From an uncultured Lysobacterales bacterium (GTDB lineage Bacteria > Pseudomonadota > Gammaproteobacteria > Xanthomonadales > SZUA-36): a stretch of 60,470 nt of DNA. Each line of letters begins with the position of its first letter. The first letter of the stretch is position 1. The translations under genes and the position numbers were made by a program. A model generated the notes under the pieces. The model did no database searches. It was not told where the DNA came from and saw only the letters and a list, made by a program, of their open reading frames with translations. Below, in pieces: positions 1 through 60,470 of the stretch. Where the stretch lies: positions 1 to 60,470 of the forward strand of contig CALDVW010000044.1 of the NCBI GenBank assembly GCA_937924405.1, read 5' to 3'.

Positions 1-908
1 TCGGCAAGCCCCTTGATGGAGGCCATGGCTCCTGCCAGGAAGATGGTCCTGATGTTGGAGAATTCAGAGCTCGAGCTATAAAACTGGAGCGCACGGCTTA
101 TCTGGTGAACGACGTTTAACATGAACGGCTCGAGAACTTCATCCTCGAAATTTTCCGGGCCGGGTTCCCCGCGCATGAAAAAGCCTGCCTGCTCAGCGGT
201 CATGTCGTAACGGCGCATGATTTCTTCAACCAGCTGATTCCCGCCAAACGGATGGTCGCGTGTGTAAGCCACACGCCCGTTTCGCAGAATCAGCAGACTC
301 GACAGATCGTAGCCGATGTCGAAAATACCGATAGTCTCGGTACTCCGAATTCCCTCGCGCTCCCGAATTAACTCGAAAGCATTCGCCATCGCGAATGACT
401 CGACGTCGACGACCCTGGTCTTCAAACCCAGTGAATCGAGCGCGTCCTGTCTGCTTTCTACATTTTCGTTTTTGCTCGCTGCCAGCAAAATATCCACCAT
501 GTCCGCATTCCTGGCGGACGGCCCCAGCACTTCGAAATCCAGACTGATTTCGTCAAGGGGGTAGGGGATGTACTGGTTCGCCTCGATCTGAACCTGACTT
601 TCAATATCCGCTTCCGCCAGGTTTGCAGGAAGGCTGATGGTCTTCGTGAATACAGCGGAACCCGAGACTGCAACAGCGCAGTATTTGGAATTCGAACCCG
701 AATTCCTGACTGCGGACTGAATCGCCTCCGATATGGCTTCAATATCCTGAACCGATTTTTCCACGATGACGCCCGGTGGTAGCGACTCGATCGCGAAGTG
801 GTCAATTCGATATGAATTACCGTGCTGGGAAAGCTGCAACAAGCGTATGCTTGATGACCCGATATCCAAACCCATTAAGGGTGGTGATTTGGTGCCCAAT
901 AGTTTCAA
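1..908 (-). CDS. pilM: Type IV pilus inner-membrane platform protein PilM (3' end outside window)
   Basis: PilM is an actin-like cytoplasmic ATP-binding protein that binds the PilN N-terminus and links the type IV pilus inner-membrane complex to the assembly ATPases. Reading leftwards from a TTG at 906-908, preceded by a GAGGG ribosome binding site, the product begins MKLLGTKSPPLMGLDIGSSS. It shows the actin-fold phosphate loop (GLDIGSSS), a second one (IFDIGYDLSS), and the family pattern around QVQIEANQYIPYPL. About 302 residues are present of the usual ~355, so the C-terminus and the expected pilNOPQ genes lie beyond position 1. It is divergent from mrcA, a classic gammaproteobacterial arrangement. 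The TTG start is chosen from the ribosome binding site and from alignment with the family N-terminus; no ATG occurs near it. Confidence 0.93.
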   Translation of the reverse strand, partial: MKLLGTKSPPLMGLDIGSSSIRLLQLSQHGNSYRIDHFAIESLPPGVIVEKSVQDIEAISEAIQSAVRNSGSNSKYCAVAVSGSAVFTKTISLPANLAEADIESQVQIEANQYIPYPLDEISLDFEVLGPSARNADMVDILLAASKNENVESRQDALDSLGLKTRVVDVESFAMANAFELIREREGIRSTETIGIFDIGYDLSSLLILRNGRVAYTRDHPFGGNQLVEEIMRRYDMTAEQAGFFMRGEPGPENFEDEVLEPFMLNVVHQISRALQFYSSSSEFSNIRTIFLAGAMASIKGLA

Positions 909-970
909 ATTGCCCTCAATCCTTTGCTCGACAATGGCTTACTGACACTTCCTGATCTAGTTTTTAACAG

Positions 971-1041
971 ATATTGAACAGTATCTCAATGCCGATTTGA
1001 CATTTTTTTTTACTGAACGCTGCAAAATAGCTGTTCAATAT
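971..1041. repeat. 11-bp perfect inverted repeat in the pilM/mrcA divergent gap
   Basis: ATATTGAACAG at 971-981 and its exact reverse complement CTGTTCAATAT at 1031-1041 are separated by 49 bases, in the 299-base gap between the divergent pilM and mrcA starts. A -35-like TTGACA (997-1002) and an A/T tract lie between the arms. The arms could be paired binding sites for a regulator controlling both genes, or a long-loop stem. No other gene is seen in this gap. Confidence 0.55.
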
Positions 1042-1207
1042 CCACCTGGGACCCGGTCGGGCAGGCTACGGAAACAGGCTGAAAGTAGTGATTTATATAC
1101 TGATTCGAAGAATGGCTGCTTCCATGCTTGCCACTGAATATCGTAATCTTACACCTACCGATATCAGAAGATCCGTCTTCTGGAAAATAGCATAACAGGA
1201 ATTTTAC

Positions 1208-3694
1208 GTGAAGAAACTGTTTCGTTGGTTCATTGTGTTCTTGCTGGTTTCTTCAATCCTGGGGATTTCGGCCGTTGGAATAACTTACCTGATTTTCGAA
1301 CCGGAACTTCCGGATGTCGAAACGCTGCGGGATGTTCAGCTTCAGGTGCCGCTCAGAGTGTTCAGCGAAGACGGTAAACTCCTCGGGATTTTTGGTGAAA
1401 AACGGCGAATTCCAGTCACCGTGCAGGAAATGCCCGATATGCTCAAACAGGCCTTTCTCGCCGGTGAAGATGCACGATTCTATGAGCACCCCGGACTCGA
1501 CTACCAGGGCATTACCAGGGCGGTATGGTCGTTACTGACTACCGGTGAGAAATCCATTGGCGGCAGTACAATCACCCAGCAGTTGGCCCGAAATTTTTTC
1601 CTGACTTCGGAAAAAACCTTTACACGAAAAATAAAGGAAGCGTTTCTTGCACTGAAAATTGAGCAGGAGCTTGAAAAGGACGAAATTCTCGAGCTCTATC
1701 TCAACAAGATTTTCCTCGGATACCGGGCCTACGGCGTGGGTGCCGCCGCGGAAGTCTACTATGGGAAGTCCACGAATCAGATATCCCTGGCCCAATCCGC
1801 AATGATTGCCGCTCTTCCCAAAGCGCCGTCAAGAATTAATCCCATCAAGTCGCCGGAGAGAGCACTGGAACGACGCAACTACGTTCTCGATCGCATGTTA
1901 GAGCTGGGCTATATCACCGAAGAACAGTTCAACCAGGCCTTGAATGAGCCGGACCGCGCTTATTATCATGGCGCAATTGCCGAAATCTCGGCCCCCTACG
2001 TTGCTGAAATGGTCAGGGTAAAAGCCCTTGGTTTACTCGGCTCAAAGGCTTATACAGGGGGCTATGTTGTCGTTACCACCATCAATAGCCGGCTACAAAC
2101 CGCCGCAAACCTGGCTGTCTCCAACGGGCTCGAAGAATATGATCAAAGACACGGCTTTCGCGGCCCGGAAGCTCATGTAGACCTGGCGGAAAGAACCAGC
2201 ACATCTGACTGGGATGAAGTGCTTTTACCCCACCGGCCTGTCTCCGGCCTCGAACCCGGTCTGGTCTTCGAGGTGGAGGAAGATCTGGCCCTGGTCTATC
2301 TGCGCAACGGTCAGACCATTGCATTATCGCTGGACGACATGAAGTGGGCGGCGCCTTTCATCAATCGGGACCGCAAGGGTAAGGCGCCAAAAACCGTAGA
2401 AGACATCATGGTGCCCGGCGACATTGTCCGGGCAAGGCTTCACAATGATGGTAACTGGAAACTGGGGCAGCTGCCGGAGGTCGAGGCGGCGCTGGTTTCT
2501 CTGGATCCCCGCAAGGGAGATATAAAAGCGCTGGTCGGCGGATATGACTTCGCACGCAGCAAATACAATAGAATTACCCAGGGGAAAAGGCAGCCCGGAT
2601 CGAGTTTCAAGCCCTTCATCTACTCGGCAGCGCTGGAAAAAGGATTTACTGTCGCCAGCCTGGTCAACGACGCACCCATCGTTTTCGAAGATTCCGAATT
2701 GGAGAGAACCTGGAAACCACAGAATTTCAGTGAAAAGTTTTACGGGCCAACCCGCTTGCGTGAAGCAATGGTCAACTCCCGTAACCTGGTCTCCATCCGG
2801 CTGCTGAGAGCCATTGGTATCGAATATGCAAGGGATTACATCACCCGGTTTGGATTCGAACGCGATGAACTGCCGGCAAACCTGTCCATGGCCCTGGGAA
2901 CTGCTTCCCTAACGCCTTTGTCGATGGCGCGGGGTTACGCTGTCTTCGCAAATGGCGGATACCTGGTTACACCCCAGTTCATACGCCGCATCACCGGCAT
3001 GGATGGAAAAGTTGTTTTTGAAACCCAGCCCTCAATAATCTGTGATGGCTGTGAAAAAGATGCGGCGGTGGCGGAAGAAGTTATCACTATTGAAAAGCTT
3101 GAGCCGGAACTCAGGCCACTCGAAATCGCCTCTGATAAGCAGGGGGTCACTGACGCTGAAAACAGCCCCCTCGTCCGGTACACCTCTCCGGAAAATCCAT
3201 ATGCCGAGCAAACCATTTCTCCCCAAAACGCCTATCTGGTCCGGTCCATGATGATGGACGTGGTGCGCAGGGGTACGGGTGTCAGGGCAATGCAACTGGG
3301 AAGGAAAGACCTCGCTGGAAAAACCGGCACCACCAATGAACAAAGAGACGCATGGTTTTCCGGTTATAACGACCATTTGGTCACTTCAGTCTGGGTCGGG
3401 TTCGATAATCACGACCCGCTGGGAAGGCGGGAACTTGGTGGGCGGGCAGCCCTGCCGGTCTGGATGGCGTATTCGGCCGCTGCGCTGGACGGCCTGGATG
3501 ACAGCCCACCGGTCATGCCCGAAGGCCTGGCCCAGGCAAAAATTGATCCCGAGACCGGATTACTGGCAAGACTTGAAAATGACGAGGCAATCATGGAAAT
3601 ATTCCAGGCAGGAAGATTGCCTCCAATGCAGGAAATTATTCAGGGAGACGACCCGGATGTCCCGCTCGAAGAAGACCCGTACGAAATATACTGA
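1208..3694 (+). CDS. mrcA: Penicillin-binding protein 1A, bifunctional transglycosylase/transpeptidase
   Basis: Class A PBP that polymerises lipid II into glycan strands and cross-links the peptide stems in the periplasm, anchored in the inner membrane. The 828-residue product has an N-terminal membrane anchor (about 5-30) and a GT51 domain with catalytic Glu87 in GEDARFYEH, plus GGSTITQQLARN and YLNKIFLG. An inserted OB-like region of PBP1A type follows, then a transpeptidase domain with nucleophile Ser465 in SSFK, an SRN-type second motif and KTGTT at Lys705. The start is GTG with an AGGA ribosome binding site 8 bases upstream. Length matches gammaproteobacterial PBP1A. It is divergent from pilM, and its last 38 bases are shared with the next gene, suggesting translational coupling. 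Confidence 0.97.
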   Translation: MKKLFRWFIVFLLVSSILGISAVGITYLIFEPELPDVETLRDVQLQVPLRVFSEDGKLLGIFGEKRRIPVTVQEMPDMLKQAFLAGEDARFYEHPGLDYQGITRAVWSLLTTGEKSIGGSTITQQLARNFFLTSEKTFTRKIKEAFLALKIEQELEKDEILELYLNKIFLGYRAYGVGAAAEVYYGKSTNQISLAQSAMIAALPKAPSRINPIKSPERALERRNYVLDRMLELGYITEEQFNQALNEPDRAYYHGAIAEISAPYVAEMVRVKALGLLGSKAYTGGYVVVTTINSRLQTAANLAVSNGLEEYDQRHGFRGPEAHVDLAERTSTSDWDEVLLPHRPVSGLEPGLVFEVEEDLALVYLRNGQTIALSLDDMKWAAPFINRDRKGKAPKTVEDIMVPGDIVRARLHNDGNWKLGQLPEVEAALVSLDPRKGDIKALVGGYDFARSKYNRITQGKRQPGSSFKPFIYSAALEKGFTVASLVNDAPIVFEDSELERTWKPQNFSEKFYGPTRLREAMVNSRNLVSIRLLRAIGIEYARDYITRFGFERDELPANLSMALGTASLTPLSMARGYAVFANGGYLVTPQFIRRITGMDGKVVFETQPSIICDGCEKDAAVAEEVITIEKLEPELRPLEIASDKQGVTDAENSPLVRYTSPENPYAEQTISPQNAYLVRSMMMDVVRRGTGVRAMQLGRKDLAGKTGTTNEQRDAWFSGYNDHLVTSVWVGFDNHDPLGRRELGGRAALPVWMAYSAAALDGLDDSPPVMPEGLAQAKIDPETGLLARLENDEAIMEIFQAGRLPPMQEIIQGDDPDVPLEEDPYEIY

Positions 3695-4352
3695 GCGCCC
3701 TGCCCCCCGGCATATTCGCCGGCTGCAGCAAACCCGACTGGAAGTGGCGGCCGAGGCGGCTCGAATTATCGCCACGGAAGGTCAACACAACTACCACGCC
3801 GCGAAAAAGAAAGCTGTCGAGAGAATTGGCGTCAGTGAGCGGCTGGCGCTACCCAGCAACATTGAAGTCAAGGACGCACTCAAGCGATACCAGCTCTTAT
3901 ACGGCGGAACGGCACACACCGACAATCTGGAACAGCTTCGCCTGACAGCCATAGCGGCTATGAAGCTATTTGAAAAATTCAATCCCAGATTGGTCGGAAC
4001 GGTGCTTGACGGGACCGCCAACGAGCATTCGAGAATCTCACTGCATGTTTTTGCCGACTCGCCCGAAGATATTGTCCTCTACTTCCTTGAAAACGGCGCT
4101 CCTTTCAGCCAGGAACAGCATCAAATTCGCTGGTTCGACGGCAAACACCGCACCGTGCCGCTGATCGTATTTGATCTGGAAAGCTCAACGATTGAGTTGA
4201 CTGTATTCGAGCCGGTGCATCTCAGGCAGGCTCCGCCGAGCCCGATTAACGGAAAACCGCAACGGCGGGCCACACTGGCAGAGGTTGAATTCCTGTTGAC
4301 AGAATCACGGGCTGTGGCCACCGCTGCCGGTCATTCATCCCCGACAGCCTGA
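3657..4352 (+). CDS. Conserved hypothetical protein overlapping the mrcA 3' end
   Basis: A 231-residue soluble protein with no signal peptide or membrane segment. The ATG at 3657 lies inside mrcA, 38 bases before its stop, and follows a GGGAG ribosome binding site; the reading frame extends further upstream, but that part is only mrcA in another frame. The N-terminus is basic (MSRSKKTRTKY). A helical region includes AARIIATEGQHNYHAAKKKA. The C-terminal half, with EKFNPRLVGTVLDGTANEHS, HVFADSPEDIVLYFLE and VPLIVFD, recalls a nucleotidyltransferase-like alpha/beta fold. I recognise the pattern as widespread in proteobacteria but know no established function. The nucleotidyltransferase idea is inference from the pattern only. 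It converges on gltA, with 14 bases between the two stops. Confidence 0.8.
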   Translation: MSRSKKTRTKYTERPAPRHIRRLQQTRLEVAAEAARIIATEGQHNYHAAKKKAVERIGVSERLALPSNIEVKDALKRYQLLYGGTAHTDNLEQLRLTAIAAMKLFEKFNPRLVGTVLDGTANEHSRISLHVFADSPEDIVLYFLENGAPFSQEQHQIRWFDGKHRTVPLIVFDLESSTIELTVFEPVHLRQAPPSPINGKPQRRATLAEVEFLLTESRAVATAAGHSSPTA

Positions 4353-4366
4353 CCTCCCCCGATCCA

Positions 4367-5659
4367 CTAACTGCGACGATGCAATGCCCGGTATCTCCTT
4401 TCAACCGGACCGGCGTATACCTGCCGCGGCCGCCCGATTTTGGTTGGAGTTTCACATTGCTCAAGCCATTGGGAAACCCAACCCACGGTTCTGGCGATTG
4501 CGAACATTACCGTGAACATGCTGACCGGAATGCCCAGTGCCTTATAAATAATCCCGGAATAGAAGTCGACGTTGGGATATAGTTTTTTCTCGACGAAGTA
4601 GTCATCTTCCAGCGCGATCCGCTCCAGTTCCATGGCCAGGTCCATCATGGGATCGTCCTTGCCCAGTTCGTCCAGTACCTCGTAGCAAGCTGCCCGGATG
4701 ATGGTGGCGCGGGGATCGTAATTCTTGTAAACACGATGACCAAAACCCATCAGCCTGAATGGATCGGACTTGTCCTTGGCGCGTTTGACGTATTTCGGCA
4801 CATTGGAGATATCGCCGATTTCATCGAGCATTTCCAGAACCGCCTCGTTGGCGCCGCCGTGAGCCGGCCCCCACAGGGCCGAGATTCCCGCCGCTACACA
4901 AGCATATGGATTCGCTCCGGTCGAACCCACCAACCTGACCGTTGAAGTACTGGCGTTCTGTTCATGATCCGCGTGCAAAATGAACAGCAGGTCAAGCGCT
5001 TTGGCGGCCACTTCGCTGACTTCGTAGGTTTCGGCAGGAACGGAAAACATCATGTGCAGAAAGCGCTCGCAAAACCGCAGTGAGTTTTGCGGATAACCGA
5101 CGGGCCAGCCCATGTGATGCCGGTAACAGGCCGCGGCAATGGTAGGCATCTTGGCGATCATACGTTTGGCCGAAAGGATGCGGTGCTCCGGGTTTTCCAT
5201 ATCCAGCCTGTTGTGATAAAACGCCGCGAGCGAGCCGACCACACCCGCCATCATCGCCATGGGATGCGCATCGTAATGAAATCCGGAGATAAAGTGGTTG
5301 AGCTGCTCATTGACCATAGTGTGGTAGGTCAACTCATCGCGAAAGTGATTCAACTGGGTCTCGGTTGGCAATTCACCGTAGAGCAATAGATACGAAACTT
5401 CGACGAAAGTACTTCTCTCCGCCAGCTGTTCTATGGGATACCCCCTATAGCGCAGTATCCCTTTGCCGCCATCGATAAAGGTAATTTTGCTGGTGCAGGC
5501 GGCGGTGGCTGCAAATCCCGGATCGTAGGTGAAATAACCCAGTGTCGATGGCAGGGCTTTGATATCAAGCGTCGGTTCCCCTTCAGTCCCCAGGATTACC
5601 GGCAGATTCAGTTGGGTTCCACTTGATTCGTCAGTTACGTACACTTTTTTATCGGCCAC
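4367..5659 (-). CDS. gltA: Citrate synthase (type II, hexameric)
   Basis: Condenses acetyl-CoA and oxaloacetate to citrate, the entry step of the TCA cycle, in the cytosol. The 430-residue product carries the three catalytic regions: His in GPAHGGANE, His in GFGHRVYKN, and Asp in NVDFYSG. It also has the N-terminal extension with FTYDPGF and SKITFIDG typical of the NADH-sensitive type II enzymes. The frame is open to a GTG at 5674, but I choose the GTG at 5659 (VADKKVYV) because GCAGGAG sits just upstream of it and because family members begin MADKK. It is preceded by its own candidate promoter and lies downstream of rpmE2, separated from it by a terminator. Confidence 0.97.
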
Positions 5660-5755
5660 TGGATACTCCTGCACTTATTCGCTTTCGCTGCCTAGTCGCA
5701 GACCGGCTATCTGGCAAATTTTCTCCGGTCATGAAAATTGTAATTAGAACAGTTG

Positions 5756-5786
5756 AATATAGCACATTTAATCAAAATCCAGCCAA
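5756..5786 (-). promoter_or_regulatory. Candidate gltA promoter with extended -10
   Basis: Read on the minus strand, TATATT (5756-5761) is preceded by TGC, giving an extended -10, with a weaker -35 TTGGCT at 5781-5786 and a 19-base spacer. It lies about 95 bases upstream of the gltA start, in an AT-rich stretch. Sequence match only. Confidence 0.4.
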
Positions 5787-5846
5787 TATTTAGTTTGTTA
5801 ATAATACGACGAACCGTGATAATAATAAGGGGTTAAGTGCGGGCAC

Positions 5847-5880
5847 AAAAAAACCCCGCCCTGGTCAGGACGGGGTTTTT
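5847..5880 (-). terminator. Rho-independent terminator after rpmE2
   Basis: On the minus strand a GC-rich stem, CCCCGTCCT paired with AGGGCGGGG (one G-U wobble, loop GACC), is flanked by A-rich sequence and followed by seven T. It lies 15 bases beyond the rpmE2 stop and isolates that gene from gltA. The A tract on the other side could let it act in both directions. Confidence 0.88.
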
Positions 5881-5894
5881 GAAAATAGCAGTGA

Positions 5895-6137
5895 TTATTT
5901 GCCGTAGCGCTTCTTGAATCGATCTACGCGGCCACCGGAATCGAGCACTTTGTGCTTACCGGTATAAAACGGGTGAGAGGCGCTGGAAACCTCAACCTTG
6001 ACGAGCGGATATTCATTCCCGTCTTCCCACTTTATGGTTTCCTTGCTGCTCATTGTTGAGCGGGTCAGGATCGAAAATTCAGAAGACATGTCCTGAAACA
6101 CTACTTTTTTGTATTCGGGGTGAATGTCGGCTTTCAT
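5895..6137 (-). CDS. rpmE2: 50S ribosomal protein L31 type B (zinc-independent form)
   Basis: An 80-residue L31 of the large subunit that contributes to the subunit bridge. It begins [16 protein letters not shown] and ends [11 protein letters not shown], the typical type B layout. It has no cysteine at all, so it is the C-minus form that does not bind zinc. In species holding both forms the C-minus copy usually replaces the zinc form under zinc limitation, but in several lineages it is the only L31; which applies here cannot be told from the window. It has its own promoter candidate and terminator, so is probably monocistronic. Confidence 0.96.
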
Positions 6138-6186
6138 GACAATTCCTATTAAAATTCAACAAACTCGCATACGCGAAAGACCGGCC

Positions 6187-6215
6187 AGTTTACTAATGCA
6201 TGCACCCGAATGCAA
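6187..6215 (-). promoter_or_regulatory. Candidate rpmE2 promoter
   Basis: On the minus strand, TTGCAT (6210-6215) and TAAACT (6187-6192) are separated by 17 bases, about 50 bases before the rpmE2 ATG and just after the hemW stop. I see no Zur-box-like palindrome here. Confidence 0.4.
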
Positions 6216-6221
6216 GGCCTT

Positions 6222-7367
6222 TCAAGGCAGGAAAATAGCCTGAATTTCATTATTGAAACGCCACCCCAGCTCCGATGCTTTCAACAAGTCACCATCATCG
6301 TTCAACAGGCCTTTCGCCAATGCCTCTTCAACCTGGCCGGATACCTCGCTCCAGGCCATGCCTGTCCGGGCTGAAAACTGTGACTTCCTGATACCGTCAC
6401 GTAACCTGAGCTGGTTCAGAAAAAACTCGAAAATACGCTCCCGCTCACCCAGCACTCGATCTTCGATAATACTTTCACCATCTACCACCTGCTTCATCCA
6501 CGTCAGCGGATGCTTGTGCCTGACACGCCTTCTGATGGCCTGCTCTGATGGAAGCGTAATTTTTCCATGTGCGCCTGCACCGATCCCGATGTAATCGCCA
6601 TATCGCCAGTAGTTGAGATTGTGCCGGCACTGATAGCCGGCGCGTGCCCAGGCTGAAATCTCATACTGTTCGTAGGTTGCTTTTGCCATGACTTTTGCGC
6701 ATTCCAGTTGCATGTCCCACGCAATTTCATCATCAGGCAATTGAGGCGGGTTCACATGGAAAGCCGTATTGGGCTCTATGGTCAGCTGGTAATGTGAAAT
6801 ATGGCTGGGAGCACAGGCGATAGCCTCCTTAACATCCTGGACCGCGCCATTGACTGACTGGCCCGGCAATGCATACATCAGATCGATATTGAAATTGTCA
6901 ATTCCGGCCGCCCGGATCGATTCCACGGCCCTGTGGATTTCAGCCCGGCCGTGAATCCTGCCCAGAACATTCAACTGCTCATCGCTGAAGGTCTGGGCAC
7001 CGAGCGAAATGCGATTAACTCCCGCATCACGGTACGAAGAGAATCCATCGTGCTCCGTTGTCCCTGGATTCGCCTCCAGCGTCACTTCAGCAGCAGGGCT
7101 GACCGGTAATAAACCCCTGAACCCGCTGAGCAGAGTCTCGATCTGCCTGGCATTGAAAAGGCTGGGGGTGCCACCCCCGAAAAAAATGCTGTGCACAGTG
7201 CGGCCCCATACAAGCGGCAAGTCCTGTTCCAGGTCCGTCAGCAGCGCTTCAACGTATTCATCGGCGGGCAGTTCGTCTTTTGCCGCATGGGAGTTGAAAT
7301 CGCAATAGGGGCACTTGCGCACGCACCAGGGAAGGTGGACATACAGAGAGAGCGGGGGAAGTTTCAT
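6222..7367 (-). CDS. hemW: Radical SAM heme chaperone HemW
   Basis: HemW is a radical-SAM family protein that binds heme and hands it to respiratory enzymes; it is often misnamed coproporphyrinogen oxidase. The 381-residue product has Cys15, Cys19 and Cys22 in CVRKCPYC for the 4Fe-4S cluster. It lacks the extra Cys directly after this motif that HemN carries, which supports HemW over HemN. FFGGGTPS and LEANPGT are the SAM-binding regions, and a HemN-C-type domain fills the last ~100 residues. Nineteen bases separate it from the rdgB stop, so rph-rdgB-hemW probably form one transcript. Confidence 0.95.
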   Translation of the reverse strand: MKLPPLSLYVHLPWCVRKCPYCDFNSHAAKDELPADEYVEALLTDLEQDLPLVWGRTVHSIFFGGGTPSLFNARQIETLLSGFRGLLPVSPAAEVTLEANPGTTEHDGFSSYRDAGVNRISLGAQTFSDEQLNVLGRIHGRAEIHRAVESIRAAGIDNFNIDLMYALPGQSVNGAVQDVKEAIACAPSHISHYQLTIEPNTAFHVNPPQLPDDEIAWDMQLECAKVMAKATYEQYEISAWARAGYQCRHNLNYWRYGDYIGIGAGAHGKITLPSEQAIRRRVRHKHPLTWMKQVVDGESIIEDRVLGERERIFEFFLNQLRLRDGIRKSQFSARTGMAWSEVSGQVEEALAKGLLNDDGDLLKASELGWRFNNEIQAIFLP

Positions 7368-7386
7368 CGGCTCCGGTCATTACCCG

Positions 7387-8019
7387 TCAGGTTGCGAATT
7401 CCATCTTCATCTGTTCTGCCATCAGAGCCAGTGCCTGGCCTCGGTGGCTGAGCCGGTTTTTTACCTCTGCAGGCAGTTCTGCCGATGAACAGTTCATGCC
7501 GGGCACCCGGAACAGGGGGTCGTACCCAAAGCCACCCTCACCTGACGGCGCTTCCATGATTCGGCCATCCCATTTTCCAATTGCCATCAGCGGGGCCGGA
7601 TCCAGGCTATGACGAACCATCACCATGGCGCAATAGAAATGAGCCCCGCGCCCACTTTCGGGCACACCCTTCAGTGCCTCCAGAAGTTTGAGATTGTTGG
7701 CACAGTCATCACCGCCGGGACCCGCGAATCGGGCCGAATATATCCCCGGGCCACCGTTCAATGCGTCCACTGCCAACCCGGAATCATCACCCAGGGCAGG
7801 CAGGCTGGTCAGGCTGGAGGCATGCCTGGCCTTGATCAATGCATTTTCGATGAAACTCAGGCCATCCTCTTTTGCCGCAGAAATTTTCCACTCGCTTTGG
7901 GGACGGACCGACCAGCCGAGCGGCTTTAGCATTGCCGTCAACTCCTTCAGTTTTCCAGGATTCCCGCTCGCCAGGACCAACGGCCGGCCCGATAAATTCA
8001 ACTCATTCACCCAGTGCAT
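7387..8019 (-). CDS. rdgB: XTP/dITP (non-canonical purine NTP) pyrophosphatase
   Basis: Hydrolyses dITP, XTP and ITP to monophosphates, keeping deaminated purines out of DNA and RNA. The 210-residue Ham1/RdgB product shows [11 protein letters not shown] near the N-terminus (substrate loop), the metal-binding region [30 protein letters not shown] and LSHRGQAL. The start overlaps the rph stop by 17 bases. The ATG at 8019 sits only two bases after AGGAAG, so a slightly later start (GTG four codons on) is possible; E. coli RdgB begins close to the substrate loop. Middle gene of rph-rdgB-hemW. Confidence 0.95.
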
Positions 8020-8719
8020 CTTCCTGGAACTTCATCAGACGCCGGATACCCTGCTCCGCCAGTCGCAGCATTTCATCCAGTTCGTCGCGACGAAATGCAT
8101 GGCCTTCGGCAGTTCCCTGAAGTTCGATGAATGCACCACCATCATTCATCACCACGTTCATGTCGGTTTCAGCGGTTGAGTCTTCCGGGTAGTCCAGGTC
8201 CAGCACTGGCGTATTGTTGAAAATGCCCACTGAAACCGCAGCGACCTGGCCATGCACCGGGCTGCTTTTGATCACTCCTTTCGCCGTCAGCCATCGGCAT
8301 GCCTCGACCAGGGCAACATAAGCTCCGGTGATGGATGCCGTTCTGGTTCCACCATCAGCCTGGATCACGTCGCAATCCAATGTGATGGTTCGTTCGCCAA
8401 GAGCGGATCTGTTGGTTACTGCCCGCAGGGACCGGCCAATCAGCCGCTGGATTTCCAGCGTACGCCCGCCTTGTTTTCCACGCGCCGCTTCGCGCGACAT
8501 GCGGCTTCCTGTGGAACGGGGCAACATGCCATATTCCGCGGTAACCCACCCCTCTCCTTTGCCACGTAAAAACGGCGGTACTCTCTCCTCAACCGAAGCC
8601 GTGCAAAGTACTTGTGTGTCACCGCAACACATCAGCACGGAACCCTCCGCATGACGGGTGAAGTTTCGCTTGATAACAGTTTTCCGCAGTTCGTCTGCCG
8701 CTCTACCACTTGGTCTCAT
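8003..8719 (-). CDS. rph: Ribonuclease PH
   Basis: Phosphorolytic 3'-to-5' exoribonuclease that trims tRNA 3' ends and takes part in rRNA turnover; it works as a hexamer. The 238-residue product is full length: MRPSGR start, [29 protein letters not shown] split over the early strands, [17 protein letters not shown] (phosphate-binding region), and [23 protein letters not shown] with the conserved Asp residues. First gene of the minus-strand rph-rdgB-hemW set, divergent from yicC. Confidence 0.97.
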
Positions 8720-8823
8720 TTCGATTTCCTGAATTTATGATGCTGGCCGGTAGTATCTGATCGCTGACGCGACTACCAATTGCCGGTAATATTGTGCCAA
8801 GCAAGCCAATGGACAACAATTTT

Positions 8824-9693
8824 ATGATCCGCAGTATGACAGGATTTGCCAGAGTCGAAAGGCAATATCCATTCGGAAGGCTGAGCTGGGAACTTCGCTC
8901 GGTAAACCACCGTTACCTGGAATTGGGTTATCGAGTGCCAGAAGAATTTCGAGTGCTCGAGCCGGACATCAGGCGGGTTCTGGGCGAATTCCTGAGTCGG
9001 GGTAAAGTAGATGCAACCCTGAAATTCAGCCAGGCCGCAGGGGCCGCGAGCTCAAATCTCGAGCTCAATAGCGACATGGCAAGGCAATTACTATCACTGC
9101 ATGGGGAATTCCAACAGCTTGCCGGCCTGGAGCAGACGGCTGAAATCCAGGCTTTCATGCGCTGGCCGGGAGTGATTGAAGAACAGGCTCCCGATCCTCA
9201 GCCGTTGCATGAGGCCGCGATGGAATTGCTGCCGAAAGCTGCAGCCAGCCTGCAGGCGGCTCGCGAACGGGAAGGCACTCAGATGGATGCAGCCATCCGC
9301 GAACGATTGGATAGCATTGAAGAACGGGTGGAACAGATTCGAGGCTGGCTACCTGAGATCCGGGATGGCCTCCGACAAAAACTGCTCGCCAGAGTGGCAG
9401 ACCTGCAACAGCCCCTTGAGCCCGGCCGACTGGAACAGGAAGTTGCATTCCTGGCTCAGAAGATCGACGTCGACGAAGAGCTCGACCGCCTGGCTGCCCA
9501 CGTGCATGAGGCCCGCCTGGCTCTCGCCCGGGACGACCCGGTCGGGCGGCGACTGGATTTCCTGATGCAGGAATTCAATAGGGAATCCAATACCCTCAGC
9601 TCAAAGTCCGTGGACAACAGGACGACACAGGCAGCAGTGGAGCTGAAAGTTTCCATCGAGCAGATGCGGGAACAGGTCCAGAATATTGAATGA
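8824..9693 (+). CDS. yicC: YicC family endoribonuclease-like protein
   Basis: YicC proteins are conserved bacterial proteins; E. coli YicC has been linked to RNA cleavage and turnover of the sRNA RyhB. The 289-residue product starts MIRSMTGFAR, the family N-terminus, so ATG 8824 is preferred over in-frame GTG 8794 and ATG 8809. It has an N-terminal YicC domain, a long helical middle and a C-terminal DUF1732 domain (DEELDRLAAHV, GRRLDFLMQEFNRESNT). The conserved pair with gmk is kept here: the yicC stop overlaps the gmk TTG start by 8 bases. A weak promoter-like pair (CTGACG, 17 bases, TAATAT) lies just upstream. Confidence 0.94.
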   Translation: MIRSMTGFARVERQYPFGRLSWELRSVNHRYLELGYRVPEEFRVLEPDIRRVLGEFLSRGKVDATLKFSQAAGAASSNLELNSDMARQLLSLHGEFQQLAGLEQTAEIQAFMRWPGVIEEQAPDPQPLHEAAMELLPKAAASLQAAREREGTQMDAAIRERLDSIEERVEQIRGWLPEIRDGLRQKLLARVADLQQPLEPGRLEQEVAFLAQKIDVDEELDRLAAHVHEARLALARDDPVGRRLDFLMQEFNRESNTLSSKSVDNRTTQAAVELKVSIEQMREQVQNIE

Positions 9694-10306
9694 GCCCAAC
9701 CTTTACGTGGTCGCCGCGCCATCAGGCGGTGGAAAAACAAGCCTGATCAGAGCGCTGCTGGAAAAAGACGAGAAAATCAGCCTGTCCGTGTCTTACACGA
9801 CCAGGCCGCCAAGGCCGGGCGAAACAGACGGCGTGCATTATCATTTTGTGGATGAGCAAGCGTTTCAGCAGCTGCTGGCGCAAGATGCCTTTCTCGAATA
9901 CGCCAGAGTCTTTGATCATCTCTACGGAACCGGGCGTGAAGCGGTTTTAAGGCAATTGAGCATGGGATATGACGTGATCCTGGACATCGACTGGCAGGGA
10001 GCTCGTCAAATCAGAGCATCGTTACCCACCTGCTCCACCATTTTCATCACTCCACCATCACTGGAGTTGCTTCAGCAGAGGCTCACCAGGCGCGGGCAGG
10101 ACAGCGCGGCGACCATAAGTCGCCGAATGAGGGATGCACAGGCGGAAATCTCCCATTGGAACGAGTTTGATTTCATCATTATCAACGACGATTTTGATTA
10201 CGCGCTATCTGACCTCCACTCGATTATTCGCCAGGGTCATCCCGTTCGGGAGACCGGGAAAAAACAAAATGCCAAAATTCTGGCAGAACTGCTGGGAACT
10301 GGATAA
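9686..10306 (+). CDS. gmk: Guanylate kinase
   Basis: Phosphorylates GMP to GDP with ATP in purine salvage and supply. The 206-residue product contains the P-loop APSGGGKTSL, the GMP-binding region VSYTTRPPRPGE and DGVHYHFV, and DIDWQGARQIR. The only start giving the family N-terminus (NLYVVAAPSG) is TTG 9686, which overlaps yicC; expression is probably coupled to yicC. It is followed 73 bases later by rpoZ, the standard gmk-rpoZ-spoT order. Confidence 0.95.
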   Translation: MNEPNLYVVAAPSGGGKTSLIRALLEKDEKISLSVSYTTRPPRPGETDGVHYHFVDEQAFQQLLAQDAFLEYARVFDHLYGTGREAVLRQLSMGYDVILDIDWQGARQIRASLPTCSTIFITPPSLELLQQRLTRRGQDSAATISRRMRDAQAEISHWNEFDFIIINDDFDYALSDLHSIIRQGHPVRETGKKQNAKILAELLGTG

Positions 10307-10379
10307 AATGGTAGGTTCAGTCCGGTGTCTGCGAGGCCCTGGAAATGCTTTTATCACTTGAATTTTTGGAAACATTAAT

Positions 10380-10643
10380 ATGGCACGAATTACAGTAGAA
10401 GATTGCCTGAACAGGATTGACAATCGATTTGAAATGGTACTCACCGCCACCAAGCGGGCACGTCAGATTGCAAATGGCGCGGATCCCCTGGTCGAGGAAG
10501 AGAATGACAAGCCGACAGTCATTGCCCTGCGCGAGATAGCAGACGGCCTGGTCGATCCACAGAGCGTCGATGTAATCCAGGCGGAAATCGAAGCCACTGA
10601 AGTCTTCGATAGCCGGCTCGAGGAAGACGATTTCACGCCGTAA
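10380..10643 (+). CDS. rpoZ: RNA polymerase omega subunit
   Basis: Omega helps fold and assemble the beta' subunit of RNA polymerase and forms one of the ppGpp binding sites. The 87-residue product begins [20 protein letters not shown] and contains [24 protein letters not shown] and an acidic tail, all standard. Placement directly before spoT is conserved in gammaproteobacteria. Confidence 0.97.
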
Positions 10644-10682
10644 GCCGCAACGTACAACAGCGACAGGCTTTGAAGCAGCCCA

Positions 10683-12815
10683 ATGCAGAAAGCAACAGGA
10701 TATCCTGACCCCGTTCTGAAGCTCAGGGACCTGCTCAACACCTACCTGGATCCTGAAAGTGTCGCCACCGTTCTCAAGGCTTATGAAATCGGTGAAGAAG
10801 CACATAAAGGCCAGACCCGCAGGACCGGCGAACCCTATATCCTGCACCCGGTAGCAGTGGCCCAGATCCTTGCCAACATGCGCATGGATCACGTCAGCAT
10901 TGCAGCTGCGATATTACACGACACCATTGAAGATACAGCCCTCAGCTGGGAGGACATCAACCGCTCGTTCGGCGTTGAAATTGCCGACCTGGTAGAGGGC
11001 GTCACCAAGCTGGATAAAATGAAGTTCCGGACCCGAGTCGAGGCCGATGCCGAGAGCTTCCGGAAACTCATGCTGGCTATGTCGCGTGATCTTCGCGTCA
11101 TCTTCATAAAGCTCGCCGACAGGCTGCACAACATGCGCACGCTGGGCAGCATGTCGCAACAATCCCGTCGGCGCATCGCCAGGGAAACGCTGGACATTTA
11201 CGCGCCGATCGCCGACCGGCTCGGCATGAACAGCATGAAACATGAACTCGAGGATATGGGGTTTGCCAACCTGTACCCCTGGCGGCATCGGACGATCACC
11301 GAACACCTCGATGCGATGACCGGCGACAGGCAGGAAATTGTCGGGAATATTCTCGACGCCATGCGCAGAAAAATGAACGAAGCCGGCGTCCCCTGCCGAA
11401 TCACAGGTCGTGAAAAATCCCCCTACAGCATTTATAAAAAAATGCTGGTCAAAGACCTTTCATTTTCTGAAGTCACCGATTTTTTTGCTTTCCGGATCAT
11501 CACACAAGCCGAATCACATTGCTACGTGGCATTGGGCGCCGTGCACAGCCTCTACCAACCCAAACCAGGACGATTCAAGGACTACATCGCATTACCGAAG
11601 GCCAACGGTTACCAGTCACTACACACGATTCTGAATAGCCCCTACGGATTACCGGTCGAAACCCAGATCCGCACCGAAGACATGGACATCATGGCCAGCA
11701 AGGGCGCAGCTGCCCACTGGCAGTACAAGAACGAAGAGTTTTCTCCGTCCGGATCAGCGCAGGTGCGCGCCCGCGAGTGGCTGATGCGGCTGGTCGACGT
11801 ACAACGGCATACCGGAGACTCACTCGAATTCCTGGACAATGCGAAGTCCGACCTGTTCCCTGATGAAATATTCGTGTTCACACCCAAGGGAAAAATCATA
11901 GATTTACGCCAGAACGCCACGGCACTGGACTTTGCCTACGCCATTCACACCGACGTCGGCAACCACACCGCGCATGCCCTGGTCGATAATATCGAAGTTC
12001 CGCTGTCAACCCGGCTGGCCAATGGACAGACCGTGAAAATCGAAACCGACTCCGAAGTTCAGCCGAAACCCGAATGGCTGGAATTTGCCGCAACTGCCAG
12101 GGCGCGCACCGCCATCAGGCATTACCTCAAGAGCCTGCGCCAGGAGGACACCGCGGCACTGGGCATGAGACTGTTGGAAAAAGCACTGAATGCAAGAGGC
12201 AGTTCCATTGAGCAGGTCCCGGAAAAAACCTGGGAAGCCATTCTCAAGGAAAATCATTTCACGCGTCAGGAAGAACTATTCAATGAGCTGGCTTTTGGGG
12301 CCACGCTCGCCAATATTGTCGCAGCAAAACTTGCTCCGGATACGGGCCTGTTTCCCGACCAGGCCAGAGATGGCGAGGCCATCACGATTGCCGGCTCTGA
12401 AGGAAATGCTGTCAGTTTCGGGGCCTGTTGCCTGCCGGTTCCGGGCGACAAAATCATGGCGTATGTGTCTACTGACAAGGGCCTTGTGGTCCACCGCGTA
12501 CGCTGCAGCAATGTCCGTGAATTCCGCAAGCACCCGGACCGGTGTGTCGATGTGAACTGGGCTCCGATAACGCAGGGAATGTTTCCGGTTGCGGTTCGCA
12601 TAATCGCCAAGAATACGCCCGGAGTTCTCGCCAATATCTCCATGAGCATAGGCGAAGCCGGCAGTAACATTGAAACCGTGGCGCAACCGGATGCCAATCC
12701 GGAGACTGCAACCCTGCTGTTCAACATCAGCGTCCGGGACAGGGATCACATGGCCCGGGTGCTGCGGCGGCTGAGACGAAACATCAATGTTATCCGGGTT
12801 CACCGGATCCGCTAG
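10683..12815 (+). CDS. spoT: Bifunctional (p)ppGpp synthetase/hydrolase
   Basis: Makes and degrades the stringent-response alarmones (p)ppGpp. The 710-residue product has an HD hydrolase domain with His79-Asp80 and Glu83-Asp84 (ILHDTIEDT), so hydrolase function looks intact. The synthetase domain carries EKSPYSIYKKM and YIALPKANGYQSLHT. A TGS domain (EIFVFTPKGKIIDL), the Zn-finger/helical region around GACCLPVPGD, and a C-terminal ACT domain (ISMSIGEAGSNIETV) follow. Length matches SpoT rather than RelA (~740, HD degenerate). The position after rpoZ also supports SpoT. ATG 10683 lies 39 bases after the rpoZ stop. Confidence 0.96.
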   Translation: MQKATGYPDPVLKLRDLLNTYLDPESVATVLKAYEIGEEAHKGQTRRTGEPYILHPVAVAQILANMRMDHVSIAAAILHDTIEDTALSWEDINRSFGVEIADLVEGVTKLDKMKFRTRVEADAESFRKLMLAMSRDLRVIFIKLADRLHNMRTLGSMSQQSRRRIARETLDIYAPIADRLGMNSMKHELEDMGFANLYPWRHRTITEHLDAMTGDRQEIVGNILDAMRRKMNEAGVPCRITGREKSPYSIYKKMLVKDLSFSEVTDFFAFRIITQAESHCYVALGAVHSLYQPKPGRFKDYIALPKANGYQSLHTILNSPYGLPVETQIRTEDMDIMASKGAAAHWQYKNEEFSPSGSAQVRAREWLMRLVDVQRHTGDSLEFLDNAKSDLFPDEIFVFTPKGKIIDLRQNATALDFAYAIHTDVGNHTAHALVDNIEVPLSTRLANGQTVKIETDSEVQPKPEWLEFAATARARTAIRHYLKSLRQEDTAALGMRLLEKALNARGSSIEQVPEKTWEAILKENHFTRQEELFNELAFGATLANIVAAKLAPDTGLFPDQARDGEAITIAGSEGNAVSFGACCLPVPGDKIMAYVSTDKGLVVHRVRCSNVREFRKHPDRCVDVNWAPITQGMFPVAVRIIAKNTPGVLANISMSIGEAGSNIETVAQPDANPETATLLFNISVRDRDHMARVLRRLRRNINVIRVHRIR

Positions 12816-12840
12816 TTTTCATCATCACGAGGGCTGAATA

Positions 12841-13221
12841 TTGACCAGGCAAATCATTGAAACAAGCGATGCACCTGCCGCTATTGGCACCTATTCCCAG
12901 GCTGTTCGATGCGGAGACATCGTCTACCTTTCCGGACAAATCCCACTCGACCCCGAAACCATGGAGTTGGTTGCCGGTGATATAGAAAGTCAAATACACC
13001 GGGTGTTCAAGAATCTTCGGGCGGTGGCCAGGGCCTCAGGAGGTCAACTCGATGACATCCTGAAGCTGAATGTTTACTTGACGGACCTGGCTAATTTCGC
13101 CGCCGTGAATTCGATTATGGCTGAGTACTTCTCCGTGCCCTACCCGGCACGCGCGGCCGTCGGTATTGCCGCCCTGCCACGTGGCGCGGAAGTGGAGATG
13201 GATGCCGTACTTGCCCTCTGA
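12841..13221 (+). CDS. ridA: RidA family enamine/imine deaminase
   Basis: RidA hydrolyses reactive 2-aminoacrylate and related imines released by PLP enzymes. The 126-residue product shows [48 protein letters not shown], and the active-site Arg in [21 protein letters not shown], typical of the TdcF/YjgF trimer. It starts at TTG 12841 after GAGGGC. Its stop overlaps recG by 20 bases, and it follows spoT by 25 bases, a gene order seen in many gammaproteobacteria. Confidence 0.95.
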
Positions 13222-15280
13222 CCTGCGCGATCTTCATGGCGTCGGGCCCCGCCTGGAAACATCCCTGAACCAACTGGGTATTCATTCCGTCCCGGACTTG
13301 CTGTTTCACCTGCCTTTTCGCTACGAGGACAGGACCCGAATTCATCCTATAGGCGGCCTGTACCCGGGGGCACGGGTGCTGATTGAGGGCGAAGTCGAAC
13401 ACTCCGCCATCGTGCGGGGTCGGCGGGCCATGTTGGTGGTGGTGATAGCGGACGGAACCGGCCGGATAACCCTGCGTTTTTTCCATTTCCGTGCAGCCCA
13501 GAAACAGCAGCTGTCCAGGGGGACCCGCATTCGTTGTTATGGCGAAGCCCGGGGTGGTTTCAAAGGCCTGGAGATGGTTCATCCCAGTTACAAACGTATT
13601 CTCAACGAACAGGACGAAGCCGTATCTGACCGCCTGACCCCCGTATACCCGACTGTAGAGGGACTCGGGCAGGCCAGCTGGATTAAGCTGACCGACCAGG
13701 CCCTGCACCGGCTGCGTGAAGGGCAGTTGGAGCTGGAGGAACTCCTGCCGGACGATTTACGTGGAAATTTGCGGATACCTTCCCTGGCAACTTCGCTTAA
13801 CTACATTCACCGGCCACCCGCGGGCGCTGATGTCGCCGCACTGGTCGAGCGAAGGCATCCCGCGCAGCAAAGGCTGGCGCTGGAGGAATTGCTGGCACAT
13901 AACCTGAGCATGCAACAACTTCACTTGCAGCAGCGGAAATTCAACGCGCCGGGAATGGTCAACGAATCCGGGATCGAAACGGATTTCCTGGCCCGTCTTT
14001 CATTCCGCCTGACTGCGGCACAGCAACGCGTGGTCGGGGAAATCCACCAGGACCTGGCGCAGCTTCATCCGATGCAGAGACTGGTGCAGGGCGATGTCGG
14101 TTCGGGCAAAACGGTGGTCGCGGCCATGGCTGCTCTGAGAGCAGTCGGTAACGGCTATCAGGCAGCCATCATGGCACCTACGGAACTGTTGGCTGAGCAG
14201 CACCTGCGCAGCTTCACTGAATGGCTGGAACCGATGGGGCTGAAACCCGTCTGGCTGAGCAGCAAAGTGACAGGGAAGGCCCGACAGGAAGCCCTCGCCG
14301 CGATAGCTGACGGCGCGCCGGTCGTTATCGGCACCCATGCGTTGATGCAGCAAGGTGTCAATTTCAGCCGGCTTGGCCTGGTCATCGTCGATGAACAACA
14401 CCGTTTCGGTGTGCACCAGCGCCTGGCACTGTTAGACAAGGCAGCGGCAGAATCCCTGCACGCACACCAATTGATCATGACGGCCACCCCAATTCCCAGA
14501 ACACTGGCAATGACTGCATATGCCGGCCTGGAAACTTCGGTCATCGATGAATTACCGCCCGGAAGGAAACCGGTGACCACCGTGGCGGTATCCAATGAAC
14601 GCCGCTCCGAAGTTATACAGCGGGTGGAGGCTGCTTGCGGGGAAGGCCGCCAGGCGTACTGGGTGTGTACCCTGATCGAAGAATCCGATGCGGTCCAGGC
14701 ACAGGCCGCGGAAGACGTGGCGAGAGAATTGCAGTCAGGTCTCTCCGGACTGAGCACGGGACTCGTCCACGGCCGGATGAAACCCGCGGAAAAACAGGCC
14801 GTCATGGACCGCTTCAAACAGGGTGATATCCAGTTACTGGTGGCCACCACCGTGATCGAAGTTGGCGTGGATGTGCCCAACGCTTCCTTGATGATCATCG
14901 AAAATGCGGAACGGCTCGGACTGGCTCAGTTGCATCAATTGCGTGGCCGTGTGGGCCGCAGTGAACTGCAGTCTTCCTGTGTCCTCATATACAGCCCACC
15001 CATCGGAGCCCTCGCGAAGGAACGTCTGAATATTCTGCGGGAGACCTCGGATGGATTCAGGATTGCGGAAAAGGATTTGGAATTGAGGGGCCCGGGTGAA
15101 GTACTGGGAACGCGTCAGACTGGCATGTTGCAGTTTCGCGTGGCCGACCTGGCGCGCGACCAGCAATTGCTGGACCGTATTCCTCCGGTTGCAGCTACTC
15201 TGCTAAACGAAGACCCCAGCCGGGTGGAACGATTGATACGCCGGTGGATCGGAGATTCTGAACGCTTTGCGGGCGTATAA
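13202..15280 (+). CDS. recG: ATP-dependent DNA helicase RecG
   Basis: Branch-migrating helicase that regresses stalled forks and processes R-loops and D-loops. The 692-residue product has the N-terminal helical/wedge OB domain ([16 protein letters not shown], then RYEDRT), Walker A in [12 protein letters not shown], the DEQH box with [19 protein letters not shown], and the C-terminal helicase motifs ([25 protein letters not shown]). ATG 13202 is chosen because it gives [16 protein letters not shown] and has GGAG just upstream; the frame is open to a GTG at 13166 inside ridA. Last gene of the plus-strand run; its stop lies 16 bases from the convergent TPR gene. Confidence 0.97.
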
Positions 15281-15296
15281 AAGATGTGCCTGATAC

Positions 15297-17486
15297 TTAG
15301 AGAAACGCGATCGGCAGAGAACGAATTTCTGCAAGTGCTTTGCTGATATCGTCCTTGACCTGGTCTTTCAGCAACAGGAAATCAGCCTGGTCCCGTAATG
15401 GGTCCAATCTCCGGTCAATTTCCAGCACCCAGTGTTCCCGCCATCCCCTGTTATAGGCTTCCTGTAATTTTTCCAGCCCCTTTTCTGAGTCGTTGCGCAT
15501 GATCATCAGCACAGCCTCACTGTAATAAATTCCCGGATCATCCACTCCATTCAACCGGGCCCGCTGAATCTTTCGTTCCGCGTTTTCCAGCAAATCCTGG
15601 GCTTCTTCTGCTTGCCCCAGACGTTCAGAGGCCAGTGACGCCAGCGTGACGACCATGATTTCATCACCACTCCAGGCCGCATCATCCTCATCTCCGATGG
15701 CCGAAGTCAGTAATGAATGCGCAAGGGAATAATCCTCTTTTAGCAGGGCGATCATGCCTAACTGAAAATTAAAGTTCTGCTGCATGGAGTCGGGAATATT
15801 ATCTCCATACTGCCCCATCAATTCGCGCACCAGTGATTCCGCCTCTTCGAAGCGGCGCGACACCATCAGAGTCATCCAGTAAGTTCCCAGGAGATTGGCG
15901 TTCTGTTCGGCTTCCTCCAGGCCCAGCAGCACCAGCCTTTCAGCTTCTTCCAGATCACCCAGCAAGACCCAGGTGCGGGCAAGCGTGGCTATATCTTCCG
16001 GGTTATCCGGTTGCAGCTGGTAGGCCCGGTTGGCCAGTTTCCAACCCTCCACCAGGTTTCCATTGTAAATTTCCATCTTGGACATGAAACGCAGCAGGAT
16101 GGTGGAATCCGGGCGCAACGCAAGCAAACCCTGTAGCATGTCCTTGCCTCTGAGCCAGTCGCCCCGGGTCGAGAGGTTGCTCGCGTAATTCACCATCAGC
16201 AGTTCATTGAGAGGATCCCGCTGCATGGCTTGTTCAAGCACCAGGTTCTGTTCAGGGTAGCGCCCCTGCTCGCCCAGTGAGCCCGCCAGCCACAGCTGGG
16301 CGGGAATATAATCCGCATTCAGTTCGACGGCCTGGCGCAAAGCCGATTCGGCAGCATCCATCTGGCCAATTTTCCAGCGAGCCAGCCCCAACGCAGCGAA
16401 GGCTTCAGCTGATTCAGGGTCAATTGCTAATGCCTTTTCAATCATGGCCTGGGCTTTCTCGGTGGCCTTGATTGTGGTGATGTTTCCGTAAGAGGACAGC
16501 AATAGCCAGGTGTCCGCCATTGCTGCATAAGCCGGCGCAAATTGCGCGTCGTGCTCCAGTGCCTTGGCAAACATTTCAATCGCGCGTTGCAATTCGTCCG
16601 GGGTACGCCGCCACCAGTGCAAGCGCCCCGTGCGATAAGCCTGGGAAGCAGCCAGGCTGTCGGTGCGTGACGCCGGTTTCGCGGCCAGCCCCTCGAATGA
16701 ATCCACCAGTGCTAACGCAATACTCTCGGCCACCTCATCCTGGATCTGGAAGATGTCCGTCATGTCCCTGTCATAAAACTTGGACCAGATATGGTAGCCG
16801 TCTTCAACGTTGATCAACTGGGCAGTCAGGCGAATCCGGTCGCCGGAGGTACGTACACTGCCTTCCAGTACAGTACTCACATTCAACAGCCGGCCAATAT
16901 TACGAATGTCTTCCTGGCCCTCCCGGAATGCGAAAGAAGATGTCCTGGCCGCCACGTTCAGGCCATCAACCTGTGCCAACAGGTTCAGAATCTCTTCTGA
17001 GATACCATCCGCAAAATGCGCCTGGTCGCTGTTCTCGGACAGGTCGGCGAAAGGCAGTACAGCGATCGAATTCTGCGGCGCGGTGAATGCGCGCTCCACC
17101 AGCTCCTGCTGGGATGGATCGGAATCAAAAACACCCGAGTAATATTCGTAAAAAACCAAACCGAGACCGGCCGTGGCCAATAGCATGAAACTGAACAGGA
17201 CAGCACTTTGGGCACGGCTCAAGAGTCCGGCGGCCTCTGTACGATGAACACCATCAGGTCGTATATCCAGATGCCAGGCCAGGAAGAATACGAATGGAAA
17301 CCCCAGAATAACAACGATCACCACCAGTGTCGGTAACCATTCGGGGAGGCGCAGGGGTTCGACTGCAGCATCCATTAACTGCAAGAGCACAAAAACTGCT
17401 ACTGCGTACGCACCCACGGTGCGCAACACTTTTCGTCGATTCAATTCAGCCAGCGTGGCTGATATGAAAGAGTGGCGCTCTACCAT
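15297..17486 (-). CDS. TolB-like/FlgO-like domain TPR membrane protein
   Basis: A 729-residue protein of unknown role. The N-terminus has three membrane segments (about 24-41, 49-74 and 94-117). A TolB-N/FlgO-like domain follows (SIAVLPFADLSENSDQAHFADG, EEILNLLAQ, VLEGSVRTSGDRIRLTAQLI, about 140-260). The rest is a chain of tetratricopeptide repeats to about 700. This architecture is the one seen behind adenylate-cyclase, winged-helix or kinase modules in many proteobacteria, where it acts as a sensor or scaffold; here the N-terminal effector is missing and replaced by the membrane segments. ATG 17486 has AGGAAGG upstream. It stands alone between recG and glnK. The function is not deducible from sequence. 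Confidence 0.85.
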   Translation of the reverse strand: MVERHSFISATLAELNRRKVLRTVGAYAVAVFVLLQLMDAAVEPLRLPEWLPTLVVIVVILGFPFVFFLAWHLDIRPDGVHRTEAAGLLSRAQSAVLFSFMLLATAGLGLVFYEYYSGVFDSDPSQQELVERAFTAPQNSIAVLPFADLSENSDQAHFADGISEEILNLLAQVDGLNVAARTSSFAFREGQEDIRNIGRLLNVSTVLEGSVRTSGDRIRLTAQLINVEDGYHIWSKFYDRDMTDIFQIQDEVAESIALALVDSFEGLAAKPASRTDSLAASQAYRTGRLHWWRRTPDELQRAIEMFAKALEHDAQFAPAYAAMADTWLLLSSYGNITTIKATEKAQAMIEKALAIDPESAEAFAALGLARWKIGQMDAAESALRQAVELNADYIPAQLWLAGSLGEQGRYPEQNLVLEQAMQRDPLNELLMVNYASNLSTRGDWLRGKDMLQGLLALRPDSTILLRFMSKMEIYNGNLVEGWKLANRAYQLQPDNPEDIATLARTWVLLGDLEEAERLVLLGLEEAEQNANLLGTYWMTLMVSRRFEEAESLVRELMGQYGDNIPDSMQQNFNFQLGMIALLKEDYSLAHSLLTSAIGDEDDAAWSGDEIMVVTLASLASERLGQAEEAQDLLENAERKIQRARLNGVDDPGIYYSEAVLMIMRNDSEKGLEKLQEAYNRGWREHWVLEIDRRLDPLRDQADFLLLKDQVKDDISKALAEIRSLPIAFL

Positions 17487-17588
17487 TGAACGAACCTTCC
17501 TGTTTCGTTTTTATCTGGATTCAGATAATAGACGCTTGAAACCAGGTTTTAGTTTCTCACAAAACTGTCGCTTTACCGCGAAAAACTC

Positions 17589-17951
<363 letters not shown>

Positions 17952-18017
17952 TCATTCGACTTTAATGCGAGCATAATCAGGCCGCAAGCATCAATGACAA
18001 CAACCGGGGAATGAGGA

Positions 18018-18254
18018 ATGATTGATCTGCGAACCATAGACGAATTGACACGCAGGCTGAGCGACTCGTTGCCGGCAGGCCTGACCCAGGCGAAGGACGA
18101 ACTGGAAAATCAATTTCGCAGCGTGCTGACCGCCGCTTTTGAACGGATGAACCTGGTAGGGCGTGAAGAATATGACGCCCAGTGCGCCATCCTGGAACAG
18201 ACCCGGATGAAACTGCAGGAACTCGAAAAACGTCTCGAAGAGTTGGCTTCCTAA
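18018..18254 (+). CDS. ubiK: Ubiquinone biosynthesis accessory factor UbiK
   Basis: UbiK (YqiC, BMFP family) is a small coiled-coil protein that binds UbiJ and lipids and supports aerobic ubiquinone synthesis in the soluble Ubi complex. The 78-residue product has two helical halves, with NQFRSVLTAAFERMNLVGREEYD in the middle (interrupted by the family's conserved turn) and a Leu/Glu-rich C-terminal coil. Gammaproteobacteria typically keep it next to comM, as here (55-base gap). Confidence 0.92.
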   Translation: MIDLRTIDELTRRLSDSLPAGLTQAKDELENQFRSVLTAAFERMNLVGREEYDAQCAILEQTRMKLQELEKRLEELAS

Positions 18255-18309
18255 CCCAAAGCCGGCGTATTCCTACAGTAGCAACCGTTGATCCGCGGGA
18301 TCATAAGCC

Positions 18310-19821
18310 ATGAGTCTTGCCCGGGTATTCAGTCGCGCTGGTGTGGGTGTCACTGCGCCGCTCGTGACCGTTGAAGTTCACATCGGCGGCGGGCTTCCCA
18401 GCATGTCACTGGTCGGCTTGCCCGAAACAGCCGTCAGGGAATCAAGGGGCCGGGTCAAAGCGGCGCTGCTCAATGCACGATTCAGATTCCCGGCCGGCCA
18501 CATCACGATTTCTCTTGCACCGGCAGATCTGCCAAAAGAGGGGAGCCGGTTTGATCTGCCAATCGCTCTGGGTGTGCTCGCGGCATCGGGACAACTGGAT
18601 GATTCCCGGTTCGATGAATTCGAGTTCATAGGCGAGCTTTCTCTTGGTGGGAATCTCAATCCCGTCAAGGGCGTGTTACCGGTAGCCATACAGGCGCATC
18701 AGGCTGGCAGGGGGCTGGTGGTTCCGGCTGCCAACGGGGCGGAAGCTGCTCTGGCCAGCGGAAAGCGCCAATATTGCGCCAACAACCTTCTCGATGTGGT
18801 TTCCTGGTTGCATGGCCACGAGCCTTTGCCATCCGTGACACTCACTGAAAGCAGACCACCAGAAGATCTCAAGAATCTTTCCGATGTGTACGGACAGCAG
18901 CGAGCGCGACGGGCGCTGGAAATCGCTGCCGCCGGAGGGCACAACATCCTGTTCACAGGACCACCGGGCACCGGAAAAACCATGTTGGCTTCGAGGTTAC
19001 CCGGCATTCTCCCCCCCCTGAACGAAAAAGAGGCACTGGACTCCGCAGCTGTCGCTTCCATCAGCCAGGCCGGCCTGGACATCAATCGCTGGAAAGCCAG
19101 GAGTTTCCGGGCGCCTCATCACTCAGCGAGCGGTGCTGCCCTGGTTGGAGGAGGTTCGAAACCAAGGCCAGGGGAAATATCGTTGGCGCATCATGGGGTG
19201 CTCTTCCTGGACGAACTTCCGGAATTCAACCGGAATGTCCTGGAAGTCCTGAGAGAACCAATGGAATCCGGATCCATCGTGATTTCGAGAGCCGCCCATT
19301 TCGCCGAGTTTCCCGCCAGGTTCCAATTAGTCGCTGCGATGAATCCCTGTCCGTGCGGCTTTGCTGGTGAAAAAAACGGGAAATGCATGTGCACTTCAGA
19401 ACAGGTTCAACGATACCGCAACAGAGTTTCAGGCCCATTACTGGACCGGATCGACCTGCATGTCGAGGTGGCAAGAACACAAATACTGCCTTATCGTTTC
19501 AGAGGTAAAAAGCCGGAATGCAGTGAAGCCGTTCGTCAACGGGTCATTTTTGCACGTGAAATTCAATTGGCCCGGGCAGGTTTACCGAATGCCCAACTCG
19601 AGAACGACGACGTCAGGCGTTACTGTAAACTGAATATCAGAAACCAGAAGCTTCTCGAGCAAGCCATTGAACATATGGGCCTTTCCGGCCGTGCCTGTCA
19701 ACGCATTCTCAAGGTTGCGCGCACCGTGGCAGATCTGGATTTCAAGGATAAGATCGGAAAAAGCCAACTAGCGGAAGCAATGGCCTACAGAGGAATTGAT
19801 TGCGGGAAAAATCAGGGATGA
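18310..19821 (+). CDS. comM: YifB/ComM family Mg-chelatase-like AAA+ ATPase
   Basis: ComM is a hexameric helicase that promotes branch migration during natural transformation. The 503-residue product has an N-terminal Lon-protease-like S5 fold domain (GVGVTAPLVTVEVHIGGGLP, split over its strands). The Walker A motif is TGPPGTGKTMLAS, Walker B is GVLFLDELPEF, and a Zn-binding cluster with paired cysteines follows (NPCPCGF, CMCTSEQVQRYRNR). The C-terminal Mg-chelatase lid contains GLSGRACQRILKVARTVADL. All motifs are intact. Together with pilM it is consistent with type IV pilus-based competence, which is inference. Confidence 0.95.
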   Translation: MSLARVFSRAGVGVTAPLVTVEVHIGGGLPSMSLVGLPETAVRESRGRVKAALLNARFRFPAGHITISLAPADLPKEGSRFDLPIALGVLAASGQLDDSRFDEFEFIGELSLGGNLNPVKGVLPVAIQAHQAGRGLVVPAANGAEAALASGKRQYCANNLLDVVSWLHGHEPLPSVTLTESRPPEDLKNLSDVYGQQRARRALEIAAAGGHNILFTGPPGTGKTMLASRLPGILPPLNEKEALDSAAVASISQAGLDINRWKARSFRAPHHSASGAALVGGGSKPRPGEISLAHHGVLFLDELPEFNRNVLEVLREPMESGSIVISRAAHFAEFPARFQLVAAMNPCPCGFAGEKNGKCMCTSEQVQRYRNRVSGPLLDRIDLHVEVARTQILPYRFRGKKPECSEAVRQRVIFAREIQLARAGLPNAQLENDDVRRYCKLNIRNQKLLEQAIEHMGLSGRACQRILKVARTVADLDFKDKIGKSQLAEAMAYRGIDCGKNQG

Positions 19822-19839
19822 TATGCTTTAGGTACGCCA

Positions 19840-20652
19840 ATGTCAGAAGTCCTCAAAACCATTATCGTAGACGACGAGGCTCTCGCCAGGCGGGGGCTCA
19901 GGCACCGTCTATCCGAAGTGGGCGATGTAGATATCATCGCTGAAGCCCGCAATGGACGGGAGGCCCTCGATCTCATCCGGGAGCATCATCCCGACCTGGT
20001 GTTTCTGGACATCCAGATGCCCGGTATGGACGGGTTCGATGTCCTGCGCGCGCTGCCGGCAGAAGAAATTCCCGCGATCGTATTCGTCACCGCATTCGAT
20101 GACTACGCGATCAAGGCTTTCGAAGCCAATGCCCTGGATTACGTCCTGAAGCCGATCGAAGATACACGCCTTTCAGATGCCCTTGATCGGGTCAGGGAAA
20201 ACCGTGAACAGAAGCGCGCACTGAAGCACAGGAACTCGCTATTGAAACTGGTGGGTAACATTACCGGCGCGCCGATCAGAAGCATGACGGAATTGAGCGC
20301 ACGGGGCATTGATAAATTGAAAAAGAAGGAAGCACCCAGGCTTGCCATCAAGGACGGTGGAAAAACCACCTGGATTCCGCAGGAAAAGATCGAGTGGATC
20401 GATGCAGCAGGCGATTATATGTGTGTGCATGCCGAAGGTGAAACACACATCATGCGCATGACCATGAAAAAACTGGAAGATTCACTGGACTCGGAGATAC
20501 TGCAGCGCATTCATCGCTCAACGATAGTCAATGTAAACCATGTCAAGGAAATGCAGGCCCATATCAATGGTGAGTACTTTCTTACCTTGAAAAGCGGCCA
20601 CAAAATCAAGCTCTCGCGGACCTATAAAAACAAGCTGAAACTGTTCCATTGA
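19840..20652 (+). CDS. LytTR-family response regulator
   Basis: A 270-residue two-domain regulator. The receiver domain (1-125) has the acidic pair Asp11-Asp12, the phosphorylation site Asp57 in LVFLDIQMPGMDGF, and the conserved Lys in YVLKPI. A linker of about 30 residues leads to a LytTR DNA-binding domain (about 165-268: WIDAAGDYMCVHAE, LEDSLDSEILQRIHRSTIVNV split around the strands, and LSRTYKNKLKLFH). Such AlgR/LytR-type regulators usually pair with a membrane histidine kinase of the 5TM-Lyt type, but no kinase is encoded nearby. It starts 18 bases after comM and lies upstream of the RND genes, so it may regulate them. Confidence 0.93.
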   Translation: MSEVLKTIIVDDEALARRGLRHRLSEVGDVDIIAEARNGREALDLIREHHPDLVFLDIQMPGMDGFDVLRALPAEEIPAIVFVTAFDDYAIKAFEANALDYVLKPIEDTRLSDALDRVRENREQKRALKHRNSLLKLVGNITGAPIRSMTELSARGIDKLKKKEAPRLAIKDGGKTTWIPQEKIEWIDAAGDYMCVHAEGETHIMRMTMKKLEDSLDSEILQRIHRSTIVNVNHVKEMQAHINGEYFLTLKSGHKIKLSRTYKNKLKLFH

Positions 20653-20769
20653 GGGATCTCGCTTCGTTTTATCGACAAGTCCCGTCGAGTCGTCGCAATC
20701 CATGACTTAAGGCACAACCTTTTCTGAATACTACTCGTCTAAGCTCCCAGAATGGATCGAGGAGAGAGC

Positions 20770-23700
20770 ATGGGCATTACAGAAAAGGCAGTTAAAAATC
20801 CAGCCGGCGTCGCCGTGGCTGTAGCGATCATCATTCTGTTCGGATTATTCAGTCTGCAGAAATTACCGGTCCAGCTCTTTCCCGACATCGATCTTCCCCA
20901 GCTTAATGTCCAGGCAAACTGGCGGGCAGCATCTCCCCGCGAAGTCGAATCGGAAATCCTTGAACCGATGGAAGAGGTTCTGCAGGGTCTGCCCGGCATG
21001 CGGGTCATGGAGGCGAATGCTTTTAACGGCGGTGCTTACATAAACCTGCAATTCAACCTGGAAACAGACATGCAGGCGACATTAATGGATGTCATTGGCC
21101 GCCTCAACCGGCTGCCCCCCCTACCCGCTGACGCGGACCCGCCCGTGGTGCAATTGGGCGGGCGCGGAACTGCAAATGGCGCACTGACCTTTTATTTCGT
21201 ACAAAAATTGCCGGGTACCCCGGGCCAGTTGACCGATTACGCACAGCAGGTCGAGGATATCATCAGGCCAAGAATCGAGAGCATCGAAGGCGTCGCCGGG
21301 GTCGAAATCCTGAATGGGTCACCTGAACAGCTGCAGATTGTGATCGATCCTTACCGCGCTGCCGAACTGGGCCTGCCATTGACAGATATTGCGGCCAACG
21401 CCAGCCGCAGTAACGACATTTCAGGTGGTTTCATAGATGTCGGCCGGCGCCAGTACACGCTTAGATTTGAAGGACGTTACGATCCCGACCAGCTGCGAAA
21501 CCAGGTGCTCGAATGGCGCGACGGCCGGCCTGTGCGGCTGGGCGACGTCGCAGACATCAGGGTAGACCGTGGCCTGCGGCGGAACATCGTTATACAAAAC
21601 GGCAATCCGGCGATGGGGATACGCATCGACAGGCAGAACGGCGCCAACGTACTGGCTGCACTGACCGAAGTAAAACAGGCCATGGACGAACTGCGTGAGG
21701 GAGAACTCCGGGAACTCGGCCTCGATTTGCAGCAGTCCTTTGATGCGTCGGTCTTTATCAAGCGCGCCGTTAACCTGGTCACCAGCAACCTGTTGATTGG
21801 GATTCTCCTGGCCGTGGCCGTGCTCTGGTGGTTCCTCAGGGACACCCGGGGCACGCTGCTGATCGCAACCGCGATTCCGGTTTCATTGCTGACCACATTT
21901 ATCGTTCTTCAGTTAACCGGCAGATCACTTAATGTCATTTCACTGGCTGGCCTCGCTTTTGCTGTCGGCATGGTGCTGGATGCTGCCATTGTAGTCAGTG
22001 AAAATATCGTCAGGCTGCGCGAACAGGGTGAATCACCGGGTAAGGCCGCCCTGCGCGGCGCCGGGCAGGTACAGGGCGCGCTGTTGGCATCCACCGCCAC
22101 CACCGTGGCCATCTTTTTACCTGTTCTGTTTCTCCAGGATGTCGAAGGACAACTTTTCGCCGACCTGGCCCTGACCATCGCCATTGCCGTCTGCGCCTCG
22201 CTGGTGGTGGCGCTGAGCCTGCTGCCCGCATTGGGTGGCAGCTGGCTGACCCACAAGCAGAAGACGCACAAACATCATCAACTCTGGCCGAAGCTGGCCA
22301 GGCTGATAATGAAGGCCAGCGCCACCCATTGGCGACGCGCCGGGATCATCATCAAACTGGTGGCCCTCCCGCTCCTGATTACCTGGTTACTGTTTCCGCA
22401 ACTCGATTATCTGCCTCCGGTAAAAAGGGACGCAGTCGATGCATTTTTGCAAACACCGCCCGGCGCAACCTGGGAAATGAAGGAAAAGGAAATCGTAAGC
22501 ACCCTGGTAGAGCGGCTTGAACCCTACATGAACGGCGACAAGCAACCCGCGCTGAAAAACTACTATATCTGGATGTTCTCGGGTGGCGGAACCATTGGCG
22601 CACGGGTACAGGACCAGTCCAGGGTCAAGGAACTGGAAACCATCATGCGGGAAGAAATTCTGGTGGGCATCCCCGATTTCAGAGGTTTCGCCGCCCAGGG
22701 AAATCTGTTCGGCGGTTTTGGCGGCGGGCGCGATATAGCGGTTCACATGCAATCGGCTGATGAGGCAGGCCTGGTCGCCGCTGCCGGTGTCGGACAGCAA
22801 AAATTGATGGATAATTTCCCGGGCGCCAATGTACAGGCATTTCCACCGCCGGAGCTGGCTGAACCAGAGTTACGTATTTATCCGGATGACGTGCGCATAT
22901 CCGAAGTCGGCTGGAATCGCAATGCCGTTGCATCGGTGATCCGCACACTCGGAAACGGCTTATGGCTGGGTGAATATTTCAACGGTGAAGATCGTATGGA
23001 CATCATCCTCAAGACCGGTGGCTGGGACACACCCGAACAACTTGCTGCAACACCCGTCATGACCCCGGCGGGTGAAGTGGTGCCGCTGGGCGAACTGGTC
23101 GAGGTCGAACGCACAACGGGCCCCGGACAGATCAGAAGGGTAAACGGACGCCGTACCGTCTCATTGAGCGTGAGCCCGCCTGAAAACGTATCGCTCGAAA
23201 CCGCAGTGAAACAAATCAATGACCAGGTTGAGCCATTGCTCAGATCCGCATTACCTGAAGACGGCACCATCATTTACGGCGGCAGCGCGGACCGGCTCAG
23301 TGAGGCCATCGACACCATGAGCACAAATTTCCTGATCGCGCTGCTGATTCTGTTTCTGCTGATGGCCGGCCTGTTCCGTTCCATCAAAGACAGTGCAATT
23401 GTTACCCTGACCATTCCCCTCGCCGGGGTTGGAGGGATTATTTCCCTGCAGATCCTCAACCTGTTCACTTTTCAGCCAATGGACCTGCTCACCATGATCG
23501 GCTTCATCATTCTGCTGGGCCTGGTGGTGAACAATGCGATTCTGCTGGTGGACCAGACGCGCCGCGCAGAGCGTGAAGGGCTGAGCCGGAACGAAGCCGT
23601 TGAAAAAGCACTGAGTGTGCGCTTGCGGCCGATCTTCATGAGCACCTTCACGACCATTTTCGGCATGTTACCGCTGGTGCTCATGCCGGGCGAAGGCAGT

Positions 23701-23856
23701 GTCATATACCGCGGCCTGGCGACCACCATTGTCGGTGGGATGACCTGCAGCCTGTTCTTCACACTCCTCATGTTACCCAGCCTGCTCCGGATTGGCGCCA
23801 CCAGGAATGCAGCCAACGAAAGCATTCGCAGACCGTCACTGGAACCCGTGGCCTGA
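20770..23856 (+). CDS. RND efflux pump inner-membrane permease (HAE-1 like)
   Basis: A 1028-residue proton-driven exporter of the AcrB/MexB superfamily. It has the N-terminal transmembrane helix (AVAVAIIILFGLFSLQKLPVQLFPDI, broken by the family's conserved LP.Q.FP motif), two large periplasmic loops, and twelve predicted membrane segments. In TM4, GMVLDAAIVVSENIV keeps the first Asp of the AcrB Asp-Asp pair but has Ala for the second. In TM10 the AcrB Lys940 position is Asn (VNNAILLVDQ), as in a large subgroup of HAE-1 pumps. ATG 20770 is preferred to ATG 20752 because GAGGAGAG lies directly upstream. The adaptor follows; no outer-membrane TolC gene is present. Confidence 0.93.
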   Translation: MGITEKAVKNPAGVAVAVAIIILFGLFSLQKLPVQLFPDIDLPQLNVQANWRAASPREVESEILEPMEEVLQGLPGMRVMEANAFNGGAYINLQFNLETDMQATLMDVIGRLNRLPPLPADADPPVVQLGGRGTANGALTFYFVQKLPGTPGQLTDYAQQVEDIIRPRIESIEGVAGVEILNGSPEQLQIVIDPYRAAELGLPLTDIAANASRSNDISGGFIDVGRRQYTLRFEGRYDPDQLRNQVLEWRDGRPVRLGDVADIRVDRGLRRNIVIQNGNPAMGIRIDRQNGANVLAALTEVKQAMDELREGELRELGLDLQQSFDASVFIKRAVNLVTSNLLIGILLAVAVLWWFLRDTRGTLLIATAIPVSLLTTFIVLQLTGRSLNVISLAGLAFAVGMVLDAAIVVSENIVRLREQGESPGKAALRGAGQVQGALLASTATTVAIFLPVLFLQDVEGQLFADLALTIAIAVCASLVVALSLLPALGGSWLTHKQKTHKHHQLWPKLARLIMKASATHWRRAGIIIKLVALPLLITWLLFPQLDYLPPVKRDAVDAFLQTPPGATWEMKEKEIVSTLVERLEPYMNGDKQPALKNYYIWMFSGGGTIGARVQDQSRVKELETIMREEILVGIPDFRGFAAQGNLFGGFGGGRDIAVHMQSADEAGLVAAAGVGQQKLMDNFPGANVQAFPPPELAEPELRIYPDDVRISEVGWNRNAVASVIRTLGNGLWLGEYFNGEDRMDIILKTGGWDTPEQLAATPVMTPAGEVVPLGELVEVERTTGPGQIRRVNGRRTVSLSVSPPENVSLETAVKQINDQVEPLLRSALPEDGTIIYGGSADRLSEAIDTMSTNFLIALLILFLLMAGLFRSIKDSAIVTLTIPLAGVGGIISLQILNLFTFQPMDLLTMIGFIILLGLVVNNAILLVDQTRRAEREGLSRNEAVEKALSVRLRPIFMSTFTTIFGMLPLVLMPGEGSVIYRGLATTIVGGMTCSLFFTLLMLPSLLRIGATRNAANESIRRPSLEPVA

Positions 23857-23870
23857 AAGAGGTACTCAAA

Positions 23871-24917
23871 ATGAAACGACACCTGAAAATTTCAATGATC
23901 ACCGTCATGGTGCTACTGCCATTGTCCGGTTGGTCGCAATCTCCTCCTCCTTCACCGGTCGCGGTGGACGAGGCCAAGCTGGACACCTTTTCCGCCTCGC
24001 TTTGGGTATCCGGAACGGTAATCAGCCGAAACGATGCCGATATCGGTGCTGAAACCGACGGGCGTATTACCTGGGTTGCCGAGGTCGGGGAGCGCTTTGA
24101 GCAGGGCGACCCCATCGCGACCATCGACGACACCGACCTGGGACTGGAACTCGAAGATAACCGGGCCATGCTGCAAAGTCTGCGGGCACGCGAACGCTAC
24201 CAGAGAAACAACATGGAGCGCTTCAAACAGCTGGCCATGAGTAATAGCTCGTCGGAGAACCAACTCGATGAGGCCAGGTCGGCGCTCGACATGACGGTTC
24301 AGGATATCCGGAGAGCGGAAATCGCTGTCGCCCAGACCACCCGGCGCATCGACCAGACCCGGGTACTCGCTCCTTTTCCGGGGGTGATCGTTGAGAGGCA
24401 GGTGCAGGTTGGTGAATTCGTCAGCCGTGGTTCCCTGGTCGCGAGACTGGTAGACACCGAAAACCGCGAGATCCGGGCGCAAGCCCCCCTAAGCGTTGCC
24501 AGCCATGTCCGGGAAGGGCTGGAAGTGTCGGTAAAACATGAGGGTCGTGCCTCCCTCAGCCCGGTGAGGCGGGTGATTCCCGTTGGCGATGAGCGGTCCA
24601 GGATGTTCGAAGTCCGGGTCGCGGCCAATGATCCTGCATGGGTTATCGGCAGCCCCGTTCGAATCGCCCTGCCAAATAGCGATCCCAGGGAGCTGGTAGC
24701 TGTGCCTCGCGATGCACTGGTGCTCAGGGGCAGCGAAATGTACGTGCTCCGTGTCACCACTGAAAATATCGTAGAAAAAGTCAATGTGGATACCGGCATT
24801 GGGCTTGGAAGCCTGGTGGAAGTCATCGGAGATGTCAGCGGCGGTGACCGCCTGGTTACACGCGGCGCCGAGCGGCTGCAATCCGGTCAGGAGGTAGTCA
24901 TCCCGGAGGGTTCATAG
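23871..24917 (+). CDS. RND efflux periplasmic adaptor (membrane fusion protein)
   Basis: A 348-residue HlyD/AcrA-type adaptor that bridges the RND permease to an outer-membrane channel. It has an N-terminal signal sequence (about 1-24, ending GWSQS), a biotinyl-lipoyl half (GRITWVAEVGERFEQGDPIA, read in two strands), a short alpha-helical hairpin (about 95-155), the second lipoyl half (VLAPFPGVIVERQVQVGEFV), then beta-barrel and membrane-proximal domains. No lipobox Cys is visible. It lies 14 bases after the permease with an AGAGGT ribosome binding site. The order permease then adaptor is the reverse of acrAB. A strong terminator follows. Confidence 0.92.
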   Translation: MKRHLKISMITVMVLLPLSGWSQSPPPSPVAVDEAKLDTFSASLWVSGTVISRNDADIGAETDGRITWVAEVGERFEQGDPIATIDDTDLGLELEDNRAMLQSLRARERYQRNNMERFKQLAMSNSSSENQLDEARSALDMTVQDIRRAEIAVAQTTRRIDQTRVLAPFPGVIVERQVQVGEFVSRGSLVARLVDTENREIRAQAPLSVASHVREGLEVSVKHEGRASLSPVRRVIPVGDERSRMFEVRVAANDPAWVIGSPVRIALPNSDPRELVAVPRDALVLRGSEMYVLRVTTENIVEKVNVDTGIGLGSLVEVIGDVSGGDRLVTRGAERLQSGQEVVIPEGS

Positions 24918-24982
24918 AATTCAGGATCGGATTCGTCAACTTCTCCCTGATCATCGTCTGACAGCGAATCTGAATCTGAATG

Positions 24983-25016
24983 CGGCCCGGCAGCCCCCTC
25001 TGCCGGGCCGTTTTTT
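24983..25016 (+). terminator. Rho-independent terminator after the RND operon
   Basis: A perfect 11-bp stem, CGGCCCGGCAG (24983-24993) with CTGCCGGGCCG (25000-25010), loop of six, is followed by six T (25011-25016). The T tract overlaps the stop codon of the convergent metallo-hydrolase gene (25015-25017). Confidence 0.93.
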
Positions 25017-25971
25017 ATTTATTGCGGCCGTGATCCAGCCAGAATTCAATGCCCTGGGTATTGAGCACAACATCGTTGCCGAAGATATCGCGCAAGCGGG
25101 TATCCGAGCAGCCGACGCCATGATTCCTGGCACGCCCGGTCAACCAGTCCATCATCTCTGTCTGAATCTTTTCTTCACGATTTTTATCCGCGTCGAACCG
25201 GCTGCCGAGATCCGCGAACTGCTGCACCGACAGTTTCATATCGGCTGCCAGGCGTCTGACGTCCTGCACCCGGCCGAAGTGAGTCAGGTACATGTTATCG
25301 GGATCTTTTTCCATCATCCGTTCCATGGAAGCAATCAGGGCTGGCGGGTCAAACTGGATAGGGGTTGTCGTAGGAAAAATGAAAGGGCCATTTTCAGTGT
25401 CCAGTTCACGATATGAAATCCCGAATGTATCTCCTGTGAACCAACCCCTGCTCTGTTCATCCCAGATGCAAAAATGATGTCGGGCATGACCTGGCGTATC
25501 AATGAACTCCAGTCGCCGCTGGCCCAGCTGGAGACTGTCGCCGTCCTGCATGACGATCACGCGCTCGCCGGCTACCGGGATCAAAGTTCCATACATTCGA
25601 TCGAACTGTACGTCTCCATAAACCGCCCGGGCGCTTGCCTCCAGCCTTGATGGATCAATCAGGTGCCGGGCGCCGCGGGGGTGGGCAACCAGCGTTGCGT
25701 TGGGCATCAATTGCATCAATTTGCCTGCCCCGCCCGCATGATCCAGGTGGACATGGGTGACGATTACATGACTCACCTCCTGTGGGGATCTGCCGCGGCT
25801 CGCAATCACCTGCAGAATCCGATCCGCACTGTCATTGTTTCCCGCTTCGACAACCGCAAGCGTCGATTCTGTCTCCAGCAAATAGCAAGCCGCCATCTGC
25901 GGACGCACCATGCCGCTGTCAATGGCCGTGATACCCCCTTCGTACTCAAGAGCCGTGATACATTCAGCCAT
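25015..25971 (-). CDS. Metallo-beta-lactamase fold hydrolase
   Basis: A 318-residue cytosolic MBL-fold protein. It carries the metal-binding signature THVHLDHAGG, further ligands in LVAHPRG and IDTPGHARHHFC, an Asp in WFTGDTFGISY, and a late His in YLTHFGRV. The arrangement resembles glyoxalase II-like and related thioester or lactone hydrolases, but the substrate cannot be assigned. ATG 25971 has GGAGCGAAC directly upstream and gives MAECITALEYEGG; the frame is open another 27 codons, but that would run into the tamA leader. Divergent from tamA; its 3' end abuts the RND terminator. Confidence 0.9.
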   Translation of the reverse strand: MAECITALEYEGGITAIDSGMVRPQMAACYLLETESTLAVVEAGNNDSADRILQVIASRGRSPQEVSHVIVTHVHLDHAGGAGKLMQLMPNATLVAHPRGARHLIDPSRLEASARAVYGDVQFDRMYGTLIPVAGERVIVMQDGDSLQLGQRRLEFIDTPGHARHHFCIWDEQSRGWFTGDTFGISYRELDTENGPFIFPTTTPIQFDPPALIASMERMMEKDPDNMYLTHFGRVQDVRRLAADMKLSVQQFADLGSRFDADKNREEKIQTEMMDWLTGRARNHGVGCSDTRLRDIFGNDVVLNTQGIEFWLDHGRNK

Positions 25972-26039
25972 GTTCGCTCCGAAATTAACCAGCGATTGAA
26001 AAGTATTTACATTCTCTGCTGATCGGGCAGGATAAGGCA

Positions 26040-27974
26040 ATGGCAATTTCAACTTTCCACGGCGTAATCCAGTGGTCCTTCCTGTGCGCTTGTTTGCTAA
26101 CCGGATTGCTGTTCAGCGGTCCGGCCCGTGGGGATCAGTTGAATATCCTGATCAAAGGCGTGGAAGAGCCGCTGCTCTCCAACATCCGGGCCCGTACAAG
26201 CTCATTTCGTGTTTCCGGCAACACCCGGCTATCGCGCAGGCGACTGACGCGATTCCGCGCGGATGCAGAACGGCGCGCTGGCAGCGCTTTGCGGCCTTTC
26301 GGCTATTATCACGCGGTGGTCACCAGTGAATTGCGCACCATTGCCGATGGAAGCTGGGAGCTAACGCTCCACGTGGACAAAGGGCCGGCGGTGATTGTCT
26401 CTGGCGTCCGCGTTGACTTGCTGGGACCGGGAAAAGCCGACCCGGGGTTACAGAAATGGAAAGCAGAATGGCCACTGACTGAAGGCAGCATTCTCGACCA
26501 GGCGATCTGGGAGGAACAGAAATTAGCCGGTCTGGATCTGGCCCACGCCCATGGTTTCCTCAGCGCGGAGTTCAGTGAACAGCTAATTAAACTGGATCTG
26601 GAGCAAAACCGGGCCAGCCTGGCACTGCTTCTGGAAACCGGGGAGCAAGCCGTGATGGGATCCATCGTGTTCAACCAGGATGTAGTGCAGCCGGGCGTGC
26701 TGGAAAACCTGCCGAGATTCAATGCAGGCCAGCCTTACGACGAATGGTTGATGGAACAGTTTCGACTGGATCTCTGGAGAACCGGATTCTTCAATAACAT
26801 AGAAGTGCTTGAAGAGCGCAAACTTGATGAAAGCCCACCCGTGGTCAACCTGGTCGTCAACCTGGAACCCCGAAATCCGAATACCTACCAGGGCAGCCTG
26901 GGCTTCGGCAGTGATACCGGAGTCCGGGTTCAGGCCATGTGGAACCGTCATGTGCTGTCCAGGAGAGGTGACAGCCTGGATGTCGGCTTTGGCTGGCGGC
27001 AAAGAGACAACGAATTCAATTTCCGAACCTTTTACCGCTACCCGAGAAAAGTATCAGCCAGGCAATACTGGGCTGTCGAATTACTGTACAAAACTGAAGA
27101 CGAGAAATTTACCGTAAGCCCGGTCGGTGATTCTGAACAACGGACCACCATCGCCCGCGGCTCGGTAGACGACTACAGTATCAAGCCCGGCTGGATCAAA
27201 ATCCGCGGCTTGAAACAGGGTTATCAGCAGATTTTCGAACACTGGTACCTGCAATACCTGAATGAGCGTTCGAGATACAGTCCGGTTGATGAGGTACCTC
27301 CGGAAATTGCCGGTTGGTCACTCTCGAGTGTTGAACAGGACTACATCGACAACACCAGCGAAACGACCTCCGTCGGAGTAAGCTGGGATTGGCCCGTCGT
27401 GCGAGGTCATGGTTTTGAAACATTTGGTCACAGACACCGCGCCTGGCTTTTCACGTCAAATACCGCCTGGGGTTCGGACCTGGACTTCAGCCAGGCTTAC
27501 CTGTCATCCAGGTGGAATACCATCTGGAAAAACCGCTGGAAGTTGCTGCTACGAGGTGAAGTCGGTTATTCCGATGCGCACATCCAGGAAAGGCTGGTTG
27601 AGGTCGGCGACGAACTGGTCTCGATCTCCCTTACTGAGCTCCCTTCTGCTTACCGCTTCAAAGCGGGCGGCAGTCAGAGCGTCCGCGGCTACGGTTTTGA
27701 GACCCTCAGTGATAACAGCATTGGCTCGAACAACATCATTACGGCCAGTGCTGAGCTGGAGATGCTGTTCAGGAAGAATTGGTCAGTGGCGCTGTTCTTC
27801 GATGTAGGTAACGCCTTTAACGACTGGGGACAGATCGATCTGAAAAAAGGCGCGGGCGTTGGAATCCGCTGGTATTCAATTGCCGGTGCAATTCGGCTCG
27901 ACATAGCCCAGGCTCTGGACGAACCTGGAAACCCCTGGCGCCTTCACTTCACCATAGGGTCACCGCTGTTATGA
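26040..27974 (+). CDS. tamA: Outer-membrane translocation and assembly module protein TamA
   Basis: TamA is an Omp85-family outer-membrane protein that works with TamB in autotransporter assembly and phospholipid traffic to the outer membrane. The 644-residue product has a signal peptide (about 1-31, PARG/D), three POTRA domains (about 35-280, including GYYHAVVTSEL and TGFFNNIEV), and a C-terminal 16-strand barrel with the lid-lock motif GGSQSVRGYGFE and a terminal aromatic-rich strand ending LHFTIGSPLL. ATG 26040 follows AAGGCA. The stop overlaps the tamB ATG (ATGA), the usual coupled pair. Confidence 0.95.
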   Translation: MAISTFHGVIQWSFLCACLLTGLLFSGPARGDQLNILIKGVEEPLLSNIRARTSSFRVSGNTRLSRRRLTRFRADAERRAGSALRPFGYYHAVVTSELRTIADGSWELTLHVDKGPAVIVSGVRVDLLGPGKADPGLQKWKAEWPLTEGSILDQAIWEEQKLAGLDLAHAHGFLSAEFSEQLIKLDLEQNRASLALLLETGEQAVMGSIVFNQDVVQPGVLENLPRFNAGQPYDEWLMEQFRLDLWRTGFFNNIEVLEERKLDESPPVVNLVVNLEPRNPNTYQGSLGFGSDTGVRVQAMWNRHVLSRRGDSLDVGFGWRQRDNEFNFRTFYRYPRKVSARQYWAVELLYKTEDEKFTVSPVGDSEQRTTIARGSVDDYSIKPGWIKIRGLKQGYQQIFEHWYLQYLNERSRYSPVDEVPPEIAGWSLSSVEQDYIDNTSETTSVGVSWDWPVVRGHGFETFGHRHRAWLFTSNTAWGSDLDFSQAYLSSRWNTIWKNRWKLLLRGEVGYSDAHIQERLVEVGDELVSISLTELPSAYRFKAGGSQSVRGYGFETLSDNSIGSNNIITASAELEMLFRKNWSVALFFDVGNAFNDWGQIDLKKGAGVGIRWYSIAGAIRLDIAQALDEPGNPWRLHFTIGSPLL

Positions 27975-30900
27975 AATATCGCACTGGTCTCTGGCTGTTG
28001 CTGCCCACCCTCGCGGTTTTGATAAGCGCTATCGTCACTTGGAACTGGCTGATATTCAGCGAAAGCGGTGCACGCTGGTTGATCAACCGCCTGAACGCCG
28101 GGATTGACGGCACAGTCGCTGCATCAGAAATCAATGGCGACCTGGCGTCCGGCCTGCTGTTACAGGGCATTAAATTTGACGACGGTTCAATCCTTGTCGA
28201 AGCCGACCGTGTAGAACTTGCGCTGAACATCGATCTGCTTCCTCCCCGAATCAGGCTGGAATTGATTGATATACATTCATTGACCGTTAGCAAATTGCAG
28301 GAATCCAATGAGGTCACCGACTGGAATGCGGTACTGGCGGCACTGTCCGTGCCCGTTCCCCTTCGATTCGAAAAACTGCACATCACAGGATTTGAATTTC
28401 TCAATCCATCAGGTGAATTGCTGTTCGCCCTTGATTCAATTGAGATGCATGGCGGCCTTTTTGAACAGCTGGTAATCGATCAGGGCGCAGTCAGCCAGGC
28501 GTCGAACCGGCTAACCGGGGCAGGCAGCCTTAATCTCACAACTCCGCATAATGTGAGCCTTGACCTGGAGACCAGCGGGGATCTCTCGACCAGGAGCAGC
28601 ATCCGGGGATCTCTTGAATCAGCCGGAATTGAAATTGAATCTGACACTCCTCGTGTCAGTATCGACGGCAAGATCAAAAATTTGCTTACATCCCCCCGTT
28701 GGGATTTGAACATTTCCTCGCCATCACTGGTCTGGCCGGTGGAAGAAGGCTCCGCCCCTGCAAAGCTCACGGGCCTCGTAGCCCACTCTGCCGGCGAGAT
28801 CTCCGATTATCTGATTGATCTGGAAGGACAAATTGAATTGGAAGGCCTTTCGTCCTGGCGGGTTGCGCTAACGGCAGATGGGGATGAAAATTCGCTGGAG
28901 GCGAAGCAATTGACTGTTTCCGGTTCGGAACTGTCAATCACCGCCAGCGGAACTGCCACCTGGCAGGATCAACCAGGTATTGAGCTGGAAACCACCCTTG
29001 AGCGACTGGACCCGGGGACCTGGTTCGACGATTGGCCGCAAGGAAAGTTGGTTACGGGGCGGTTAGGATTGCGTTGGAGTGGCCAACAACTCGAAGTTTC
29101 GGATGTCCAGCTCAGACTGCAAAACGACCCCTTCACCGCCGAAGGCAACGGCATTGTCGATCTGGAATCAGGTATCGTCGATGCGCATTTTTCCTGGAGT
29201 GAATTGAGCTACCCCCCAGAAAGCATCAATCCCCTGATCGACAGCAGCCACGGGAACCTCTCGGTGTCCGGAAGGCCGGAGGATTGGAGGCTGGAGGGAA
29301 ACCTGGACTTGAAAAGCGGTGAATTCCCAAGAGGCGAGCTGGATATCAGCGGTCAAGGGACAACGGAATCGTTCGAAGCCACCGTTCATCAGGCGACATT
29401 GCTGGGTGGCGACGTTGCAGGTGAGTTTTCCCTTAACTGGACCGGTCATAAGCCATTCGTCGCCGAGTTGGCAGCGACTGACATTAACGTTGAGCCGCTG
29501 GCTCCGGAATATCCCGGTACTCTGACCGCCCGCCTGATCGCCAGGGGTGAACTGGAGCCACTCAATCTGGACGTGATAATTGAACAGCTTGACGGCAAAA
29601 TCAGGGCGTTTCCCGTCAGCGCCAATGGAGGGGTCAGCTTAAGGAATGGTCAGCTCTCCGCAAGGGAACTGGCTATAAGGTCAGGCACTTCATCGCTCAG
29701 GTTGAACGGCAGTTTTTACTCAAGCAGTGGCATGGAATTCTTCATCGACGCCGAGTCGCTGACAGCCTTTTCAAACGACTTCGCGGGCAGTCTTAAGGGA
29801 CAAGGCATGTTATCCCTGAATTCTGATTCCCCCCACTTCTCGGCCGAGCTTACCGGGGCGCAACTGTCACTCGGCCCGGTCGAGATCGAGCAGTTGGACC
29901 TGGTAAAGGATGTTCAAAATCGAAATGCAAGCACGTTGCTTTTAGCCGGCCTGAACACCGGTACGCTTTTTGTCGAATCAGCCAGCGTAAATGTCGATGG
30001 CCCAGAGCCGTTGCAGAACATCACCGCGCACGCACAAATTCAAGGCACTACTATGGATTTGAATCTCAGGGGTTCAATTGTCGACTGGGCGGACCCATTG
30101 AACTCGGGCTGGAGAGGAAATCTTCACGAGTTGCGGCTAGATCACCGGGAGCAGTTCACCATGGCACTGGACGAGGCCACAGAAGTGATTTTGTCGTCTG
30201 ATCGACTGGCCATTGAAAGAGCGTGTTTCAGCGGAAATCAAAACGCAGGCTTATGTATCGAGACTTCCTGGAACAGGCCGGACATTATTGACTTTTCCGC
30301 GCAACTTGAATCAACTCCGCTTGCAATCCTGGAGCTTTTTGCCGATTCGGAGCTTGAATTCACGCAGATACTCGGCGGGAACTTAGACTGGTCGCAAAAA
30401 GCCTCCGGACGCAAACAGGGAGGCGCCAGGATCGACATTTCACCAGGTGCCATCCTGGTTGCGGACGATGAAGAGCCGCTTCTGGAAACCGGCGCCGGGC
30501 TATTCGGCTTCGAACTGATCGACGGCGCCCTGAAACAGGGCAACCTTGATATTGACATCCCGGGAACAGGCAGCATCGACTTTGACTTCAGCGCTCCGGA
30601 TCTTAGCAAAGGCCATGACAGCGCCATTCAGGGTAAGGCCACAATCGATATAAATGACATCGGCGCCGTGGCGGCGCTGTTTCCCTTTTTCGATACCTTG
30701 AGCGGTGTAATGGATATCGATGTCAATCTCTCCGGCACACTTTCCGACCCCAAGTTTGCAGGTAGGGCATCACTTGCCGACGGCCGCCTGGAACATGTCG
30801 CCTCCGGTTTTTCTTTTTCGGAGATCAATATTTCAGGAAACGTCAACGAATATGACCGGGCAGAACTGCTGGGGCAATTTCGCGCTGGCGATGGCGTGGG

Positions 30901-31786
30901 CGAGGTGATTACAAGCATTAGCTTCGAGGACATTTTTTCACCCACGGTCAATATTACCCTGTCGGGCGATTCCCTCACGGTCATCGAGGTTCCCGATCTG
31001 AAGGTTATTGCCAACCCTGATATATCACTTGATTGGCGGGAAAATACCCTGGAAATCGATGGGCGTCTGGTCATACCGGCTGCACGCCTGTCACCCAGCT
31101 ATCTGCCACGAAGCAGCGTGCCGCAGAGTGAAGACGTGGTGATCGTTGCAGGAAACCTGCCGGCAAAGGAACCGGATCTCCTGCGAGACAGGCCATTCAA
31201 CCTTCGTGGCCAACTCGAAGTCGAACTGGGTGAGCAGGTCGTGATTGATCTCGATATGGCTCAGGCCAACGTCGGCGGGACCACTCTGTTCAGCTGGCAG
31301 GACGGATTGATGCCAACGGCAAGCGGTAGTTTCAATGCGACCGGAGAAATTCAGGCGTATGGACAGTTGCTCAGGATTACCCAGGGCCGAATCGGCTTTC
31401 CGGACATTCCAGCGGATAATCCGCATCTGAATATTCGGGCGGAGCGCGAAATTTTTGGTAACTCGCAGATTCGCAGGGCCGGCCTGATGGTCGCCGGCAC
31501 GCTGAGACGTCCGGTTATCGAGGCATATACCGTTCCCATGACCAACAGGGACCGTGCGCAGACGCTGCTGATCACCGGCAGTGACTTCGATTTCGAACAG
31601 GGAGTAGGGGCCGTGGACGTGGGTTTTTACATTTTACCCAGGCTGTATCTCAGTTATGGAATCGGTATATTTGAAGATGGAAACATCATCAGCGCGCGCT
31701 ATGACCTGGGAAGAGGCTTTGGTGTCAAGGCAACCTCAGGCCAGCGTGAAACCGGCCTGGACATCAATTACCGGATCGAACGCTAA
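27971..31786 (+). CDS. tamB: Translocation and assembly module protein TamB
   Basis: TamB is a long AsmA-like periplasm-spanning beta-groove protein anchored in the inner membrane; together with YhdP it moves phospholipids to the outer membrane, and with TamA it helps insert some proteins. The 1271-residue product has an N-terminal signal anchor (about 7-27, LLLPTLAVLISAIVTWNWLI), long repetitive beta sequence, and a C-terminal DUF490 domain (about 930-1271, with QLEVELGEQVVIDL, GEIQAYGQLLRITQGRIGF and LSYGIGIFEDGNIISARYDLG, near the conserved end). It is a normal length for the family. It starts within the tamA stop. Confidence 0.95.
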   Translation: MKYRTGLWLLLPTLAVLISAIVTWNWLIFSESGARWLINRLNAGIDGTVAASEINGDLASGLLLQGIKFDDGSILVEADRVELALNIDLLPPRIRLELIDIHSLTVSKLQESNEVTDWNAVLAALSVPVPLRFEKLHITGFEFLNPSGELLFALDSIEMHGGLFEQLVIDQGAVSQASNRLTGAGSLNLTTPHNVSLDLETSGDLSTRSSIRGSLESAGIEIESDTPRVSIDGKIKNLLTSPRWDLNISSPSLVWPVEEGSAPAKLTGLVAHSAGEISDYLIDLEGQIELEGLSSWRVALTADGDENSLEAKQLTVSGSELSITASGTATWQDQPGIELETTLERLDPGTWFDDWPQGKLVTGRLGLRWSGQQLEVSDVQLRLQNDPFTAEGNGIVDLESGIVDAHFSWSELSYPPESINPLIDSSHGNLSVSGRPEDWRLEGNLDLKSGEFPRGELDISGQGTTESFEATVHQATLLGGDVAGEFSLNWTGHKPFVAELAATDINVEPLAPEYPGTLTARLIARGELEPLNLDVIIEQLDGKIRAFPVSANGGVSLRNGQLSARELAIRSGTSSLRLNGSFYSSSGMEFFIDAESLTAFSNDFAGSLKGQGMLSLNSDSPHFSAELTGAQLSLGPVEIEQLDLVKDVQNRNASTLLLAGLNTGTLFVESASVNVDGPEPLQNITAHAQIQGTTMDLNLRGSIVDWADPLNSGWRGNLHELRLDHREQFTMALDEATEVILSSDRLAIERACFSGNQNAGLCIETSWNRPDIIDFSAQLESTPLAILELFADSELEFTQILGGNLDWSQKASGRKQGGARIDISPGAILVADDEEPLLETGAGLFGFELIDGALKQGNLDIDIPGTGSIDFDFSAPDLSKGHDSAIQGKATIDINDIGAVAALFPFFDTLSGVMDIDVNLSGTLSDPKFAGRASLADGRLEHVASGFSFSEINISGNVNEYDRAELLGQFRAGDGVGEVITSISFEDIFSPTVNITLSGDSLTVIEVPDLKVIANPDISLDWRENTLEIDGRLVIPAARLSPSYLPRSSVPQSEDVVIVAGNLPAKEPDLLRDRPFNLRGQLEVELGEQVVIDLDMAQANVGGTTLFSWQDGLMPTASGSFNATGEIQAYGQLLRITQGRIGFPDIPADNPHLNIRAEREIFGNSQIRRAGLMVAGTLRRPVIEAYTVPMTNRDRAQTLLITGSDFDFEQGVGAVDVGFYILPRLYLSYGIGIFEDGNIISARYDLGRGFGVKATSGQRETGLDINYRIER

Positions 31787-31872
31787 TCCATATAACTATT
31801 ACGATCAGACGGGCACCAATGCCCGATTCTGAATACAATAGGTGTTTTTGCAAAATTCGCAGGAGTATTACC

Positions 31873-32136
31873 GTGAGCGACCAGGAGCAACATCAACACT
31901 GTACCAACAAATTCATTGAGCTGGCCAACCAGCTCAAAGCTGAAAACATTGATCCGTCGCTGGTGTCGGGCGCACTGATGACGGCCTCGGGAATCTACGC
32001 CACCTACGTGGCAGCCGGAAACTCGGGCGCACTGGAACCCAGCGGGGTCGATAAAATCGTTACCGTTTACCGGCGGACCCTCGAGCATTATCAGAAGGTA
32101 AAAAAGGCCCAGTTAACCGAGGGTGGCGAAGAATAA
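31873..32136 (+). CDS. DUF3144 family protein
   Basis: An 87-residue soluble protein starting at GTG 31873 after AGGAG (31861-31865). It has a CTNKFIELANQL helix and the pattern LVSGALMTASGIYATYVAAGN, which I recognise as the DUF3144 core. The role is unknown. It lies 86 bases after tamB and 15 bases before the next membrane protein, so it may be the first gene of the metal-transport set that follows, although DUF3144 genes also occur alone. Confidence 0.82.
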   Translation: MSDQEQHQHCTNKFIELANQLKAENIDPSLVSGALMTASGIYATYVAAGNSGALEPSGVDKIVTVYRRTLEHYQKVKKAQLTEGGEE

Positions 32137-32151
32137 GAGCGTTTGCGAGGA

Positions 32152-33867
32152 ATGATCCGAATAATCTCCTGGGCTCTTTTTCTGCTGGCGCCACTGCAGG
32201 TTTCGGCAGATGCCATCGTACGGTCCACCGCAATGTTCGCCGATACCATTGCCGAATATTTTGTTGAAACTGACCATGTTCGGCTTGAATTGGAAATTGG
32301 CGAGGCCGACATTGCCAGCTTTCGTAACCTGCTGCCCAGTTCTATCTACCAGCAACTGGGTTTCGGGGACGAGCCCCTGGAAGACCGCCTGCAACTATTC
32401 ACGTCACGCGACCTCGCTATTTTCAATAATGGTGAGCCGCTGGCGGGATTCGTGCGTGCAATGGGGCCGGCTACACGCCCCTTGCGGGACGAGGTGACCG
32501 GCGAAGAGCTGCCAACCGCCGAGCAAGACGCCACTCTCGTGATTGGGGCCACCCTGGTTTTTCCCTTCGAAGGCAGGCCCGATTCCCTGACCCTGATGGC
32601 GCCGGTCGAGACCGGCCTGGCCAACATAGGTTTTGTGTTGTACCACCAGGGCGTGGCAGTCAATGACTACCGCTACCTGTCCTCGGGCTATACGGTCAAT
32701 CTGGACTGGGAAGACCCCTGGTATTCATCCTTTCCCCAGCGTGCTCTCAAACGCCAGTACGAGTCACCAATGACCGGTTTCATTTATGTGGAACCCTTCG
32801 AAGTCCGCAAGGAAATCATCGTCCGCCCCCATGACATACAGCAATGGGTGGACCTCGGGCTGGAAGGCCAGGATGTCATCCGGGCCGGGCAGCAGGATGA
32901 AATAAAGCGCAGGGTGGTCGAATTCCTGGCGCCGCATTTCAGAGTCAAAATCGACGGTGTAGCGGTGGAGGGCACGCTGGACCGGGTCAATTTCCTGCGG
33001 CGGACACTTAAAAGCAGCACCGTGGTCGATAATCAGGACATCGCGTTGCTGCCGGCTACCCTGGGGGTCATATACGTATTTCCCACCGCGGGCCTGCCGC
33101 AATCGGTGGAAATGGAATGGGACGTTTTCACTGAAAAAATGCAGCGCGTGCCAACCGCCAGTGTCGACCAGGCCGGCCCGCTGCCAGTAATACTGGAGCC
33201 GGACTTCAATATTCTCAGGTGGGACAACTACCTTAAATTTCCAGACATTCCTACCCTGGTGGATATCCAGGCGCCCCCCGGCCCGGTTCAAAAGATTTCG
33301 TCCTGGGGCCGCTGGGTAGCCCTCGGGTTGAGCCTGACTGCCCTGGCCGTGATCATTGGGTCCAGGCGTAAAAATGGAAAGTTTTCGGTTGCCGCCGTCG
33401 TGAGCCTCGTTGTGAGTATTCTTGCCACGCTGTTCCTGGTGAATGAAAACCGCCAGTCAAGCATGAATTCCCAACGGCTCCAGCAACTGGCAGGGAACCT
33501 GCTGCACAATGTTTACCGCGCCTTTGATTACCGGGGCGAGGAAGTGATTTACGACGTCCTTTCGCGCAGCGCTTCGGGCGAACTGCTTACCGACATCTAC
33601 CTTGAAACCCGGCGTGGCCTGGAGTTGGCAAACCAGGGTGGCGCCCGCGTGAAAGTAAAAGACATCGAAGTTCTGGATGCTGTGCTGGTTGAGACCAATG
33701 GAGATTCGCTGACGGTTGACAGCAAGTGGAACGTGTCCGGGTCAGTCGGGCATTGGGGTCACGTGCACCAACGCAGGAACGGATACCACGCCATGCTGGA
33801 AATCAGTGAGATGGGCGGCGTCTGGAAGCTGACGGGACTGGAGATCCTCGGGGAGGAACGGCTTTGA
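32152..33867 (+). CDS. Large exported membrane protein of unknown function, linked to metal ABC genes
   Basis: A 571-residue protein. A cleavable signal (about 1-20, ending VSADA) precedes about 360 residues of periplasmic beta-rich sequence with aromatic and acidic motifs (DYRYLSSGYTVNLDWEDPWY, FIYVEPFEVRKEI). Two closely spaced membrane helices follow (about 379-397 and 406-422: VALGLSLTALAVI, AAVVSLVVSILATLFLV), then a C-terminal domain (about 430-571, with YRAFDYRGEEVIYDVLSRS and SGSVGHWGHVHQRRN). I do not recognise the family. The C-terminal domain contains HWGHVHQR, a possible metal site. The start is uncertain: TTG 32143 is equally possible, because the ATG lies only two bases after GAGG. 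It forms a likely operon with the ABC genes downstream (22-base gap). Confidence 0.8.
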   Translation: MIRIISWALFLLAPLQVSADAIVRSTAMFADTIAEYFVETDHVRLELEIGEADIASFRNLLPSSIYQQLGFGDEPLEDRLQLFTSRDLAIFNNGEPLAGFVRAMGPATRPLRDEVTGEELPTAEQDATLVIGATLVFPFEGRPDSLTLMAPVETGLANIGFVLYHQGVAVNDYRYLSSGYTVNLDWEDPWYSSFPQRALKRQYESPMTGFIYVEPFEVRKEIIVRPHDIQQWVDLGLEGQDVIRAGQQDEIKRRVVEFLAPHFRVKIDGVAVEGTLDRVNFLRRTLKSSTVVDNQDIALLPATLGVIYVFPTAGLPQSVEMEWDVFTEKMQRVPTASVDQAGPLPVILEPDFNILRWDNYLKFPDIPTLVDIQAPPGPVQKISSWGRWVALGLSLTALAVIIGSRRKNGKFSVAAVVSLVVSILATLFLVNENRQSSMNSQRLQQLAGNLLHNVYRAFDYRGEEVIYDVLSRSASGELLTDIYLETRRGLELANQGGARVKVKDIEVLDAVLVETNGDSLTVDSKWNVSGSVGHWGHVHQRRNGYHAMLEISEMGGVWKLTGLEILGEERL

Positions 33868-33889
33868 TCTCCGGCCGGAATAAAAAACC

Positions 33890-34576
33890 GTGATTGAGCT
33901 GAGCAAGATTGAGTTCCGGTACCCTGCAGCCGGAGGGTTCAAGGTCAGTATCCCACAACTTGCCGTGCCAACCGGTGAGTGCATGGCAGTTGTCGGACCG
34001 AGTGGCTCGGGCAAGACCACACTGCTCGGATTGCTTTCCGGGATACTTAAACCCTCCAGCGGGTCTCTTGTGATGGATGGTACGGACCTGGCCAGGCTCG
34101 ATGAGGGGCAACGGAGACGGTTCCGGATCAATAACGTCGGCCAGGTTTTCCAGGCATTTGAACTGCTCAGATACCTGTCCGTTATTGAAAACATCATGTT
34201 GCCCCGCTACATCCATGGATCAGCCACCCAGACCAGCGCAGCTCGTGATCGCGCAGCCCGGTTGCTTACCGACGTCGGGCTGGACGCCAGGGCAAATGCT
34301 TATCCGTCCGAATTGTCACAGGGCGAGCAGCAAAGGGTAGCCGTGTGCCGGGCCATGCTGAATCAGCCTGCCCTGTTATTGGCCGACGAGCCCACAGGAA
34401 ATCTCGATCAGACTAACAAGCAAAACGTGGTTGACCTGTTGCTGGAACAGGCCAAAGCAAACAACAGCACATTGATCATGGTGACCCACGACGATTCGTT
34501 GCTCGGGGCGTTTTCATCGGTACTGGACATCCAGTCGTTGCTCGCCGATGAACCCCGGCGGGAGGATCTCTCGTGA
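33890..34576 (+). CDS. ABC transporter ATPase, LolD/MacB type
   Basis: A 228-residue ATP-binding subunit. It has Walker A GPSGSGKTTLLGLLSG (about 37-52), a Q-loop (VGQVFQAFELL), signature LSQGEQQRVAVCRAML, Walker B LLLADEPTGNLD, and H-loop VTHDD. The signature and D-loop sequence are those of the LolD/FtsE/MacB branch rather than the ZnuC branch. It starts at GTG 33890 with a poor ribosome binding site. Its stop overlaps the GTG of the permease, showing that the two form one transporter. Metal-uptake context is given by the ZnuA-like lipoprotein downstream. Confidence 0.92.
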   Translation: MIELSKIEFRYPAAGGFKVSIPQLAVPTGECMAVVGPSGSGKTTLLGLLSGILKPSSGSLVMDGTDLARLDEGQRRRFRINNVGQVFQAFELLRYLSVIENIMLPRYIHGSATQTSAARDRAARLLTDVGLDARANAYPSELSQGEQQRVAVCRAMLNQPALLLADEPTGNLDQTNKQNVVDLLLEQAKANNSTLIMVTHDDSLLGAFSSVLDIQSLLADEPRREDLS

Positions 34577-35757
34577 TGACCGGTGCATTCTTCCTCGGCT
34601 GGCGTTACCTGGCATTCCATAAACTTAAAACGACGATCCTGGTGGGATCGATCACACTCATGCTTTTTCTGCCCGCCGCTGTCCGCCTGCTGGTCAATGA
34701 CAGTGCAACCGCGCTCACGGCGCGGGCCGACCAGACACCACTGGTTGTCGGCGCCGCAGGCAGCCCTCTGGAGCTGGTTCTGAATGCCCTCTACTTCCAC
34801 GCCGAGCAGCCACCGGCGTTGTCGTACGACAACTTCAGCGAATTACGTGACGCCGGCCTGGCGGTCACCATCCCGATGTACACCCGTTTCCACTCCAGGG
34901 GCTCGCCCATTGTAGGCACGACGCTCGATTACTTTTCTTTCCGGGATCTGAACCTGGCTGCGGGCCGCATGATGGGCATGCTGGGTGAATGCGTGATCGG
35001 GGCCAATGTCGCAGCCAGGCACAAGGCCGGTGTGGGCGACAGCCTGGTCTCTTCGCCTGAAACCGTTTTCGACATTGCCGGCGTCTACCCGCTGAAGATG
35101 AATATAAGCGGCGTACTGGCGCCGACCGGGACACCGGATGACAACGCCATATTCGTCGATTTCAAAACGGCTTGGGTCATCCAGGGTCTGGGACACGGCC
35201 ACCAGGACCTCGAAAGGCCTCAAGCGGCTGCAAGCGTACTCAACCGGAGCGAAGGGATGGTCACCGCAAATGCGGCCCTTCAACAGTACGCTGAAATCAC
35301 ACCGGAAAACGCTGCTGAATTTCATTTCCACGGCGCCACCGGCGATTTTCCATTGAGCAGTGTCGTAGTCGTACCGCCAAACGAAAAAAACGGCGCTTTG
35401 CTTCGAGGAAGATATCAGAACAATGCAAAAGGCATCCAGATCATCGTGCCATCCAGTGTGCTGAACGACCTGCTGGACACTGTTTTCACCGTACAGAACT
35501 ACATCATCCTAGGACTGGCTTTGCTCAGCCTGGCCACCGTGGCCGTCATCACGCTGGTCTTCCTTCTGTCCCAGCAACTTCGTAAAGGTGAGTTTCTCAC
35601 CCTTTCGCGCATTGGCGCCTCGAAAACCTACCTGGCCACGTTGATTGCCTCTGAAATCGGTTTCGTTTTCACCGGCAGTCTGGTCCTGGCCGCCGGATTG
35701 ACTTTCATCACTCGGCAATATGCTCTGCAAATTCTGCAGATATTTCTCGGATTCTGA
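34573..35757 (+). CDS. ABC transporter permease, FtsX/MacB type
   Basis: A 394-residue FtsX-like inner-membrane subunit. One membrane helix lies near the N-terminus (about 18-40), followed by a periplasmic domain of about 270 residues, and two or three C-terminal helices (about 308-334, then 350-394: TLIASEIGFVFTGSLVLAAG). This is the mechanotransmission (type VII) ABC fold, not the multi-helix ZnuB type. The periplasmic domain has His-rich stretches (GLGHGHQDLE and EFHFHGATGD) that may bind metal; this is suggestive only. It starts at GTG 34573 (or ATG 34576) after GGAGG. One base separates its stop from the next ATG. Confidence 0.9.
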   Translation: MMTGAFFLGWRYLAFHKLKTTILVGSITLMLFLPAAVRLLVNDSATALTARADQTPLVVGAAGSPLELVLNALYFHAEQPPALSYDNFSELRDAGLAVTIPMYTRFHSRGSPIVGTTLDYFSFRDLNLAAGRMMGMLGECVIGANVAARHKAGVGDSLVSSPETVFDIAGVYPLKMNISGVLAPTGTPDDNAIFVDFKTAWVIQGLGHGHQDLERPQAAASVLNRSEGMVTANAALQQYAEITPENAAEFHFHGATGDFPLSSVVVVPPNEKNGALLRGRYQNNAKGIQIIVPSSVLNDLLDTVFTVQNYIILGLALLSLATVAVITLVFLLSQQLRKGEFLTLSRIGASKTYLATLIASEIGFVFTGSLVLAAGLTFITRQYALQILQIFLGF

Positions 35758-35758
35758 C

Positions 35759-36709
35759 ATGAGTCGAATACGCAACACGCTATTACTGACTCTCCTTGCG
35801 CTGGCAGCCTGTGGTGAAACAACAGCACCGGGTGACCGGCCCGCTGATTCAGAACACAGGCGACCACTGATCGTCGCCAGTAATTACCCCCTATATTTCT
35901 TTGCCAGCGAAATTGCCGGAGATTCGGCCGATGTCAAACTGCCGGAAATGGCGGGAGACCCGGCCAACTGGAAGCCCGGCAGCGCAGAGATCAGCTTGAT
36001 GCAATCAGCGGACCTGATCATTCTCAACGGCGCCGGCTACGAGCCCTGGCTGGGCTGGGTAACCTTGCCGGAAAGCCACCTGGTGGACAGTTCAGCCGGG
36101 TTCAGCGAAGAGTTTCTTCCGCTGCGTGAAGAAGCTGTACATCAACACGGTCCGCAAGGTGAGCATTCACACCAGGGCGTGGCTTTTACCACCTGGCTCG
36201 ACCCCAGTCTCGCTGCAAAACAGGCCATGGCCATCGAGCAGGCTATCAGCAGGCTGGTTCCTGAAAATGCAGGACAGCATCGTGATCGGCTCGCCGCCCT
36301 GAGTGCCCGGCTGGAAACGCTGGACCAGGCATTCCGCGAAACGTTCGACCGCCTGGGTGACCAGCCCGTCCTTTTTTCACACCCGGTATACCAATACCTC
36401 GAGTCTCGCTATAGTCTGAACGGAGTGAGTGTGCACTGGGAGCCCGGTGAAGCCCCGGGGACCCGTGCAATGCTTGCCCTGAGTGAGATCCTGCGAAGCC
36501 ACCCGGCACGGCTCATGCTGTGGGAAGAAGAGCCACTCGAAACGACAAGCGTGGAACTGCGCAAGCTCGGCGTGCAGTCTTTACCGTTTCACACGGCAGC
36601 GAACCGTCCGGACGATGGTGACTTTTTCGATGTGATGGAAGTCAACGTCGCCAGTTTGCTTTTGAATTGTTGTGGTACGACAATCGGTCCTCAGCAAGAA
36701 CCGGAATAA
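35759..36709 (+). CDS. ZnuA-like metal-binding lipoprotein (cluster A-I substrate-binding protein)
   Basis: A 316-residue lipoprotein. The signal ends in a lipobox, LAACGE (Cys about 19). The rest follows the ZnuA/AdcA/TroA pattern: VASNYPLYFFASEIAGD, SLMQSADLIILNGAGYEPWL, a His-rich loop (HQHGPQGEHSHQ, about 135-146), TTWLDPSLAAKQA, VLFSHPVYQYLESRYSLN and LWEEEP. Typical ligands are therefore mostly present. However, the early His of ZnuA (usually in a DHxYxPTP or HSYEPTP context) seems replaced by NWKPGS. It starts at ATG 35759, next to the permease stop, and is translationally coupled. It likely captures Zn or Mn on the periplasmic side and feeds the FtsX-type transporter, an unusual pairing. 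Confidence 0.88.
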   Translation: MSRIRNTLLLTLLALAACGETTAPGDRPADSEHRRPLIVASNYPLYFFASEIAGDSADVKLPEMAGDPANWKPGSAEISLMQSADLIILNGAGYEPWLGWVTLPESHLVDSSAGFSEEFLPLREEAVHQHGPQGEHSHQGVAFTTWLDPSLAAKQAMAIEQAISRLVPENAGQHRDRLAALSARLETLDQAFRETFDRLGDQPVLFSHPVYQYLESRYSLNGVSVHWEPGEAPGTRAMLALSEILRSHPARLMLWEEEPLETTSVELRKLGVQSLPFHTAANRPDDGDFFDVMEVNVASLLLNCCGTTIGPQQEPE

Positions 36710-36712
36710 AAC

Positions 36713-37756
36713 ATGGATATGCTCCTGCCCCTCAAATTTACCGAATCGCTTCCTGTACAGGACGGCTTTCAGCGTTCATTGCGGGAATTGCGTTTGTCCG
36801 TCATTGATCGTTGCAATTTTCGTTGCACTTACTGCATGCCGGCTGACTCCCTGCAGGGGCGGGGGGTTTTCCTGCCGCTGGAGAAACTGCTGACCGATCA
36901 CGAGATGGAAGACCTGGTCCGGGCCTTTGTGGACCTCGGCGTCAGAAAACTGCGCATCACCGGCGGCGAACCTTTGGTTCGCCCCGGCCTTCCTGCCCTG
37001 ATTGAACAGTTGGCGGCAATACCCGGGCTGGATGACATTGCGCTCACCACCAATGGCGTCATGCTGACACGCCTGGCCGGCGACCTTGCAGAGGCGGGTT
37101 TGAGCAGGCTCACAGTCAGCCTGGACACGCTGAACCAGGAAATCCTGCACCACATGAGCGGTGGCAAAGCGCGCCTGGGACACATTCTGGAAGGCATTTC
37201 GGCTGCAGAGGCAGCGGGCTTCAGGCGGATAAAAATCAACACGGTCGTACAACGAGGTGTGAATGACCACACCATCATGGACCTGCTGGCGCATTTTCGC
37301 GGATCCGGACACCCCGTCCGCCTGATCGAGTTCATGGATGTCGGAAACAGTAACCACTGGAACAAAAGCGATGTGGTGCCCAATGCCGAGTGGATTGAGA
37401 CCATCAGGCAAAAATGGCCCATCAGGCCGCTGGAACCCAGCAGCGCGGCGGAAACCGCCCAGCGCTTCGAATACGTGGACGGCCAGGGCGAGATTGGATT
37501 CATCAGCTCCATCACACAACCGTTCTGCGGCGGCTGCACGCGGGCGCGTGTCACTGCCGACGGTATTTTCTACACCTGTCTGTTTTCCAACAGCGGCACC
37601 AACCTGATGCCGCTCATCCGTCACGGTGAAGACCCGGACGAACTGCGCAACAGAATTCATTCCGTTTGGTCGGCAAGAAACGACCGTTACAGCGAAGAGC
37701 GGGGGCTGCCCGGCCACGACCAGAAAAAAGTCGAAATGTATCGCCTTGGAGGATGA
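36713..37756 (+). CDS. moaA: GTP 3',8-cyclase (molybdenum cofactor biosynthesis)
   Basis: Radical-SAM enzyme that converts GTP to 3',8-cyclo-7,8-dihydro-GTP, the first step of molybdopterin synthesis, together with MoaC. The 347-residue product has Cys34, Cys38 and Cys41 in DRCNFRCTYCMP for the SAM cluster, and TGGEPLVRPGL. The C-terminal cluster cysteines are in QPFCGGCTRARVTADG and FYTCLF. The conserved C-terminal Gly-Gly tail is present (YRLGG). It starts three bases after the metal lipoprotein and is followed by moaD and moaE. Confidence 0.96.
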   Translation: MDMLLPLKFTESLPVQDGFQRSLRELRLSVIDRCNFRCTYCMPADSLQGRGVFLPLEKLLTDHEMEDLVRAFVDLGVRKLRITGGEPLVRPGLPALIEQLAAIPGLDDIALTTNGVMLTRLAGDLAEAGLSRLTVSLDTLNQEILHHMSGGKARLGHILEGISAAEAAGFRRIKINTVVQRGVNDHTIMDLLAHFRGSGHPVRLIEFMDVGNSNHWNKSDVVPNAEWIETIRQKWPIRPLEPSSAAETAQRFEYVDGQGEIGFISSITQPFCGGCTRARVTADGIFYTCLFSNSGTNLMPLIRHGEDPDELRNRIHSVWSARNDRYSEERGLPGHDQKKVEMYRLGG

Positions 37757-37760
37757 GGTG

Positions 37761-38000
37761 ATGAAAGTCAAAGTCAGGTATTTTGCCGCGTTCCGGGAAG
37801 CCGCCGGAACCGAAACTGAAACACTTGAAACCGCAGCGGTATCACCGGCCGAGCTTTTTGTCGAGTGCGCCAAGCGGCACCAGCCGCTGCAGAAGTACTC
37901 GGCTTCACTGGTTGCCATTAACGATGAAATGGCGGACTGGGAAGCGCTCATAAGCGATGGCGACGAAATTCTGTTTTTCCCACCTGTGGCTGGCGGATGA
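37761..38000 (+). CDS. moaD: Molybdopterin synthase sulfur carrier subunit
   Basis: A 79-residue ubiquitin-like protein whose C-terminal glycine is thiocarboxylated to supply sulfur for molybdopterin. It begins MKVKVRYFAAFREAAGTE and ends FFPPVAGG, the essential Gly-Gly. ATG 37761 follows GGAGGATGAGG, overlapping the moaA end. Its stop overlaps the moaE ATG (ATGA). Confidence 0.95.
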   Translation: MKVKVRYFAAFREAAGTETETLETAAVSPAELFVECAKRHQPLQKYSASLVAINDEMADWEALISDGDEILFFPPVAGG

Positions 38001-38431
38001 AGAGCTTCGGGGTAAGCACACATCCGATCGACCTGGCAGCGTTTCGAAAACAGCTGCAAGACAGGTCTTGCGGCGCTTATGTTCAGTTCGACGGCTGGGT
38101 ACGGGATCACAACGAAGGCCAGCAGGTGTTACGCCTCGAATACGAGATCTATGAGCCACTGGCCGTGAAGGAAGGAAACCGGATAATCACCGAGGCGGTC
38201 GAACGCTTTGCAGTGAGCAACGCCTGCGCCATCCACCGCAGCGGTTTGATGGGGCTATCCGAGGTGGCTGTTGTTGTAGGTGTCTCCTCACCCCATCGCG
38301 GGGAAGCTTTCGATGCCTGCCGCTACATCATCGACCAGGCCAAGGTCAGATTACCAATCTGGAAAAAGGAATACTACGCCAACGGTAACGCCGAATGGGT
38401 CAACTGCCAGCGCTGCGCTCACGCCGTTTAA
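37997..38431 (+). CDS. moaE: Molybdopterin synthase catalytic subunit
   Basis: Forms the MoaD2-MoaE2 heterotetramer that inserts two sulfurs into cyclic pyranopterin monophosphate. The 144-residue product has GAYVQFDGWVRDHNEGQ, LEYEIYEPLA, IHRSGLMGLSEVAVVVGVSSPHRGEAF (spanning two strands), and the active-site Lys region PIWKKEYYANG. It starts inside the moaD stop. Last gene of the plus-strand moaADE group; the missing partner moaC lies on the opposite strand across a palindromic element. Confidence 0.95.
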   Translation: MKSFGVSTHPIDLAAFRKQLQDRSCGAYVQFDGWVRDHNEGQQVLRLEYEIYEPLAVKEGNRIITEAVERFAVSNACAIHRSGLMGLSEVAVVVGVSSPHRGEAFDACRYIIDQAKVRLPIWKKEYYANGNAEWVNCQRCAHAV

Positions 38432-38480
38432 GATTGTAAATTTAGAGCGCGCCACGCCCGCAATATTAGAAATAGTCGCA

Positions 38481-38589
38481 AGAGAGGTATCCGTTAACCC
38501 GTTCCAGGACAATCAACTGTCAGGAACAGTTGCTTAGCGCCCAGGGATGTCTTGAGCGTGTCCTGGAACGGGTTAACGGCTACCTCTCT
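38481..38589. repeat. Large palindromic element between moaE and moaC
   Basis: The left arm at 38481-38511 and the right arm at 38559-38589 are inverted copies of 31 bases with one mismatch (T against G at the tenth base). The arms begin AGAGAGGTA and contain CCGTTAACCCGTTCCAGGACA. The 47-base loop holds a second hairpin, CAACTGT (38514-38520) with ACAGTTG (38526-38532). A third small stem, AGAGGT/ACCTCT, lies at 38626-38644 and repeats the arm-end motif. No T tract follows, so this is not a standard terminator. It lies in the 259-base non-coding gap of convergent genes. It could be a MITE-like or REP-like dispersed element or a structured RNA end. No direct target duplication is evident, and I found no second full copy in the window. 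Confidence 0.85.
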
Positions 38590-38690
38590 CTTCACCGTCG
38601 TACCGAGGGCGATTCAAACTTCCAAAGAGGTGTCGGGTACCTCTCCCGCTACGACCTTGAAGGCATTGCGGGTGTGGCCTGATCCCACAA

Positions 38691-39200
38691 CTATTCCAGT
38701 TCGGCCAGAATCGCCTCCACTTCATCCGGTATTCCATCCGGATGAATCCAGGTTCCCCGCTTCCCCCCTGACTTGTAGATCAGGCGGGTGTTGGTAATTT
38801 CCAGTGCCGCATTGACCGGCTTGGTCAGGTCCCAGATGGTAAGCAATGCGACAGAGAGGCCGGTTAACGCTTCCATTTCCACGCCGGTTTTCTCTGCAAT
38901 CTCAGCAACGCAGTAGAGCTCGACAGAATGGTCCTGCGGCCTCAAAACCGAGTGAACCATCACCCGGTTCAGGGAAATCGGATGACACAGGGGCAGCAGT
39001 GTCGGCGTCTGTTTTGCGGCCTGGATTCCTGCGATCTCGGCCATTGCCAGGGGATCGCCCTTGGGCAGCCTTCCCTCGCTGAGGAGATTGAATGCCTCAC
39101 GGCCGATCCGTATCCTGCCGCCTGCTATGGCAACCCTTTGCGTGACACCCTTATCTGATATATCAGCCATCGACCAGTTTTTAATGGATTTGTTTTTCAT
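38691..39200 (-). CDS. moaC: Cyclic pyranopterin monophosphate synthase
   Basis: Converts the MoaA product to cyclic pyranopterin monophosphate. The 169-residue product has LLPLCHPISLNRV, KTGVEMEALTGLSVALLTI and KSGGKRG, the family active-site regions. The common YDMCKA motif reads WDLTKPV, a divergent version that keeps the catalytic Lys. ATG 39200 is chosen; a GTG three codons earlier (39209) is possible. It is encoded opposite to moaADE and lies 62 bases downstream of the TonB receptor gene, so it may be co-transcribed with that gene rather than with the other moa genes. Confidence 0.93.
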   Translation of the reverse strand: MKNKSIKNWSMADISDKGVTQRVAIAGGRIRIGREAFNLLSEGRLPKGDPLAMAEIAGIQAAKQTPTLLPLCHPISLNRVMVHSVLRPQDHSVELYCVAEIAEKTGVEMEALTGLSVALLTIWDLTKPVNAALEITNTRLIYKSGGKRGTWIHPDGIPDEVEAILAELE

Positions 39201-39262
39201 GCTTTTCACTTCAGGTGATTTGAAAATCCCCGGTTCAGGGTATCATTTAAAATCCTAGCCGT

Positions 39263-41323
39263 TCAGAATCCATAATGCAGCGAAAGCCCGGCGTAGATAT
39301 TACGTTCCGGAGCCGGTTCGTAGTAACGGCCGAAGGAAGCATTCAGCCGGATATTGCCAAAATACTCTTCGTCGAACAGGTTATTGATACCCAAAAATGG
39401 CTCAAGTAGCCAGTCCCCGCTGGCCCAGCGATATCCTGAGCGCAGGTTTGACACCAGGTAGGCATCGGTTTCCACCTCATTGGCATTATCGGCATAGAAT
39501 CGACCGACATACAGCAGGTCCCAGGCCGCGTAGAAACCGGAAGTATGCGACCAGGTCAGGTCCAGGTTGAACAGGTGTTCCGGCACGCCTGGAATCCGGT
39601 TCCCGTCATAAACTTCATCGTTCACCCCCCGGAACTCATCGAATGTGAAGTCGGACCAGGTGTAAGTGGCCGACCCCATCAATCCGGGGGCGAGTTCCAT
39701 CGACACCGCTGTTTCCAGTCCGTCATGTGTCGAACTGCCTGCGTTCTGAAAAAAAGACTGGCCTGAACCTTCCAGTTCGAAAGGCACGATTTCATCTTTC
39801 ACATCGATATGGAATAAAGCCAGTTCATAGCGCAGCCGTCCGGTCACCAGGCCCTTGACGCCGATTTCGTAATTGGTGGCGGTCTGGGATTCAAGGTCCT
39901 GGTTGAATCCGGTGGGAGCCTCGGGGTTGGCCAGTTCCGTCGTCGCGGGTGGATCGAAAGAGCTGGAAACATTGCCATAGAGGTTCACCGCGTCACGAAC
40001 CGCCCAGTTGATGCCGGCCATCGGGTTGAATTCGGTGAAACTCCGCTGGCCGGAACCTCCCTCACCGGTACGGTCCGTTACCTCGTAATCCACATCATCA
40101 AAACGCCCGCCCAGGGTCAGGGACGCGCTGCCGGTGAGTTCGAACACGTCCTGAAGATAGATTCCCGTGGTGGTCACATCTTCATCCTGGTTGGTGGTCA
40201 GGTCGCCCAATGTGCCCTGATTATTGGCAAATCTCTTCCGATGATCTCGTTGGGCATCGTAATCGAAACCCATGATCAGCCGGTTACCATGCGAACCGAT
40301 TTCGGAATCCCAGCTGTAACTTCCGCCCAGTCCGCTGAACCTGCGGCTCAGGTCTACAGCACCCCCCTGGCCATTGCTGTTGATATCAAAAGGCAGCAGG
40401 TTGTTGAACTGGCGGTGAACATAATAATTGCGCAACTTCAGTTCCTGGCTGGCACCAATTTGCTTACGAAAGGCGAGGCCCAACGACTGCTGGTCCAGTG
40501 CCTCGCCCGCATTGTACAAGAGGTTTCTGGGCGCCGCCTGGCGGCGATCTTCGGCGACTTCCCGCGCATTCAATCCGCCGGGATCATCTGCGGTGGGTGA
40601 GTCTACTGCGTTCACCACTACGGTCAGACTGGCTGTCTCGTTGAAGTCATAACGGAATTTGCTGTTGAGCAAACTGCTTTCATAGCGGGCGTGATCCCGA
40701 TAGCCATCCAGTTCGGTCGATGAAACGTTGGCCAGCCAGTTGAGTTTGCCCGATTGTCCGCCGGCTTTGAACTGGGCTTGCCGGTAATCGTAGGATCCCA
40801 GATTTACCCGCCCGGAAATAAAGGGCGTATCCGGCCCGTCTTCAGTCCGGATATTGATCACCCCACCGGAGGCCGAGCCGTAGACCGCAGAGAACGGCCC
40901 ACGGATGACTTCGACCTGTTCGGCGGAACCCAGGTCGATTGCGTCAACGCTACCCTGACCGTCCGGTAAAGTAAGAGGAATGTCATCGGCAAAAATCCGG
41001 ATTCCGCGAATGCCAAAATTAGCGCGCGCCCCGAAACCCCTGATGGCAATCCGCAAATCCTGGGCAAAGTTATATCGGTTTTGAAAAAACAGGCCCGGAA
41101 CGGTTGCAAGCGCTTCATCGAGACCCAATTGCTGGCGTGCGCGTTGAATTTCCTCCCTGCCGACACTGCCCACCGCGAAGGGTAAACTCACCATATCGGT
41201 GGGAATACGGGTAGCCGTGACGATAACTTCCTCCAGAACACCCCCGCCACTGCTGTCGGCAGTTGCGGGAGAAGAGAAATTCGCCAGCAGGAATAGTAAA
41301 CCGGTATTTTTCAGGTATCGCAA
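39263..41323 (-). CDS. TonB-dependent outer-membrane receptor
   Basis: A 686-residue receptor that imports a large or scarce ligand across the outer membrane with TonB energy. It has a signal peptide (about 1-22, PATA/D), a TonB box near EEVIVTATR, a plug domain (about 35-150: FQNRYNFAQDLRIAIRGFG, split by the usual turn, VEVIRGPFSAVYGSASGGVINI), and a 22-strand barrel ending in an aromatic C-terminus (LSLHYGF). The substrate is unknown. By length and barrel pattern it is closest to iron-siderophore or general Cir/FecA-like receptors, but that is a guess. It starts at TTG 41323, overlapping the preceding gene's stop by 13 bases; moaC follows. Confidence 0.92.
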   Translation of the reverse strand: MRYLKNTGLLFLLANFSSPATADSSGGGVLEEVIVTATRIPTDMVSLPFAVGSVGREEIQRARQQLGLDEALATVPGLFFQNRYNFAQDLRIAIRGFGARANFGIRGIRIFADDIPLTLPDGQGSVDAIDLGSAEQVEVIRGPFSAVYGSASGGVINIRTEDGPDTPFISGRVNLGSYDYRQAQFKAGGQSGKLNWLANVSSTELDGYRDHARYESSLLNSKFRYDFNETASLTVVVNAVDSPTADDPGGLNAREVAEDRRQAAPRNLLYNAGEALDQQSLGLAFRKQIGASQELKLRNYYVHRQFNNLLPFDINSNGQGGAVDLSRRFSGLGGSYSWDSEIGSHGNRLIMGFDYDAQRDHRKRFANNQGTLGDLTTNQDEDVTTTGIYLQDVFELTGSASLTLGGRFDDVDYEVTDRTGEGGSGQRSFTEFNPMAGINWAVRDAVNLYGNVSSSFDPPATTELANPEAPTGFNQDLESQTATNYEIGVKGLVTGRLRYELALFHIDVKDEIVPFELEGSGQSFFQNAGSSTHDGLETAVSMELAPGLMGSATYTWSDFTFDEFRGVNDEVYDGNRIPGVPEHLFNLDLTWSHTSGFYAAWDLLYVGRFYADNANEVETDAYLVSNLRSGYRWASGDWLLEPFLGINNLFDEEYFGNIRLNASFGRYYEPAPERNIYAGLSLHYGF

Positions 41324-41904
41324 AGAATGGATATCTTGCGCAATGCGCGATCGACTGCCTCGTCTGATTCAGCAGTTGCGAGTTCCCGCTTGGCCGCTAC
41401 ACATTCCTCTGCCTCTTCGAGCATTTCATCCTCCAATTCAGCAACAACTGAAGCGGATTCGGGCTCACAAAAAGTTTCGGCGACACGCCGGATATTGGCA
41501 TTACCCTTGCCGGGTGTTTCAACTACGACACAGTCATCCACGTGAACCTCGGTCTGGTCAGAAATGATCACGATGATGCCTGATGCGGTTTTGACCTGGT
41601 ACTCACGCGCTTCGCGGCTGCCCTGGGCGGCCGAGGCGGTGGCGCCACCAACTGCAGCACCTGCTGCCGTCCTTCTGAACTTGGTGCCGGAAGATTTGCC
41701 TTTTCCTGTGTAAAGTCCAATGGCGCCACCCACTACCGCCCCTTTGCCGGCATTGGACGCCTCCTGCACATACTTGGATGCCACCACGATGCCGTAATTT
41801 ATCTGCATGGACTGACCGCTCTTCTGGGCAAGCGCATGCTGGCTTGCAAGCAGTATGGCTACTGCAAAGAAAGATGCAACCACCCTTAAAACTGATAATT
41901 TCAT
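41311..41904 (-). CDS. Exported glycine-zipper protein of unknown function
   Basis: A 197-residue secreted protein. The signal peptide covers about 1-26 (SQHALAQ). Then comes a glycine-zipper stretch (NAGKGAVVGGAIGLYTGKG, then RRTAAGAAVGGATASAAQGS, about 52-100) of the SlyB/PcP kind, without a lipobox. A beta-rich part (YQVKTASGIIVIISDQTEVH, VDDCVVVETPGKGN) and an acidic, helical tail with several Cys follow. It is probably periplasmic or outer-membrane associated. Its end overlaps the start of the TonB receptor gene, so the two are co-transcribed. Confidence 0.82.
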   Translation of the reverse strand: MKLSVLRVVASFFAVAILLASQHALAQKSGQSMQINYGIVVASKYVQEASNAGKGAVVGGAIGLYTGKGKSSGTKFRRTAAGAAVGGATASAAQGSREAREYQVKTASGIIVIISDQTEVHVDDCVVVETPGKGNANIRRVAETFCEPESASVVAELEDEMLEEAEECVAAKRELATAESDEAVDRALRKISILCDT

Positions 41905-41974
41905 GAAATTACTCCTGATGATTTCTCAATGTAACTCAATTATGGCAGAAGATTTCCGGCAGTCTCAAACACTG

Positions 41975-43183
41975 TCAACAGGCGGGTGGCGACCGGTCCG
42001 GAAAAGCGTCAATTCTGTTGATGTCAGTCTCCCTGAAGAACTCGACCCAGACATGCCAGAACAGACCCGCCTTCAGTGTTTCAACCCGTCGCAATTCTCC
42101 CTGATCAGAGACGCCAAAAAAATCTATACGGCTCACATGACGCCCACTGTCGTTATACCAGGCCCCAACGCTCTCAAACAACGGGTCCCAGGCAATGACT
42201 ACACTACGGCCCCCTATGGTCGCATTGACCAGATTGTCGTTTTCTACAATAAATTCCTGTGTATAACAGACGGCATCATCTTCAATATCGATACCCCACA
42301 CGTAGGTTTTCGTTGGCAGCCGGTTATCAGAGTGGCTCATGTTGTCCATCACCGGCTTTTCTACCCTGTGCTGCTTGTTTATGCCCATTGAGAATGCCTG
42401 CTCGGTAACCATGTCCAGCAAGCGCAAAAATGGATTCGATGAGGGGCGGTTCAGGAAAACCTCACCTTTAGGATAGGCTTTCTGAAAACCACGGAAGCTC
42501 ATTCGGAATGTCGGCCAGGGCTTCATACCGGGACCACCCCTGTCATCTCTTTCGTGCCGACCATAAATGTGCTGAATGGGCTCGTTGCTGTTGTTGTCTC
42601 TCAAAATCAGGTTGTTTCCATGTTGGGCCAGTACCTCGAGGTCAAGCTCCTTTCCTTCAATCTCAGGTGTATAGCCGATCCCCAGATTAGCCATGGCGCA
42701 GTAGGTCATCACTACATTTTCACCGTCCAGCCCATCTTCGTTGCCGGCAAGATGGGGCCTTAACAGCTCGTGGTCGGGGTGTGCCCGGGCCTTGCCATTG
42801 TTTTCGATAACGAGAACCGGCGATGCCGGGCTAACATACTTTCTTGCCTCATCAATGGAGTAAAACCTGGCGCTATCAACCTGGTTGCGCAATCCCAGAT
42901 GCACCCATATCCAGGGGAAGCCATAGAGGAACAAGATCAAAACCAACGCGGTCCGGAACAGCCAAACGGGACCGGCTGCAAATCCCAGGTGGGCCACCAC
43001 CATCACGACCGCAGCGGCCAGCCCGGCAGCGATAAACCTGTATTCGTTTCTGATGAAACGGATCATGTTTCGGCGTTTGACTTTAAGAAGCATCTGGCTG
43101 ACATCGCCAAGATCACGGAAATAGACAAAACCTACACCGATTGAAAATGCCAAACCAAGCCAGAATAGTAAGTTCCAGATCAT
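41975..43183 (-). CDS. DUF3179 family membrane protein
   Basis: A 402-residue protein. Membrane helices lie near the N-terminus (about 3-22, 50-70 and 76-95). The large remaining part has the DUF3179 features: YVSPASPVLVIENNGKARAHP, NVVMTYCAMANLGIGYTP (usually TYCPLC-like, so the second Cys is missing), TYVWGIDIEDDAVCY, and VIAWDPLFESVGAWYN. The function of this family is unknown. It lies between the PafA-type phosphatase (30-base gap) and the glycine-zipper gene on the same strand. Confidence 0.82.
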   Translation of the reverse strand: MIWNLLFWLGLAFSIGVGFVYFRDLGDVSQMLLKVKRRNMIRFIRNEYRFIAAGLAAAVVMVVAHLGFAAGPVWLFRTALVLILFLYGFPWIWVHLGLRNQVDSARFYSIDEARKYVSPASPVLVIENNGKARAHPDHELLRPHLAGNEDGLDGENVVMTYCAMANLGIGYTPEIEGKELDLEVLAQHGNNLILRDNNSNEPIQHIYGRHERDDRGGPGMKPWPTFRMSFRGFQKAYPKGEVFLNRPSSNPFLRLLDMVTEQAFSMGINKQHRVEKPVMDNMSHSDNRLPTKTYVWGIDIEDDAVCYTQEFIVENDNLVNATIGGRSVVIAWDPLFESVGAWYNDSGRHVSRIDFFGVSDQGELRRVETLKAGLFWHVWVEFFRETDINRIDAFPDRSPPAC

Positions 43184-43212
43184 GTCTATTTTCCCAGTGC
43201 TGTTGTCGGGAG

Positions 43213-44910
43213 CTACTTGCGGATCAGTATACGGCTGAATACTTCAGGTAGCACCAGCCCCTGTGAAGAGGCGGGCGGCGACATCCCCAAAAGGGCCGCC
43301 ACGGTGGACGCCACATCGGCTGGCTGCACCCTCCTGTGAACGATTGCAGGGCTTATCCCGGGACCCGCAAACATAATGGGTACATGCGTGTCATAGTTCC
43401 AGGGTGATCCATGCATTCCAACCACGGGACCCTTTTCATAATTGAACCAGTAGGGTTCCTGCACGATGTAAATATCTCCCGCGCGCACCGGGTGATAATT
43501 GTTTCGGATCTGGTCGAAGAGTTGCCGGTCCGGCCAGCCTTCCAGCATCTGCCGCGTCGCCGCGATATGGATGCCGGGTTCGAGAGTGAGGGCTTCAGCC
43601 AGTACTTCCCGTACGTCGTCAAAGTCGAGGCCGGCTGTTTCAATACGTCCCGGGTCAAGATAGAGATAGGGCCTGTAGTAAAAACGCACCAGGTCAGTAG
43701 CTCCGAAGCGGTCCTTGCTGATTCGCTTCACTGCAGCCTGGATCACGTCCGGCGTCAACCGTCCGCTGTCGATCCCACGCTCAGCCATGTACTCCGGCAG
43801 TTCCGCAACACCATGATCCGCAGACAGTACGATCAGGGTGTGATCAAGACCTACTTTTTCATCGATAAAAGAGAGCAACTCCGAAAGTGTTCGATCGAGT
43901 TGCAGCACCATGTCTTCGTTCTCGAGGCTGGCCGGGCCGAAAAAATGGTTGACTGCATCCACACCGGAAAAACTGACTGAAAAATAGTCAATAGCCGGTC
44001 CTTGCCCCAGCTTTTCATTGAGCAGTAGTGATTTCGCAAAGTCGGCCAGCAAAGCGTCACCCGCCGGACTTCCAACGACCTGTGTGTAAAGCAGCTTGTT
44101 GCCCGCTGCACCGAAGCGATGCGGGAATGTACGGCCAAAGCCCCGTAAATCGGTTTCGTAGGCCCGGTCATCCTGGCCGGCAAGCAAATAACTGTCTTTT
44201 TTCTTCAACAGGCTCCATTCAGTCCCCGCATACGCGGAAGCCTTGCGTTTGCCATTCCAGTTCGCCACCCAATCCGGGTAATCATCGTAATACCAGCCCG
44301 AAGTGACAAAGTCGCCACTGTCCGTGGACATCCAGAACGCCTTGCCGCCCTTACCCGCCAGCGCCACGGCGCTGCGGTCTTTTCCGGAAATGCCGAAAGC
44401 CCGTGAACGACCGCCGGAATAGGCCAGCAATTTATCGGCCAGGGTTTCAGCAAGGAGAGTTTGGGGCGAGCGCCCCGCGGTACGTGAAAGCTTTTGAGCC
44501 GAATCGACCTGATCGCCACTTTGTTGCTCTTTTCGAACCGGAAGTATGGGGCTGTCGGGATCCTCGATGTTGTAGGCAAGCTCACCCACCTCGGCGTCAT
44601 ACCAAACGTTGCCGGTCATGCCGTGCACGGACGGATGGGCCCCGGTGGCCAGCGTTGCATGCCCTACGATGGTTTCAGTATTGGCATGCTGGTAATGCGC
44701 ATTAGTGAATACGGTTCCGTTTTCCAGCAAGTGCCGAAAACCACCTTCACCCAAACGGTCTTTGACGCGCGTCAACAGATCCGGACGCAGACCGTCCACG
44801 GTGAGTTGCAGAACCAGGCGAATCTGCTGTTCGCCTCGCTCAGCCTCAGCAATTGGAAAAAGCAGGCACTGGGCCAGCAATACGAGGACCAGCGCCCGCT
44901 TTGAACTCAT
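43213..44910 (-). CDS. PafA-type alkaline phosphatase (secreted)
   Basis: A 565-residue alkaline phosphatase superfamily enzyme with a signal peptide (about 1-23). Residues match the PafA monoesterase pattern: metal Asp39 in LTVDGLRPD, candidate nucleophile Thr in ANTETIVGHA (about 78-80), Asn101 in GNVWYD, the Lys177-x-Arg179 pair (SGKDRSAV) that marks phosphate monoesterases, and metal ligands in LSADHGVAELPE and VVGMHGSPWNYDTH. It likely releases phosphate from organic esters in the periplasm. It starts three bases after the sulfatase stop with a GGGAAG ribosome binding site, forming an operon with it. Confidence 0.9.
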   Translation of the reverse strand: MSSKRALVLVLLAQCLLFPIAEAERGEQQIRLVLQLTVDGLRPDLLTRVKDRLGEGGFRHLLENGTVFTNAHYQHANTETIVGHATLATGAHPSVHGMTGNVWYDAEVGELAYNIEDPDSPILPVRKEQQSGDQVDSAQKLSRTAGRSPQTLLAETLADKLLAYSGGRSRAFGISGKDRSAVALAGKGGKAFWMSTDSGDFVTSGWYYDDYPDWVANWNGKRKASAYAGTEWSLLKKKDSYLLAGQDDRAYETDLRGFGRTFPHRFGAAGNKLLYTQVVGSPAGDALLADFAKSLLLNEKLGQGPAIDYFSVSFSGVDAVNHFFGPASLENEDMVLQLDRTLSELLSFIDEKVGLDHTLIVLSADHGVAELPEYMAERGIDSGRLTPDVIQAAVKRISKDRFGATDLVRFYYRPYLYLDPGRIETAGLDFDDVREVLAEALTLEPGIHIAATRQMLEGWPDRQLFDQIRNNYHPVRAGDIYIVQEPYWFNYEKGPVVGMHGSPWNYDTHVPIMFAGPGISPAIVHRRVQPADVASTVAALLGMSPPASSQGLVLPEVFSRILIRK

Positions 44911-44913
44911 GAT

Positions 44914-46593
44914 CTACTTCCCTGCAGCTGCCTGTTTGAACATGAACGCTTCAACAGCTGCTTTTGTCTCTGGCCGGAGGTTCGTAATTCCCTCGTAAGG
45001 CACGCCATAAGCCGGTGGTTCACTGGGGTATTTCTGCATGCGCTTTTTATGCCGCATGACGACGCGGACGAATTCGGCGCCTCCCCAGGCGCCCACTTCC
45101 GTTGCAACCGGATATTCTTCCCGGGTGTCACGAAACAGGTGATAGAACTTGGCGACAATGGGATTCTCGCCGGGGCCCGGCACTTTGAGCTTGAGGTGTT
45201 CCTTGACGACGGCTTCCATCTTGTTTCCGGAATAGATGAAAACGTAGTCCCGGCGGCCATGGGTTTCGCCTTCCAGCATCAGAGCCGTCTGATCCACGCC
45301 ATCGATGATCCGGTCGGTTGGAATCTCATCCGTCGCTCCGCCCAGGCGCGCCAGGCTGGTGAACAGGTCTGATACATGCACGATGTCGTTGACCATGGCA
45401 TATTTTTCAATCATGCCCGGCCAGCGAACGAAAGCGTCAACCCGCACACCACCTTCGGTATAGTCACCCTTGCCGCCCTTGTAAATCATGGCGCTAAAGC
45501 CACTCTGCGGCGAATACTTGGTGAAGTGGCCGTTATCACCCATGATGACCATGACGGTGTTGTCTGCAACCCCGAGCTCATCCATTTCCTTCATGATGTC
45601 ACCGATCCACTGGTCGATCAGTTGCATTTTTTCGACATAAGTGCCGCCATTGGGCGTGGTGTATTCATCGTACGCCGTACGGGGCCCGGTGAGCGGATAC
45701 AGTGGCCAGTACTGCAAAAAGAAAGGCTCGTCCTTACCGGCCAGGTCGCGCAGCTGCTCCAGGGCCTGCTTCTGGTAACGGTAGTTCATCTCCTTGTACT
45801 TGGCCTCGGTCCAACGTTCGCCGGCCTGCATATGCACCTCGCGGGGTTTTTCACCGCGTTTGGCTTCAAGACCCGTCACCATGGCGCCCGGATTAGGGCG
45901 CAACCAGTTGTCCAGCGTAAAGCGATCGTCGTATTGACCCGGGCCGATCGAAACACTGACCTCTTCGCGTGCAGCATCATCATGGAAGATGGTCAACTGA
46001 CCCTGTTGGTGAACCGGGAATGCAGCGTAATCGAAACCCTGATTGTGGGGCCATGATTCCTCGATATCACCCATGTGCCATTTGCCAATGTGTGATGTGT
46101 TGTAACCCGCCTCTGACAACACTTCTGCCAGTGTCACTTCTTTTTCGGCCAGGCCAAAGCCGGCGATATCCACTGCCGTATCGCCCATGCCGTTACGGTG
46201 AGGCTGGCGGCCGGTCATGAACGCTACGCGGGTCGGGGTGCAGGACGGTTCGGTATACATGCGCACAAAACGCATGCCTTCGCGGGCGAATTCATTGATA
46301 TTCGGAGTCCTGTAGCCACGGACCGCGTTCAACTCGGGAATCCCGAGGTCGCCAAAGCCAATGTCGTCAATCAGGATATAGACAATGTTGGGTGGCTTGC
46401 CGTCATTTTTCTCCCGAAATTCTGCGAGCTTACGGTCGACCACTTTGTCATCTTCGGCCCACTTTTCCGCATTCTGAGCCTCCAAAATATAGTATTCGGT
46501 ATCGTGAACAATATCCTTTGCCGGTGCCGTTTCGACCACCGCGAACGTCAACAGAACTGCAAAGCCCACAGTTTTTCCCATTATCCCTGCCAT
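44914..46593 (-). CDS. Secreted Cys-type sulfatase (arylsulfatase family)
   Basis: A 559-residue sulfatase with a signal peptide (about 1-25, ETAPA/K). It has metal ligands Asp76-Asp77 in LIDDIGFGD, the C-x-P-x-R motif with Cys118 (SCTPTRVAFMTGR) that is converted to formylglycine, HIGKWHMGD, and MGDNGHF. It therefore needs a formylglycine-generating enzyme, which is not encoded in the window. The substrate cannot be told; the ~45-residue N-terminal segment before the sulfatase core and the late AVVKEHLKLKVPGPG region recall arylsulfatases that act on small sulfate esters. ATG 46593 has GGAGG upstream. First gene of a minus-strand run. Confidence 0.92.
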   Translation of the reverse strand: MAGIMGKTVGFAVLLTFAVVETAPAKDIVHDTEYYILEAQNAEKWAEDDKVVDRKLAEFREKNDGKPPNIVYILIDDIGFGDLGIPELNAVRGYRTPNINEFAREGMRFVRMYTEPSCTPTRVAFMTGRQPHRNGMGDTAVDIAGFGLAEKEVTLAEVLSEAGYNTSHIGKWHMGDIEESWPHNQGFDYAAFPVHQQGQLTIFHDDAAREEVSVSIGPGQYDDRFTLDNWLRPNPGAMVTGLEAKRGEKPREVHMQAGERWTEAKYKEMNYRYQKQALEQLRDLAGKDEPFFLQYWPLYPLTGPRTAYDEYTTPNGGTYVEKMQLIDQWIGDIMKEMDELGVADNTVMVIMGDNGHFTKYSPQSGFSAMIYKGGKGDYTEGGVRVDAFVRWPGMIEKYAMVNDIVHVSDLFTSLARLGGATDEIPTDRIIDGVDQTALMLEGETHGRRDYVFIYSGNKMEAVVKEHLKLKVPGPGENPIVAKFYHLFRDTREEYPVATEVGAWGGAEFVRVVMRHKKRMQKYPSEPPAYGVPYEGITNLRPETKAAVEAFMFKQAAAGK

Positions 46594-46624
46594 TTATGAA
46601 ACCTCCGAAAGTATGCAAACCATA

Positions 46625-46654
46625 GTTTTATACGCAATAAAACCATTCAGTCTA
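46625..46654 (-). promoter_or_regulatory. Candidate sulfatase promoter overlapping a 19-bp palindrome
   Basis: On the minus strand, TAGACT (46649-46654) and TATAAA (46627-46632) are separated by 16 bases, about 35 bases before the sulfatase start. The -10 is embedded in a perfect palindrome, GTTTTAT (46625-46631), ACGCA, ATAAAAC (46637-46643). A dimeric repressor bound there would block the promoter. Confidence 0.45.
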
Positions 46655-46734
46655 GCATTGAGTGCAATCCAACAAAATCACAACTCGAATCGGATAAGGG
46701 CAATCAAACAGGATTTTGTATATTCTCGACCTCG

Positions 46735-47649
46735 ATGATTATCGACAACGCCAACCTTTTCAGCACCATGCTGGCCAATCAGGAATACCCGGCCGACTCA
46801 CCCGTTACGCCGAAAGGTGTGTTAATGGTCGAGCCGGTGGGTTTCTATGTCGGCATAGAAACCGCGCTCGATAATCACTATATGGATTTGGCTACTGCTG
46901 CCGACCCGGACCGGGCGATCCGTCAATTTCATGGCCTGGTCAGCCTGATCAGAAAATGTGGAACTGAAGTACTGATCTTTCCGGGCAGCAAGCGAACGCC
47001 GGACGATGTGTTTCCCAATAATGTCTTTGCTACCGTCCCGGGCCGCCTCGTTATTGGCAACATGCGCTACCCCATTCGGCAATTGGAATCAGAGCGGTCC
47101 GATATTCCGTCCTATTTCACGGAGCGCGGCTATGAACTGATCGACTTGCGAACGAAAAATTGCGTGGCTGAACTCACGGGGGTTTTGATCATGGATCGCG
47201 CCCGCCGCATCGGATTTTGCGGGATCAGCGAACGGGTAGACCGGGCCGGCGCCGAAGCCATGCACAGAGCATTCGGGCTCAGATTGACCTATTGCTTCGA
47301 TTTAACCGCGGACGAGTACCATACTAACGTGATTTTCTCCGTGTTGGCGGCGCGAGCCTGCGTGCTGTATCCGGATGCCTGCGCGGAATCCTCGGCTCCG
47401 GAGGCGATTGAAGCTGCGTTTCCGGGGCGTACGCTTTTGCTCGACAAATTTGAGAAAGATCATTTTGTCGGCAATTGCATCTCTTTGAATAATGAGGACC
47501 TCTTTATGAGCCAGGCAGCCGCGGATGCCTTACGGCCGGAAAACCGGGCCAGGCTGGAGTCCTGGGGCTTTCGAATTCATTCGATAGAGCTGGATGAGCT
47601 GGAAAAAGCAGGCGGCAGCCTGCGCTGCATGGTTGCCAAAATCTTCTAG
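46735..47649 (+). CDS. Amidinohydrolase of the DDAH/CtlX superfamily
   Basis: A 304-residue guanidino-group-modifying enzyme of the pentein fold. It has the substrate-carboxylate region PDDVFPNNVFATV (about 85-97), a His region DEYHTNVIFSV (about 193-203), and a C-terminal nucleophile Cys in GGSLRCMVAKIF. Members include arginine deiminase, dimethylarginine hydrolase and CtlX, which hydrolyses citrulline to ornithine. The layout is closest to the CtlX-like, arginine-deiminase-related group. No arginine or citrulline pathway gene is adjacent. Divergent from the sulfatase; a TATATT box only 13 bases before the ATG suggests a very short leader. Confidence 0.85.
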   Translation: MIIDNANLFSTMLANQEYPADSPVTPKGVLMVEPVGFYVGIETALDNHYMDLATAADPDRAIRQFHGLVSLIRKCGTEVLIFPGSKRTPDDVFPNNVFATVPGRLVIGNMRYPIRQLESERSDIPSYFTERGYELIDLRTKNCVAELTGVLIMDRARRIGFCGISERVDRAGAEAMHRAFGLRLTYCFDLTADEYHTNVIFSVLAARACVLYPDACAESSAPEAIEAAFPGRTLLLDKFEKDHFVGNCISLNNEDLFMSQAAADALRPENRARLESWGFRIHSIELDELEKAGGSLRCMVAKIF

Positions 47650-47677
47650 CTCACCAGGGAGGCTCGCTACACTCTCT

Positions 47678-47965
47678 CTACTTCAATTGAGACTTGAAAT
47701 AGTTAAGAGAATGAACAAAAGCCTTATGCACTTTTTCACCCTCGGCAAGGAGTGCCTCCCATTTATCTTCACCCGCTGCCGCTATTTCTTCCATTTTAGC
47801 CTTGGCTGCCTGGGATGCATCATGTAACTGGGCCAGTTGCTCACTGTATTTCTTGCTGAGCTCCTGCTGGCCGGCTTTTGCTTTTTGCTCCAACTCATTG
47901 AACTGCGAATTCAGTTCGTCGAGTTGCACTTTCATTTTTTCAACGTATTCGTCTCTTTTTGACAT
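47678..47965 (-). CDS. Small coiled-coil protein
   Basis: A 95-residue, highly charged, almost fully helical protein (KMKVQLDELNSQFNELEQKA, heptad-like; KMEEIAAAGEDKWEALLAEGEKV). ATG 47965 has AAGGAGA 8 bases upstream, better than the GTG at 47971. It resembles small stress-associated or apolipoprotein-like coiled-coil proteins, but no family is clear. It stands alone, convergent with the amidinohydrolase. Confidence 0.8.
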   Translation of the reverse strand: MSKRDEYVEKMKVQLDELNSQFNELEQKAKAGQQELSKKYSEQLAQLHDASQAAKAKMEEIAAAGEDKWEALLAEGEKVHKAFVHSLNYFKSQLK

Positions 47966-48034
47966 TTTCACGTCTCCTTTTCATCGTGTGTCCGCTTCAC
48001 TCCAGTGTAGATCAAGTTGAGCGCTCAGGTGTAA

Positions 48035-48574
48035 TCATGAAATATCCATCCAGGGCGGATTGAGTAATGCAATCCTTTCGTAAACCGGACATTCTTCCCG
48101 GTGAGGGGACGGCAGGTAGCCAATCGACATCAGAAATTCCCCGGTGATCTCGCCCCCGGTAAACTTGAACGTCTTCTTGAACAGCTTAACCCACTCACCC
48201 TTTGAGAGAGGGTGGTGAGTCCGCAACCAGCCGGCAAAGCCATCATGGCTTTTGCGCATGCCCCGGATAATTCCGGCGTTGAAAATGGCCGCATTGATCT
48301 TGAGCCTGTTGCGGATAATCCGCGCATCCTGCAACAACCTGGCCCGGTCCGACTCGCCGAAAGCGGCCACCCGGTCAACATCAAAACCAGCATAGGCCAT
48401 CCGGAATCCTTCCCGCTTTTTCAGGATCAGTTCCCAATTCAGGCCGGCCTGGTTTATTTCCAGCAGCAAGCGCTCGAACAACTCACTTTCATCCTCAATC
48501 GGGAAACCGTATTCCTGGTCGTGGTACGGGCCGTGAATGGGATTTCCAATGGCAAAGTCGCAGTAATAATCCAT
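48035..48574 (-). CDS. tag: DNA-3-methyladenine glycosylase I
   Basis: Removes 3-methyladenine from alkylated DNA. The 179-residue product has a Tag-like N-terminal Cys5 (YYCDF), YHDQEYGFPIEDESELFERL, LLEINQAGLNWELILKKREGF (helix-hairpin region), and a C-terminal SPHREECPVYER supplying the late His and Cys of the zinc snap. It begins MDYYCDFAIGN, somewhat divergent from E. coli Tag but with the same framework. Its ATG overlaps the last base of the upstream HAD stop, so the two genes are coupled. Confidence 0.9.
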   Translation of the reverse strand: MDYYCDFAIGNPIHGPYHDQEYGFPIEDESELFERLLLEINQAGLNWELILKKREGFRMAYAGFDVDRVAAFGESDRARLLQDARIIRNRLKINAAIFNAGIIRGMRKSHDGFAGWLRTHHPLSKGEWVKLFKKTFKFTGGEITGEFLMSIGYLPSPHREECPVYERIALLNPPWMDIS

Positions 48575-49329
48575 CAGCCCTGTCCTGCCTCGGCCGCCAC
48601 TGCCCCGGCCATCTCCCCCATCGAATGAAACAGGTAGTCCACAACAGGCTTTTTTTCCAGTTTTGCAGTCGCGCCCCAACCCCCGCCTTCCGACAGATGC
48701 TGGCGGTCAATCCATGCTGTCGCCAGGCCCATGGCCTGTGCCGGAACATGATCGTGGAACAGGCTTTGAGCAGTGTGCAGGATATCCTGCTTCCGGATTC
48801 CCAGATCCGCGCCAAGATGTGCGACCAGGTATTCAAAATTTTCCCGCGATGGCTTGTAAGCACCGATGTCTTCCGCCGTATATATCGCATCGAATTCAAC
48901 CCCGAGTTTTCGGTTCGATGCGGCGAATCCGTCGCGATGCACATTGGAAAGGATCACCAGTTTGAAATGCTTCTTCAGGTAGCGCAGCGCGTCCGCCGTA
49001 TCGGGAAATGCCGGCCATTGCGGCAATGAGTTGCCGAAACCCAGATCGAGGTTTTGCGAAGAATTCATTTCGAGTCGCTGCGCCACCGCAGCATGGACCC
49101 GCGTGAGAATCTCACGATAATCCAGGCCGGGGGTCTCCGTTTCCTGCAGGTTTTCGCAGCCTGCGAACGCTTCAAGCACCAATTCGCGGGTAACGTCATC
49201 CCGGCCATTGGCAGCAATCAATGGTTGAAAGGCATCCCAGATTCCAGCCTCCCAATCGATCAGGGTTCCATAACAATCGAATGTCAGTGTTGTGAAATCA
49301 GTCAGCCGCCGGGAAATGATTCTATTCAT
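48574..49329 (-). CDS. HAD-superfamily hydrolase (haloacid dehalogenase type II-like)
   Basis: A 251-residue HAD hydrolase. Motif I is TFDCYGTLIDWEAG with the catalytic Asp, followed by a helical cap, motif II LVILSNVHRDGF, the motif III Lys in YKPSRENFEYLV, and a late acidic/His motif LHTAQSLFHDH. The pattern fits the L-2-haloacid dehalogenase-like subgroup, but many such proteins act on phosphates; the substrate is unknown. The only plausible start is ATG 49329, just 14 bases from the divergent start of the next gene. Co-transcribed with tag. Confidence 0.9.
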   Translation of the reverse strand: MNRIISRRLTDFTTLTFDCYGTLIDWEAGIWDAFQPLIAANGRDDVTRELVLEAFAGCENLQETETPGLDYREILTRVHAAVAQRLEMNSSQNLDLGFGNSLPQWPAFPDTADALRYLKKHFKLVILSNVHRDGFAASNRKLGVEFDAIYTAEDIGAYKPSRENFEYLVAHLGADLGIRKQDILHTAQSLFHDHVPAQAMGLATAWIDRQHLSEGGGWGATAKLEKKPVVDYLFHSMGEMAGAVAAEAGQG

Positions 49330-49343
49330 CGATGTAAATATAT

Positions 49344-52028
49344 ATGATTCGTCAGATGCCGAATAAAAAATATCTCGTCTTCCTGCTCTTTTTTATTTCA
49401 GGTGCGTTAGGGCTGGTCTACCAGGTGGTTTGGTCGCGCATGATGATGCATGTATTCGGTTCAACGGCAATCGCGGTCGGCACGGTTTTGGCCGCTTTCA
49501 TGTCCGGCCTGGCCATCGGGGCCTGGCTGATTGGAAGAACTGCCGACCGGAGCCGCAATTGCCTGCGCCTTTACGCCTTTCTTGAGCTTGGCATCGCCCT
49601 GACGGCGCTGTCGTCACACTTCCTTCTGGGCCAGATGGCTCCGGCCCATCAGGTAATTTATGAACTGACTGGTTCGTCAGCGGCAATGTTCGCTGTGGTC
49701 CGTTTTGTTCTTGCCTTCCTGTTGATCATGCTGCCCACGGCTCTCATGGGAGCTACTCTACCCGTGTTGACCCGGTACCTTGTGCGCAGCAGAGTGCAGG
49801 TAGGTATCAATCTCAGTTCACTTTATGCGATCAACACTTTTGGCGCCGTCACCGGGGTTTTGATTACCGGCTTTTTCCTGATTGGAAGATACGGAATCCA
49901 CGTTCCGGTTCATCTCGCGGTGGTGGGTAATCTCCTGATCGGCTGCATCGCCTGGCTGGCGTCCTGGGGAGCTAAAGGTTCCGCTTTGCACCCCGGCCCT
50001 GAAATCCGGCAGAAACCCATTAAAAATATTCAAAAAACCGCTGTGGGGCCGGGCACCTACCGAGTCATCCTGCTTGGCCTGGGCCTATCAGGACTGACTT
50101 CCTTTGCCTACGAAATCTACTGGACCCGGTCGCTGGTCTTCATTATGGGCAATTCGACCTACGCCCTGACCACGATGCTTAGCGCCTTTTTGACCGGCAT
50201 TGGGCTGGGCGGTTACCTTGTCCGCTTCGTGATCGGTCGAAGCAGTGATCCGGCCGCCCTGTTCGGCTGGATCCAGGTCCTGTTGGGTGTGTTCTCGGCA
50301 ATCGCCTTGCCCACGCTGTTTGCGATTACCGACCCCCAATCGCTGAGCCAGCATCTTATCCAGACTTCCACGCAGGCCTTCGCGTTGGTCTTTACCGGGT
50401 TTGGCGTCGCTTTCCTGGTCATGCTGGTACCCGCCACGCTGATCGGCGCGACTTTTCCACTGGCCGGACAAGTGTACGTCAGGAACCTGGACCAGGCTGG
50501 GGCGTCGGTGGGCAGACTCTACGCCGTTAACACATTTGGCAACGTCGCGGGTGCATTACTGCCGGGGTTTGTCCTGCTGGGCTGGCTGGGGATTCAGAAA
50601 GGCATTCTCGCGATGGCAGCGCTCAACGTTGTGTTGGGTTTCGTTATTCTTTCCCTTCGGCTGATACGTTCACCGCGACACCCGGCGTGGCGCTTGGCAC
50701 TGCCCGCATTATTGATCCTGACCTCGGTTATTCTGAGCCGCGCGCCAATCCAATTCCAGTTTCCTTCAGAAGGTGAACAGGATCATTTCATTACGCTTTT
50801 CTACCGCGAAGGACCGCTGGCAACCACCAAGGTCTATGTCGATCCCGTCACTGGCGAGAAGCACATGAGCGTCGACGGTATTGTCATTGGCGGCACCGGC
50901 AATACAGAATTCAAACAATTACTGCTGGCCCATTTACCCAAGCTGCTGATTGATGACGTATCCATGGAACTGTCGGTTGGCATGGGATCGGGCATCCTGG
51001 TGGGGGAAAGCGCAAAACATCCTGGAGTCAAAGCAATCACTGGCGTGGAGATTGAACCCAGCGTGATCACCGGCGCCGGCTGGTTTGCAGAGGAAAATCA
51101 CGATGTGCTCTCAAACCCCAGGCTGGCAGTCGTGGCAGACGATATCAGCAGTTTCCTGCGAACGACCCAGGGCAGATTCCAGGTCATTTCGGCGGATGAA
51201 AAAACGGCGGATGAATACGCATCCAACGGCTTTTCCTATTCGAAGGAATACTACGACCTGCTCCGGCGCCGCCTGGCACCGCAGGGCCTGGTGGCTCAAT
51301 GGGTTCCAACAACGCTTCCACCCAGCCAGTACCGGATGGTCCTGAAGACCTTTGGCGAAAGTTTTCCCCATGTACAGCTCTGGTATTTCCTGCCGGCCCA
51401 TAAAAAAGGGCCGTTCAACACAATTTTAATCGGATCCCGGGAACCGATTCCGGTTGATCCTGAGCGGATGAGTCATCGTTTTACCGAGCATCCGGATGCC
51501 TTCAAAAGCCTGGTTCCATATGGCCTGACCTCGGCCGAGGCCGTTCTTCCGCATTTCGTGGCGGACGAACGAACACTGCGCGATGCCGTCAAAGAGTCGC
51601 AGATCAACCGTTTCGATCACCCTAGATACGAGTTTTTCTACCCCTGGGATTATGCTTTTGAGAGAGAAAAGCAAATCGTCAGCAATCATCAATTCATTAT
51701 TGAACTGAAGCGAAAAGCCCACCCCGAATATTTTGCAGGACTCGCAAAAGACTCAAGCGACAGCTTGAGACTCAGACAGACCTTTGCCGCGGAGTTTCGC
51801 TACCTTGACGGATTCCAAAAATTTCTCTCCGGAATTTCACTATCGGAAAATTTTCGGCTGTTCGACGACGCCTTGTCCGTTGCTCCCTGGAACGACAGCC
51901 TGCGTGCCCGGATTTATGCCCAGTACGCGTATATTGCCTCTACCCGTAAAAACCCGGTTGAGCGGGCAAGGATGATGAAGCGGGCTGATGCCTTGTACGA
52001 AGGGTCAAAACCCCACTACCAGGAATAG
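49344..52028 (+). CDS. Multi-pass membrane protein fused to a spermidine-synthase-like domain
   Basis: An 894-residue fusion. Residues ~8-460 form about twelve to fourteen membrane helices in two related halves (each with SGLAIGAWLIGR or TGIGLGGYLVR, and PTALMGATLPVL or PATLIGATFPLAGQ). Residues ~480-690 are a Rossmann-fold spermidine-synthase-like domain: SVGMGSGILVGESAKHPG (SAM-binding loop), VEIEPSVI, and YSKEYYDLLRRRLAPQG. The segment where aminopropyltransferases have a DxxDP motif and related fusions have SEPSNPW reads SADEKTADEYASNGF, so true spermidine synthase activity is doubtful. A helical tail of about 190 residues ends the protein. ATG 49356 is an alternative start. Its 3' end overlaps the convergent gene by 13 bases. 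Confidence 0.88.
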   Translation: MIRQMPNKKYLVFLLFFISGALGLVYQVVWSRMMMHVFGSTAIAVGTVLAAFMSGLAIGAWLIGRTADRSRNCLRLYAFLELGIALTALSSHFLLGQMAPAHQVIYELTGSSAAMFAVVRFVLAFLLIMLPTALMGATLPVLTRYLVRSRVQVGINLSSLYAINTFGAVTGVLITGFFLIGRYGIHVPVHLAVVGNLLIGCIAWLASWGAKGSALHPGPEIRQKPIKNIQKTAVGPGTYRVILLGLGLSGLTSFAYEIYWTRSLVFIMGNSTYALTTMLSAFLTGIGLGGYLVRFVIGRSSDPAALFGWIQVLLGVFSAIALPTLFAITDPQSLSQHLIQTSTQAFALVFTGFGVAFLVMLVPATLIGATFPLAGQVYVRNLDQAGASVGRLYAVNTFGNVAGALLPGFVLLGWLGIQKGILAMAALNVVLGFVILSLRLIRSPRHPAWRLALPALLILTSVILSRAPIQFQFPSEGEQDHFITLFYREGPLATTKVYVDPVTGEKHMSVDGIVIGGTGNTEFKQLLLAHLPKLLIDDVSMELSVGMGSGILVGESAKHPGVKAITGVEIEPSVITGAGWFAEENHDVLSNPRLAVVADDISSFLRTTQGRFQVISADEKTADEYASNGFSYSKEYYDLLRRRLAPQGLVAQWVPTTLPPSQYRMVLKTFGESFPHVQLWYFLPAHKKGPFNTILIGSREPIPVDPERMSHRFTEHPDAFKSLVPYGLTSAEAVLPHFVADERTLRDAVKESQINRFDHPRYEFFYPWDYAFEREKQIVSNHQFIIELKRKAHPEYFAGLAKDSSDSLRLRQTFAAEFRYLDGFQKFLSGISLSENFRLFDDALSVAPWNDSLRARIYAQYAYIASTRKNPVERARMMKRADALYEGSKPHYQE

Positions 52029-53860
52029 TCCTTCTCCTTCAGATGCGCGAACATGATTTCCCGCGCTTCATCCAAAGACAGTTTCTTCTCGCAAACCAGA
52101 TTCGATCCGGCTATTTTTACTGCTGAGATTTCCATGGTTTCCAGGCGCAGCATAAAACCCTGATCGCAACGAATGAAGAAGAGCCTTCCCAGTGAATACC
52201 AGGGAGGCTGCGGACTGCTGACCGACCAGAAGATACCGTCCGCTGATTTACCTCCACGGCTGCCAGTAGCGAAAATTGGCCGGTCCGGTTGCTGCGAAAA
52301 TTCCGGCGCAAGAACCGACTGACCCTCCATCCATTCGGGATGCCGAATACCGAGCGCAGCGAGCAATGTAGGGGCAATATCCAGTCGCTGTGAGTTGCCG
52401 GCGATAGCACCTGTCTGTTCCTGCAATGGAAGCCGGATCATCATGGGCAAGCGATCTAGCACACTGTGCTTGAATCCGTGGTCGGACGAGATTACCAGGA
52501 TGGTGGATTCCAGCAGACCCTCATCCCTGAGCATTTTGTAGGTTGCTTCCACGTTCCGGTCAAAATCCATGATGGCATCGTCGTAACCATCTACATTCCA
52601 CAAGGTTTTATAATCTGCATCGGTCGAATAAACGCGTCTGGTCGGCCGGAACCGTTCACCATGAGTTCCCATCATGTGCACATGCAGGAAAAATGGCTGT
52701 GAGACCACAGAGATTAATCTGCGGATTTCAGCCACCCGGCCATCATCGTAGAGCCAGCGCCGGTCCGGCCGATTAACCGCCGCCATCGGATCCCGCATTT
52801 TCTTGTCTTTCCAGATATGGCCGAACCGTTCCGAAGCCCGTTCCGAAATCCTGTCGAGCAGCAACGAGGTCGGATTCAGAAAAGGGTATTTGCGAATGGC
52901 TGCAACCAGCGTCCCGCCCGTTTCATTCAGCTTGCGAAAGTTGGCTTCGGCAAAACCGTCACGCAGATTCAGGTCATAGGGGTCGGCATAATGCCGCACG
53001 CTGACATCGGCGTTGTAGTAGCCCAGCTTTTTGAGTATCCCGGGCAAATGCTGGAAACTGTCGCTGCCGCGCAGCACATCCGGTGGGTAAACTACCCGGG
53101 TCGTGGTGGGCAGCTTTCCACTGAGCAACGAAATCACGGAGCCGCCGGTGTCACTGGCATTGCTAAAGTGATTGTCAGCAATCAGAAATTCCCCTCGCCT
53201 GCTATCCAGGAAAGGGGTAGTCGGCCGCTCATAACCATACAGGGACATGTGACTGGCCGAGATGCCATCGCCGGACAGGATCAGGATATTGGGTAGACTT
53301 TTTCCACCGGCGGAAGACACCAGTTTATCCTCGCCCGGCCCCGTATAGGTGAGCCATAAAAGGGGAATACTCCCTGCCAGAAGCAAACCCGTAAACACCA
53401 TGAGGCTTTTAAGTGTGGTAGGAGAATAACGTCCTGCCAGGACGCCGTGCAGCATCCATGCGGCCAGGACAAACAGCTCTATCGTCACCCCGCGATACAG
53501 GTAGATGGCACCCCCGGAAGCGTTTCGAATGCCCCAGCCAAAAAGCGTCAGAGTGAAGTTGTCAATCATCACCAGCATCGCCAGGGCCAGAAGCACGATG
53601 GCTGGAAAAAAGGCGACCAGGGAGACGGTCGTCCCGGATGCCTTAAAGCGGTTCAGCAACCAGGCAGCCAGGGCAAACGGAATCGTCACCAGCAACAGGG
53701 AGATCGATACGATCAGGGCGGTGCTGGAAAGCACGCTGAGCTTTTCCCACGAGGAATACAGGCTCATGAAGGAAGGCTTGGTCACGAAGAACAGCCACTC
53801 GAACAGGACCCAGGCTGTTCCGGCTACCAGGGCCATGCCGGCCACACGCAATATATTCAT
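52016..53860 (-). CDS. Membrane-anchored sulfatase/phosphoethanolamine-transferase-like enzyme
   Basis: About 614 residues. Five membrane helices fill the first ~190 residues, followed by a periplasmic alkaline-phosphatase-fold domain: NILILSGDGISASHMSLYG with the metal Asp and the family's entry motif, a Ser/Thr-rich candidate nucleophile segment (NASDTGGSVISLLSG), HVHMMGTHG, and ISSDHGFKHS. The layout is that of LtaS, OpgB or EptA-like transferases. There is no C-x-P-x-R motif, so it is probably not a formylglycine sulfatase. ATG 53860 is preferred; a TTG at 53938 would add an Arg-rich arm. It overlaps the 3' end of the fusion gene, and its substrate is unknown. Confidence 0.85.
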   Translation of the reverse strand: MNILRVAGMALVAGTAWVLFEWLFFVTKPSFMSLYSSWEKLSVLSSTALIVSISLLLVTIPFALAAWLLNRFKASGTTVSLVAFFPAIVLLALAMLVMIDNFTLTLFGWGIRNASGGAIYLYRGVTIELFVLAAWMLHGVLAGRYSPTTLKSLMVFTGLLLAGSIPLLWLTYTGPGEDKLVSSAGGKSLPNILILSGDGISASHMSLYGYERPTTPFLDSRRGEFLIADNHFSNASDTGGSVISLLSGKLPTTTRVVYPPDVLRGSDSFQHLPGILKKLGYYNADVSVRHYADPYDLNLRDGFAEANFRKLNETGGTLVAAIRKYPFLNPTSLLLDRISERASERFGHIWKDKKMRDPMAAVNRPDRRWLYDDGRVAEIRRLISVVSQPFFLHVHMMGTHGERFRPTRRVYSTDADYKTLWNVDGYDDAIMDFDRNVEATYKMLRDEGLLESTILVISSDHGFKHSVLDRLPMMIRLPLQEQTGAIAGNSQRLDIAPTLLAALGIRHPEWMEGQSVLAPEFSQQPDRPIFATGSRGGKSADGIFWSVSSPQPPWYSLGRLFFIRCDQGFMLRLETMEISAVKIAGSNLVCEKKLSLDEAREIMFAHLKEKDYSW

Positions 53861-54121
53861 TTTTCTGTTGTGCCGCCTCAGAAGGCGTCTAAATGCCCCT
53901 GCAACCTCTCGGGAGTACGCGTAGGATACGGGCACCAATGTCTGAAATCAAAGACCGCTCAAAAGAAAGGCAACGCCATGCCCATGGATTGACCTGCTGC
54001 CCGTTAGAGTCAAGAAGTGTCTGTCATTGTTATAAACTACGGGCCGTTGGCGGCCAACCTCAGTACTTGCTGGCGGCGGTCGGGTGGAGAGGACAATCCC
54101 GAAGTGGGAATAAAAAGACAT

Positions 54122-55018
54122 ATGGATATGGAACCGTGGAAGCGCTCCATTCGAAACTGGTGGAGGAAAGCCAACCGGGTGAAGCCGGGCAGTTTGCCGG
54201 AGCCATTCCACCACGCGGCCGATATCGCAGCCCTGAACAAATTTTTTTCGAACCGGCGATCTGATCTGCAAGGCGCTGCTGAAACAGCTGCGACTCTTAC
54301 CGGCCAATGTTATATCTGCAACGCGGAAGTGAACTTCCGGATCAAGCGACCGGAGAATGGGGAGCCGGTCAACTGGCGTGAAACCCTTGCTTGCCCGGAT
54401 TGCGGATTGATCAATCGCTGGCGAGGTTGTCTGCACCTGTTCGATGCCATCTGCCAACCGACCGCGGCTGACCGAATCTACCTGACCGAGACTTTATCGC
54501 CCGTATTTCAACAGCTCGCCAAGCAATATCCTTTACTGGTTTCCAGCGAATACCTGCCCCAGGCGAAACCGGGTGAATCGGTTGAGATGCACTCCACAAC
54601 GATCAGAAATGAAGACGTCACGCAGCTTACTTTCCCGGACCGCAGTTTCGAGGCCGTGCTTTGCTTCGACGTGTTGGAACACGTGCCGGATTACCGCAAA
54701 GCCCTCCACGAGTTTTACCGTGTACTGGCCCCGGGTGGTCAACTGGTGCTTAGCGTCCCGTTCAGCTTCCAGCAGGAAACCCTTGTCAGGGCGGTGGTGA
54801 ACGATGAAGGAAACATAGAACACCTGATGGAGCCTTGCTATCACGGCGACCCCTTATCCGCAGAAGGTGTGCTCAGCTATTATGACTTCGGCATGGAATT
54901 GCTGGAGGAAATGGGTAGCACGGGCTTTCAAGAGCATTTTACGGTCTGCTACAGCTCAGCTCACTGGGGCTATCTTAGGCCGCACATTGCCTTTGTTGCG
55001 CGTAAGCTGAAACGCTGA
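54122..55018 (+). CDS. Zinc-ribbon SAM-dependent methyltransferase-like protein
   Basis: A 298-residue protein. A four-Cys zinc ribbon (CYIC about 62-65 and CPDCG about 89-93) precedes a class I methyltransferase C-terminal half: LTFPDRSFEAVLCFDVLEHVPD, HEFYRVLAPGGQLVLSVPFSF. The region that should hold the SAM-binding GxGxG reads IYLTETLSPVFQQLAKQYP, with no glycine-rich loop, and then SSEYLPQA, so the N-terminal half of the fold is atypical. Proteins of this kind are often found in polysaccharide or lipid-sugar gene clusters. ATG 54122 is chosen by fit, with a weak ribosome binding site; the frame is open to GTG 54017. The neighbouring phosphoethanolamine-transferase-like gene is divergent. 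Confidence 0.82.
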   Translation: MDMEPWKRSIRNWWRKANRVKPGSLPEPFHHAADIAALNKFFSNRRSDLQGAAETAATLTGQCYICNAEVNFRIKRPENGEPVNWRETLACPDCGLINRWRGCLHLFDAICQPTAADRIYLTETLSPVFQQLAKQYPLLVSSEYLPQAKPGESVEMHSTTIRNEDVTQLTFPDRSFEAVLCFDVLEHVPDYRKALHEFYRVLAPGGQLVLSVPFSFQQETLVRAVVNDEGNIEHLMEPCYHGDPLSAEGVLSYYDFGMELLEEMGSTGFQEHFTVCYSSAHWGYLRPHIAFVARKLKR

Positions 55019-55060
55019 TCTTTCGACCAGTTAGAAGTTTTCCACAGGGATGACCAGCGG

Positions 55061-55075
55061 TCCTGATCATCAGGA
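55061..55075. repeat. 15-bp palindrome upstream of the M13 peptidase
   Basis: TCCTGAT (55061-55067), a central C, and ATCAGGA (55069-55075) form a perfect palindrome in the 154-base gap before the peptidase gene. It may be an operator or part of an end-of-transcript hairpin for the methyltransferase gene; there is no T tract. Confidence 0.45.
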
Positions 55076-55172
55076 GTCTTTCAGACAGCACCGAATTTCA
55101 TGACTTCCGGCCATTCATTTCTGCGTCGCAAAGCTGCATACTCTGCCGCTGAAAAATTTTCCGGAGATATTC

Positions 55173-57242
55173 ATGTTACTGACCAGGTCTTTTGCCGTTA
55201 GTTTGATTTTCAGCATTTGCGCCCTGGCTGCAGTAGCCTCCCTGCAGGCAGGAGATGACAGCCCGACCGCTGAATTGCCCTACTCACCCAGCCTCAACCC
55301 CGGCTCGATGGATCGCGGTGCAGACCCATGTGAAAACTTCTACCAGTACGCCTGCGGTGGCTGGATCGAAAATAACCCCATTCCGCCTGACCAGTCACGC
55401 TGGAGCACCTACGGCAAGACGTACGTGGATAACCAGCGCTACCTTTGGGGCATCCTGGAAGATGTGTCGCAGAATCGCCCGGGGCGCACTGAAACCCAGC
55501 AGTTGATCGGAGACTATTTCGCGGCCTGTATGAATGTAGATGTTATCGATGAACTTGGGGTCACGCCGTTGCAAGCTGAATGGCGGGCTATCGACGCACT
55601 GGATTCCAAGCAACAGCTTGGACAGCTACTGGGCTACCTGATCAAGCGCACAGACTCTTCCGCTTTCTTTTTCGGCATAGGGGCGCAGCAGGACGCGAAG
55701 GAATCTGAAACGATGATTGGCGCAATCTTCGCCGGCGGACTGGGCCTGCCCGAACGCGATTATTACCTGGAGGATGACGCCAAAAAGGAAGAAACCCGGC
55801 GTGAATACCTCTCGCACCTGGCCAAAACTTTTCAGTTAACCGGCGTGCCGGAAGCCGAGGCAAAAGCGCATGCCGCAGTTGTCATGCGAATTGAAACTGC
55901 GCTGGCCAAAGCCTCATTGTCTGCGGTGGAACGCCGGGATCCCAACAAACTCTATCACCGGAAAACCCTGGCTGAACTCAAAGCCATGGCCCCGGCAGTC
56001 GACTGGGACGCGGTGTTCGCCGTCAACGGGCTGAAACCGGAGCCCTGGCTCAATGCCTCGCAAACTGCTTATATCGCCGAGATGCAATCGGTGATAGAAC
56101 GCGAAACACTGTCGGATTTGCAAACCTACCTACGCTGGCATTTGCTGGAGACACGTTCGCCCTACCTGTCAAAACCTTTTCGCGACCAGGACTTTGCTTT
56201 TTACAGCACCCACCTGCGTGGCATCACCGAGCAAAAACCACGATGGCGCACCTGCGTGTCCATGGTTGACGACCAATTGGGCGAAGCACTGGGGCGTGAA
56301 TTCGTCGAACGCAATTTTCCGCCGGAAATTAGGAGCCAGGCTCGCGCCATGAGCCTGCAGATTCAGCAAGTAATGGCGCAGCGAATCGACCTGCTCGATT
56401 GGATGAGTCCGCAAACGCGCGCGGAAGCTCACATCAAGTTGGGCAAGATGCGCGACAAGATCGGTTACCCCGATAAATGGCGGGATTATTCCAGCATACG
56501 GGTGCAGAGGGATGACTGGTTCGGTAATGTGACCCGCGCCACCGAGTTCGACCTTCATCGCCAGTTGGACCGTATCGGGAAGCCGGTTGACCGGGACGAA
56601 TGGTTCATGTCCCCGGCCACCGTCAATGCCTACTACGACCCTTCGCTGAATGACATTAACTTTCCGGCCGGCGTACTGATGCCACCGCTGTACGACCCAA
56701 AAATGGACGATGCGCCGAACTACGGCAACACCGGTGGCACCATCGGGCATGAGCTGGTGCATGGCTTCGATGACGAGGGCCGGAAGTACGACGGCGACGG
56801 CAACCTGCGAGAGTGGTGGACCGAACAGGACGCCAGCGCATTTGAAAAGCGGGCCCAGTGCATCCGCGACCAATACGCGGGCTACCGGGTAATAGACGAC
56901 ATCTTCATCAATGCAGACCTGACCTCAGGTGAGGACATCGCCGACCTGGGCGGATTAATTCTGGCCTGGGAAGCATGGAAGAAAAAGACGGCGGATAAAG
57001 AACTGTCAAATATGAATGGGCTAACGCCGGATCAACGCTTTTTCGTGGGCTTTGCGCAATGGGCCTGTGCCGCGGAGCGGCCGGAGGCTTTAAGACTGCA
57101 TGCAGCGACAGATCCACATTCCCCCCCGATATATCGCATCAACGGCGTGGTCGTTAACATGCCGCAATTTGCAGAAGCGTTTGCCTGTGACGCAGACGCC
57201 GCGATGGTCAAGAAGACCGAAGAGATTTGTGAAATTTGGTGA
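55173..57242 (+). CDS. M13 family metallopeptidase (PepO/neprilysin-like), secreted
   Basis: A 689-residue zinc endopeptidase. It has a signal peptide (about 1-26, SLQA/G), an N-terminal M13 domain (DPCENFYQYACGGWIENNPIP, with the conserved Cys and N-terminal motif, read in two parts), a NAYYDPSLNDINFPAG region, the zinc motif HELVH at His526-His530, third ligand Glu587 in GEDIADLGGL, and a C-terminal Trp (ICEIW), the family's usual end. It cleaves small peptides, probably in the periplasm. ATG 55173 follows CCGGAGAT. No partner gene is apparent. Confidence 0.96.
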   Translation: MLLTRSFAVSLIFSICALAAVASLQAGDDSPTAELPYSPSLNPGSMDRGADPCENFYQYACGGWIENNPIPPDQSRWSTYGKTYVDNQRYLWGILEDVSQNRPGRTETQQLIGDYFAACMNVDVIDELGVTPLQAEWRAIDALDSKQQLGQLLGYLIKRTDSSAFFFGIGAQQDAKESETMIGAIFAGGLGLPERDYYLEDDAKKEETRREYLSHLAKTFQLTGVPEAEAKAHAAVVMRIETALAKASLSAVERRDPNKLYHRKTLAELKAMAPAVDWDAVFAVNGLKPEPWLNASQTAYIAEMQSVIERETLSDLQTYLRWHLLETRSPYLSKPFRDQDFAFYSTHLRGITEQKPRWRTCVSMVDDQLGEALGREFVERNFPPEIRSQARAMSLQIQQVMAQRIDLLDWMSPQTRAEAHIKLGKMRDKIGYPDKWRDYSSIRVQRDDWFGNVTRATEFDLHRQLDRIGKPVDRDEWFMSPATVNAYYDPSLNDINFPAGVLMPPLYDPKMDDAPNYGNTGGTIGHELVHGFDDEGRKYDGDGNLREWWTEQDASAFEKRAQCIRDQYAGYRVIDDIFINADLTSGEDIADLGGLILAWEAWKKKTADKELSNMNGLTPDQRFFVGFAQWACAAERPEALRLHAATDPHSPPIYRINGVVVNMPQFAEAFACDADAAMVKKTEEICEIW

Positions 57243-57423
57243 GTAAGCCGAAGAATGATTATTTCAGGAGTGCTCATAAGGCCCAGATCACGAACATTGC
57301 GGCAGGTCGTCACGCGGAACACTGCTATTGAGAGTCCATCGCCCGCCGCTTAAACTGAGTTGTCATCCGGTCACTTAAATCGGGTACGCCGGCCCGCCAC
57401 CGTTACGAACAGGAGTAAATTTG

Positions 57424-58428
57424 ATGCTGAAACTGGGTTACAAGGCCTCGGCCGAACAATTCGATCCGAGGCAGTTGTTGGAATTTTCCGTGTTGGCTGA
57501 AGAAGCGGGTTTCGACTCGGTCTGGGTCAGCGACCATTTCCAGCCCTGGCGTCATCACGGCGGCCATGCACCCTTTTCCCTGGCATGGCTTGGGGCGCTG
57601 GGCGAAAGGACCTCCCGTGTCATCATGGGGACCAGTGTGGCTACCCCCACATTCCGCTATCATCCGTCCGTCGTGGCCCAGGCAATGGCTACGCTCGCAT
57701 CCCTCTCCCCCGACCGGGTCATTCTGGGTGTGGGTACCGGCGAATCACTGAACGAAGTGCCGGCGTCCGGCATGGAGTGGCCTGCTTTCAAAGAACGCTT
57801 TGGCCGGTTACGGGAATCCCTGGAACTGATAAAGAAACTGTGGACCGAAGAACGCGTGACGTTCGATGGTGAATACTACCAGACCCGCAGCGCTACTATT
57901 TACGACCGGCCCGACCAACCGGTACCAATCTATATTGCAGCAGCCGGGCCCACTGCGTCGAGGTTTGCCGGGAGAGTGGGGGATGGTTTTATATGCACCA
58001 GCGGAAAAGCCACCGAATTGTATACCGAGACCCTGCTGCCAAACGTGGCCATTGGCCTGGAGCGTTCCGGGCGCAACATGGATCAGCTCGAGAAGATGAT
58101 CGAAATGAAAGTGTCGTTCGATACCGATCGCGACCGGGCCATGGAAGACACCCGCCACTGGGCTGCGCTGGCGCTGACTCCTGAAGAGAAAATGGGGACC
58201 GAGGACCCGATGGAGATGGAGCGCCTCGCCGACGCTTTACCGGTGGAACGGGCGGCCAGCCGCTGGATTGTCTCGACCGATCCCGAGGAGCACATCGAAC
58301 GGATAGCCCCCTATATTGAACTCGGTTTCAGCCACCTGGTGTTCCATGCCCCGGGCACTGACCAGGAGCGGTTCCTGCGGCTTTACTCAAAGGAGATTCT
58401 GCCACGGCTGCGCCGGCAATTTGGTTGA
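57424..58428 (+). CDS. fgd: F420-dependent glucose-6-phosphate dehydrogenase (LLM family)
   Basis: Oxidises glucose-6-phosphate to 6-phosphogluconolactone with reduction of coenzyme F420. The 334-residue TIM-barrel protein closely follows mycobacterial FGD1 over its whole length: LKLGYKASAEQF, VSDHFQPWRHHGGHAPFS, GTSVATPTFRYHP, VGTGESLNEV, and GDGFICTSGKATELYTE. The residues reported for FGD1 have counterparts: Glu11, His38, Trp42, Glu107, the Lys in SGKATEL, the Lys in PEEKMG and the Arg in ASRWIVSTDP. ATG 57424 has AGGAG 8 bases upstream; TTG 57421 is unlikely. FGD is best known from actinobacteria, so its presence here is unusual. No F420 biosynthesis gene is in the window. Confidence 0.93.
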   Translation: MLKLGYKASAEQFDPRQLLEFSVLAEEAGFDSVWVSDHFQPWRHHGGHAPFSLAWLGALGERTSRVIMGTSVATPTFRYHPSVVAQAMATLASLSPDRVILGVGTGESLNEVPASGMEWPAFKERFGRLRESLELIKKLWTEERVTFDGEYYQTRSATIYDRPDQPVPIYIAAAGPTASRFAGRVGDGFICTSGKATELYTETLLPNVAIGLERSGRNMDQLEKMIEMKVSFDTDRDRAMEDTRHWAALALTPEEKMGTEDPMEMERLADALPVERAASRWIVSTDPEEHIERIAPYIELGFSHLVFHAPGTDQERFLRLYSKEILPRLRRQFG

Positions 58429-58560
58429 TGGCTGGATTTCGAGGATTCGGGGTCCCGACTTCACCCGCTGCTCGCATGCTCAACCGCGTAAAGGTCACGG
58501 CAGGGGCTCTTAAGTAAGGCGCAACATGCCCCATCCCGCCGACAATACTTGCTTGAATTG

Positions 58561-58611
58561 AGCACCTGGTGGTTAATTCTTCCTATGCATCTCAGCTGGA
58601 CTTCAGGTGCT
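58561..58611. repeat. 8-bp inverted repeat in the fgd/membrane-protein gap
   Basis: AGCACCTG (58561-58568) and CAGGTGCT (58604-58611) are separated by 35 bases, in the 233-base gap between the convergent fgd and membrane-protein genes. No T tract follows. I see nothing else in this gap. Confidence 0.35.
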
Positions 58612-58661
58612 TTGAAGCATTTATCAATGTCAGATGCCAAACAGTGCCGAACTGCAATATA

Positions 58662-60470
58662 TTATTGGCAGAAGATCTGGAATGAAAGTGGTTGATCTGA
58701 AATCGCCTGTCCCTGATGGCCCGATACTGTCGCCACTTGATCCACGAAAGACTGATCAATGAGTTCGAGTTTTTTCCTGGACTGCAATTGCATCAAGATT
58801 CGATAGAGTAATTCAAAATCATTCGGATCTGATAACGTCCAGCTAGTTGCGGAAAGATCGGCCAGGATAGTTTCCGCTTCCATTAACCGGCCAGCCTGTA
58901 AATATGCCATTGACCCTGCCATGTAGTCTTTGAAATACTTTTTTCGTACCGCAAAAAACCAATTGATGGCTAGCTCATTCAGCCCAAGTTCTAGCGCTCG
59001 GTATCCCGCAAAACGCAGGTTATCCTCATACCAGCTCTCAGGGTCCTGTTCGCGAATAGAGTAAAGGTATTGTTCCGGGTTTGTTGCGCGATGAAATTCT
59101 GAAGCCAAAGTCACGTAATGTGAGACAGGCGAGTATTCCGGAACCAATTCGAAAACTTTGTCTATTTCGGTCATTAGGGCTTCGCCTGCATGCTCGTTCC
59201 AGCACCAGGGCATGCTCCAAATTGAACCTGAAATCGGTAATTTCGCATTATTCTTGGCATACAATGAATAGCGCAAATCGGAATAATCCAATTGCATAGC
59301 TCCGGCGTCACGAACGAGATCAACTGTTGAGCGTTGATTGGACATCACGAGATAGTCAATGTCGTGCTTTTCAATCTCGGAAAGCAATTGGCCTGGAGAT
59401 CCAGCTGCCGCTCTCCATTGTTTCATGTGCTCAATCGGGTAGAGAATTCCTGTCCTCCCGTCTATATACACCCGGCTGGTATCTCCAAGGTGGTAGATCA
59501 GATAACCACCCACATTGTATGCGTTGAATATTCGACCGTGTAATTCGTTCTGTTTCATATACTCGACCAGTCGATCCGGAAAGTAACCCAGCATGCTGAG
59601 ATTTTTTGAGATTAGAACCCTGGCGCCCAGAACACCTAAAAGTAATACCGCTACGAAAGCGAAAAATAATGCGCCCGACACGGCTTTGCTACGAAATGAA
59701 GGACCAGAAGTTAGTACCGTCTTGAGGTCATAACGAGTCAGTACCAGAGCAAACAGGCAAACCAAAACTACGCCTCCCGGCGCTGTCATTCGAGATATTG
59801 TCATGGCATACCAGCTGAATACCACACCCACCATGAAATATCCGAAAAGCCGTTGGTGCAACAAGCCGAGTAAAGTAAATATTGCGACAGGCACGAGTGC
59901 CAAAGTTGCCCAGCTCACAAGGCCTTTGAGCACGGGTCGATATTCCCCAATCAACTCGTTCCACTCTTGGGAAAAGGTAGCCGCCGCAATAACCGGGTGA
60001 ATTAGATCTTGTCCAAAAAAACCCGTAGCAAAAACTGCCAGGCCCCAGCAACCCCAAATCAGCCAGGACTTTACTGTCGACCGGGTAATTACCTGCTGAA
60101 CTGCAATATCGATGAACAAACCAGCGAAAATGACATAGCCAAGAATCGCTGAATGGTAATTTCGCCAAAAGAGCATGAAAATTAAAATATAGAAGAAGTT
60201 CTGATGGCTGTACTCATTCCGGGCCTTTTCGTACAAAACCAGTGAAAAGATAATGAGCGAGTAGCTCAGTAATTCCGGCCGGACCATTACTCTCATTTGC
60301 AAAAATACAATCAGCATGTAAACGCAAATAGCCAGAACCGGCAGGGGTGCTTTAATTTGGCGCAGCCAAACCATCAAAAACCCCAAGGTCATTAGACTGC
60401 TGGCGAAAACGAAAGCTTTAAACCCGGGATTCACTCCGAACAGACTGACAAATCCATAAATGACAACCTG
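58662..60470 (-). CDS. Multi-pass membrane protein with GGYLIY/IDGR motif (5' end outside window)
   Basis: About 600 residues are visible and the frame stays open to the window edge, so the start (and probably more membrane helices) is missing. The first ~285 residues hold nine or ten membrane helices. A soluble part follows with GRIFNAYNVGGYLIYHLGD and VYIDGRTGILYP, a motif pair I recognise from a large family of bacterial membrane proteins related to GT-C-like glycosyltransferases. A helical C-terminal tail resembles TPR-like repeats (GYRALELGLNELAINWFF, AYLQAGRLMEAETILADLS). The function is unknown; a role in cell-surface glycan metabolism is plausible. Base composition looks more AT-rich than the neighbours, hinting at transfer. 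Confidence 0.8.
   Translation of the reverse strand, partial: QVVIYGFVSLFGVNPGFKAFVFASSLMTLGFLMVWLRQIKAPLPVLAICVYMLIVFLQMRVMVRPELLSYSLIIFSLVLYEKARNEYSHQNFFYILIFMLFWRNYHSAILGYVIFAGLFIDIAVQQVITRSTVKSWLIWGCWGLAVFATGFFGQDLIHPVIAAATFSQEWNELIGEYRPVLKGLVSWATLALVPVAIFTLLGLLHQRLFGYFMVGVVFSWYAMTISRMTAPGGVVLVCLFALVLTRYDLKTVLTSGPSFRSKAVSGALFFAFVAVLLLGVLGARVLISKNLSMLGYFPDRLVEYMKQNELHGRIFNAYNVGGYLIYHLGDTSRVYIDGRTGILYPIEHMKQWRAAAGSPGQLLSEIEKHDIDYLVMSNQRSTVDLVRDAGAMQLDYSDLRYSLYAKNNAKLPISGSIWSMPWCWNEHAGEALMTEIDKVFELVPEYSPVSHYVTLASEFHRATNPEQYLYSIREQDPESWYEDNLRFAGYRALELGLNELAINWFFAVRKKYFKDYMAGSMAYLQAGRLMEAETILADLSATSWTLSDPNDFELLYRILMQLQSRKKLELIDQSFVDQVATVSGHQGQAISDQPLSFQIFCQ

Follow-up and report, generated by a model that had tools for sequence, protein, structure and literature searches.

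The window analysed here, by which we mean the whole stretch of 60,470 nucleotides, contains four genes arranged head to tail that encode an envelope protein of 571 amino acids, an ABC ATPase, an FtsX/MacB-type permease and a lipoprotein with a ZnuA fold (Table 1). They follow one another with 22 bp, a 4-bp overlap and 1 bp between them, and both the genes and the spacings given in a preliminary description of this DNA were confirmed at their coordinates. That description let the system begin at 31873, with the gene of a small DUF3144 protein. This gene had no counterpart in any relative locus compared, and the cassette is therefore taken as 32152-36709; the DUF3144 gene was rejected as a subunit and is probably a mere neighbour. 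The profile searches that had been proposed matched ABC_tran, MacB_PCD and the ZnuA family, left FtsX below its cut-off and assigned the 571-aa protein to no family. Pfam also placed a TamB gene upstream of the cassette and moaA downstream, with no MacA adaptor or TolC-type gene adjoining it in the window. About 2.5 kb past the cassette, after the moa genes, a gene on the reverse strand (39263-41323) encodes a TonB-dependent receptor by the look of its sequence.

Table 1. Features of the cassette and of the gene preceding it (positions in the window).
Feature	Position	Strand	Basis or remark
DUF3144 small protein, GTG start	31873-32136		DUF3144 2.4e-7; ends 15 bp 5' of cassette
571-aa envelope protein gene	32152..33867	+	no Pfam family
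GHWGHVH motif, NTF2-like domain of 571-aa protein	33748..33768	+	alignment
ABC ATPase gene, LolD/FtsE/YbbA type	33890..34576	+	ABC_tran 2.6e-31 (Pfam)
FtsX/MacB-type permease gene	34573..35757	+	MacB_PCD 3e-9 (Pfam)
GHGH motif, permease periplasmic domain	35191..35202	+	H208, H210 invariant, 23 sequences
FHFHG motif, permease periplasmic domain	35320..35334	+	H251, H253 invariant, 23 sequences
ZnuA-fold lipoprotein gene, lipobox LAAC	35759..36709	+	PF01297 2.6e-39 (Pfam)
His loop HxHG...HSH (H128, H130, H138) of lipoprotein	36140..36172	+	invariant, 19 sequences

The ATPase has all its catalytic motifs intact (Walker A, signature, Walker B and H-loop). Its nearest families in NCBIfam were LolD, FtsE and YbbA, all of which scored under their equivalog cut-offs (LolD, 193.8 against 307.75 bits; FtsE, 177.7 against 264.85 bits). 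In the permease, the Pfam match to FtsX covered only positions 4-73 of 120, in accord with a missing fourth transmembrane helix. Indeed, hydropathy gave three helices, at residues 22-40, 311-329 and 362-380, and the same arrangement TM1-TM2-TM3 without TM4 was found in all 23 permease relatives, with only 12-24 residues after TM3. Zrg and other FtsX proteins mostly displayed TM4 in the hydropathy comparison. The two histidine motifs of the periplasmic domain also set this permease apart, as neither GHGH nor FHFHG was present in the 12 Zrg permeases compared. Zrg permeases were the nearest profile matches (1e-20 to 1e-30), other FtsX proteins giving 1e-5 or nothing, and a maximum-likelihood tree separated a cassette clade (support 97/100) from the Zrg clade (100/99).

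The fold of the lipoprotein matched AdcA, YcdH and ZnuA, which are binding proteins of cluster A-I. To characterize its ligands, 19 cassette lipoproteins were compared with solved structures and with canonical ZnuAs encoded in the genomes that carry the cassette. The first ligand histidine was gone in 19/19 lipoproteins, where PHxxxP had become PA or PV, and so was the second (19/19), DPHxW having become TTW-like. The acidic ligand position was unconserved and the third histidine (H208) was retained. The three histidines of the loop listed in Table 1 were invariant in the same alignment, as were E228 and E256; in the structure model this loop is a flexible, low-confidence region. The loss of two canonical histidines together with the gain of invariant loop histidines argues for a rebuilt site, and, by these alignments, the lipoprotein is a metal-type scaffold carrying such a predicted site and not a plain ZnuA. 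The ZnuA-like zinc site implied by the preliminary description lacks two of its three canonical histidines, and a deduction of zinc from membership in the ZnuA family was rejected after the ligand comparison. By inspection, the signal sequence ended in a cysteine in 18 of 20 lipoproteins; the strict lipobox pattern fitted 10.

The 571-aa protein belongs to no Pfam family, and the same holds for its aligned relatives, apart from one marginal match. Its AlphaFold2 model was confident (pLDDT 87.3, pTM 0.74) and shows a signal peptide, two domain copies (about residues 20-203 and 204-368), a transmembrane hairpin (about 378-436) and an NTF2-like domain (437-571). In searches with Foldseek/VIA, residues 201-357 matched ZrgA/PA4063 (Z 8.4-9.6 over 124-136 residues) and residues 188-372 the anglerase domain of Ang-1 (9gce; Z 9.8, rmsd 6.2 over 153 residues), both matches being limited by an rmsd of 4.3-6.2 Å and an identity of about 10-14%. 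Residues 20-203 resemble a second copy of this middle domain (hhalign probability 93%), and residues 437-571 matched the NTF2-like domains of ARC6, VirB8 and Tim44 with Z of about 9-12 (Foldseek/VIA). The protein is predicted from these models to hold tandem domains of the ZrgA/anglerase fold followed by an NTF2-like domain. Sequence profiles gave no link to ZrgA or to the HupE-type neighbour seen in one relative locus, so that kinship at this level was rejected; a shared fold with ZrgA is therefore claimed, not family membership. Within the NTF2-like domain, G533, H534, W535, G536, H537 and H539 were invariant in 32 relatives from several phyla. The anglerase (Ang-1) HupE/UreJ-2 proteins (PMC12537917) have a membrane-tethered periplasmic metal-binding domain, whose fold the 571-aa protein may share. 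In contrast to Ang-1, the 571-aa protein has two predicted copies of this domain, no N-terminal His brace (its mature N terminus, judged by eye, begins DAIV) and no HupE permease domain (Pfam), and it adds the NTF2-like domain with GHWGHxH.

With the 571-aa protein as query, a scan across bacterial and archaeal genomes yielded 37 loci. They belong to Gammaproteobacteria (including Photobacterium), Myxococcota, Gemmatimonadota, Nitrospirota, Planctomycetota, Latescibacterota and one Sulfurovum. In most of them the 571-aa gene is followed by the ATPase, permease and ZnuA-like genes in the same order, and in several it lies beside this trio in the opposite orientation. Among the checked genomes whose 571-aa gene seemed to stand by itself, five had the permease at another site (G286, G288, G296, G297 and G304, incomplete in G288 and G296); it was not found in G287, and G303 had just a Zrg-type permease. 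In the reverse test, with the permease in 274 genomes of the host's class, matches were bimodal: they were full-length in 6 genomes, while the remaining ones were weak and mostly confined to the N-terminal half. The 571-aa protein was present in 4 of these 6 genomes. Of the other two, one is 62% complete and one has a contig that starts 333 bp before the ATPase frame. Judged from these sequence matches, the cassette is sparse yet widespread, and its recurrence in many loci makes the gene grouping more than chance. The conserved neighbourhood that the preliminary description had looked to was thus found in loci of many phyla, all four genes being grouped in Pseudomonadota, Myxococcota, Gemmatimonadota, Nitrospirota and others, and its counter-case, a lipoprotein unlinked from the ABC genes, was not encountered, since cassette-type lipoproteins adjoined the permease wherever both were examined. 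Mirror-tree correlations of 0.39-0.83 were given no weight, as shared ancestry influences them too strongly. No relatives of the cassette were confirmed in viral contigs, and the literature searched held no description of it. One genome (G274, that of locus L002) encodes both the permease and the cassette-type lipoprotein twice, at loci L142 and L152 of different contigs. Another, a single Latescibacterota chromosome (L015), had a 571-aa relative, and no cassette permease was found in it.

Variants and neighbours of the cassette bear on the parts of the 571-aa protein and on its possible clients. A plasmid of Paracoccus liaowanqingii (L161:7115-12215) encodes the ATPase, the permease and the binding protein together with only a 166-aa NTF2-like part of the 571-aa protein. 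Two genes of the DUF4198 family, which has a nickel-binding member (PMC12537917), flank them, and type II secretion genes lie next to them. The absence of the N-terminal part, with DUF4198 genes in its stead, suggests that this part is an exchangeable metal-binding module. DUF4198 and HupE/UreJ-2 genes are further metal-linked neighbours of the cassette. A divergent 571-aa relative (L032:7935-11020) has a HupE/UreJ-2 permease gene directly after it and lacks the trio; the only permease found in that genome was Zrg-type. On a plasmid of Methylomagnum ishizawai (L160:4888-15350), the cassette lies between a CopC-family gene and genes for a TonB receptor and NikR. Of 26 carrier genomes, 9 had genes for secreted PNGM-1-like proteins of the metallo-beta-lactamase (MBL) fold close to the cassette, against about 0.4 expected by a rough hand tally, and one such gene also lies beside an isolated 571-aa relative on a Rhodobacteraceae plasmid. 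Such genes, often paired, stood by the cassette or by an isolated 571-aa relative in L008, L014, L019, L022, L027, L028, L034, L005, L029, L087, L088 and L159. The idea that one conserved regulator or adaptor gene accompanies the cassette was rejected: the flanks vary and only the PNGM-1-like genes recur. Both zinc-linked and nickel-linked neighbours occur, so that they agree on metals and differ on which.

The host genome, whose assembly is 90% complete, was searched family by family. It contained no ABC-3 permease (PF00950), no second ZnuA and no ZrgA (PF10986), and hence no ZnuB-type permease elsewhere, which the preliminary description had named as a possible partner of the lipoprotein. 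One ZIP-family protein was present. A single Fur-family protein was seen, which looks like Fur itself, and no Zur. A consensus scan gave no Zur-like box at the relative loci scanned or in the window, and candidate Zur or Fur boxes upstream of 31873 and 32152 were rejected, as nothing scored above shuffles. The regulation by zinc through a Zur motif upstream of 31873 that had been put forward was not borne out by these searches. Ordinary ZnuA/ZnuB systems are also present in many other carriers, and the cassette is therefore not simply their replacement; its reading as a simple ZnuABC substitute was rejected on this ground. Two ZrgA loci in genomes of the host's class (L074 and L085) also carry a ZnuA-family gene.

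Comparison with known systems places the cassette most likely as a sister system to Zrg among MacB/FtsX-type metal systems, and not as a member of Zrg or ZnuABC. Zrg (zrgABCDE of V. cholerae, PA4063-PA4066 of P. aeruginosa) likewise has a separate ATPase and a MacB/FtsX-type permease with a periplasmic metal-binding protein encoded alongside, and the ZrgA fold recurs in the second domain of the 571-aa protein; the comparison with Zrg made in the preliminary description was apt in this respect and in that of the nearest permeases. Unlike Zrg, the cassette has a ZnuA-fold lipoprotein in place of a ZrgA (PF10986) gene and a permease without TM4, with GHGH and FHFHG, in its own clade. As to the Zur control expected of a Zrg system, the consensus scan saw no Zur box at the cassette loci covered. 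With the cluster A-I importers ZnuABC and AdcABC it shares the PF01297 fold of the lipoprotein, but neither an ABC-3 permease nor a ZnuC-type ATPase, and the lipoprotein has the new His loop and lacks their conserved His 1, His 2 and acidic ligand. The ATPase and permease superfamily, with a large periplasmic domain after TM1, is that of MacAB-TolC and LolCDE/FtsEX. The cassette differs from these in its split ATPase and permease genes with no adjoining MacA adaptor, in an ATPase under the LolD and FtsE equivalog cut-offs and in a permease of three transmembrane helices.

The FtsX/MacB superfamily normally acts by mechanotransmission. We propose, with a probability of roughly 55%, that the four genes encode an ATP-driven machine for metal handling in the envelope, which would work like Zrg/PA4063-66 and hand metal over within the envelope. 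Such a hand-over is our first choice among the readings because TM4 is missing, a chain of histidines runs through three subunits and genes for secreted metallo-hydrolases lie nearby. The linkage of the genes across phyla, the altered ligands of the lipoprotein, the closeness of the Zrg permeases, the predicted ZrgA/anglerase fold of the partner and the host genome without ABC-3 permease or second ZnuA also speak for it. In the proposed mechanism, an ABC transporter of the MacB/FtsX superfamily in the inner membrane would exchange metal ions with partner proteins through its periplasmic part. The lipoprotein would collect a transition metal (Zn, Ni, Co or Cu are candidates), and ATP hydrolysis would move the periplasmic domain of the permease by mechanotransmission. 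GHGH/FHFHG would then relay the metal to the domain of the 571-aa protein that bears GHWGHxH. Its final recipient would be a client protein that is secreted or resides in the periplasm, for example one of the PNGM-1-like metallo-hydrolases, and it would not take the route of a ZnuB-like channel. Against the hand-over count the Paracoccus variant, whose lipoprotein has a changed H208 and whose GHWGH motif is altered in part, the low model confidence around the loop histidines, the lack of a Zur box in the scans, the ordinary ZnuA/ZnuB systems of many carriers and the loose fold match to ZrgA and Ang-1. What the preliminary description had seen as a distinct system, in which a ZnuA-fold protein is joined by a new membrane protein and an ABC transporter of FtsX/MacB type, stands. 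The histidine motifs from which it argued for metal handling by several subunits proved invariant. Its term importer fits poorly with a permease that lacks TM4 in a superfamily of mechanotransmission machines. A bolder form of the hand-over, in which the hairpin of the 571-aa protein replaces TM4 and mechanical motion loads metal from the lipoprotein onto secreted metalloenzymes such as the PNGM-1-like hydrolases, would make this the first ATP-driven periplasmic metallation machine; we regard it as speculative and distinctly doubtful.

The role of FtsX/MacB-type ABC machines in metal homeostasis is disputed. The Zrg system of V. cholerae is interpreted as importing zinc (PMC9820375), and its counterpart in P. 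aeruginosa as exporting pyochelin (PMC11481552). With the cassette, the question of import, export or metal hand-over can be put to a second and independent case, and it is a place to study how secreted enzymes acquire metal in the periplasm. It combines an FtsX/MacB-type machine with a ZnuA-fold protein of rebuilt ligands and a partner bearing the ZrgA fold, with invariant histidines along the chain. The missing TM4, in turn, bears on the minimal membrane part of a mechanotransmission ABC permease.

Classical import is the main rival of the hand-over. Here the FtsX-type permease would receive metal from the lipoprotein and carry it into the cytoplasm, a model also put forward for Zrg in V. 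cholerae, where zrgA is needed for zinc-limited growth when znuA is absent (PMC9820375). The host genome has no ABC-3 permease and PF01297 proteins are otherwise import receptors, both of which favour this rival. However, a channel can hardly be built well on three transmembrane helices without TM4, the canonical ligand set of the lipoprotein is lost, the host has its ZIP-family protein and ZnuB-type permeases also occur in many carriers. Import thus appears possible but, on balance, unlikely. We consider it improbable that the cassette exports a metal, a metal chelate or a metallophore, a role suggested in P. aeruginosa for PA4064-PA4065 with pyochelin. The MacB-type periplasmic domain that Pfam assigns to the permease would fit export, which is also what the study of PA4065 concludes (PMC11481552), but no MacA or TolC-type gene adjoins the cassette in the window, the binding lipoprotein has the fold of an import receptor and the permease lacks TM4 and differs from those of Zrg. 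A ZnuA scaffold put to a non-metal role, for instance in a Lol/Mac-like machine that acts on a lipid, a peptide or a lipoprotein, would suit the absence of two canonical metal ligands, the frequent action of NTF2-like domains and FtsX machines on proteins or lipids and the FadL-type outer-membrane proteins that adjoin the cassette in two loci, yet it is made highly improbable by new invariant histidines in three different subunits and by metal-linked neighbours that recur from locus to locus.
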